A stretch of DNA of 32,389 nt, from the IMG/VR virus record IMGVR_UViG_3300021964_000279, positions 1 through 32,389 of that record; one strand, written 5' to 3'. This document shows positions 1 through 32,389 of this stretch, in pieces. The position numbers and the translations under genes are program-made. Each line of letters opens with the position of its first letter. Position 1 is the stretch's first letter. This stretch comes from a virus. The notes below the pieces were generated by a model. It was not told the DNA's origin and searched no databases. It saw only the letters and a program-made list of their open reading frames with translations.

Positions 1-35
1 ATCACACCAGCCCAACCACACCATAGGAGTACCTA

Positions 36-1565
36 ATGACATTGCTTGATGCTCTATCTGCATCTTCCGCCGCAATTCCCGCAGCGGCCCCGTTCCCCGC
101 TGTTCCCAAAGTAAATCTAGATATGCCAGCCTTCGACTGGCAAGACAAGGCCATAGACCATATTCTTACTAATGGCTACGGTTTGATTGCATATGATATG
201 GGTACCGGCAAGTCTATTGTCGGCGTCGGCGTGGCTGCAAGTGCTGCGAAGCACTTCCCCTTACCTTCCCTGGTGGTGTGCCCTCCGACTCTGATCCCTA
301 CTTGGCTACACGAGTTCAAAAGGTTTCACAGTTCAACGACCGTGGGCGTACTACGAGGTAAGACCCCACATGCAATACCTAACACCGATGTTCTTATCAT
401 TGGCAACTCTGTTGTACAGCATTGGGCACCGTTACTCACGGGTTCGATTAATTGCTTAGTAGTAGACGAGTCTCACAACATGAAGAACAGAGGAGCGAAA
501 CGCAGTAAGGCCGTTGCAGACATTGCCAACGGTATGCCTCATAACAGTATTAAATGCCTGCTTACAGGTACACCCTTACCTAACGGTAAGCACATTGAAC
601 TGGTCGGTCAACTGAACATCCTAGGTCAACAGGCGTGGGACAAACTTGGTGGGTACGGTAACTTCTGGGGAACTTACTGGCCTAAGTCTGCTGGAAATGG
701 CTGGGGCGGGGGCGGTAACGCTAATCACGACCTACTCCACGAACGTAGCCGTGCCTTCACACTTCGGTGTAGGCGTGAGGATGTAATCGAAGACCTACCT
801 ATGAAGGGGCGTAACCTAGTTCGCCTACCTATTAGCGGTACCCGTCTGGACTCTTACATGAAAGCACAGACAGACTTGTACTCCTACATCCGTGATCTCC
901 CGATCAGTGATGATGATAAGCGCCGACGTTTATCGGGGGCTATGCGAGGGCGTGCCATAGTGCTTATGAACGTATTACGCCGACTATCCGGTGAGGCGAA
1001 AGTGCCTTTGATTGCCGATCGTGTTCGAGACCTCCTCAACCCGAGCAACAACCCAGCAGTTGAGTTGCCGGATGGAACAATGGCTGATCCGGGGGTGCTC
1101 ATATTCGCAGAGCACAGGAACGTTATGGATGAGTTAGAACTCAAGTTGTTGCGATATAACCCGGTTACCATAAACGGTCAAACCCCCGCTGGTGACAGGC
1201 AAGACATGATAAACGACTTCATCTCTGGTCGAGCGAGAGTCATGATTGCACACCCTAAGTCTGCTGGCGTTGGACTCACACTGCATGGTAGTGGTCGTAA
1301 CAGCCACGTAATTATCGCTGAGCAACCGTGGTCGCCCAGCGACTTAGTGCAAGCCGAGAACCGCCTACACCGAATGGGGCAGACTCACCCAGTCACGGTG
1401 GAAATTATGGTATCTGACATGGAATACGCGACAAGTATTGACGAGCGCATGGCAAATGCGCTACACAATAAGCACATCAGTGCCTCATTCTTTCTGGATG
1501 GGGAGGCAGAAGAGTTGCTAGATGTGGCTGGAGAAGTGTTCGACTCCTATAAGGACGAAGCCTGA
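36..1565 (+). CDS. SNF2-type DEAD/H helicase-like ATPase (first of two)
   Basis: This 509-residue protein has the ordered motifs of a superfamily 2 SNF2/Rad54-type ATPase. Walker A is MGTGKS at about 55-60, motif II is DESH at 144-147, motif III is LTGTP near 176-180, and motif VI is QAENRLHRMGQ at about 439-449. SNF2 proteins use ATP to translocate on duplex DNA; phage members are usually assigned to replication or recombination. The first 30 residues are Ala/Pro-rich and probably unstructured. The start has AGGAG 8 bases upstream (ATAGGAGTACCTAATG). It begins the plus-strand gene group. A second, different SNF2 protein lies at 19737-21284 on the other strand. The family call is firm; the role in the phage is inferred. 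Confidence 0.93.
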   Translation: MTLLDALSASSAAIPAAAPFPAVPKVNLDMPAFDWQDKAIDHILTNGYGLIAYDMGTGKSIVGVGVAASAAKHFPLPSLVVCPPTLIPTWLHEFKRFHSSTTVGVLRGKTPHAIPNTDVLIIGNSVVQHWAPLLTGSINCLVVDESHNMKNRGAKRSKAVADIANGMPHNSIKCLLTGTPLPNGKHIELVGQLNILGQQAWDKLGGYGNFWGTYWPKSAGNGWGGGGNANHDLLHERSRAFTLRCRREDVIEDLPMKGRNLVRLPISGTRLDSYMKAQTDLYSYIRDLPISDDDKRRRLSGAMRGRAIVLMNVLRRLSGEAKVPLIADRVRDLLNPSNNPAVELPDGTMADPGVLIFAEHRNVMDELELKLLRYNPVTINGQTPAGDRQDMINDFISGRARVMIAHPKSAGVGLTLHGSGRNSHVIIAEQPWSPSDLVQAENRLHRMGQTHPVTVEIMVSDMEYATSIDERMANALHNKHISASFFLDGEAEELLDVAGEVFDSYKDEA

Positions 1566-1592
1566 TATACAACCATAGAAAGGAATACACAT

Positions 1593-2039
1593 ATGGAATA
1601 CTTTAGACACAGACTACCTGAGGGCACTGTTACTTACTATGTCGTCAAGGCCCGTGACATCGAAGAAGACGACAACGTTGTCATGGGTGCCGTCATCGTT
1701 AGCGCACCGCCGTTGCCTGAGTACCCATCAGAAGAGTGGGTAGAGTTCATGGATACAGTGCTCGTGGGCTATATCGGTAACAGGTCAGTAGCGGAAGCAT
1801 TAAACGACGAAGGTTGGGTGCTGATGTTTGATGATGATATGGCTATCAACGATGTCGAAGTAATAATGCTTAACAAGTACACATCTACTCAATTACTTCT
1901 GGCGGCGAACTACGGGTGGTACATGCTAAACCTGAAGTACGAAAACGGTGCGGACTTGCCAGAGGAGGCAATCAACCATCTTAGTGCTTGGAAAGAAGCC
2001 ATAGCAGAGTACACCAAATGGGTACGTATTGGAGTGTAA
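1593..2039 (+). CDS. Hypothetical acidic protein, 148 aa
   Basis: I do not recognise this 148-residue protein. It is rich in Glu, Asp, Tyr and Trp, has no predicted membrane segment, and has no Cys pair or nucleotide-binding motif that I can see. The start has AAAGGA 8 bases upstream, and the gene follows the SNF2 gene after 27 bases, so the two are probably co-transcribed. It belongs to the plus-strand group of small genes that ends with the HicA-like gene. The open frame and ribosome-binding site make it very likely to be real, but its function is unknown. Confidence 0.8.
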   Translation: MEYFRHRLPEGTVTYYVVKARDIEEDDNVVMGAVIVSAPPLPEYPSEEWVEFMDTVLVGYIGNRSVAEALNDEGWVLMFDDDMAINDVEVIMLNKYTSTQLLLAANYGWYMLNLKYENGADLPEEAINHLSAWKEAIAEYTKWVRIGV

Positions 2040-2079
2040 CCTAGTTATGAAAAGCACACCAATACAGAGAGGTAAGCAC

Positions 2080-2223
2080 ATGGCCCGAAACCAGCAGGTA
2101 TACGTATGCCCTGCATGTGGGGAGAAGATCACGGTTTACGTGTCTCTTATCCACCCACCCACTTGCGGTAAGCACACTGGGGGCGGTCGTGTGATGAAGC
2201 CCGAGGGAGAGCAAGAACAATGA
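2080..2223 (+). CDS. Small zinc-ribbon-like protein, 47 aa
   Basis: This short protein has CPAC at residues 10-13 and a second possible metal pair, C29 and H32, so it may bind one zinc ion. The frame is open further upstream, to 2029. I chose the ATG at 2080 because AGAGAGGT lies 7 bases before it and because the earlier starts run into the preceding gene without a ribosome-binding site. The C-terminus is short and charged. Its stop overlaps the start of the next gene as ATGA, which suggests translational coupling. Function is unknown; small zinc ribbons in phages often bind nucleic acid or protein. Confidence 0.7.
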   Translation: MARNQQVYVCPACGEKITVYVSLIHPPTCGKHTGGGRVMKPEGEQEQ

Positions 2224-2390
2224 ATGTTGTTTACACGGTTTCAGCCGATACAATTCTTCATGCGGTAGATATCGCCAAACAGCGAGCATCCGCAGAAGGC
2301 TGGGTAGTCACCACAGTTGTGAGGACTCAGCAAACAGGGCCACGTGAGTACGAAGTACACATGGTGGTATCAAAACACAACAGGCAATAG
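2220..2390 (+). CDS. Hypothetical small protein, 56 aa
   Basis: This 57-codon frame starts at an ATG that overlaps the stop of the preceding gene (AATGAATG), so it is probably translated by coupling. The product contains hydrophobic and charged residues in a pattern that fits a small alpha/beta fold: an N-terminal strand, a helix about residues 10-25 and two later strands around 28-35 and 44-52. It has no Cys and no membrane segment. I recognise no family. The overlap with its neighbour and lack of other coding potential in 2224-2390 support it as a real gene. Confidence 0.65.
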   Translation: MNVVYTVSADTILHAVDIAKQRASAEGWVVTTVVRTQQTGPREYEVHMVVSKHNRQ

Positions 2391-2414
2391 CCACGAATAA
2401 AAAAGGAACACAAA

Positions 2415-2657
2415 ATGGAAAAGCCAGAAATCATCCTCGCAGAACCACCAGTCGCTAAGCGTGGTCGTCGTGGAGGCAAAGTAGCAAGTTATATCGAAAC
2501 CTTGCGTAACGAATACCCCGGTCAGTGGGCGCTCTACACCAAGAACGCTAAGCACGCCTCGTACTTCTACACCCTGAAGAAGAACTACAGTGATCTGCAA
2601 GTGCGTACTGCACGGACTGAAGAGGGAACGGACGTTTATCTCCGAGTCAACGTCTGA
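2415..2657 (+). CDS. Hypothetical basic protein, 80 aa
   Basis: This 80-residue protein has a basic cluster (KRGRRGGK) at about residues 15-22, followed by a region that looks helical and is rich in Tyr, Lys and Arg. That composition would suit nucleic-acid binding, but I know of no matching family with certainty. The start has AAAAGGA about 9 bases upstream. The gene ends 20 bases before a perfect 11-bp hairpin at 2678-2704, so it is probably the last gene of the first plus-strand transcription unit. Confidence 0.72.
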   Translation: MEKPEIILAEPPVAKRGRRGGKVASYIETLRNEYPGQWALYTKNAKHASYFYTLKKNYSDLQVRTARTEEGTDVYLRVNV

Positions 2658-2677
2658 TATCACTTATTGACGGCTAT

Positions 2678-2704
2678 GAGGGGGTACCGATAAGGTACCC
2701 CCTC
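2678..2704 (+). terminator. Terminator-like hairpin between plus-strand genes
   Basis: GAGGGGGTACC (2678-2688) and GGTACCCCCTC (2694-2704) form a perfect 11-bp stem with a 5-base loop. The sequence after it, TGTCGTTCTCTT, is pyrimidine-rich but has no clean run of T. It lies 20 bases after the stop of the 80-aa gene and 25 bases before the next start, which suits a rho-independent terminator or a partial attenuator. The weak T tract leaves termination strength uncertain. Confidence 0.6.
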
Positions 2705-2729
2705 TGTCGTTCTCTTGAAAGGAGACACT

Positions 2730-3176
2730 ATGCAAACATTCGCACCGGAAGGTCGGCGTATCGACGCTGGGTTTCAAGCACTTGATTACCGTCGCTTAGG
2801 TAAGCAAAGAGTAGAGGCATGGCAAATACTTAATGTCCTGCGCGGCGTTGACAACGAAGGTAACCCCAAGAACCATAAAGGATGGGTTAACCACCCTGCC
2901 ACTGTTATGTGGCGAAACTACCCAGCGGCATTGGCGTTCTACGGAATGCTGTGCTGTAAGGAGTGGGTCAATCGGGGATATAACGACACAATGCTATCTA
3001 GATTCGCCTCTGTGTACGTCAGCCTTGTAGAGGATGGGGGCAACCCCACCCCTCCCGAGTTCCTAGACGACATTATGGAGTCCCACCGTAGCAATCTCAT
3101 CCGCAAGTTACCCGAGCACTACCAACCATTATGGCCTGAGGTATCGAACGACCTACCTTACGTTTGGCCAACCTGA
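2730..3176 (+). CDS. Pyrimidine dimer DNA glycosylase / endonuclease V-like protein
   Basis: The 148-residue product resembles the actinobacterial branch of the pyrimidine dimer DNA glycosylase family (Pfam Pyr_excise, related to T4 endonuclease V). The signature is an LDYRRLGKQRVEAWQIL block at about residues 18-34, followed by WVNHPATVMWRNYPAALAFYG. In T4 endonuclease V the catalytic groups are the N-terminal residue and a Glu near residue 23. The Glu in RVE at residue 29 is the likely equivalent, but the exact catalysis here is inferred. The ATG at 2730 is preceded by AAAGGAG, so the upstream TTG in frame is not used. It would act in base excision repair of UV photoproducts in phage DNA. 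Confidence 0.8.
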   Translation: MQTFAPEGRRIDAGFQALDYRRLGKQRVEAWQILNVLRGVDNEGNPKNHKGWVNHPATVMWRNYPAALAFYGMLCCKEWVNRGYNDTMLSRFASVYVSLVEDGGNPTPPEFLDDIMESHRSNLIRKLPEHYQPLWPEVSNDLPYVWPT

Positions 3177-3194
3177 ACAAAAAGGCGCACCCCG

Positions 3195-3425
3195 ATGGCA
3201 AAAAGCAGAAACAAAACAAACACCATCCACCACAACTACAAAGGTCTGGACAAGGTAATCAAACAGGCCCGCAAAGAAGGTTGGAGAATAGAGCAACGTC
3301 ATGGTGGGCATATCAGGTGGCTACACCCTGACGGTAAGACCATCTTGTTCAGCCCATCAACTGCCAATAAGCGCAGTTGGGCTAACTTTCTGGCGATGCT
3401 TAAGAAGTCTGGGTTTGACTTCTAA
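3195..3425 (+). CDS. HicA-like mRNA interferase, without HicB
   Basis: This 76-residue basic protein matches the HicA (YcfA-like) fold: a helix, then GWRIEQRHGGHIRWLHPDG with the conserved His in a Gly-His context at about residues 36-40, then a strand and a final helix ending KKSGF. HicA proteins are double-stranded-RNA-binding-domain-like ribonucleases that are normally inhibited by an adjacent HicB. No HicB-like gene lies next to it. The following gene is on the other strand, only 6 bases away. It is the last plus-strand gene. Orphan HicA-like genes occur in phages; whether this one is an active nuclease is not shown by the sequence. Confidence 0.75.
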   Translation: MAKSRNKTNTIHHNYKGLDKVIKQARKEGWRIEQRHGGHIRWLHPDGKTILFSPSTANKRSWANFLAMLKKSGFDF

Positions 3426-3431
3426 TCACTA

Positions 3432-3743
3432 TCACGACAGCATCTTCTTCCTGTTCCTGCTGGCAACACCGCCCCAAACACCGTAAGTAATCTCGTTGTC
3501 TAGGGCAAACTGCAAGCACTGCTGTTTGACTACACAGATTGAGCACATGCTCTCTGACTTACGGGTCGGCCCAGAACCGAAGAACTCCTTAACGCCCTTG
3601 TTCCTGCACGCGGCCAAGTCCCTCCACGATGGGTCTTTCTCTGTAACTTTGAGAAAGGGGAGAAGTTGACGGTAGATAACTTCTGGGTCAACTGCTTCCC
3701 GGTAGGCTGTGGTCTGGTCTTCATGCATGGTTGGTTCGGTCAT
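3432..3743 (-). CDS. WhiB-family transcriptional regulator (A)
   Basis: The 103-residue protein has the WhiB arrangement: C46, then C67, C70 and C76 (C..C.....C), followed by the GVWGG turn at 88-92 and a short basic tail. WhiB proteins bind a [4Fe-4S] cluster through these four Cys, usually with the primary sigma factor, and the basic tail contacts DNA. They are limited to Actinobacteria and their phages. The N-terminal 40 residues are variable. A second ATG in frame (3728) is a possible alternative start. It is the last gene of the minus-strand block and starts 10 bases after WhiB B. Confidence 0.93.
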   Translation of the reverse strand: MTEPTMHEDQTTAYREAVDPEVIYRQLLPFLKVTEKDPSWRDLAACRNKGVKEFFGSGPTRKSESMCSICVVKQQCLQFALDNEITYGVWGGVASRNRKKMLS

Positions 3744-3753
3744 ACTTACAATG

Positions 3754-4110
3754 TTACCGGGAACGGGGGCGACGTTTCAACCACTGCCGAACATTTATTC
3801 TGAAATACGCTACGTCCAGCGGTTCATCGGACCTCTTGGGCATGTGAGCCACATTCTCTGGTGGCATGTACATCTTATTAAGGCGCACCCTATTAACACG
3901 GCGGTCTTTGGGAGTCTGACCTCCCCACATACCGTACTCTTCATCAGCACCCGCTGTCCTACACTGCTCTATGACAGGGCAGTTCTCGCACACATACTTA
4001 CCCAGATCGTAGTATTGACTCTCTGGTACTAGTCGGTCCTCCTTAAACAAAGGTGGATACCACATCTCTGAGTGCAACTCTTTACATAAAGCCCGTTCTT
4101 CCCAATTCAT
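3754..4110 (-). CDS. WhiB-family transcriptional regulator (B)
   Basis: This 118-residue WhiB homologue has C9, C41, C44 and C50, then GMWGG at 60-64. It differs from its neighbour by having the first Cys close to the N-terminus and a longer basic C-terminal tail (RVNRVRLNK, and KRRPRSR at the end). Both have the complete Fe-S ligand set, so neither looks degenerate. Two adjacent but dissimilar WhiB genes suggest separate acquisition or old duplication. They probably redirect host RNA polymerase, or repress host or phage promoters, as shown for the phage protein TM4 WhiBTM4. The start ATG follows the upstream gene after 6 bases. Confidence 0.93.
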   Translation of the reverse strand: MNWEERALCKELHSEMWYPPLFKEDRLVPESQYYDLGKYVCENCPVIEQCRTAGADEEYGMWGGQTPKDRRVNRVRLNKMYMPPENVAHMPKRSDEPLDVAYFRINVRQWLKRRPRSR

Positions 4111-4116
4111 TGAGGT

Positions 4117-5553
4117 TTATTCCTCATCTACCAAGTCGGCGTTAATAATTAGATCATCAACATCAGACGCTTCTAACGGTTGAGGTAATTCATTGGCTTT
4201 ATCTGCTGCTTTCTGACCAAAGATTCTAGATAAAACGCCGGAACTTCCTCTCGCTTCAACCTGCACGCGGACTAGGTCACGGGTATCCTCAATATCCTTA
4301 AACTCTTTAACCAGTTTGAATAGCCTATCCATCTCGGCTGATACCGCTGGGTCCATACCTTGGCCCTCTAGTTCTTCAGCAAATCTGGCAAAAAGAACTC
4401 TCGACGTCTGCATCTCCAGCATTGCCGTGAGGACGGCTTGCAACTGCTGTTTGGTATGTATACGGACAGGGATGCGATACCCACATTCTGAATGTTCCTT
4501 GAACGCGGGGCAGCGGGAGGCGAGATAGCAACTATCGCAACTACGTATCCCACTACCCTCATGAGTGATGACATCTACCTCAGTGTCAGTAGTTTCAACT
4601 ACTTCTTCTCCATCCGGGGTAGTGAAAGAGGGGTTAGTTACCACCTTTTCAAAGCCAATAACCGGTAGCAATTGCTGTTCACTTTCGTGCCGGGTCATGG
4701 GGGTGTCAGTAGCAATAGCAGGATGGTTAGAAACCGGTTTTGGGCTAGTTACTGTTTCGGGGGGTATAGTTGCTATACCCCCCATATCTGGGGTTTGGAA
4801 CTCGGCTTCATCATCGTCTGAAACGGGGTGGTAGACCCCAGATCCGACGGACTGGTTAGCCCACGCCAACCAAGACTTAACCGCTAGTTTGGCTACTTCA
4901 GACACGTCGTCTTGTTCAATAGCCTCGTAATCGATACCTAATCTAATGATATCTGAGCGGTGCTTCTTTCTTGCCGTAACCTTCTTCTGAGCAGGGTATC
5001 TCCTTAGCCCATGCCCATCCCAAATCTGAGTCTCTCCATAGCGAACTACGCTAGTCCAAGAGGATACTAATACGGCGTCCCAATCAGCGCTTTCTATATG
5101 GTCTACCTTGCTAGTAATACCATATAGTTTGGCTCCCCATCTTTGCTGTAACTGCCTAATACGCGGCAAAGTTTTGGTGTTAATAGCCCTATCGCTGACT
5201 GCGGCCCTTCCGTATTTCTGACAAAGGTAAGCCAGACGTTCTACGTCATGCTCGTCATTCCACAGAGGAATGTACTTCTCCCCCAGCCAATCCCCGTTGT
5301 AGTCGTGCCTACCAATGACTCCGGTAATGCTGTCCGCGTGCTCTCGCACGAACGAATCAAACTTCTCAATATCTTCATCCCCATCTGACGTGTAGATATA
5401 CACATCAGCCCCTTTGAAAAGATGGTTTAAATCGACCTCTTTTGTCTTGGGGATATTGTACTGGGTGAGGTTTAAGGCGATATCAGAGACACCGTTAGCC
5501 ACAAGGATATTGCGGAACGTACCCTTCTCGCCGCCGGAGAGGATAACCTTCAT
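4117..5553 (-). CDS. Uncharacterised phage protein with C-terminal Cys cluster, 478 aa
   Basis: I chose the ATG at 5553, which is preceded by GGAGGGAG and overlaps the stop of the upstream gene (TAATG). The N-terminal 230 residues look like a compact alpha/beta domain. Residues from about 230 to 330 are a Pro/Thr/Glu-rich linker. After it comes a CX2CX5CX8C cluster at roughly 342-360, then a long helical region rich in Glu, Arg and Leu that may form a coiled coil. The Cys spacing could bind zinc or an iron-sulfur cluster. I recall similar Cys-plus-helix proteins in actinophages but no proven function. A perfect 11-bp hairpin lies in the linker-coding region (4759-4783). Confidence 0.8.
   Translation of the reverse strand: MKVILSGGEKGTFRNILVANGVSDIALNLTQYNIPKTKEVDLNHLFKGADVYIYTSDGDEDIEKFDSFVREHADSITGVIGRHDYNGDWLGEKYIPLWNDEHDVERLAYLCQKYGRAAVSDRAINTKTLPRIRQLQQRWGAKLYGITSKVDHIESADWDAVLVSSWTSVVRYGETQIWDGHGLRRYPAQKKVTARKKHRSDIIRLGIDYEAIEQDDVSEVAKLAVKSWLAWANQSVGSGVYHPVSDDDEAEFQTPDMGGIATIPPETVTSPKPVSNHPAIATDTPMTRHESEQQLLPVIGFEKVVTNPSFTTPDGEEVVETTDTEVDVITHEGSGIRSCDSCYLASRCPAFKEHSECGYRIPVRIHTKQQLQAVLTAMLEMQTSRVLFARFAEELEGQGMDPAVSAEMDRLFKLVKEFKDIEDTRDLVRVQVEARGSSGVLSRIFGQKAADKANELPQPLEASDVDDLIINADLVDEE
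4759..4783 (-). repeat. Perfect 11-bp inverted repeat inside a coding gene
   Basis: GGGGGGTATAG and CTATACCCCCC pair perfectly with a 3-base loop. The repeat lies in the part of the 478-aa gene that codes for the low-complexity linker, where protein constraint is weak. No T run follows on the minus strand (CGAAACAG), so a simple terminator is unlikely. It may slow translation or transcription, stabilise mRNA, or be a protein-binding site. Confidence 0.6.
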
Positions 5554-6026
5554 TAGTGCTCCCTCCAAGTTTTCTCAGACTTTAGAACTGCTTGCCGGTC
5601 GATCTCCTGTACCAGATCTCCCCAACCGCGCATCTGCTTAGCGTTACTCCACTCCTGCCTAACTACGTATGGTTGGCATACCAATAAAGAGGGGATACCT
5701 GCCCGCATCATGTGCTCGACAGTTGGGGGGTCTGTGTCCAAATACATAGAATGCCCACCGGCGGCAGCGAGGAGGATTTGAATCTTCTCTGACTTCAGAA
5801 CCGGGTCGTTGGTGTCCAGTACGTCGTACATAGCCGCTTTTACCCCATTGATCTTGAGCCATACCTCAAACAGATCAGTTCTATACTCTTCGTTAACAAC
5901 TACTGCCATGCGGCCAATCGACGATTCGTGCAGACTCTTCCACAAGTACATACCTTCTGGGTCGGGTACTCGTGAACTGATCTCATCGTGGGGGCGGGCC
6001 AGCACGTCGAAGTTGAATACGATCAT
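5553..6026 (-). CDS. Possible HAD-like protein, 157 aa
   Basis: The ATG at 6026 overlaps the stop of the upstream gene (ATGA). The frame is open further upstream, but that sequence codes for the membrane protein in another frame. The N-terminus (MIVFNFDV) looks like the first strand of a HAD phosphatase-like fold. Near residues 112-130 there is LDTDPPTVEHMMRAGIPSLLV, similar to the acidic loop and following strand of HAD proteins. The classical DxD nucleophile pair is not clear because only one Asp is present in the first motif. A distant HAD-like fold without proven activity is my best reading. The gene at 23534-23986 has a similar overall pattern. Confidence 0.65.
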   Translation of the reverse strand: MIVFNFDVLARPHDEISSRVPDPEGMYLWKSLHESSIGRMAVVVNEEYRTDLFEVWLKINGVKAAMYDVLDTNDPVLKSEKIQILLAAAGGHSMYLDTDPPTVEHMMRAGIPSLLVCQPYVVRQEWSNAKQMRGWGDLVQEIDRQAVLKSEKTWREH

Positions 6027-6214
6027 GAGTCCATAGGCTCCAAGAAATGCCACGAGATGTAACCACACCACATCCATAGCAGTGCTTTACCAAAAGGCTT
6101 ACTGCCCATTAGCCTAAGCATACGGGTAATAGTAGGTACCTTTCTGAAAACCAGAGCAACTATCTCATAAGCGCAGCCAACTAAAAGGGCGGCGTTAAGT
6201 ACTTTCTGGTTCAC
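6023..6214 (-). CDS. Small membrane protein, 63 aa
   Basis: The probable start is the GTG at 6214, which overlaps the stop of the preceding gene as GTGA. Longer forms that start at 6358 would overlap most of that gene. The product has two hydrophobic segments, at about residues 5-23 and 43-60, separated by a basic loop (RKVPTITRMLRLMGSK), so it is probably a two-pass inner membrane protein. The basic loop should face the cytoplasm. No family was recognised. It is far from the lysis genes at the right end, and a role in lysis is not indicated by its position. Confidence 0.6.
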   Translation of the reverse strand: MNQKVLNAALLVGCAYEIVALVFRKVPTITRMLRLMGSKPFGKALLWMWCGYISWHFLEPMDS

Positions 6215-6699
6215 AAGTACAGACTCTTGTTTTTCTTGTGCTTGTAGTGCTCTACGTAAGAGTTGTATGGGCAGAAGTCGCATACGTAGTTCCACTGTTC
6301 CTTTGGAATACCCTTGGTACGCCCAAACGCCCGGTGGTCTGCTCGGTAATCGGAGCAACCAGAACCATAACCCACACCGTATGTGGGGCGGTTATGCAGT
6401 TCATAGCACTTCAAAGCGTCTGCCTTAAAGTTGTCGCGCTCTTCACGCAGAAAAGACTCAAGACGGTTGTCGTGAACAGCCTGCTCTAACCGGTTTTTAT
6501 CAATTAGATCAAGTTCCTGCTCACTGATCAGATAGAGAGACGCCTTATGACGGTCAATGGGGCCACCATAACGTTGGATATGGGTGTCGCAGGCGTTGAT
6601 TAACTGGTGATCGTGCTTCGCTTCTGGATCATTTTCGGTGGCGTAATCACCCAGAGTGTCTACGGTCTTACATGTGTTGCAGATAAGAAGTCGCGGCAT
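6211..6699 (-). CDS. Hypothetical Cys/His-rich protein, 162 aa
   Basis: The protein begins with ICNTC (C7 and C10), has C37 and H39 in a DTH context, and ends with a VCDFCPY motif (C140 and C143), so it probably binds one or more metal ions. The central part is helical and highly charged. The start has AGGAG 6 bases before the ATG. It follows a 76-base gap with a hairpin and is coupled to the small membrane protein after it. I recall proteins of this layout in actinophages without a known function. It is very likely real. Confidence 0.78.
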   Translation of the reverse strand: MPRLLICNTCKTVDTLGDYATENDPEAKHDHQLINACDTHIQRYGGPIDRHKASLYLISEQELDLIDKNRLEQAVHDNRLESFLREERDNFKADALKCYELHNRPTYGVGYGSGCSDYRADHRAFGRTKGIPKEQWNYVCDFCPYNSYVEHYKHKKNKSLYL

Positions 6700-6775
6700 G
6701 TTGTGCTCCTATGGTTGGTGTAACGTACACCATCATACACTACCGTAGGTACTTCTATGGGTATAGAAGCAGATA
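6700..6775 (-). promoter_or_regulatory. Intergenic gap with hairpin and a weak -10-like box
   Basis: CTTCTAT (6752-6758) and ATAGAAG (6763-6769) form a perfect 7-bp stem, and TATGAT on the minus strand (6732-6737) matches a -10 box at 5 of 6 positions. No convincing -35 box lies 16-18 bases before it. A second short stem, GGTGT/ACACC, lies near 6717-6731. The gap could hold a weak terminator for the 74-aa gene and a promoter for the genes at 6699-3432, but the evidence is modest. Confidence 0.3.
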
Positions 6776-7000
6776 TCAGCGTGGGGAAAACTGGTCAGCC
6801 ACTCGACTGGCTGCGTACTCCGCTGCGGGGTTGCTCAAAACCGTATCGTAGAGATCTGCGCTGAGGTTTTGGTAAACCATTTGCACGCAATGGTCGTCAT
6901 TAGGCGTGCCACCACGATTTGGGGACACCTTTTTAACTACGCCATCGCTGATCCCCTCTCGGAGATCTCCATTTAGACTGCGGGTTTCATTAACTGCCAT
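6776..7000 (-). CDS. Hypothetical protein, 74 aa
   Basis: This small protein has a charged, Gly/Asn-containing N-terminal half and a helical second half (about residues 40-68). The ATG at 7000 has AGGAT 9 bases upstream and starts 21 bases after the stop of the preceding gene. I recognise no domain. The overlapping plus-strand frame at 6906-7232 has no plausible protein features and would also cut into the preceding minus-strand gene, so the minus-strand frame is preferred. Confidence 0.6.
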   Translation of the reverse strand: MAVNETRSLNGDLREGISDGVVKKVSPNRGGTPNDDHCVQMVYQNLSADLYDTVLSNPAAEYAASRVADQFSPR

Positions 7001-7021
7001 AAGATTATCCTATCATACCTG

Positions 7022-7519
7022 TTATTGGGAGCGACCAAATCGGCCACGCAATCTAGAAGTGGCTTGCTGCGCTGTGGCTTTATATATAGGCTTCATGGCC
7101 CGAACAACTCCCAGAGGACTAGTGGCCGTACCCGGTGTAATCAAGCCGTTTTCCTCTGCTGCTTTGTACGTTTTGCCAATAGTCTCTCCGACTTTTGAAG
7201 CAACCTTGCCAGTGAACTTACCAGTTGGGTAGTAGGCATTTCCCGGAAGACCAGTGGGGGAGCCGCCGCGCCAGTTACGACCACTTCCCGTGTAACGAGT
7301 ACTGGGGGAAGTCGTACGAGCGGCCCTGTCAGCGACAGGAGCGCCTACCGTAGGAACCCCAGTAGGTGTTCGCGTGTCGGCTGTATTAAGGTATGAAGCC
7401 CCAGACAGACGGTCGTATTGGCGACCACGGTTGTCAAACAAGGTGTTACCCAAGTCTTTGGTACGCGTCAATTGACGCACTTCGTAATCAGGGTTCTGAA
7501 TGATGTTACCTTCTGCCAT
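7022..7519 (-). CDS. Probable disordered basic protein, 165 aa
   Basis: The start is the ATG at 7519, which overlaps the upstream stop (TAATG) and has AGGA before it. Residues 45-95 are rich in Thr, Pro, Gly, Arg and Ser, and the C-terminus is strongly basic (SRLRGRFGRS). The middle, about 100-150, is helical. It has no enzyme motif and no Cys. The composition fits an intrinsically disordered virion or DNA-associated protein. It belongs to the 6.8-11.2 kb run of similar genes. Confidence 0.7.
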   Translation of the reverse strand: MAEGNIIQNPDYEVRQLTRTKDLGNTLFDNRGRQYDRLSGASYLNTADTRTPTGVPTVGAPVADRAARTTSPSTRYTGSGRNWRGGSPTGLPGNAYYPTGKFTGKVASKVGETIGKTYKAAEENGLITPGTATSPLGVVRAMKPIYKATAQQATSRLRGRFGRSQ

Positions 7520-7818
7520 TACCAAAGTCCTTCACTCATTGCATTGCGGGCCGTACCAGACCAACTCTGGTCCGACATTACACTAGGCATGACGGGCATA
7601 CCGCTCATCCATGACCTGTAAGTGGGGTTATATCGGTCGATATTCATAACCTCCATTACATTCCATTCGTTCTTTGAGAATCCACGTCGTTCGGGGAAGG
7701 GGTTCTGCGGGGCGGCGACTGGACGCATTGCACGTAACTCGTCAGGAGTCGCTGCAAGAGCGCTTTCCAACGCGAGGTCAACGAGGTACTCACTGCGAGT
7801 CTGCCACGGCCTACTCAT
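7519..7818 (-). CDS. Hypothetical protein, 99 aa
   Basis: The first 35 residues look helical and acidic; the rest is rich in Met, Pro, Trp, Asn and Ser, with a repeated short pattern (SGMPVMPSVMS) near residues 72-82. I recognise no family. It overlaps the upstream 57-aa gene by 8 bases and is coupled to the next gene by TAATG. The ribosome-binding site is weak (AAGAAATGGT), so translation probably depends on coupling. Confidence 0.68.
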   Translation of the reverse strand: MSRPWQTRSEYLVDLALESALAATPDELRAMRPVAAPQNPFPERRGFSKNEWNVMEVMNIDRYNPTYRSWMSGMPVMPSVMSDQSWSGTARNAMSEGLW

Positions 7819-7984
7819 ACCATTTCTTCTTACTGTTAGGGTAAGCCTGCTGGTAGAGGGTGTCTTCTAGATCTTTAGACATGCCAATATCGCGACGTTT
7901 CTTTGTCACTTTCTTGGGGGTTAGATCTTCCTCTTCTAAAAAGGGGTGCTCACCACCAAACTGGCTAGGGGATAAAGAGGACAT
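7811..7984 (-). CDS. Small charged protein, 57 aa
   Basis: The frame starts at the ATG of 7984, two bases after the stop of the preceding gene, and ends 8 bases inside the next one. Its product contains an acidic stretch (FLEEEDL) followed by a basic one (PKKVTKKRRD) and ends KKKWYE. There is no recognised domain. Tight packing between neighbours and lack of another minus-strand frame in 7819-7984 make it likely to be a real gene. Confidence 0.65.
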   Translation of the reverse strand: MSSLSPSQFGGEHPFLEEEDLTPKKVTKKRRDIGMSKDLEDTLYQQAYPNSKKKWYE

Positions 7985-7986
7985 GA

Positions 7987-8214
7987 TCAGTAGTCAGGGT
8001 CCAAGTCTTGGTCGTATGGGGCACCCGGCTTCTGGGGGCGGGGCATACCCTGTGGGTTGTTGCCCTCGCCAACAGCGGGGCGGGAAGGGTAGTTACGAGA
8101 GTGGATACTCCTAATCGGGCGACTGGTTTTGGGGTCGTCTTGGTAGACCTTCTTTTTGGCAAGGCGGGTGCGTTGCATACCTTGGGGGTTTGCGGGGTCT
8201 GGTTCGTTGTACAT
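7987..8214 (-). CDS. Small Pro/Arg-rich disordered protein, 75 aa
   Basis: The product is rich in Pro, Arg, Asn and Asp, with two NPQGM motifs (about residues 9-13 and 53-57), and is expected to be unfolded. The start has GGAGGT 5 bases upstream, one of the best ribosome-binding sites in this region, which argues for high expression. It follows the 163-aa gene by 3 bases. The repeated NPQGM could be a short linear binding motif. Function is unknown. Confidence 0.7.
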   Translation of the reverse strand: MYNEPDPANPQGMQRTRLAKKKVYQDDPKTSRPIRSIHSRNYPSRPAVGEGNNPQGMPRPQKPGAPYDQDLDPDY

Positions 8215-8217
8215 TGG

Positions 8218-8709
8218 TTACCTCCAACTAGGAGTAAGGCGCTTCAACATTGAGCGCCTTTGCATGTCGATCTGTTCTTGTTGAGGGCGGTCAAGTCCTC
8301 TAGGAATACCACGAGGGCCTGCTTTACCGTCGTTTGTTAGTCTAATAGGTTCTGCTCCGGGGGGAGCAAACTTTAGACCTTTGGCCTGCATTTCAATACC
8401 TGTCATGAGGTTCATCTCCTCAGGCCACAAGTAGTCACCGGGGTTGATACGTTCGCCCTTGTGGACGCCACGACTATATGACCTATGGTTCTGCCTCTTA
8501 ACGCTATCAAGCAGTTTGTCCTGCCTACGGTTACTAGACATAGTACCCAGATACCCGTCTGGGTGGAGGGTATCGGGGGTCGAACCAAACGCTGACAGCA
8601 TACGGTCTTTGGCGCTTCTAAAGAAAGGTTGAGGACCCAGAACAGGCTGAGATTCCCCTCCTTGGGGGTCGTATCCGCCAGCCCAGTCAGTAAACGTTTG
8701 CTCGTTCAT
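8218..8709 (-). CDS. Hypothetical Pro/Gly/Arg-rich protein, 163 aa
   Basis: The protein lacks long hydrophobic stretches and is rich in Gly, Pro, Arg and Gln. The segment at about 80-115, which includes DYLWPEEMNLMTGIEMQAKGLKF, looks folded. The C-terminus is basic and Gln-rich. The ATG at 8709 overlaps the upstream stop (ATGA) and has AGGTGG before it. No family was recognised. As part of the disordered-protein run it may be a minor virion component or a scaffold, but that is only inference. Confidence 0.7.
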   Translation of the reverse strand: MNEQTFTDWAGGYDPQGGESQPVLGPQPFFRSAKDRMLSAFGSTPDTLHPDGYLGTMSSNRRQDKLLDSVKRQNHRSYSRGVHKGERINPGDYLWPEEMNLMTGIEMQAKGLKFAPPGAEPIRLTNDGKAGPRGIPRGLDRPQQEQIDMQRRSMLKRLTPSWR

Positions 8710-8882
8710 CGTCCACCTGAGGCGTACGAAGTACCCTGACTAAAAGACATGAGGCAACCACCCCGTCCTCCACCAATTACGGATACTGGCCGGGGGCCAC
8801 CCTCTTCACGGTATTGAAGGTTAGCCTTTTCTTCGCGTTCCTTCTCACCGATCATTCGGTTTGGCGGTCTCTCAATTAGCAT
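8706..8882 (-). CDS. Small Gly/Arg-rich protein, 58 aa
   Basis: The frame runs from the ATG at 8882 to a stop that overlaps the start of the 163-aa gene (ATGA). The product has a charged first half (EKEREEKANLQYREEG) and a Gly-rich segment (VIGGGRGGC) at about residues 36-43. The segment is interesting because it has a glycine-loop look but lacks a Walker Lys. There is no recognised family. The coupling at its 3' end is the main support. Confidence 0.6.
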   Translation of the reverse strand: MLIERPPNRMIGEKEREEKANLQYREEGGPRPVSVIGGGRGGCLMSFSQGTSYASGGR

Positions 8883-8887
8883 ATTAA

Positions 8888-9022
8888 TTAGTCATTCCAG
8901 TCCTTGTGTCTGCGAAACTTCTCAAAGTCGTCTGCATCACACAATTCGGCGTACCTGCTTGGTACTTTTTCTAGGAAATCATCCTCTTCCAAGACACCGT
9001 CGTTGTCAGAGTCTGTATTCAT
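8888..9022 (-). CDS. Small acidic protein, 44 aa
   Basis: This very small protein is strongly acidic in its first 18 residues and in the middle, then ends in a basic and aromatic tail (FRRHKDWND). It lies between the large 705-aa gene (stop at 9038) and the 58-aa gene. The start has a purine-rich AAAGAAAGAG upstream. The first residues, NTDSDNDGVLEEDDF, look like a calcium-binding DxDxDG loop. The 44-codon frame fills the only gap here, but its shortness keeps confidence moderate. Confidence 0.55.
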   Translation of the reverse strand: MNTDSDNDGVLEEDDFLEKVPSRYAELCDADDFEKFRRHKDWND

Positions 9023-9037
9023 AGGCGCTCTTTCTTT

Positions 9038-11155
9038 TTAGTCGATACCGTACTCACGCTTAAGATCAGCGAGATTTTCCCCAGCCATAGCCCTATCAGC
9101 GATCTCTTTAGCAATACGAGACGCATCGTCTGGACCGGGGGTGGAGATTGTGTTCGGACCCTGTTCGCGAGCAGGACGAGGTGCCGGTGCTGAACCTGCA
9201 CGCTCCTTTTGCTCCTTTTCACGACGTGCCATTTCTTCCGCGCGCAGCGTGCGACTAGATTCTTCGCTACGCTCCCGTGCAGCGGAAAGACGAGCAGACC
9301 GACGCTCTTCGGCGGCAATTGCTGTGCTACGAGACATAGCACCTTCACCACTTCGTAGAACCTCTTTAACAACTCCCGGTTGTCCACGGTCAAACTGTTG
9401 TCCGATGACGGGCACACGACCAAACGCTTCAGCACCGGTCATATACGGGTCTTTGGACTCTTTGACTAGATCCCGTGCCTCACGCTCTAGTGAACCGGTG
9501 TAACCACGTGATGAGGCGGGCGGAGAGCCGAGACGAATTCCAGCGGAGTCTGTCGTCATCTCACGGGAAAGGATGCCTTCTGTTTCTGTCTGGCGACGAA
9601 CGGCACCGAGAATCTGGTTAGACATATCGACATCGATTTGCTCTGGGTCTTCGCCAAACGCAAAGTCCGACGCCTGAGCATTACGTAGATCACCGCGTCG
9701 TCCAGCGGTGGCTTCTGGGTCTAGGAAACTGCGTGGTCCACGACCGCCACCTTCTATGCGACGAGGCTCTGCCTCAAACATACGGCTTGTTTCTGTGTAA
9801 CGCTGAGCCGCCGCACGGGCACCACGGTTGACCTGCTCAGGGTCTGCGGTGCTTACCAGTGGCATACGCCCGCGCATAGCCGCACTTGCCTGAATTAGGG
9901 CTGCACGCTGTTCACGTGGGCGTCCTCCTAGAGTTGGGGTAGGCAACTGGCTCTCGTCTGGGAGATCCATCTCTGTGGGGGCATCCGCTGTACGGCGAGC
10001 CGCTTCCGCCTCACGCATACGAGAATCACGCTTATCCTTACCGGAAGCGCGGTCAGTCTCTGCCTGCACTTCAGCAGCACGTTGACGACGAAGACTATCA
10101 CGCTGTGCAGAAATGTTGGATTCCTGTTGGGCTGTGTAAGGGTTAGATTCTGAACCAAGGGGGCTTGCAGGCACCCGACGGGTCATCTCCGATCGTGGAA
10201 TACCGCCTCGCTCAATGTCGCCCCCTGACATCTGGCTGTACTCAAGGATTTTTCCTCGACTAGCAGCGGCTTCTTTTCGTTCTGCATACTTCTCGCGCCC
10301 TTTCTGACGCTCAGTCTCAGCGGGGACTGCACCCGGCAATGGCCTGCCACCGCCGCTGCTCGGAGGGCCTACGTTAGGTCCTGTAGCGACTTCCTGACCA
10401 GTATCTGTCCTACGGAAACGCTCCTGACCAGTGCGAACGCCTTCGCTAACAACTTTAGGCTGATTTAATGGGCGGTGACGCTCCATATGCTCTTGTAGTC
10501 GTCGTGCATTACGGTCTTGGATAGCGTTAGCGACAATGTTGTGGCGCTCCACTTTCGCGTCTAGACGTGTGTTAATACCTCTCTGTGTGCGTGGAAGCGG
10601 ATTCCCTTGTTTGTCGTACTTCTGGTCTGTAAGGCCACGCAGAATAGCGGGGTCTTCGGCACTGAAAGTACCCGTGCGGGCTTCGTCTAACTGAGAAGAA
10701 ACACCAGCACCACGAATCGACTGCTCAACAGACGCTGTAATGGGGGCGTAACCGCGCGAACCACCAAAGGCGGTGACATCAGAGGGTGCGATATCTATGT
10801 TTTCGCCAGTGTCTTGCCTAGAAGAAAATCGTACCGGCATGATACGGCGAGTAGGTACGAACTTATCGGGGTTATATTCGCCTTTACCTGTTCGCTTACT
10901 GCCTTCCGCTTTGGGTTGCAGCAAAGAAGAGCGGTCCCCCATTCGGGCAGCAGCGATAAGCCCAGCCCTTTCCTCTTTAGAGATGCCTGTTTTTCTAGGT
11001 TCTCTAGGAGCACCACTGTACGAAGCCGAAGAAGAATCTACTGGGCTGTCGGTGTCTGCCCCATACATAACGTCTGTAGGGGAAACGAGACCTTGACCGC
11101 CATCATCATCCTTTGGGAATCCCAGACCGTCTCCGTTGTCGCCTTTGCGTGCCAT
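9038..11155 (-). CDS. Large Arg/Glu/Gly-rich, probably disordered protein, 705 aa
   Basis: The ATG at 11155 is preceded by GGAGGT, so the longer frame to 11224 is not used. The 705 residues are rich in Arg, Glu, Ala, Gly, Ser and Pro, with almost no Cys or Trp. There are many short charged helix-forming stretches, such as the RE/AA-rich segments at about 300-320 and 390-410 and near 640-670. It has no enzyme motif, signal peptide or membrane segment. I infer an intrinsically disordered protein, possibly an internal virion, scaffold or condensate-forming protein. A promoter-like site lies just upstream (11171-11198), so it may be expressed separately. No family was recognised. Confidence 0.78.
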   Translation of the reverse strand: MARKGDNGDGLGFPKDDDGGQGLVSPTDVMYGADTDSPVDSSSASYSGAPREPRKTGISKEERAGLIAAARMGDRSSLLQPKAEGSKRTGKGEYNPDKFVPTRRIMPVRFSSRQDTGENIDIAPSDVTAFGGSRGYAPITASVEQSIRGAGVSSQLDEARTGTFSAEDPAILRGLTDQKYDKQGNPLPRTQRGINTRLDAKVERHNIVANAIQDRNARRLQEHMERHRPLNQPKVVSEGVRTGQERFRRTDTGQEVATGPNVGPPSSGGGRPLPGAVPAETERQKGREKYAERKEAAASRGKILEYSQMSGGDIERGGIPRSEMTRRVPASPLGSESNPYTAQQESNISAQRDSLRRQRAAEVQAETDRASGKDKRDSRMREAEAARRTADAPTEMDLPDESQLPTPTLGGRPREQRAALIQASAAMRGRMPLVSTADPEQVNRGARAAAQRYTETSRMFEAEPRRIEGGGRGPRSFLDPEATAGRRGDLRNAQASDFAFGEDPEQIDVDMSNQILGAVRRQTETEGILSREMTTDSAGIRLGSPPASSRGYTGSLEREARDLVKESKDPYMTGAEAFGRVPVIGQQFDRGQPGVVKEVLRSGEGAMSRSTAIAAEERRSARLSAARERSEESSRTLRAEEMARREKEQKERAGSAPAPRPAREQGPNTISTPGPDDASRIAKEIADRAMAGENLADLKREYGID

Positions 11156-11170
11156 TGCTGACCTCCAAGA

Positions 11171-11198
11171 AATATACCTTAGGAGTAGATTATCACAA
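11171..11198 (-). promoter_or_regulatory. Promoter-like site before the 705-aa gene
   Basis: On the minus strand, TTGTGA (11193-11198) and TATATT (11171-11176) are separated by 16 bases. They match the sigma-70-type consensus at 4 and 5 of 6 positions. Transcription would start about 10 bases before the strong GGAGGT ribosome-binding site. It lies in the short gap between the SpoVS-like gene and the 705-aa gene. Confidence 0.45.
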
Positions 11199-11202
11199 GG
11201 TT

Positions 11203-11478
11203 TTAGCGTGCAACCGGCTTCCAAGTCATTGAACTGATAGTTTCTCCAGTGTCTCCTTCGATGTCGTCAAAACCAATAATAAAGGTTAAGTCGATACCTC
11301 TGGGGGCTACGAAACCACGTGCAATAGCGCACGCTTTAGATGCCTGATTTACGGCGGAAGCGCCAATCGCCCTCATTTTGGGGGACTGGCCAGCGACAAT
11401 TGCTCTCGCCAAGATAGATCCTACAGATGACGGATTGCTAGATCCAGACACCTTAATAACGTCTTCGTTATCGGCCAT
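11203..11478 (-). CDS. spoVS: Stage V sporulation protein S (SpoVS) homologue
   Basis: The 91-residue protein is a clear SpoVS family member. After a short acidic N-terminus it has IKVSGSSNPSSVGSILARAI at about residues 8-27, then AIGASAVNQASKACAIARGFVAP at about 37-59, and a final strand pair ending WKP. These are the conserved blocks of Bacillus SpoVS, which is about 86 residues long. SpoVS has an Alba-like fold and affects spore coat assembly, septation and cell-fate timing in Bacillus; its molecular action is not settled. The start has AGGAG 8 bases upstream. It lies between the Hjc-like resolvase and the 705-aa gene. Finding it in a probable actinophage is unusual. Confidence 0.9.
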   Translation of the reverse strand: MADNEDVIKVSGSSNPSSVGSILARAIVAGQSPKMRAIGASAVNQASKACAIARGFVAPRGIDLTFIIGFDDIEGDTGETISSMTWKPVAR

Positions 11479-11520
11479 GGGGTACTCCTAATAGTCGTAT
11501 GAAATCCTACGAACACTATA

Positions 11521-11889
11521 TTAGTTGTACCCAGCCTCCTTGAGTAGGCTACTTAGGTCCTCAAGACGAAGAATTGCATAAGTATCTCCTAGCGTCTTTT
11601 CGCCTACTCCGGGGCGTTTGACTACTAGAACTGGTAGAGCGTCCCCTCCGACCTCTTCTTGTTGCGACTGTGATACAGCGGCATTGAGCCAACCTGACAA
11701 ATCAAACTTCTTCTGGTTCTTACACTGAATGATTGCTTGACGACGAGGGCTAGCAATACCGTTAATGTCACCGCTGTCGTACTTACCAGACAGACTAGGC
11801 CGAAAAGCCTTTTTAAAACTACGGTTGCGTAAGTAGCGGACGACGAGAGTTTCAAAAGAAGTCCCCTTAGCCTTGTTTTTGTTACCCAT
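11521..11889 (-). CDS. Hjc-like Holliday junction resolvase
   Basis: This 122-residue protein has the PD-(D/E)XK layout of archaeal-type Hjc resolvases: E13 in the first helix, D41 in SGDINGI, and QCK at 55-57 in a strand (IIQCKNQK), followed by a helix. The final third (LPVLVVKRPG...YAIL) fits the remaining strands. Hjc proteins are dimers that cut four-way junctions. In a phage with RecA and DNA polymerase this would resolve recombination or replication intermediates before packaging. The ATG at 11889 has GGAG 6 bases before it and overlaps the preceding gene by 8 bases. The family call is good at the motif level. Confidence 0.8.
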   Translation of the reverse strand: MGNKNKAKGTSFETLVVRYLRNRSFKKAFRPSLSGKYDSGDINGIASPRRQAIIQCKNQKKFDLSGWLNAAVSQSQQEEVGGDALPVLVVKRPGVGEKTLGDTYAILRLEDLSSLLKEAGYN

Positions 11890-12103
11890 TTAAATCTCCA
11901 TATAGTGGTTCCCACGAACCGCCTTCTGAATACTCCCACTCATCTCCAGAGGGGTACACATTGTCGGGTCGCCCTTTGATGTACACCACCTTACTATCTC
12001 CTAGCATCAACTGGTGTTGTACCCCGTCGATAACCCATGGATAGTAGACTTTGCCTCCAGTAAGGAACTCCTTACCGATCTCGGGGGCGCTACCGATTGC
12101 CAC
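11882..12103 (-). CDS. Hypothetical protein, 73 aa
   Basis: The product is rich in Gly, Tyr, Trp and charged residues and looks like a small beta-rich domain. There is no Cys and no recognised family. It starts at GTG (12103), which lies inside the preceding gene (14-base overlap), and it ends 8 bases inside the resolvase gene. The ribosome-binding site is poor, so coupling to the upstream gene is likely. Confidence 0.62.
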   Translation of the reverse strand: MAIGSAPEIGKEFLTGGKVYYPWVIDGVQHQLMLGDSKVVYIKGRPDNVYPSGDEWEYSEGGSWEPLYGDLNG

Positions 12104-12272
12104 GGGTGATACTTTGGTGACGCTTTAAGGGGCTGTAGGGGAGCATGGCTCTGCAATGCTCGCAGATGTAGTAGTGGTACTTGCGCCCATTCTCTGTGTT
12201 GTTTTCGTATTTCATACCAGCGGTGCCTGAGCCGGGGCACTCTATCTCTGCATCATCATGTAAGAGATCCAT
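12090..12272 (-). CDS. Small zinc-ribbon-like protein, 60 aa
   Basis: The protein has C12, then C37 and C40 in YICEHC, and H52. The later Cys pair followed by PLKRH resembles a small zinc finger, perhaps with three or four ligands. The start has GGAGGG 8 bases upstream. It overlaps the gene before it by 31 bases and the one after by 14 bases. A nucleic-acid-binding role is a guess; the metal site is the only visible feature. Confidence 0.65.
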   Translation of the reverse strand: MDLLHDDAEIECPGSGTAGMKYENNTENGRKYHYYICEHCRAMLPYSPLKRHQSITRGNR

Positions 12273-12460
12273 ATGTAGCCCTCCATCATAGTTATCAAGT
12301 CGTGTAATTGGTCAGAGTCTAATTCTTTCCACGATCCTCCGTCGTCCTTATCCACCCCAGGAATCATGCGAGCCAACTCGTACCGCTCTTCTTTGGTGAA
12401 ACCGAGTTCTTCTTTTAAGGCCATAGCCTTCTTGTACCGGTTCATACGGGGGTCATTCAC
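12242..12460 (-). CDS. Hypothetical helical protein, 72 aa
   Basis: I chose the GTG at 12460, which overlaps the upstream stop (GTGA) and is preceded by GGAGG 7 bases away. A TTG further upstream gives a longer but less plausible form. The product is helical and contains LGFTKEERYELARMIPGVDKDDGGSW, which looks like a small helix-turn-helix-like or adaptor domain, followed by a Met-rich C-terminus. It has no recognised family. Confidence 0.65.
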   Translation of the reverse strand: MNDPRMNRYKKAMALKEELGFTKEERYELARMIPGVDKDDGGSWKELDSDQLHDLITMMEGYIWISYMMMQR

Positions 12461-12693
12461 TCTTGCCTCCAACGAGAAGGTGCGTGGTTGTTCTCGACCT
12501 CAAACTTGTGGTCTTCGTTGTCGTAACGACGAAAGATCCATTGGCACGGGTCGTTACCTTCGTCCCACTCTTCCTCTTCTGCTTCTGAGATGGGGATGCC
12601 GTCGTGAGTGGCGCAGACTAGCGGGCCTATCCACCCTCTACGTTGCCCGTATCTAACCCATTCTTCGTAGTCAACGTGGTATGTCATCATCAT
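12457..12693 (-). CDS. Hypothetical acidic protein, 78 aa
   Basis: The N-terminal half contains WIGPLVCATHDGIPISEAEEEEWDEG at about residues 21-46, a pattern I associate with small uncharacterised actinophage proteins. The second half is DPCQWIFRRYDNEDH. Two Cys and several His may bind a metal, but the spacing is not typical. The start overlaps the stop of the Cas4-like gene as ATGA. There are three ATG codons in a row, so the exact start could be 12693, 12690 or 12687. Confidence 0.7.
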   Translation of the reverse strand: MMMTYHVDYEEWVRYGQRRGWIGPLVCATHDGIPISEAEEEEWDEGNDPCQWIFRRYDNEDHKFEVENNHAPSRWRQE

Positions 12694-13571
12694 TTACTCC
12701 AGCAGGTAGACTTGTATGTACAAAAACGACAGAAGTTACAAGACTTGTAGGTGGCTTTTACCGGCCTAGCAGGGACGATGTCGTCTTCGATAGCGTCAAT
12801 AACCTCATCAATACCTTGCAATATGCCCGCAGTAAGTTCCGGGTCGTACTTGATGTGGAACTCTTTGACGTCTTGAGATGGTTTCCACTCGTAGATAACG
12901 ATGGCATCATGAATGCCCAAGCACATCATGTACAGGTTCACCTGACGGCGGTGAGTAGTGAGGGGGCGCTTGATCTGTTTCCACAACCCGTCTAGATTCA
13001 GGTCACCGTTTTCATATCCTTCATAGAGTTTTGGGGCGTCCCAGCGGATAGTGCCTAGCCCCACAGACTTAATCTCTACAACAGCCTTACCTTTGCTGTC
13101 TTCCCACACACCGTCAGCGTGTCCAACAATGCGATAACGCTCGCTGTAGACAGAGACCTCTTTGTACTTGATATCGGGGGAAGAGCATAGGGCACAGGAA
13201 TCAGGGGATTTGTCCTCCCATTCATAGGAGCACGCTTTGCATTTCCACTTACCGTACAGATTGCCCGTTTTGTGCATCCACCTTTGCCACTTGTCGTGGA
13301 TGTTGTGGCCCTCAGCAAAGATGTTCATGCGCTTGAGGTTCATAGACTGGGGGTCGCTCTCCTCAGTGTCAGTAATCTTGTACCAAGTTGAGCGGGGACA
13401 CCAGTCGTCTTTAGCCATCTCACTAGAGTGAAAATGCTTAGTGTCTCGGTGAGAGTTACGCTCTGCTTGCTCTAACGCAAGAGCCGCCTCCACCTTGGAT
13501 ATCAATCTGTTGTTGTCCTTAGCGCTGAATTGCTCTTTGTAGTTCTTTAGGTACCACGGATTGTCAGTCAT
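12690..13571 (-). CDS. Cas4/AddB-like PD-(D/E)XK nuclease with Fe-S cysteines
   Basis: This 293-residue protein has the RecB/Cas4-like nuclease order. GHAD(G) is at 150-154, VEIKS at 165-169 and the QVNLYM helix with Q at 210. Together with C58 near the start, the CRFC plus distal Cys near the end (C281, C284, C290, with C278 as an additional Cys) form the four-Cys [4Fe-4S] pattern known from AddB and Cas4. An extra zinc ribbon (CKAC...CALC, C111/C114/C126/C129) is inserted before the active site. It would be a 5'-3' or 3'-5' single-strand exonuclease in recombination. It overlaps the gene before it by 8 bases. The motif set is convincing; polarity is not shown. Confidence 0.83.
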   Translation of the reverse strand: MTDNPWYLKNYKEQFSAKDNNRLISKVEAALALEQAERNSHRDTKHFHSSEMAKDDWCPRSTWYKITDTEESDPQSMNLKRMNIFAEGHNIHDKWQRWMHKTGNLYGKWKCKACSYEWEDKSPDSCALCSSPDIKYKEVSVYSERYRIVGHADGVWEDSKGKAVVEIKSVGLGTIRWDAPKLYEGYENGDLNLDGLWKQIKRPLTTHRRQVNLYMMCLGIHDAIVIYEWKPSQDVKEFHIKYDPELTAGILQGIDEVIDAIEDDIVPARPVKATYKSCNFCRFCTYKSTCWSK

Positions 13572-13878
13572 CTATCATGTCCAGAAAGTCGTCTTCGGTT
13601 AATACTACGTAGCGATGTCCCGCCAAGTCAATCTGCAACAGAGGGATTCTCCCCTCCAACCTAGCCCTTTTCACCAGATCCCGCATGTCTACAGCCTTAA
13701 CGCTGTAGGACTTAGCCTTAGGGTCCATCTTAAGTTTGTTTTCAATCATGAAGTCTTCGGTGCGTACGTCTGCTTTGCGTACCCACCCAGCGCCTGACAT
13801 GGCGTTGCGGCTACCTTTGTACGCCTCTGCTGTGCGCTTTTCTTGCCGAACTGACTTCTTCTGGGATTCAGTCGCCAC
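13564..13878 (-). CDS. Possible small PD-(D/E)XK nuclease, 104 aa
   Basis: This short basic protein has a strand with IENKLK at residues 45-50, which resembles the E-x-K part of a PD-(D/E)XK nuclease. D37 or E41 could supply the other metal ligand. The rest is RARLEGRIPLLQIDLAGHRYVVL, consistent with a small Hjc/VRR-like core. It starts at GTG 13878, inside the last codons of the RecA-like gene. It lies between recombinase and Cas4-like nuclease, which supports a DNA-processing role. It may be an inactive or minimal resolvase; I am not sure. Confidence 0.6.
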   Translation of the reverse strand: MATESQKKSVRQEKRTAEAYKGSRNAMSGAGWVRKADVRTEDFMIENKLKMDPKAKSYSVKAVDMRDLVKRARLEGRIPLLQIDLAGHRYVVLTEDDFLDMIDD

Positions 13879-14911
13879 TTTCTACCGGTGCCTCTCCCAT
13901 AACCCTGTCCATAGCAGCCTTTTTAAGGTCGCTTTGAAGCCCTAGGTCTTGACGAACCATGTCGTATAGTTCATCTTTCTTATTGGCGATGCGTTCCCCG
14001 TTGAACTTGTACCGCCCCTCGAATAACTCAAGAGCAAGAGCGACATTGACGATATCCTTAGCGGTATCAAAGTCACCCTTACGGTAACCCCCTGAGTTAG
14101 CGAAGTAGAAATCTGCCTGAGCAATCTGCTGGGGGCGGTAGGTCTTGTTCTTCATCACACGCATCTTGATGCTTTGACCTACACGGGTGTCCAACTTAGA
14201 CCCCTCGCTGATCCACTCGTCACGGCGTACCTCAACACGAGTAAAGAAGTAGTAGTTCTTGGCCTTACCACCGGGAGTGGTGCGGGGGTCGCCGTACATG
14301 ACTCCGATCTTGTCACGCCACTGGTTGATAGCGATGAGGGTGCATGACCGCTCATCCTCTGTCATAGAGCGACGCTGTGCTTTGGCGCACTTCTTAAAGA
14401 ACCGACTGAGTATCTGAGCACCGGTGGCAACACTGGCCTCATCCATGGACTTGTTAACTTCTGTTTCCGTGACGAGAGCGGGCAGGCTGTCGATTACGAC
14501 ACAGTCAACTGCTCGGTTGTCCACGGCTTTCAGAACGAGATCAAGAGCGGCTTCCATCTCGTTAGTTTCTACCACCCAAAGACGGTCCAAGTCAACACCG
14601 AAAGAGGCGGCATACTCAGGAACATACTCTTCTGCGGCTACCCACAAGGCCAGCCACTCAGGGTCTTTGGCTTGGTTAGCAGCGATGGTCTTGTAAGCAA
14701 TAGCAGTCTTGCCTGACGACTCTTCGCCTACAATCTCGTTCCACTGGTTAGCCGCCCAGCCACCGCCTAGAGCGAGGTCGTAAGCAAGCAACCCTGTAGT
14801 GGTGTGAGGCATTTCCTGCTTGGCAGAACTGCCTTTGATAATTATGTTTTCTCCGTATTTCTTGTTGATTTCTGCTGCTAGTTCTTCGATTAATACCAGA
14901 CTGTTATCCAC
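13868..14911 (-). CDS. RecA-like recombinase
   Basis: The 347-residue protein has the RecA ATPase core. Walker A is GEESSGKT at 62-69, a Glu in AAEEYVPEYA fits the catalytic region, and the Walker B strand is VVIDSLPALV near 137-146. The region around 200-215 (INQWRDKIGVMYGDPRTTPGG) matches the L2 loop. The long C-terminal domain of bacterial RecA is replaced by a short helical tail. It would form filaments on ssDNA and promote strand exchange. The GTG start at 14911 has AAGGA 6 bases upstream. It is followed by two nuclease genes, an ordered recombination block. Confidence 0.92.
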   Translation of the reverse strand: MDNSLVLIEELAAEINKKYGENIIIKGSSAKQEMPHTTTGLLAYDLALGGGWAANQWNEIVGEESSGKTAIAYKTIAANQAKDPEWLALWVAAEEYVPEYAASFGVDLDRLWVVETNEMEAALDLVLKAVDNRAVDCVVIDSLPALVTETEVNKSMDEASVATGAQILSRFFKKCAKAQRRSMTEDERSCTLIAINQWRDKIGVMYGDPRTTPGGKAKNYYFFTRVEVRRDEWISEGSKLDTRVGQSIKMRVMKNKTYRPQQIAQADFYFANSGGYRKGDFDTAKDIVNVALALELFEGRYKFNGERIANKKDELYDMVRQDLGLQSDLKKAAMDRVMGEAPVESGD

Positions 14912-14920
14912 AATTTTCCT

Positions 14921-15325
14921 TTATGACCAGTTTGACTCCAACCCTTGTGCGTAGGAGCCGTTGTACCCGCACTCAAAGCAGTGTGGGCGGGGCTGTTGCC
15001 CATTGACACGAGAACCTGCGGAACCCATGCCAGAGTAGGCAGTATAGCCAGTAGCGCTACCGCAAGCGGGACATGCCATGCTGCCCTCCATACGGTGTGC
15101 CTCGCCCCCCTTCCACAACCTCATGGCTTCTCCCATAGGGACTTCCGCATTGGCGTCTCTATTGGGGTCAAGCACGGGTTTGGTGTGCTGAGGGGGAGCG
15201 GGCTGGGGAGCCGCCTCAACGACAGACTGTTGAGGCGCTGGGGCAGGTTGAGCCGGAAGGGTAATTCCCCTGCTCGGTTGTTGGGGTTGCCCTAACTTGT
15301 TAGCCCACCAAGAAGAGTTACTCAT
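14921..15325 (-). CDS. Pro-rich protein with C-terminal zinc ribbon, 134 aa
   Basis: The start is placed at the ATG of 15325 because MSNSSWWANKLG resembles the beginning of similar actinophage proteins; the ATG at 15331 is an alternative. The first 60 residues are Pro/Gln/Ala-rich and likely unfolded. The C-terminal part has CPAC (85-88) and CFEC (116-119), a four-Cys zinc ribbon. A Trp-rich N-terminus and a disordered linker joined to a zinc ribbon suggest an adaptor in the replication complex, although this is inference. It ends 10 bases before the RecA-like gene. Confidence 0.72.
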   Translation of the reverse strand: MSNSSWWANKLGQPQQPSRGITLPAQPAPAPQQSVVEAAPQPAPPQHTKPVLDPNRDANAEVPMGEAMRLWKGGEAHRMEGSMACPACGSATGYTAYSGMGSAGSRVNGQQPRPHCFECGYNGSYAQGLESNWS

Positions 15326-15803
15326 CTTCATCATCCTCTATGTTTTCTTCATAGTTAGTAAACTTGTTCATGAAGTCCTCGAAAAGACTTAAGGCTTCGC
15401 TTTGATCTTTGCTAAAGAACTCTGCTGTGGAAAGCATGATATCGGGTATCTCAACTTTTTCGTTGAGGCTGATAACTCCTGAGTTCAACAACATACTGAT
15501 AACAGACACAGCAAAAGAAGTAAGAGAATCAAGCATACCTACACCTGACTCTGCGGTGAGTTGGTTGTCAGGGTCCATGTGCCTAGTCATCCACCAAGCA
15601 CTATTAGCAATCATCTCTCCAGCCTTACCCTGCTGTAGGGTCAGCCATAGAGCGAGAACATCCTTGATCTCTGCTTCCATAGCCTCTTCCGATGAGGGTA
15701 CGAACCCATTATCGTTGGCTATCGAATGCCCCTCAAATGGCGATAAGTACAAAAAGAAGTTACGCCTTTGCTTCCTGACTTCGTGATCAGCGTCTTCAGA
15801 CAT
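15318..15803 (-). CDS. Hypothetical acidic protein, 161 aa
   Basis: The ATG at 15803 lies one base after the polymerase stop. The product is acidic, mostly helical and ends in a very acidic tail (YEENIEDDEDE). It has Trp-rich and Leu-rich helices in residues 45-70 and 95-130. No motif was recognised. A very acidic C-terminus is a common feature of phage ssDNA-binding and replication accessory proteins. Its place between the polymerase and the zinc-ribbon protein suggests a replication accessory role. Confidence 0.7.
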   Translation of the reverse strand: MSEDADHEVRKQRRNFFLYLSPFEGHSIANDNGFVPSSEEAMEAEIKDVLALWLTLQQGKAGEMIANSAWWMTRHMDPDNQLTAESGVGMLDSLTSFAVSVISMLLNSGVISLNEKVEIPDIMLSTAEFFSKDQSEALSLFEDFMNKFTNYEENIEDDEDE

Positions 15804-15804
15804 A

Positions 15805-17895
15805 TCAACCTTTCGCTTCTGCCCAAGATCGGGCATGGTGTGCCTCTACCTCTAATGCAACACCTTCGATAACTCTGCCATTTCCCATTGCTTTTTCTAA
15901 GTCCCTCTCCCATCGTGTGACATCCTGAGAGGGGACGCTTATCACGATCTCGTCGTGAACTTGCACTAACATCTTACACTCTGGGAAAGGCAAAACGTTG
16001 TACACCTTAATCATTGCTTCTTTGCAAATCTCTGACGCTGTACCCTGCACTACTGCGTTAATAGCCTGACGCTCAGATCTAGCACGAGAAGCAAAATCGT
16101 CAGAACCGAGGTCGGGTACACGCCTGCGACGCCCCTTCATTGTCTCTACATACCCCTGAGATCGGGCTTTACGGATAACCTTGTTCTTCCACTCAGTCAA
16201 TCCAGAGTACCCCGCGTTGTAGTTGTCTACGACAGTACGAGCCTCATCAAGAGATAACTGACCACCGGTAGCATCAACGAGACGCTTAGGACCACCACCA
16301 TATCCCATGAGAAAGTTCGGGACTTTTCCGTAGATGTTTCTCTCTTCACCGGTGATCTCCTCTGGGGGCTTGCCCAGAATAACACTGGCAGTACCGGCGT
16401 GTACGTCGATATTCTCACTAAAAATGTGTAGTAGAGCAGAGTCTTGAGAGTACATAGCCATAATACGCATCTCAATCTGAGAGTAGTCAGCGACTATCAG
16501 ACTGTTCTCAGGCTCTGCTACGAATAGGCTACGAACCCGTCCGTCACGTGGGATGTTCTGTAGGTTGGGGTCGCTGGCAGACAGACGACCAGTTGCAGTC
16601 CTGTGAAGATGAAACTGTGGATGCAGCCGGTCTCTGTGTAGCAAAGGAATCAGACCGTCAACGTAGGTTGACTTCATCTTCTTTAACTCTGCATGGTTCA
16701 TCAGCAGGTCTACAACCGGGTGCTTACCCTGTAGCGACTTCAACGAGTCATCATCGACGCTAGGGTTGCCTTTAGCCGTGACTTTCTTTGGCTTGAGACC
16801 TAGCCCGCCCTCACGCTTTTTGCCGAACAGGAACTGGACTTTATGAGAGTTACTGTCGGGGTTGAAGCCTACGGGGGCGTATTGAGAGATATCAACCAGA
16901 TTAAGATTGATATTGAGGTCTAACTCTTTACCGAGTTTAGTCATCTCGCGCTTGTTAACCCTGACTCCGTTCATCTCCATCTGGGCTAGGACTGGCAACA
17001 CGTCCAACTCCAGATACAGAGCGTCCATCATGGTTGAGTGTTGAATCTTACGAAACAATCGTTTGTAGGCTAACCACGCCCAACGAACGTCGTAGTGGAC
17101 GTACCGGCAGGCTTTGCTGAACGGTTCCGTGGTCAGCGTCTTACCGATCTTCCCGTCACGATGGTACGGGTCAAACTTGAACACCGTGTCCAAAATGGTT
17201 ACTAAACGGTAGTTAAGTAGGTTCTCATTGACTAGGTGCATGAGGATCTGGGTGTCTATGTACCTACCCTTAGGTAAATCCCCACCGTAATACTTAGCGA
17301 CGGACTTAGCATCGAACTTGATGTTCTGGTTGATCTTGACAATGTCCTCATCCATAAACAACGGTTCCAAAGCGGTGAACACCTGTTCTTGGGTCAACTG
17401 CTCGGGGGCGTCTGTGAACGTAGCCGGTATGAAGTACTTAGACCTTGCCATCGACTCCTTGCCAGATGACAGAACCGCACGGTATCCGGGCGGAGGGACA
17501 GTTGAGCCGTCCCCTCTCTCCTCTGGAACCAGAACCTCTCCGTTGGGGTGCCCCATTGGTATCGCCCAAGAGTTGCCACGAGTGCCTATCCCTATCCAGA
17601 ACACATCATTCCGAAAGGGGTCAAGAGCAACCCTACCTCGCCACTTATCCTCAATGGCCTGACGTGACCGCTGAACGGTTGTGGGGTGGGTGACTTTGAG
17701 CGAAGCCTCTTTCTCAGCCCACTCACGCTCCACCAAGTCCATAACATCGGCGTGCCGTTCAATGTTTCCACGAGTCTCTACGTCAAATGTGAACTGACGT
17801 TCGCTCTTGACAATATCGACTACCGACAATAACTCTTCCATGGTAGTGACGGCGGGGGCACCATACCCCCGCCGCCACGCTGTGCCGTCAGCCAT
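15805..17895 (-). CDS. polA: Family A DNA polymerase with 3'-5' exonuclease domain
   Basis: The 696-residue protein contains a 3'-5' exonuclease domain (FDVET at 37-41, NIKFDAK at 191-197, YDVRWAW at about 268-274) and a family A polymerase domain. Motif A is ADYSQIEMR at 469-477 and motif C is QVHDE at 645-649. The O-helix reads ERNIYGKVPNFLMGYGG, with K524, F528 and Y532 at the positions of K758, F762 and Y766 of E. coli Pol I. The Arg is one residue too far from the Lys compared with the usual R-x3-K spacing. The 5'-3' exonuclease domain is absent, as in most phage polymerases. It follows the ssDNA-binding protein gene by 3 bases. It is the probable replicative polymerase. Confidence 0.95.
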   Translation of the reverse strand: MADGTAWRRGYGAPAVTTMEELLSVVDIVKSERQFTFDVETRGNIERHADVMDLVEREWAEKEASLKVTHPTTVQRSRQAIEDKWRGRVALDPFRNDVFWIGIGTRGNSWAIPMGHPNGEVLVPEERGDGSTVPPPGYRAVLSSGKESMARSKYFIPATFTDAPEQLTQEQVFTALEPLFMDEDIVKINQNIKFDAKSVAKYYGGDLPKGRYIDTQILMHLVNENLLNYRLVTILDTVFKFDPYHRDGKIGKTLTTEPFSKACRYVHYDVRWAWLAYKRLFRKIQHSTMMDALYLELDVLPVLAQMEMNGVRVNKREMTKLGKELDLNINLNLVDISQYAPVGFNPDSNSHKVQFLFGKKREGGLGLKPKKVTAKGNPSVDDDSLKSLQGKHPVVDLLMNHAELKKMKSTYVDGLIPLLHRDRLHPQFHLHRTATGRLSASDPNLQNIPRDGRVRSLFVAEPENSLIVADYSQIEMRIMAMYSQDSALLHIFSENIDVHAGTASVILGKPPEEITGEERNIYGKVPNFLMGYGGGPKRLVDATGGQLSLDEARTVVDNYNAGYSGLTEWKNKVIRKARSQGYVETMKGRRRRVPDLGSDDFASRARSERQAINAVVQGTASEICKEAMIKVYNVLPFPECKMLVQVHDEIVISVPSQDVTRWERDLEKAMGNGRVIEGVALEVEAHHARSWAEAKG

Positions 17896-17898
17896 GAA

Positions 17899-18585
17899 TC
17901 AGTTTTCGTAATCCAATTCCTCAGCAGCAATGGTAAGCAAAGTCTTACGGTTAGGAATAGGTACGATACTGGTATCGTAAGCCTGCTTCATAACCTGCTC
18001 TAAAGCGTCGTCGGTCAAAGGTGAGATGTTCCACTCTTCTTCCAAGTCCCGATCACGAACCATCTGATGGTTGGTTTGCGAGGTCGGCCCCTTACCACTG
18101 CGGGAGATTGCCCAGTAGTGCTTAGGAAGCGGACCCTGCCGGGGGTCTTGATGAAAGTTCTTAAGGCTGTCGATCACTCGGGGACCGACTTCGTAAGACT
18201 TGATGGTGGTGTCTCCATCCTCAGTAAGCAGAGCCACGTTAAACGCAAAGCGTGCTGAGGGGCGGTGTCCTGCATCGCACAGAGGGCAACCCTGTGGGTG
18301 CATATCTGACAGGCAGGTAAAGGACTTCTGCCCTTGACGCTCCACCCAGTGCATACGGAAACTCGTATACGGCTCTTCTTCTAGGAACTTCACGATGACT
18401 GGCTTGTCATCAATCTTCAGGCGCTGGGCAAACGGGCTGTCAGCCTGCTTGGTTTGCTCTACGTTGCCCCAACCGCGCTTGATTACACGGCGAGCCTGAG
18501 CCACGTTAAGGTCGCTGTCCTGCTCAACGGCAGGAGCATCGACGATGTCGTCATTGTCAATAGTGTCCGTATCAAAACGTCCCAT
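17899..18585 (-). CDS. Probable ssDNA-binding protein (gp32-like), 228 aa
   Basis: I chose the ATG at 18585, which has AGAGAG 9 bases upstream and gives the start MGRFDTD. After an acidic, probably disordered N-terminus of about 40 residues comes a beta-rich domain beginning near residue 60. It contains C91, H96, C100 and C103 (CLSDMHPQGCPLC), a metal site like that of T4 gp32-type ssDNA-binding proteins. The C-terminus is acidic. It lies directly before the DNA polymerase. The role is coating ssDNA for polymerase, helicase and recombinase. The family match is at the motif and context level rather than exact. Confidence 0.78.
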   Translation of the reverse strand: MGRFDTDTIDNDDIVDAPAVEQDSDLNVAQARRVIKRGWGNVEQTKQADSPFAQRLKIDDKPVIVKFLEEEPYTSFRMHWVERQGQKSFTCLSDMHPQGCPLCDAGHRPSARFAFNVALLTEDGDTTIKSYEVGPRVIDSLKNFHQDPRQGPLPKHYWAISRSGKGPTSQTNHQMVRDRDLEEEWNISPLTDDALEQVMKQAYDTSIVPIPNRKTLLTIAAEELDYEN

Positions 18586-18604
18586 GTCTTTAACTCTCTT
18601 CTTG

Positions 18605-19081
18605 TCAGTGTGTTGGGTATTTCTCAGCGATGTGCTTACGAAAGCCGTCCCAATCATTTTGATGTGGGTCGTCAATATTAAACTGCATCGCTGCTTCTAC
18701 AATGAAGACAATCTGTGCTTCACTGTAGAGTCTCCTACCCTTTACCGCCTTGCCCGGAATCTGTTCTGAGCGAGGGGCTGGGGTTCGGAAAGAGGCTGGG
18801 GGAATCCACCCTTTCGCCTCCCATGACCTGATGGTCACAGGCTTTCTATTGAGTGCGGAGGCCAAAGCCCCCACTGTGTAGAACTTACGAGTAACACCTT
18901 TTACTGCGTACTCTTGGTACTTGAGGCCATTTAACCACTCATGAGTTACGTTGTCAATGACCTTTCCACGATTTCTCGGAGCAGTCTTACCGGGAAAGTC
19001 GGGACCGTCCTGCGCAGATTGCTGCTCTGCTTCCTTTTCGGAGATAATAGCGTTAAACAAATCCAACGGATCGGTACTCAT
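18605..19081 (-). CDS. MerR-like helix-turn-helix DNA-binding protein
   Basis: The 158-residue protein has an N-terminal acidic segment and then a MerR-type winged HTH. It is YTVGALASALNRKPVTIRSWEAKGWIP at about 68-94, followed by RRLYSEAQIVFIVEAA. In MerR proteins this fold recognises DNA; the C-terminal effector domain is missing, and no Cys metal site is present. It lies just before the ssDNA-binding protein in the replication block. It could be a transcription regulator or a replication-initiation or partition-type DNA-binding protein. A TACAAT box overlaps its short upstream gap. Confidence 0.8.
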   Translation of the reverse strand: MSTDPLDLFNAIISEKEAEQQSAQDGPDFPGKTAPRNRGKVIDNVTHEWLNGLKYQEYAVKGVTRKFYTVGALASALNRKPVTIRSWEAKGWIPPASFRTPAPRSEQIPGKAVKGRRLYSEAQIVFIVEAAMQFNIDDPHQNDWDGFRKHIAEKYPTH

Positions 19082-19091
19082 ACTGCCCCAT

Positions 19092-19097
19092 ATTGTA
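19092..19097 (-). promoter_or_regulatory. Candidate -10 box before the HTH gene
   Basis: On the minus strand TACAAT matches the -10 consensus at 5 of 6 positions, 10 bases before the ATG. Transcription would start about 3-4 bases before the ATG, giving a nearly leaderless message. Leaderless starts are common in Actinobacteria. No clear -35 box lies before it, so this is a weak call. Confidence 0.3.
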
Positions 19098-19111
19098 TCG
19101 GTAGATAGTTG

Positions 19112-19261
19112 TTACTTTGCGGATAGCCCTTGGAGCAACCGGATAGCGCGGTCAAGTCGCCTTGCTTCGTCGTCACCCCTAGGTACGACTCTTGACAAAA
19201 AGAAAGCCGCATCGGCGGCGACAGCGGTAGTGGGGGAGGGAGCAGAAGCAGTTTGACTCAT
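19112..19261 (-). CDS. Small Ala-rich protein, 49 aa
   Basis: The start chosen is the ATG at 19261, preceded by GAAAGG, rather than the longer form from 19309. The product has a flexible Ser/Thr/Pro/Ala-rich first third and then a likely amphipathic helix (about residues 15-47, with FFLSRVVPRG and RRLDRAIRLL). No family was recognised. It has a 50-base gap before it and a 30-base gap after it. The small size makes this only moderately certain. Confidence 0.55.
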   Translation of the reverse strand: MSQTASAPSPTTAVAADAAFFLSRVVPRGDDEARRLDRAIRLLQGLSAK

Positions 19262-19311
19262 CTCAGTTGGCCTTTCTATGTGTTTGGTGAAGTTACGACG
19301 ATAGCACATGT

Positions 19312-19728
19312 TCAGTAGTCGTAAGTTGCTCCCTCAACCGGCTTCATGAAAGCGTAACTAGGTTTTGGCGTATCGATCAAAGACTGGTACTCTTCCTCCA
19401 GCCCAGCCTCGTCTCGATGGTCGTAGATGTACGCAACGAGGGCATCCTCGTCTACAACCTCTATGGTTTTACTGATAGAATCCCAGATGCCTCGGGCCTT
19501 TGCCCACTGCTCTGCCCGCTCGTGGCTCACGCTCTTACTGCCCTGACGACGTTGACGCTGAAGCATGTAACGCCCAGCCGGTAGCCACTGGTGGCCTTTA
19601 TCGTCCTCTTCACCATTCTCTGTGACGGCATCGACAAGCATCTTTTTGTACTCTTCTACTTGCTTTTTGAGCATGTCAATATGCTTGATTTGCTTTAGGT
19701 ACTCTTCTGCAACTCTCTCTATATCCAT
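19312..19728 (-). CDS. Hypothetical protein with N-terminal coiled coil, 138 aa
   Basis: The first 38 residues (IERVAEEYLKQIKHIDMLKKQVEEYKKMLVDAV) form a heptad-like coiled coil. A Gly/Arg-rich segment follows (WLPAGRYMLQRQRRQG), and then a helical acidic domain up to a Pro-Ser-Tyr C-terminus. The ATG at 19728 is preceded by AGGAGACAAG. It lies directly after the second SNF2 gene, with an 8-base gap, so it may be a partner of that ATPase. No domain was recognised. Confidence 0.72.
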   Translation of the reverse strand: MDIERVAEEYLKQIKHIDMLKKQVEEYKKMLVDAVTENGEEDDKGHQWLPAGRYMLQRQRRQGSKSVSHERAEQWAKARGIWDSISKTIEVVDEDALVAYIYDHRDEAGLEEEYQSLIDTPKPSYAFMKPVEGATYDY

Positions 19729-19736
19729 CTTGTCTC

Positions 19737-21284
19737 CTATACGTTTGACTCTCTCAAAAACTGAGAGAGTGTGTCCATATTTAATTCCATACTTCCGTCG
19801 TTGTCGTGGTGCTTACCGTCAATAAAAGCCTCGTTAACAGACCTTTTAACTTGCAGCATCTCGTACTGACGCTCTTCGATACTACCCTGCATGACGAACG
19901 TTGCAATAGTAACGTGAGGAAACTCAGACGAAAGCCTGATGATTCTTGCCTCTCGTTGTTCTAACTTTCCGCTACTCCATGGAAGGTCGTAACTTATCAA
20001 GTAGTTGGCTATCGGGAGGTCAACCCCGTAACCACCAGCGTCTGAAGAAAGAAATAACCTACAACTGGGGTCTTCGGTAAACCGTTGTTTAGCGGCATCT
20101 CTTTCCTCAGCACTCATTCCCCCCATAAACAGTACGCTGTCGGTCAGCCCTTCGGTCGCCTGCTTTATGAGACGCAAGTTCTTCTTAAAGAAGGAGAACA
20201 AAACTACCTTGTTGTCATCGCTCTCGTCAAGTACCTGTCGTATGTATTCGACACAAGCATCCAGTTTGGGGGCTGCATTGACGCCCTCTAGCCGTCCTTG
20301 TCGCACGATATCATGGGCATACTCACTACCGTGGGGGGAATTCTTATCACCGTATTCCCGTGCCGACTCGGCAATCAAGTCCGGGTTGTCGCATAGCATA
20401 CGTAAAACGGTAAGCCTAGACATGATCTGCCCTTGAGCATCGTCTCCGCCGGAGCCGTTGTAGTGTGCCCACAAGTTAAATGAACCACGAGAGTTCGACA
20501 TAGCGTCACTAATCTTTGATAGTAGATCGTGGGATATGTGCTTGTATAGAGCAGCGCCACGAGTATCAAAGGGGACGGGTATAGTTTGATGAATTATGTC
20601 AGGCAACTGATCTTTAATATCGTCCCTAGTTTTACGAACCATACACTCTTGCATTACCTTGTGCATTTTGTCTAAATTACGATATCTAGTGGGTTTACCC
20701 CAGTGATCTCTGACTATGAAAGTCCTATCAAATGTCTTAAAATCACCTAAAACATCTTTGTCAACGAACTCCATAATGCTAAATAGTTCTTCAGGACGAT
20801 TCTCAATAGGCTGTCCCGTGAGAGCAAACCGGTAAGCAACAGTCCTGCCGACCCTTTTAATGAGCCTAGAACGCTTAGCAGACCTGTTCTTTATCATGGT
20901 GCTCTCGTCCACGACCACTGCTTGTATGGTACCTAACTGACCTATATCGTTTGCCAAAGTCTCAGAGTTAACCACAACATAACGACTGTGCTTAGAGAAC
21001 CTCCATTGTGCCGTACGCCTGTTCTTAGGACCATCGATTACCGTGCATTTAGCGTCTGTGAACTTAGAGATCTCTCTAGCCCACTGGTACTTTAGGGAAG
21101 CGGGGACGATTACTAAACAACGTTCAATCTCCCCTTCTTCAAACAGTTGCTCCACAGCCCCCAATGTTGTGGGGGTTTTTCCAGCACCCATCACCATGCC
21201 TAAAAGCATCTGGCCACGGTCGGTCATCCGCTCTACTGCCTCTTGCTGGTAGGGCCATAATTGTCCTTTAAACACGGATAACAC
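19737..21284 (-). CDS. SNF2-type DEAD/H helicase-like ATPase (second)
   Basis: The 515-residue protein has SNF2 family motifs: PYQQ at 11-14 (Q-like motif), Walker A MGAGKT at 32-37, motif II DEST at 126-129, LTGQP near 154, and in the last quarter the VDLPIANYLISYDLPWSSGKLEQREARIIRL region, which replaces the canonical QAxxRxHRxGQ motif VI with a weaker version. It is not closely similar to the SNF2 gene at 36-1565. Starts at GTG 21284 or GTG 21275 are both possible; the gene overlaps the primase gene by up to 17 bases. A perfect 9-bp hairpin lies at its 3' end. The role is probably replication fork or recombination remodelling. Confidence 0.9.
   Translation of the reverse strand: MLSVFKGQLWPYQQEAVERMTDRGQMLLGMVMGAGKTPTTLGAVEQLFEEGEIERCLVIVPASLKYQWAREISKFTDAKCTVIDGPKNRRTAQWRFSKHSRYVVVNSETLANDIGQLGTIQAVVVDESTMIKNRSAKRSRLIKRVGRTVAYRFALTGQPIENRPEELFSIMEFVDKDVLGDFKTFDRTFIVRDHWGKPTRYRNLDKMHKVMQECMVRKTRDDIKDQLPDIIHQTIPVPFDTRGAALYKHISHDLLSKISDAMSNSRGSFNLWAHYNGSGGDDAQGQIMSRLTVLRMLCDNPDLIAESAREYGDKNSPHGSEYAHDIVRQGRLEGVNAAPKLDACVEYIRQVLDESDDNKVVLFSFFKKNLRLIKQATEGLTDSVLFMGGMSAEERDAAKQRFTEDPSCRLFLSSDAGGYGVDLPIANYLISYDLPWSSGKLEQREARIIRLSSEFPHVTIATFVMQGSIEERQYEMLQVKRSVNEAFIDGKHHDNDGSMELNMDTLSQFLRESNV
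19748..19770 (-). repeat. Perfect 9-bp hairpin at the 3' end of the SNF2 gene
   Basis: ACTCTCTCA (19748-19756) pairs perfectly with TGAGAGAGT (19762-19770) around a 5-base loop. It codes for part of the last residues of the SNF2 protein, just before the stop codon. On the minus strand no T run follows (CAAACG), so it is not a typical terminator. It may stabilise or punctuate the mRNA. Confidence 0.45.
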
Positions 21285-22173
21285 TTGCCCTATCGATACC
21301 GCTTATAATCTGGTAGTCAGTCATGTCGCCTAAGTCCTTTACGCCTTCATCGTACCGCCAGAACTTGACCCTTCGACGTAGGGAGGGGAACGCCGACGAC
21401 AGACGACGGGTCTCCAGAGACCCAGCATTGTCATTGTCTAAGGCAAGGATAACCCCGTCAAACCTGTCGGCCAGCATAGTGATCTGAGTTTCGGAAACGT
21501 TAGCACCGAACGAAGCCACGGCGGAGATGTCCTCACCGGCGTACACGCTGTGGAAGCGGACTACATCTAAGGGGGACTCAAGCAGTAGGGCTACTTTACC
21601 GAACGCACGTTCGATACCAAATAAGGTATCTCCTTTGTGGACTCCCTCGGGCCTGTTGCGTACCCAACCATGCTTCTTAAGTTGCCACCCCCACAATTCT
21701 CCTAGAGGGGACACGATAGGGATAACGGTGGCCTTGTTATACGCATCCCACCGTATGCCGTACTTACGGACGACATCCTCATCTAAGTTTCGTAGACTTA
21801 TAACCCGGTCTGGAAGAGGGGAAAACTTAGCGTAGTGAACCCAGTCAACCGTCTCACGATGTTCGGTGACTTCTTTCTCTACCTCGGTTAACCGGCGAAT
21901 ACCGCTGTTAATCAAGTGGGACTGTATGCTCCACAAAGCGGAAGGATCGTCCGTCAACTGACTTACTAGGTAGGGCAAGTTGCCCCGAGCACCGCAAGAG
22001 AAGCAGTACCACAACCCGGTGTCGGAGTTAATGTACCAAGAATACCGAGAACTCTCCCGGCCCTTAGTCAGGTGGTGTACAGGGCACCTACCGTTAATCT
22101 CATCATTCTGTACCTTGCGGACTTCAACACCTAGCCCTATCAGTACTTCAGTCAGATCGTCCGTGTGACTCAT
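21268..22173 (-). CDS. DNA primase (CHC2 zinc finger and Toprim)
   Basis: The ATG at 22173 (MSHTDD) has AAGGAAA upstream. The 301-residue protein begins with a CHC2-type zinc finger (C30, H33, C57, C60: CPVH...CFSC). A Toprim-type region follows: LLLESPLDV near 200 gives the conserved Glu, and ILALDNDNAG near 250 gives DxDxAG. It is shorter than bacterial DnaG and has no helicase domain; the DnaB-like helicase is encoded separately two genes upstream. It would make RNA primers at the phage fork. Confidence 0.92.
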   Translation of the reverse strand: MSHTDDLTEVLIGLGVEVRKVQNDEINGRCPVHHLTKGRESSRYSWYINSDTGLWYCFSCGARGNLPYLVSQLTDDPSALWSIQSHLINSGIRRLTEVEKEVTEHRETVDWVHYAKFSPLPDRVISLRNLDEDVVRKYGIRWDAYNKATVIPIVSPLGELWGWQLKKHGWVRNRPEGVHKGDTLFGIERAFGKVALLLESPLDVVRFHSVYAGEDISAVASFGANVSETQITMLADRFDGVILALDNDNAGSLETRRLSSAFPSLRRRVKFWRYDEGVKDLGDMTDYQIISGIDRASVIRV

Positions 22174-22309
22174 TTTCCTTGATTTCCTCACGAAGTTTCC
22201 TGATGTACTGAGCCGCTTCTCTCAATAGAGATATTTCTGGGGTACTCATAGATGCGTACTCCAAACGCTCCACGATGTCCATGTCAGTCGAATGATGGGT
22301 CAATTTCAT
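22148..22309 (-). CDS. Hypothetical helical protein, 53 aa
   Basis: The ATG at 22309 is preceded by GGAGG 5 bases away. The product is helical: DIVERLEYASMSTPEISLLREAAQYIRKLREEI, a pattern I know from many small phage proteins, usually named hypothetical. It overlaps the end of the helicase gene by 26 bases and the primase start by 26 bases. The strong ribosome-binding site supports it as a gene. It may be a small helix-hairpin partner of primase or helicase, but no evidence points to either. Confidence 0.65.
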   Translation of the reverse strand: MKLTHHSTDMDIVERLEYASMSTPEISLLREAAQYIRKLREEIKENESHGRSD

Positions 22310-23534
22310 CAACCTCCGATACTTCCGCAAACTCCATTGTCTGCCAGTCCCATTTTACATGTATTTCAGCGTGGGGGGCGGTACGTGCCTCTACCACGCG
22401 GATGATGGCCTGATCGTCAAGGTCTGGGTTACGCTCTACGCCAAGAACCAAATCAGCATCCTGTACAAACGACGAAGTGTAACCAATAGAGTCTGCGGTG
22501 ATAGCACGTGTACGCTTGTTGTTCAACTTCCACGACAGAACCTGAGACGTGCCCACAACAGGGATGTCGAATCTCTGCGCTAGGCGCTTTACCCCACGAG
22601 TGATGTTGGTCAAAGCCTGCGGCGATCCCTTCGGCTCACCATTCTCATCATCCATCAGATACATACCGTCGATAAACACGGCGTCAGGCTGGTACTCCTG
22701 AATCTTACCGGCAATGGCGCTGATGGTCGTGAGGCTACTACTGTCTTCGGACATCCTAAATGGGTGCATGTTCTTCATCATCCGCATAGACTTTTCCAGA
22801 CGGTCAAACTCTTTCTCAGACATCTGCCCGCTTAAGATACGCTCGTACGGAATCTTGGCGATAAGGGAATAGAAACGAGACCTCTGCTCCGCTACCGACA
22901 TCTCAAAGGAGATAAACAAAGGCTGAAGGCCGTGACGGTGGCAGGCTATAGCCATGATTAACTCGAACAATGACTTACCACGTTTTGGTTCGCCTACCAT
23001 AACAACGAACTGCTGGGGACGTAGACCGTAGGTCACTCTGTCCAACCCAGCGAACCCAGTAGGTATACCACGCAAGGCGTTCGGGTTTTCTTTCATCTCC
23101 CTATACATCTGGAGTTGGTCTTCCCAACCCTCAATAATATTGAAGTCCCGCAAACGAGCCGTGTCGGTACTGGCTGCTTGTAGACCAGTCGAAAGAATAG
23201 CCATGGCATCCTTGACGTTGTCCTTGTCAAGTGGACCCATAGCCGCACTGACCGCATCTATGATCGTGCGGGAGCGATAGGCGTCTAGAAGTTCTTCAAA
23301 CAAACCACTAAACGACTCGCTAGCAGTGTCGACTATCTCAATGTCACCATAAGCAGTGCTGAATGCACGCTCTGTGGGTACAGCGCCGTGCTTGCTGTTA
23401 TACTCGATAATCCATTGGTATACGTTTTGCCAGTCACCAGCAAAGTACACTGTCTTAATACCTGACTTAGACGCCTCACTAAGAGACTGCTCTTCAATTA
23501 TCTTGCTTATTACTAGATGCTCAATTGCTGCCAT
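22284..23534 (-). CDS. DnaB-like replicative DNA helicase
   Basis: The 416-residue protein has a DnaB-type N-terminal helical region and a RecA-like ATPase domain. Walker A is GEPKRGKS at 181-188 and is preceded by the typical GIPTGFAGLDRVTYGLRP segment. The later motifs include AVFIDGMYLM, the Walker B strand, and VPVVGTSQVL, similar to H4. DnaB helicases are hexameric and load at the origin with a DnaC-like factor, which is encoded two genes upstream (23973-24542). Its stop overlaps the next small gene. Confidence 0.92.
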   Translation of the reverse strand: MAAIEHLVISKIIEEQSLSEASKSGIKTVYFAGDWQNVYQWIIEYNSKHGAVPTERAFSTAYGDIEIVDTASESFSGLFEELLDAYRSRTIIDAVSAAMGPLDKDNVKDAMAILSTGLQAASTDTARLRDFNIIEGWEDQLQMYREMKENPNALRGIPTGFAGLDRVTYGLRPQQFVVMVGEPKRGKSLFELIMAIACHRHGLQPLFISFEMSVAEQRSRFYSLIAKIPYERILSGQMSEKEFDRLEKSMRMMKNMHPFRMSEDSSSLTTISAIAGKIQEYQPDAVFIDGMYLMDDENGEPKGSPQALTNITRGVKRLAQRFDIPVVGTSQVLSWKLNNKRTRAITADSIGYTSSFVQDADLVLGVERNPDLDDQAIIRVVEARTAPHAEIHVKWDWQTMEFAEVSEVDEIDPSFD

Positions 23535-23986
23535 TAGATCCCAAACGTCCCATCAGGTTTTGTAACGGTTGCACGAAAACCAAGCACTGCCGCGTCGTCT
23601 TCGTACGGAGTAAACAGGGTGTGAACGTCACGGTTGTACTTAAAGTCGTCACGCAGCGTGTCAAAGTCATAGTAAGCGTATACGCTCACACTGATGCCTT
23701 TACGAGCAAGCCAATGCTCTACCTGCTCTACTAATTCTTCCTCGTAGTATGTGTACACCTCTACGCCCAAGTCCAACTGATTGACCATGTGATAAACAGA
23801 CTTGAGAGGCAACTCGTTTACACGCCAGCGCCTCACTTCCTGCTTAATCCACTCATCATCTGTCAACTCTTTATCACGACGAAACAACTTACGCTTCTGC
23901 GGTTCTTCCTGACGAGTTATAAGTAGATCCTCAAACCAGCAGGCGATGTGCTTATGCGTGGTGGGGGCGATGTCACCTTTTTCCAC
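23534..23986 (-). CDS. Possible HAD-like protein, 150 aa
   Basis: The GTG at 23986, 5 bases after GAGGA, is a better start than the TTG at 24004. Its N-terminal region is basic. In residues 70-150 it has VYHMVNQLDLGVEVYTYYEEELVEQVEHWLARKGISV, then DFDTLRDD and a final LFTPYEDDAAVLGFRATV, which resembles the end of a HAD-type fold. The gene at 5553-6026 has a similar order of strand, helix, WL motif and final strand. I cannot identify a catalytic Asp pair with confidence. It sits between loader and helicase genes. Confidence 0.65.
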   Translation of the reverse strand: MEKGDIAPTTHKHIACWFEDLLITRQEEPQKRKLFRRDKELTDDEWIKQEVRRWRVNELPLKSVYHMVNQLDLGVEVYTYYEEELVEQVEHWLARKGISVSVYAYYDFDTLRDDFKYNRDVHTLFTPYEDDAAVLGFRATVTKPDGTFGI

Positions 23987-24542
23987 GAGCGTCCTCAAAG
24001 TCAAAATCGGCTAACGGATTCGCTAAGCGTGATCCATACCGGCTCTTAATGTCTTGGATAGACAAACGAGAGGTAATGATAGTCGCCTTTTGTTTGTCAT
24101 ACCGTTTACGGATGAGGCTACCCAATTCGTGGCTGGCAAACTCCGTCAACCTCTCTTCTCCTAAACCATCAATGACCACCACATCGAATACTCCTTTGAC
24201 GTACTTCACAATGTGAGGGCTTGAGTACATTTCTGGGAGTAAGCCGTCATTATCAAACGAATCCTTAATCATCTCTATGTAGTCGTCCGCCTCCAACCAA
24301 CGACCCGATACGCTGTGCTCCTTGACGGCCTCCGTCAAGGTGCGTGCCGCAATCAGTGATTTACCGGAGCCGGAGGGGCCTTGTATAAACAAGTTTCCAT
24401 CACCTCGGAGAGCCACCGCTGGCCAGTCCTCCATCGCTTCATGGATGCGCTTAGGAACGTGTAGATGAAACAACCGCTCCCCTACGGAACGGTTACGCCA
24501 CCAGTTTTCGCTTTTCCAGTCTAATGGTGTGCTGTAGTTCAC
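23973..24542 (-). CDS. DnaC-like helicase-loader ATPase
   Basis: This 189-residue AAA+ ATPase has Walker A GPSGSGKS at 55-62 and Walker B VVVIDGLGEE at about 119-128. The following KATIITSRL strand, and the length without an extra domain, resemble DnaC/IstB-type proteins, which load the DnaB helicase. Its place upstream of the helicase and primase agrees. The GTG start overlaps the preceding stop (GTGA) and has AAGGAG before it. A transposition ATP-binding protein of IstB type is the main alternative, but no transposase is present. Confidence 0.85.
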   Translation of the reverse strand: MNYSTPLDWKSENWWRNRSVGERLFHLHVPKRIHEAMEDWPAVALRGDGNLFIQGPSGSGKSLIAARTLTEAVKEHSVSGRWLEADDYIEMIKDSFDNDGLLPEMYSSPHIVKYVKGVFDVVVIDGLGEERLTEFASHELGSLIRKRYDKQKATIITSRLSIQDIKSRYGSRLANPLADFDFEDARGKR

Positions 24543-25258
24543 CAGCGCTCCTTATTGGTTACGGACTTTATAGAGAGGACTGCCTGCTTAACCGTGCTGT
24601 GTTTCTTCTTCATGCTTTTAGGGGATTTAACCGGGGAGGCCAACTCTTGGGGAAGAGTGATCATAGACAAAGTATCACGCAGTTGTCCAGAACCGCTCTC
24701 GTTATCTCCAAGATTCCACGAGATTAGATCTTCTAAAGCGGACAACCTTTCCGACAGGTACGGCTCTGGGTCGTCTATGCGAATAATGTCAACAACGAGT
24801 TCTGGGTAGCGGAGAACAGATTCATCGCACACGAGTAAAACCGCCCTGCGAACCTCCCTAGTGTCCATAAAAGGCCCGTTGTTAGGCATACCATCTAGCA
24901 ACCACTGGGCTACTACATCGGCTAGAAGAACAGACGACTCAGCGGACAGTTCTTCTTGTACCTCTTTTTTGCAGAACATCAAAGCGGGGTACTCCGAAGA
25001 GGAATACGGTGATGAGTAAAACCTATCCACCAACGACTTTATTTCGTCTGTTGTGAATCCTTTTGAAAGAAGACGAGAGAAATTACTAGAAAGAATTGCT
25101 TTGTCTTCTTGGCCAAACCTCTGGCTCATACGCATAGAACGATGGTACCCAAAGTACTTAACCAATTCATAGACCTTGTTACTTGCTCTCTTTTTGGTGC
25201 CCGTACGCTCTTCCCAACCGTTGTCGGGGGCATCTGGATCAGCGCCAAAGGTAGGCAT
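24539..25258 (-). CDS. Probable replication-associated protein, 239 aa
   Basis: The ATG at 25258 has AAAGGG 7 bases before it. The TTG at 25402 would add 48 residues, but that stretch holds the promoter-like site and the inverted repeat, so I do not use it. The product is helical with an N-terminal basic region. It has a long hydrophobic-charged region (residues about 50-190), then a basic tail (PKSMKKKHSTVKQ). By position (directly before the DnaC-like loader) it might be an initiator or DnaD-like factor, but no clear motif shows this. Function is not assigned. Confidence 0.72.
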   Translation of the reverse strand: MPTFGADPDAPDNGWEERTGTKKRASNKVYELVKYFGYHRSMRMSQRFGQEDKAILSSNFSRLLSKGFTTDEIKSLVDRFYSSPYSSSEYPALMFCKKEVQEELSAESSVLLADVVAQWLLDGMPNNGPFMDTREVRRAVLLVCDESVLRYPELVVDIIRIDDPEPYLSERLSALEDLISWNLGDNESGSGQLRDTLSMITLPQELASPVKSPKSMKKKHSTVKQAVLSIKSVTNKERW

Positions 25259-25280
25259 AACCAAACCCTTTCTCCATGGC

Positions 25281-25331
25281 GGAGCGGACGCCTTATGACC
25301 AGCCCAACCACGAGAGGTAGGCGTCCGCTCC
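25281..25331 (-). repeat. 13-bp perfect inverted repeat in the leader of the replication block
   Basis: GGAGCGGACGCCT (25281-25293) and AGGCGTCCGCTCC (25319-25331) are exact inverted copies with a 25-base loop. The repeat lies between the promoter-like site at 25373-25402 and the ATG at 25258. In the RNA it would form a stable stem-loop ending 22 bases before that ATG. It could regulate translation or transcription of the replication genes, or be an origin or protein-binding site. No T run follows, so it is not an ordinary terminator. Confidence 0.7.
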
Positions 25332-25372
25332 TTACCATGAAAGGAGACACGTATGGAACCCGTGCCAATACG

Positions 25373-25402
25373 AATGTACCACGGATCGTACGACCAAGTC
25401 AA
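25373..25402 (-). promoter_or_regulatory. Promoter-like site for the replication block
   Basis: On the minus strand TTGACT (25397-25402) and TACATT (25373-25378) are separated by 18 bases. They match the consensus at 5 and 4 of 6 positions. Transcription would start near 25366 and give a leader of about 108 nt before the ATG at 25258. The spacing is the same as in the site at 26249-26278. It lies in the largest gap of the right half of the window. Confidence 0.6.
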
Positions 25403-25418
25403 CGATCCTCAAATAAAA

Positions 25419-26219
25419 TCAGAATTGAATACGGGAAAGTGCCCGCAACATCCACAGTCGCGCCTGCTCCAGCGAGGCTTTAGCCATAGACGATTCAAAG
25501 TCCTTACAGTTGTCAGCGTACTCAGTGAAGTCGTGGTACAAACGGACAAAGTCATAATCGTTAGGGGCTGGCGGTGGGGGCGTTGGGTCGTCCTTGGGTA
25601 TCGTAGAAGGAGTCTCTGCCGGGGCTTCCTCTGCTCCGAACAATTCTTCGATGATACCGGACTTGGTCTTAGACGTGAGACCTAACTTTTCTCCGTAGCG
25701 CTTTACAGCGGGAACGGCCATACCCTCCAACTGCTCTCGGGTGAACCGACTGTTGTCGTCTTCCTCGGTATGCTCCTCTTCCGTGAGTGCCGCAGGCTCG
25801 GGGGTATCAGGGTGGTACTCCACCACGATGGGGGCTAATCCGTTGCTAAGTTCTCGCACACGAACACTCTCGTTACTGTCAAAGATGGTGCCCAGCAATT
25901 CTTCGTCAGCGTCGTTCCACAGGATCAACACTTCGTTGTCAATTGATTTGACCAAGGATGACTCAGTGTCGCGTACTTTGACAACGTTGACAGTGTCTAT
26001 CTGACGGAGATCTGGGTGGACATTCTGTCCATCAGAGTACAACAGGTTGGTGGTGTACTCGTTGTCAACTAGGTACTCCAACACGGCGTCCATTGCCCCA
26101 TTCATGGACTTAGGCCAAGCAACGGACACCTCGTCTCCAGACGACAAGGCATCGGCAAGGGATTCCTTTACGGCATCAGCGGGGCAATCCCCTGTTCCAA
26201 TAATGACTACATGACTCAT
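25419..26219 (-). CDS. Hypothetical protein with SAP-like motif, 266 aa
   Basis: The first 130 residues look like an alpha/beta domain starting with a Rossmann-like strand (VVIIGTG). Residues about 159-195 (FTREQLEGMAVPAVKRYGEKLGLTSKTKSGIIEELFG) resemble a SAP or Rho_N-type helix-extended loop-helix, which usually binds nucleic acid. A Pro-rich linker (residues 203-220, with PTPPPP) and a C-terminal helix follow. The start has GGAGACGCTATG. I recall such proteins in actinophages, without function. It has its own promoter-like site and dyad (26228-26278) upstream. Confidence 0.75.
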   Translation of the reverse strand: MSHVVIIGTGDCPADAVKESLADALSSGDEVSVAWPKSMNGAMDAVLEYLVDNEYTTNLLYSDGQNVHPDLRQIDTVNVVKVRDTESSLVKSIDNEVLILWNDADEELLGTIFDSNESVRVRELSNGLAPIVVEYHPDTPEPAALTEEEHTEEDDNSRFTREQLEGMAVPAVKRYGEKLGLTSKTKSGIIEELFGAEEAPAETPSTIPKDDPTPPPPAPNDYDFVRLYHDFTEYADNCKDFESSMAKASLEQARLWMLRALSRIQF

Positions 26220-26227
26220 AGCGTCTC

Positions 26228-26247
26228 CTTCGTTCTATGGAACGAAG
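26228..26247 (-). repeat. 20-bp dyad near the promoter and start of the 266-aa gene
   Basis: CTTCGTTC (26228-26235) and GAACGAAG (26240-26247) are perfect inverted copies with a 4-base loop. The dyad covers the predicted transcription start and ends next to the ribosome-binding site. It may be a repressor operator or a translation-controlling hairpin. It has GTTC-N4-GAAC order, which is the opposite of the LexA-type GAAC-N4-GTTC box. Confidence 0.55.
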
Positions 26248-26248
26248 A

Positions 26249-26278
26249 AAGTTACTAGAAGGGGAACACCCGTGTCAA
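26249..26278 (-). promoter_or_regulatory. Promoter-like site after the baseplate block
   Basis: On the minus strand a perfect TTGACA (26273-26278) is followed after 18 bases by TAACTT (26249-26254), which fits TANNNT. Transcription would start around 26242, inside the dyad at 26228-26247. It separates the tail genes from the 266-aa gene and the replication block. Confidence 0.55.
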
Positions 26279-26281
26279 GGA

Positions 26282-28213
26282 TCAGTTCGGAAGAGTCGTC
26301 AGGAGACTGGCCCCAGCAACCTGCTGGAAGTTGACGTTGGGCAGACTCGTACTCTGATTAGTGTATATAGCCTTTTCGTACACCGGGAGCACATTGAGGC
26401 ACACCGAAGAGAAGACTCCTTTGGTTTTGCGATACTGCTCTGTGTACACGGACACCGAGTCGTTAGCAGTACCCAACCACCGGTGGTCTTTAATTGACTC
26501 GTTGGTAGCGCCGCCAACTGTGTCGATAAGCCATCCCGACAAACTCTCGTTACCATCAAAGTAGTTACCGATAAAGTTTCTCTCTGCGATCATCTTGTAA
26601 GGAGAGAACGGGCCGGAAGAAAGATCCACTAAGAACTCAATAAAACTAGCCTGCAAGGTGCCGGTTACTCCTGAGTCAGAAGGGTCGGTGATACTGACTT
26701 GATAAGCGTTTTTGTCTACTGCTTTTTTAGAGGTAGAAGTACTACCCAAAATGTTGCCATCTACATCTACGATTCGAACCCATTTAATGTCCCCAATGTA
26801 AGTACCGTGCACAGAAAAAGTAACCTGATCGTACAGGCGCACAGGTACAGCACTGGCTAAACGAAACATCACATGAGTTACACCTGCTGAATCACCAGCA
26901 TTAGTGGTTTGATATACCTTACTAGTGACTGAGTATGCCGGGGTAGCACCACCAGTTGCGTAGGCGCTATACGTGGTGTCGGTGAAACCTAAGGGGGTAG
27001 CCACCTCATCCTCATGCGCGGGGCGGTCATTAACCATCGCTCCCCAACTGGTCAGGTTTCGATCTTGCGTTTCCCATAAGGGGTCAGGAATGTAGTTAAC
27101 ACGCTGCTCGTACACATTGATGCTTCCAGAACCAGCAGAACCGGCACCTCTGTCCAGTTCGACATCGCAGCCAGTAAGAGCGCGAAGGATATGACTAATC
27201 TGAGATTCGGTACCCTTTGATCTACGTAAGTACCCAATTTCATACAACACCCTACGTAGTCTCTCTGCTCCTAGGTCTGAGGATGCTAGACCTACTCCTA
27301 ACTGCTTTGAAATGGCGTCAAGCACCTCGGTGTCAGCAATGGCCGGGTCTCTTGACACCATCATGTAGTCGATAGTTGTCCTAATTCGGTCTACGTCAAA
27401 ACCAAATATCGACATAAACTTATAGAGGTCTCCGACTCGATAACCGTCTGCTTCCCTAGGCCAAGGAACGCCTCCCAACAACTCCACAAAACTGTCGTTA
27501 CTAACCGAAGGCGTAGCCCTTTTGAAATCCTGTAGTCGGTAGTACATCGGAATGCGATTCCACAACATGTCTGTGGACTTGTAGTTTTTGGGAACGAGAA
27601 CTCTTAGGGAGGCGGCTTTCTCATAATAAGAATTCTGTCCTACTGCGGCGTACTCTACAAACAAACTGTAGTAAGCCCACCTGCCTGATACGGGGTAATC
27701 GTCAGGGTTGGTGTCAACACTGTGCAAAGAAGAGCCAGAAAATCTAGTGTTTACCACCTGTACACCGGAGTTAACTGTCTGTGGTTCTCCTTGCGTGGAG
27801 TACACAACAATAACCGCTGCCGGGCTGGGGGCACCGGTAGACAGAGGGCTACTCGCACCCGCCTCGGACGAAACAGATGGCAACTCAGTTAAACCATAAG
27901 ACAAGGTAACTTCGTTGTAGCCGGTGGCGATTGCTGAAAAGGAGTTTTCCGGTGCAGAGGCTGGGGGCAACTGAAGTCCGTCAGCACGAAGAGCGTTGTC
28001 CTGAGAACGTTCGACGAGGTACCAAGCGCTAGTGTCACTGTCGTATTCATAGAATCCAGCACCCTGTAGCAGGCCGGGGTCAGTTTGGTAAATAATCTGA
28101 CCGTCGTATGGGCTGGACACCAAACCGGGGTCGGTTACTACCTCGTAATTGAATCGCGTGTAAGAACCACCGCTGGCAAAGTTGTACCTAAGGCGAAAAG
28201 AGGTGTAAGCCAT
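26282..28213 (-). CDS. Tail protein, P2 gpI-like baseplate protein with C-terminal beta domain
   Basis: This 643-residue protein has an N-terminal variable domain (about 1-200) and then a P2 gpI-like tail domain. In that domain, residues 209-285 include MLWNRIPMYYRLQD and YKFMSIFGFDVDRI, and 315-350 contain ERLRRVLYEIGYLRRSKGTESQISHILRALTG, a hallmark of the tail protein I family. The remaining 290 residues are rich in Thr, Ser, Gly and Asp and probably form beta domains for fibre attachment or glycan binding. The start overlaps the gpJ-like stop (TGATG). gpI connects baseplate wedge to tail fibre in contractile tails. Confidence 0.85.
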   Translation of the reverse strand: MAYTSFRLRYNFASGGSYTRFNYEVVTDPGLVSSPYDGQIIYQTDPGLLQGAGFYEYDSDTSAWYLVERSQDNALRADGLQLPPASAPENSFSAIATGYNEVTLSYGLTELPSVSSEAGASSPLSTGAPSPAAVIVVYSTQGEPQTVNSGVQVVNTRFSGSSLHSVDTNPDDYPVSGRWAYYSLFVEYAAVGQNSYYEKAASLRVLVPKNYKSTDMLWNRIPMYYRLQDFKRATPSVSNDSFVELLGGVPWPREADGYRVGDLYKFMSIFGFDVDRIRTTIDYMMVSRDPAIADTEVLDAISKQLGVGLASSDLGAERLRRVLYEIGYLRRSKGTESQISHILRALTGCDVELDRGAGSAGSGSINVYEQRVNYIPDPLWETQDRNLTSWGAMVNDRPAHEDEVATPLGFTDTTYSAYATGGATPAYSVTSKVYQTTNAGDSAGVTHVMFRLASAVPVRLYDQVTFSVHGTYIGDIKWVRIVDVDGNILGSTSTSKKAVDKNAYQVSITDPSDSGVTGTLQASFIEFLVDLSSGPFSPYKMIAERNFIGNYFDGNESLSGWLIDTVGGATNESIKDHRWLGTANDSVSVYTEQYRKTKGVFSSVCLNVLPVYEKAIYTNQSTSLPNVNFQQVAGASLLTTLPN

Positions 28214-29715
28214 CAGGTCCCCTGAATGCCGCCGCTGACCACGATCTTAGAGAGAATAGAGGACTCTCCGGTGTCGATGTGCAGTTTAGGCAGTTCGTTG
28301 TACGGAACAGTTACGCTCTGCACGGTGGCGGGAGTGGTGAGAACAGCGCTATTATCGCTGAAGTACCCACCTCCGTCGTTGGGGTCTACAGTGACGTAAT
28401 CAACACCGGGGACGCTTAAGATGGCACTGTACAGTCTGCCTAGAGACAGCGTTTGACCGAAATTAAGGCGGTCAAACTGGAACAGGCCATCTATGACGTT
28501 AGCAACGTCCTGTTTCACCCAAGACGCAACAAACCTGCTGTTTACATAGATCTTGGGCTTAAAGTAGATTTGAGCGTAATCAATGGCGCTGTCGGCTGCA
28601 ACGCTTACACCTACCACAGCACGTTCCCCTACATAGGACTCTACCCGGTCTTCTAGTGTGGTGTCTTGAGCGGCACTGGTATCAGTCAAAGCAACGAAGT
28701 TGTTAACAGCCCCATGAACATACATAGTGACTGTGTTAGCGCTGTACGAGAGTGCAGCCTTAGCAACCCCCTCTACCTGCAAAGCGAGGTTCTTGAAGTC
28801 GGCCTCTGTAACCGCTCTGTTTTGCGCTGAGATCGCTGAGGGGAGCGATGCTCTCATAGAAACAATTGACTCCTCGTCAGTGCCCCCAGAAAAGGCGGAC
28901 GAGGAAACAACAGAGACACCGTCTGGTGTGTTCGAATAAAAACCATTAACAGAACCTGCTGGAATATTGCCCTCAGCACCTTGACCATACGCGTACCTAA
29001 CTCTGATCTCAGACCCTTGAGGGGGTACGAAACCGTACGATGTCGTACCAAAGCCAACTACTGTTTCAGCATCAGCAGTTGTCTCAACGTAGAACACGCG
29101 TTCACCGATAGTAGCGTCTGAAACTCGCTCAACAAATCTGTACTGAATCGGCTTAACCCCGTCCTCATACACGAATACAGTAATGCTGCCATTGACTACG
29201 TCCTTGTTAGCCAGTGTGTAGCGTTGGTCCGACTTTCCTGAAGAACCTGTGACTCCGGTGACCTTTTCAGTATTTACAACAGTTCCTTCCCGCAACGCTA
29301 CCGCGGTGCTACTGTTAGCAACCAAGGTGGCGTCGGACGGAGCGTACAACTGATAGACAGAATTACTTGCTCTTGCTACAAAACGAGTGTAAGCAGGTAT
29401 CTCAATATCTGAAGTCGTAGAGTTGCTCAAAGTTACTGTACCTGAAGCGCTGCTTCTACTACGAGGAATGTAGTCAAACAAGTTAGCGAGAGCCAAAACC
29501 GACTCTCGTTGCTGAGCAGTTGTTAGGAACGTCTCATTAGCCGCACGATCAATGTAATAGTGCAGTACGTCGGCAGTGTTAGCCCACAAATCCAGCATAA
29601 TCATGCCAAAATCTGAGGGGTCGCGGTCTGTCCACTCGGGGGCAACCCGAGCAGCGCGTGCTAGCAACTCAGTTTTAATAGTGTCAAAATCACGGCTGGC
29701 GTAATCAAAGGGCAT
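28213..29715 (-). CDS. Baseplate wedge protein, gp6/J-like
   Basis: The 500-residue protein matches phage baseplate J/T4 gp6-like proteins. The start MPFDYASRDFDTIKTELL, then the helical region DPSDFGMIMLDLWANTADVLHYYIDRAANETFL (about residues 32-64), and the late AVTEADFKNLALQVEGVAKA (about 305-324) are typical. It forms the inner baseplate wedge of contractile tails (and related machines such as type VI secretion). It lies between gp25-like and gpI-like genes, the usual W-J-I order. Coupling is by TAATG upstream and TGATG downstream. Confidence 0.9.
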   Translation of the reverse strand: MPFDYASRDFDTIKTELLARAARVAPEWTDRDPSDFGMIMLDLWANTADVLHYYIDRAANETFLTTAQQRESVLALANLFDYIPRSRSSASGTVTLSNSTTSDIEIPAYTRFVARASNSVYQLYAPSDATLVANSSTAVALREGTVVNTEKVTGVTGSSGKSDQRYTLANKDVVNGSITVFVYEDGVKPIQYRFVERVSDATIGERVFYVETTADAETVVGFGTTSYGFVPPQGSEIRVRYAYGQGAEGNIPAGSVNGFYSNTPDGVSVVSSSAFSGGTDEESIVSMRASLPSAISAQNRAVTEADFKNLALQVEGVAKAALSYSANTVTMYVHGAVNNFVALTDTSAAQDTTLEDRVESYVGERAVVGVSVAADSAIDYAQIYFKPKIYVNSRFVASWVKQDVANVIDGLFQFDRLNFGQTLSLGRLYSAILSVPGVDYVTVDPNDGGGYFSDNSAVLTTPATVQSVTVPYNELPKLHIDTGESSILSKIVVSGGIQGT

Positions 29716-30107
29716 TAGATCAATGGGCTTTCTTCAGTAAAGTCCTCTAGAGAAACCGAAAAGGTCGCCATACGAGGTCTAGATACAGGCAATGAATACA
29801 AAACTTTTACAACTGCTGTGGTCTCATAGTACGGATCTTGTTCAATAGAAAAGCCGTTTATAATTACATCGCTAATTCTGTCGCTTAGTTCCATCTTAGC
29901 ATCAATATTAATTTCTGCTGATACTAACTCATCAATAGGTTCAAAAAGATGCTGCTGGATACCGACTCCATAGGTCGGTAGACCAAACCGCTCATGCCTA
30001 GAAGTGACTAATACGTCAATAATCTTCTGCTCAGCAATAACGGTAGGAGAGGTCACGCGAGATACGCGCCCACCAGAAAAGTTGAACGGCGTCTGGATGC
30101 TGGCCAA
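29715..30107 (-). CDS. Baseplate protein, gp25/W-like
   Basis: The 130-residue product fits the GPW/gp25 family by size, place and content: an N-terminal strand (IQTPFNFSGGRVSRV), then an HERFGLPTYGVGIQQHLFEPID segment at about 38-60 and a C-terminal VKVLYSLP strand. gp25/W proteins join tube and sheath at the baseplate wedge. The following genes are J-like and I-like, which strengthens the call. The ATG at 30107 has GAGGTAAAA before it (TGAGAGGTAAAACTTGGCC...), 24 bases after the endolysin stop. Confidence 0.83.
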   Translation of the reverse strand: MASIQTPFNFSGGRVSRVTSPTVIAEQKIIDVLVTSRHERFGLPTYGVGIQQHLFEPIDELVSAEINIDAKMELSDRISDVIINGFSIEQDPYYETTAVVKVLYSLPVSRPRMATFSVSLEDFTEESPLI

Positions 30108-30131
30108 GTTTTACCTCTCAGTTCTGTGGAG

Positions 30132-31088
30132 TCAGAACATGTGCCCCCACGTCTTGGGACCGACTACTCCATCAACGGTTAGACCGGCGTTGCGCTGGTA
30201 CTTGCGAACGGAGCGCGCTGTAACAGGACCAAAGCGGCCATCTGGTTTAGCGCCAACCTTCTTCTGTACCATGATTACGTACTTACCAGTGCTACCAATC
30301 TGTAGGGACTCTCCGGGGAAAGGGTTAGCAGCGGGGGCGGGAGCGGGTGCTGCTGCCGGTTCTGGAGCGCCGTGGTCGCAATCGTTAACATGACCATCTG
30401 AGCCGGGACCCCAAATACCATCAACGTGGAGGTCGTGCTCTGCCTGCCAGTTCTTTACAGCCTGCTCAGTTTTAGGACCGTAGTCACCGTCTGCTGTAGC
30501 GCCAACGATCTCTTGAACTTTCTTGACTTCCGCGCCCTTACTACCCACTTGAAGCCATGGCTTCTTACCAGCGGGGGCTTTGGGGGTCTTCTTTGCAGGT
30601 ACCTTCACTTCTTCAGGTGCAGGACCTAGGGCATCTTCAAACACCTTAACGATACGGTCTGGATCATCCGCAGTCTCGTTGCTGATCTCCCAGTGAATCC
30701 AATCTCCTCCGGGGGTGCCACTGACTGTCTTCTTGGTGTAGTCCTGCCAAGCGTTGCGGTCACAGCGCCATCCGCGTCCCCATGGCTTTGGGAAGTAATC
30801 ACACAAGAACTCTAGACCTAACTCGTCGGCGTGCTCCACGAGGAACTCACAAGCGGCCTTAGCACTATCATAGTTACCAGTACCACGGTAAGGTGCGCCA
30901 CGCCAAGAGTTGTCCCCCGCACGGCCTGTACCGTGGACTGAGGGCTTACCCTTGCCGCGCATATTGCGGACACCCCAAGTACCGTTGTTCCACACACCGA
31001 AGTATGCTTCCAAGCACTTACTTAGCGCCTCTGCACCGGCACGCTTACCAGTGGCGTTGTAATCCCAACCCGTGTAGTCGCGGGACAT
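30132..31088 (-). CDS. Endolysin: M15-like peptidase motif and two peptidoglycan-binding domains
   Basis: The 318-residue protein begins with a catalytic-like domain having H52 and D59 (SVHGTGRAGD) and H132 (WIHWE), the zinc-ligand order of M15 D-Ala-D-Ala peptidases. An Ala/Pro-rich linker follows. The C-terminal part has two PG_binding_1 repeats, about 178-228 (WLQVGSKGAEVKKVQE, DGDYGPKT) and about 266-318 (LQIGSTGKYVIMVQKK, DGRFGPVT). It would cut peptidoglycan cross-links during lysis. It is coupled by TGATG to the r1t-like holin and has GGAGGT upstream. No signal peptide is seen, in agreement with holin-dependent export. Confidence 0.9.
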   Translation of the reverse strand: MSRDYTGWDYNATGKRAGAEALSKCLEAYFGVWNNGTWGVRNMRGKGKPSVHGTGRAGDNSWRGAPYRGTGNYDSAKAACEFLVEHADELGLEFLCDYFPKPWGRGWRCDRNAWQDYTKKTVSGTPGGDWIHWEISNETADDPDRIVKVFEDALGPAPEEVKVPAKKTPKAPAGKKPWLQVGSKGAEVKKVQEIVGATADGDYGPKTEQAVKNWQAEHDLHVDGIWGPGSDGHVNDCDHGAPEPAAAPAPAPAANPFPGESLQIGSTGKYVIMVQKKVGAKPDGRFGPVTARSVRKYQRNAGLTVDGVVGPKTWGHMF

Positions 31089-31321
31089 CAGTTACCTCCG
31101 AGGTTAACCGCCGATGCTGAGGTGTCACCGACTGGGCCTTTAGCCGCGGCAACGCTCTTAACGACGGACAGACCAGCGGCAACAGCAGCGGCCTTCAACG
31201 AGTCACCAAGACCGACCGACAAGATGTCGACGGCGTCAGTACCGACGAGGGCAACGAGTGTCTGTGCAAATGTTGCAACAGCGCGCTCAGCGACGTCCTT
31301 AAGGAACTTAGGTTCAAACAT
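31088..31321 (-). CDS. Holin, r1t-like, 77 aa
   Basis: The product has the size and layout of r1t-type holins: FLKDVAERAVATFAQTLVALVGTD at about 6-29 (first hydrophobic segment), then a second one around 35-56 rich in Ala, Gly and Val, and a short flexible tail. It precedes the endolysin gene with a TGATG overlap. The start has GGAGG 9 bases upstream. A hairpin of 5 bp (GGGGT/ACCCC) lies in the 5' region. It would form membrane lesions that release the endolysin. The function is inferred from motif and position. Confidence 0.8.
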   Translation of the reverse strand: MFEPKFLKDVAERAVATFAQTLVALVGTDAVDILSVGLGDSLKAAAVAAGLSVVKSVAAAKGPVGDTSASAVNLGGN

Positions 31322-31388
31322 ATCAATACCTCCGTAGGGGGTTGTTACCCCATAACCATATCACATGGGACTGTATAGGGTGCGTAAT

Positions 31389-31640
31389 CTACTTTCTGGT
31401 TATCTTTGCTCCCAGAAATGCTTCGTCGATCTCGTCCGCCGTCAAATCGCCGTCGATAGCGGCGGCGGCTAAGCGCTGAGCGACATTGGCTACAGCCACA
31501 AATCCAGCAAGAAGAGCGGCTTTGTGCATCTCGATATCGCCAATAATAGCCGCACCAGAGATGATGCTGAGGGCTGAGGCAGTAAACGTAGCAAACAAGC
31601 GGATACCGATATCACCGGCAATGCGTAGTTTACTCTTCAT
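31389..31640 (-). CDS. Second holin-like membrane protein, 83 aa
   Basis: I chose the ATG at 31640, which has GGAGG 8 bases before it, and not the start at 31667. The protein has two hydrophobic segments, about 10-33 and 46-66, rich in Ala, Ile and Leu, and a C-terminal DGDLTADEIDEAF motif, common in small actinophage holin-type proteins. It overlaps the end of the 58-aa membrane protein by 11 bases. A two-holin or holin-antiholin system is likely, with one of the two proteins delaying lysis. Confidence 0.75.
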   Translation of the reverse strand: MKSKLRIAGDIGIRLFATFTASALSIISGAAIIGDIEMHKAALLAGFVAVANVAQRLAAAAIDGDLTADEIDEAFLGAKITRK

Positions 31641-31806
31641 CAGAGCCTCCCCAGATGGCGAACCCAATCATGTGGGCCACAATGGATGCACCACTGATCC
31701 ACAGTGCGTATTTTAGGACATCTCCCGAGAGTGTGATTAGTACTAAAGCCGTACCAGATACCGTCCATACGAGGGCATACCCCTCTTTGAAGAGTTTCTT
31801 CAGCAT
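31630..31806 (-). CDS. Small membrane protein of lysis cassette, 58 aa
   Basis: The ATG at 31806 is preceded by AGGAGACGCTG and overlaps the stop of the upstream gene (TGATG). The protein has two hydrophobic segments (about 11-30 and 34-53) and a positive N-terminus (KKLFKEG), with an acidic C-terminus (GSDEE). It starts the group of small membrane proteins before the endolysin. It might be an antiholin, a third holin, or a spanin-like or membrane-stabilising factor. Confidence 0.75.
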   Translation of the reverse strand: MLKKLFKEGYALVWTVSGTALVLITLSGDVLKYALWISGASIVAHMIGFAIWGGSDEE

Positions 31807-32389
31807 CAGCGTCTCCTTCTGCCACCTCCTGTGGGGGCGGCGGCGACTGCCGAAATGGAGGCTGTTACAGCGACAACAGTTCTTCTGGTCCCTACATCAA
31901 TCTTTGAGCCAGTGGGGACGTACGTATCAAACGATCCCTCAAACACGTTTACTTCGCTCTCAAATTCCTCTTTAACCTCGTCTGGAGCCTCGGATAGAGC
32001 CGCACTGACGGCCTCTAGAGTCTCCTCATCAAGGCTGTCGAAGTCCTCATTGTCAATCACATTGTGGAGTACTTCTACAGTTATTTCATCTTCGTCACTC
32101 AACAACTCGCCCATTGACTCGGCAAGTTCTTCGTTCTGTATACGAGTAATCATAGCCGCCACAGCAGGAGCGGGGGCTGGTTTAGGGGGTTCAGTCGTAG
32201 TTGTGGTGCTTGTTGACGAGGTGGTGGTCGTCGTTGACGGCACCGTCGTGGAAGTGGTCGAAGTAGAAGTCGTCGTAGAAGTCGTCGTAGAAGTCGTCGT
32301 TGGGGGGACTGTCGTAGTCGTGGTTGTTGACGTAGTCGATGGCGGCGGCGGTGGAAGCGTTGTCGTCGTGGTGGTTGTAGTGCTTGTTG
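31806..32389 (-). CDS. Thr-rich repeat protein with C-terminal membrane-anchor-like tail (partial)
   Basis: The frame is open from the right edge of the window (first full codon at 32387) to a stop at 31806, so the start lies outside. At least 193 residues are present. The first 65 are almost only Thr, Ser and Pro, like the glycosylated linkers of actinobacterial surface proteins. The middle is strongly acidic. The end has VVAVTASISAVAAA and GGGRRRR, a hydrophobic segment followed by a basic tail. A surface or membrane-linked role is inferred. The first residues of this protein were not visible, so signal peptide and full domain content are unknown. Confidence 0.7.
   Translation of the reverse strand, partial: TSTTTTTTTTLPPPPPSTTSTTTTTTVPPTTTSTTTSTTTSTSTTSTTVPSTTTTTSSTSTTTTTEPPKPAPAPAVAAMITRIQNEELAESMGELLSDEDEITVEVLHNVIDNEDFDSLDEETLEAVSAALSEAPDEVKEEFESEVNVFEGSFDTYVPTGSKIDVGTRRTVVAVTASISAVAAAPTGGGRRRR
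32264..32299. repeat. Three perfect tandem copies of a 12-bp unit
   Basis: TAGAAGTCGTCG occurs three times in a row without any mismatch and codes on the minus strand for a Thr-Thr-Ser-Thr unit of the Thr-rich protein. The surrounding sequence contains further degenerate copies. Perfect tandem repeats can expand or shrink by slippage, so the repeat length is likely variable between related phages. Confidence 0.8.

Follow-up and report, generated by a model that had tools for sequence, protein, structure and literature searches.

What is the structured stretch that separates a promoter from the replication genes of this phage? The window (the whole stretch of DNA analysed, 32,389 nucleotides) is the 32.4-kb record of a myovirus-like phage, in which baseplate genes, P0001 and a replication block follow one another on the same minus strand. 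The block comprises P0002, a DnaC-like loader, a DnaB-like helicase, a primase, an SNF2 helicase, an SSB-like protein and a DNA polymerase (Table 1). The leader, about 108 nt counted from a predicted start, lies on the minus strand between the promoter and the P0002 ATG at 25258, which is the correct start codon, given that relatives conserve the protein from residue 1. A first-pass annotation had described this segment as a structured leader of the replication block that could be an RNA switch or protein-controlled hairpin, or part of a replication origin. The position of the segment and covariation in relatives supported a structured leader RNA for the replication block; the results gave no support to the switch or protein-controlled hairpin and left a part in an origin undemonstrated in this phage.

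By homology, P0002 was neither a polymerase nor an SSB, and a Foldseek search of the PDB with a P0002 model (pLDDT 78) gave no match. Isolated phages searched with the nucleotide sequence and with P0002 also gave no match. At the protein level, the nearest isolated relatives were BRock-type Streptomyces phages (about 30–40% identity), which have baseplate, DnaC, DnaB, primase and SNF2 helicase genes in common with the window and whose genes are tightly packed at the leader position. Elsewhere, the window carries a phage-borne queuine tRNA-ribosyltransferase-like gene (4117–5568, minus strand; PHROG 887, E 5e-35) and, within this one genome, two helicases that both fall in the PHROG 62 family (36–1565, plus strand; 19737–21284, minus strand).

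Table 1. Features of the leader region in the window, and initiator loci in distant relatives (L-numbered contigs, own coordinates)
Feature	Position	Strand	Basis or remark
P0001, conserved gene upstream of the leader, function not assigned	25419–26219	−	after baseplate genes
Sigma70-like promoter (−35 TTGACT 25402–25397; 18-nt spacer; −10 TACATT 25378–25373)	25373–25402	−	sequence match
Predicted transcription start, base 1 of P1 stem	25366	−	−10 end + 7
P1, 5′-terminal hairpin GGCACG-9 nt-CGTGTC	25346–25366	−	folding; arm comparison in relatives
CU-rich linker TCCTTTCATGGTAA	25332–25345	−	overlaps outer 5′ arm of P3
P3, tall hairpin (13-bp core 25331–25319/25293–25281; outer 5 bp)	25275–25339	−	folding; arm swap
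Shine-Dalgarno region GAGAAAGGG	25266–25274	−	sequence
P0002, first replication gene, 239 aa, ATG start	24539–25258	−	homology to C-terminal domain of O-like initiators of distant relatives
DnaC-like helicase loader, second gene of the block	23973–24542	−	
DnaB-like replicative helicase	22284–23534	−	
O-like initiators with iteron-like repeats inside the gene	L020 7636–8946; L113 9428–10726; also L078, L082, L089		
O-like initiators with iteron-like repeats, the O-like half and the P0002-type domain being separate genes	L087 615–677; L088 8394–8456; L090 3855–3917		

The TTGACT-N18-TACATT site named in the first-pass annotation was present on the minus strand (25402–25373); a site this good turns up in about 2% of 60-nt windows drawn at random from these genomes. 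It agrees with the Streptomyces promoter consensus BTGACN/TANNNT (PMC8780764), which is a hint at a host and not an identification. The 5′ end predicted earlier, 25366, coincided with the first base of P1, a hairpin that had been overlooked, in which GGCACG (25366–25361) faces CGTGTC (25351–25346); the pair closing its loop is G-C in the window and C-G in relatives (GGCACC/GGTGTC). In seven of the nine leaders tested (window, L093, L097, L099, L096, L101 and L102), the −10 box ended 4–6 nt before the P1 stem, suggesting that base 1 of the P1 stem should also be the first base of the mRNA. The start, predicted rather than mapped, fell on that base in the window and near P1 in most leaders, and at the usual start distance most leaders would have 0–2 unpaired 5′ bases. 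P1 lay 16 nt from the −10 box in L100, and no promoter was recognisable in L110; the other leaders had a promoter-like site. A palindrome, GGATCGT...ACGATCC, surrounds the −35 box (window 25383–25408, minus strand), and −35 palindromes were also seen in L093 (TGACAG-GG-CTGTCA) and L096 (ACTTTGT-CTA-ACAAAGT); these are possible operators of changing sequence.

The perfect 13-bp inverted repeat reported at 25281–25293 and 25319–25331 had arms that were 100% complementary and 25 nt apart. Its claimed rarity also held: among perfect repeats whose arms are separated by fewer than 100 bases, it was the longest in the 32.4 kb, and stems of at least 13 pairs (G-U allowed) occurred in 4 of 587 overlapping 110-nt windows. 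The stem was found where it had been placed but had been given too short a length, since an outer CATGG/CCATG helix (25339–25335/25279–25275) extends P3. In the folding check that had been proposed, the leader RNA folded at −59.6 kcal/mol (z −4.3); leaders folded at about −50 to −68 kcal/mol compared with a mean of −37.8 at control gene starts. No U-tract followed P3 in any lineage, the ten bases 3′ of the stem containing one to three T. Two other structures in the window were observed at gene starts. On the plus strand, another hairpin precedes a Shine-Dalgarno sequence (2678–2730): it is perfect, GC-rich and 11 bp long (2678–2704), stands between a stop near 2657 and the Shine-Dalgarno sequence and ATG (2730) of a plus-strand gene, and is possibly a terminator with a weak U-tract. 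On the minus strand, a very stable palindrome (about 17842–17878) lies where the DNA polymerase ORF begins (ATG 17895), and a comparable stem of different sequence was present at the polymerase start in L008, L010, L012, L014, L106 and L107, some of them without an obvious upstream ATG.

Relatives were gathered by searches with the helicase, P0002, DnaC and P0001, and their P0002 proteins were about 40–55% identical; two further contigs represented the same phage as the window and were excluded as independent evidence. Ten distinct leaders from about seven to eight lineages (window, L093, L096, L097, L099, L100, L101, L102, L013 and L110) contained P1, the CU-rich linker, P3, the Shine-Dalgarno sequence and the ATG in one order. 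Because MAFFT could not align the leader stems, covariation was assessed by swapping arms between leaders instead of with a covariance model. The results showed that P3 arms paired far better with their own partners than with swapped ones (−32.3 vs −18.4 kcal/mol; 1 of 20,000 permutations as good). For P1, whose arms were picked by eye, the values were −6.4 and −3.1 kcal/mol (6 of 20,000 permutations as good), and in single sequences this hairpin was modestly better than shuffles. Covariation in relatives, the test named beforehand, was thereby found: P3 stems differ nearly completely between lineages yet still pair, through compensatory changes. Among the leaders no sequence was conserved inside the hairpins and no loop was conserved, loop length and sequence both differing between lineages. 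The whole cassette was missing from L095, L106, L022, L107, L109, L111 and L026, all of which have P0002, and the P0002 N-termini of L095 (without the cassette) and L097 (with it) were almost the same. Given that close relatives are without any leader, the cassette has been gained or lost as a unit. A P0001 scan for further lineages yielded no new complete leader, and other matches to GTGTCTC(C/T)T were without the architecture.

Relatives keep the linker in the form UC(U)CCUC/UCUUUC...AUGGU. In L093, UCUCUUUCAAC might be taken for a boxA (nut/rrn), an idea abandoned since UCUCCU replaces it in most leaders. A conserved in-frame protein through 25259–25402, the refuting case named beforehand, was excluded by stops in six of the ten leaders (L093, L096, L099, L100, L101 and L110) and by unrelated residues in the others, and with it an in-frame N-terminal extension of P0002. 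A conserved plus-strand gene starting at AAAGGAGACACGTATG near 25341–25355 was also rejected, neither its ATG nor its frame being kept in relatives.

The T4 proteins gp32 and gp43 repress their own translation by binding to leaders, and the leader here might similarly be a translational operator or RNA switch, either with the anti-SD-like linker pairing with the Shine-Dalgarno sequence or with a phage protein such as P0002 binding the leader and repressing its own translation. In most leaders AGGAG finds its complement in the UCUCCU-type linker, and strong pairing with the Shine-Dalgarno sequence was predicted in L096. However, exchanging partners between leaders did not weaken the linker/Shine-Dalgarno pairing (own −7.4, swapped −7.9 kcal/mol; 72% of permutations as good), so that no coevolution was detected, and accessibility of the Shine-Dalgarno sequence was ordinary (12th–73rd percentile of 104 control genes). 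The swap test and the accessibility control together rule out sequestration as a common mechanism; no off state with a conserved pairing partner was found. Autogenous leader hairpins do exist in phage replication genes (PMC3014915), but the loops and stems here are without sequence conservation, unlike the T4/RB69 operator, and no Rfam covariance model scored at or above its gathering threshold against the leader. Operator or switch, the reading is unlikely. It is very unlikely that the leader is a terminator or attenuator lacking a U-tract, or that it acts on RNA polymerase in put-like antitermination. Many Streptomyces transcript ends are without U-rich motifs (PMC8780764), but P3 stands downstream of its own promoter and directly before the Shine-Dalgarno sequence, and the GC-rich hairpin with U-tract that marks an intrinsic terminator or attenuator was found in no lineage. 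For antitermination, the two promoter-proximal hairpins resemble the layout of HK022 put RNA, yet they have no conserved sequence.

The segment might instead act as DNA, for example as an extruded hairpin that loads helicase or primase, kept from an ancestral O-like origin. In seven relatives (L020, L050, L078, L082, L083, L089 and L113), the P0002 domain forms the C-terminal part of a fused frame of 416–436 aa whose N-terminal half is winged-helix-like. The N-terminal half of L020, and a separate gene of L088, matched 'replication initiation O-like' families; the L113 fused protein matched no PHROG. Between the two halves, the coding sequence holds three or four iteron-like repeats with a spacing of mostly 22–24 bp (in L020, L050 and group C, which includes L078, L082 and L113), an arrangement that favours an origin. 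In group C, a 14-bp hairpin lies 3′ of the iterons, before the P0002 domain; both of its variable pairs (A-U/U-A and A-U/G-C) are changed on both sides and none is broken, the changes altering encoded residues too, as read from the sequence. L015 and L027 have a tall stem at the same place, and the differences between them in one arm are matched by differences in the other. Three clades thus have a tall hairpin immediately in front of the P0002 domain, with different sequences, by descent or convergence. The iterons and tall hairpins at this junction in other clades make a DNA-level role a live rival. Against it, the window, in a set of partial contigs, has no detectable winged-helix half and at this place neither iterons nor a tandem array of the kind that a lambda-O-type origin carries in or next to an O-like initiator gene; GC skew at 25.3 kb flattens only, without a clear turn; the close relative L095 is among several without the cassette; and the promoter and P1 have the placement expected of a transcript. 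An RNA leader is favoured by the promoter geometry and by the lack of the cassette in close relatives, and the DNA-level role is quite unlikely. It is a long shot that the lineage split a lambda-O-type initiator, losing the DNA-binding half and the iterons and keeping P0002 alone, with the junction hairpin doubling as a leader and as an origin, or site of helicase loading, that needs no iterons.

Two observations on the fused frames stand apart from this question. The in-gene iterons of these uncultivated phages are arranged in lambda style, with the O-like half fused to or followed by a P0002-type domain. The 14-bp hairpin of L078, L082, L113 and L115–L123 has a UAAA or UAAC loop, lies about 30–75 nt ahead of the P0002 domain's internal ATG and is followed by GGGC-UUCG-CCC and an internal Shine-Dalgarno sequence and ATG inside the fused initiator ORF, a possible start of a short product. 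Loops of identical sequence have been reported from the gene 43 operators of RB49 and T4 (PMC3014915), which may be a coincidence.

The best explanation, which we hold tentatively and at a little under an even chance, is that the element is a promoter with a structured 5′ untranslated leader that gives the mRNA a sealed, insulated end, and is not a switch or terminator. Transcription starting on the first base of P1 would place the beginning of the message inside a hairpin, with 0–2 unpaired bases; the CU-rich linker would follow, then the tall, GC-rich P3 directly upstream of a normally open Shine-Dalgarno sequence. P1 and P3 would most likely protect the message against decay beginning at the 5′ end and keep the ribosome-binding site insulated from the sequence before it; expression of the replication genes would then be even, whether the RNA came from their own promoter or read in from the upstream operon. 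A precedent for such protection is that RppH and RNase E require single-stranded 5′ ends and that 5′ structure stabilises mRNA (PMC3997798). A structure kept without its sequence fits protection and insulation better than an operator specific for a ligand or protein. The site of transcription start, protection by the hairpins and any effect on timing are inferred, and conservation of the linker (UCUCCU...AUGGU) is not explained by stabilisation.

This is an undescribed structured leader of uncultivated phages, in which almost all stem bases have been exchanged and the hairpins have nonetheless been kept, and it offers a clean test case for how phages tune or protect replication messages. Its place at a junction that holds an O-like half and iterons in distant relatives bears on how origins and initiators are split, moved and lost.

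Several known systems are similar in part. HK022 put RNA also has two hairpins close to the promoter in a phage leader, but the leader here is without sequence resemblance to it and antitermination is not indicated. The lambda origin is situated midway along gene O (PMC7466680), and the distant relatives resemble it in having an O-like half and iteron-like repeats at the junction, then a P0002-type domain; unlike lambda, the window phage has no winged-helix half and no iterons there. Like the T4/RB69 gene 43 and gene 32 operators, the leader is a structured element upstream of the Shine-Dalgarno sequence of a phage replication gene. Conserved loop bases and a known binding protein characterise the gene 43 operator, whereas stem and loop here vary completely and the loops differ between lineages, so that the likeness to the T4 gene 43 operator (PMC3014915) appears to be one of position only. 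Stabilising 5′ stem-loops of the ompA/papA type, in which the stem begins within about 0–3 nt of the 5′ end, differ in that the leader has two hairpins and a conserved CU-rich linker and belongs to a phage replication operon; the likeness is in a hairpin of free sequence, which here is predicted to begin at the first bases of the transcript, and in a Shine-Dalgarno sequence that is left open.
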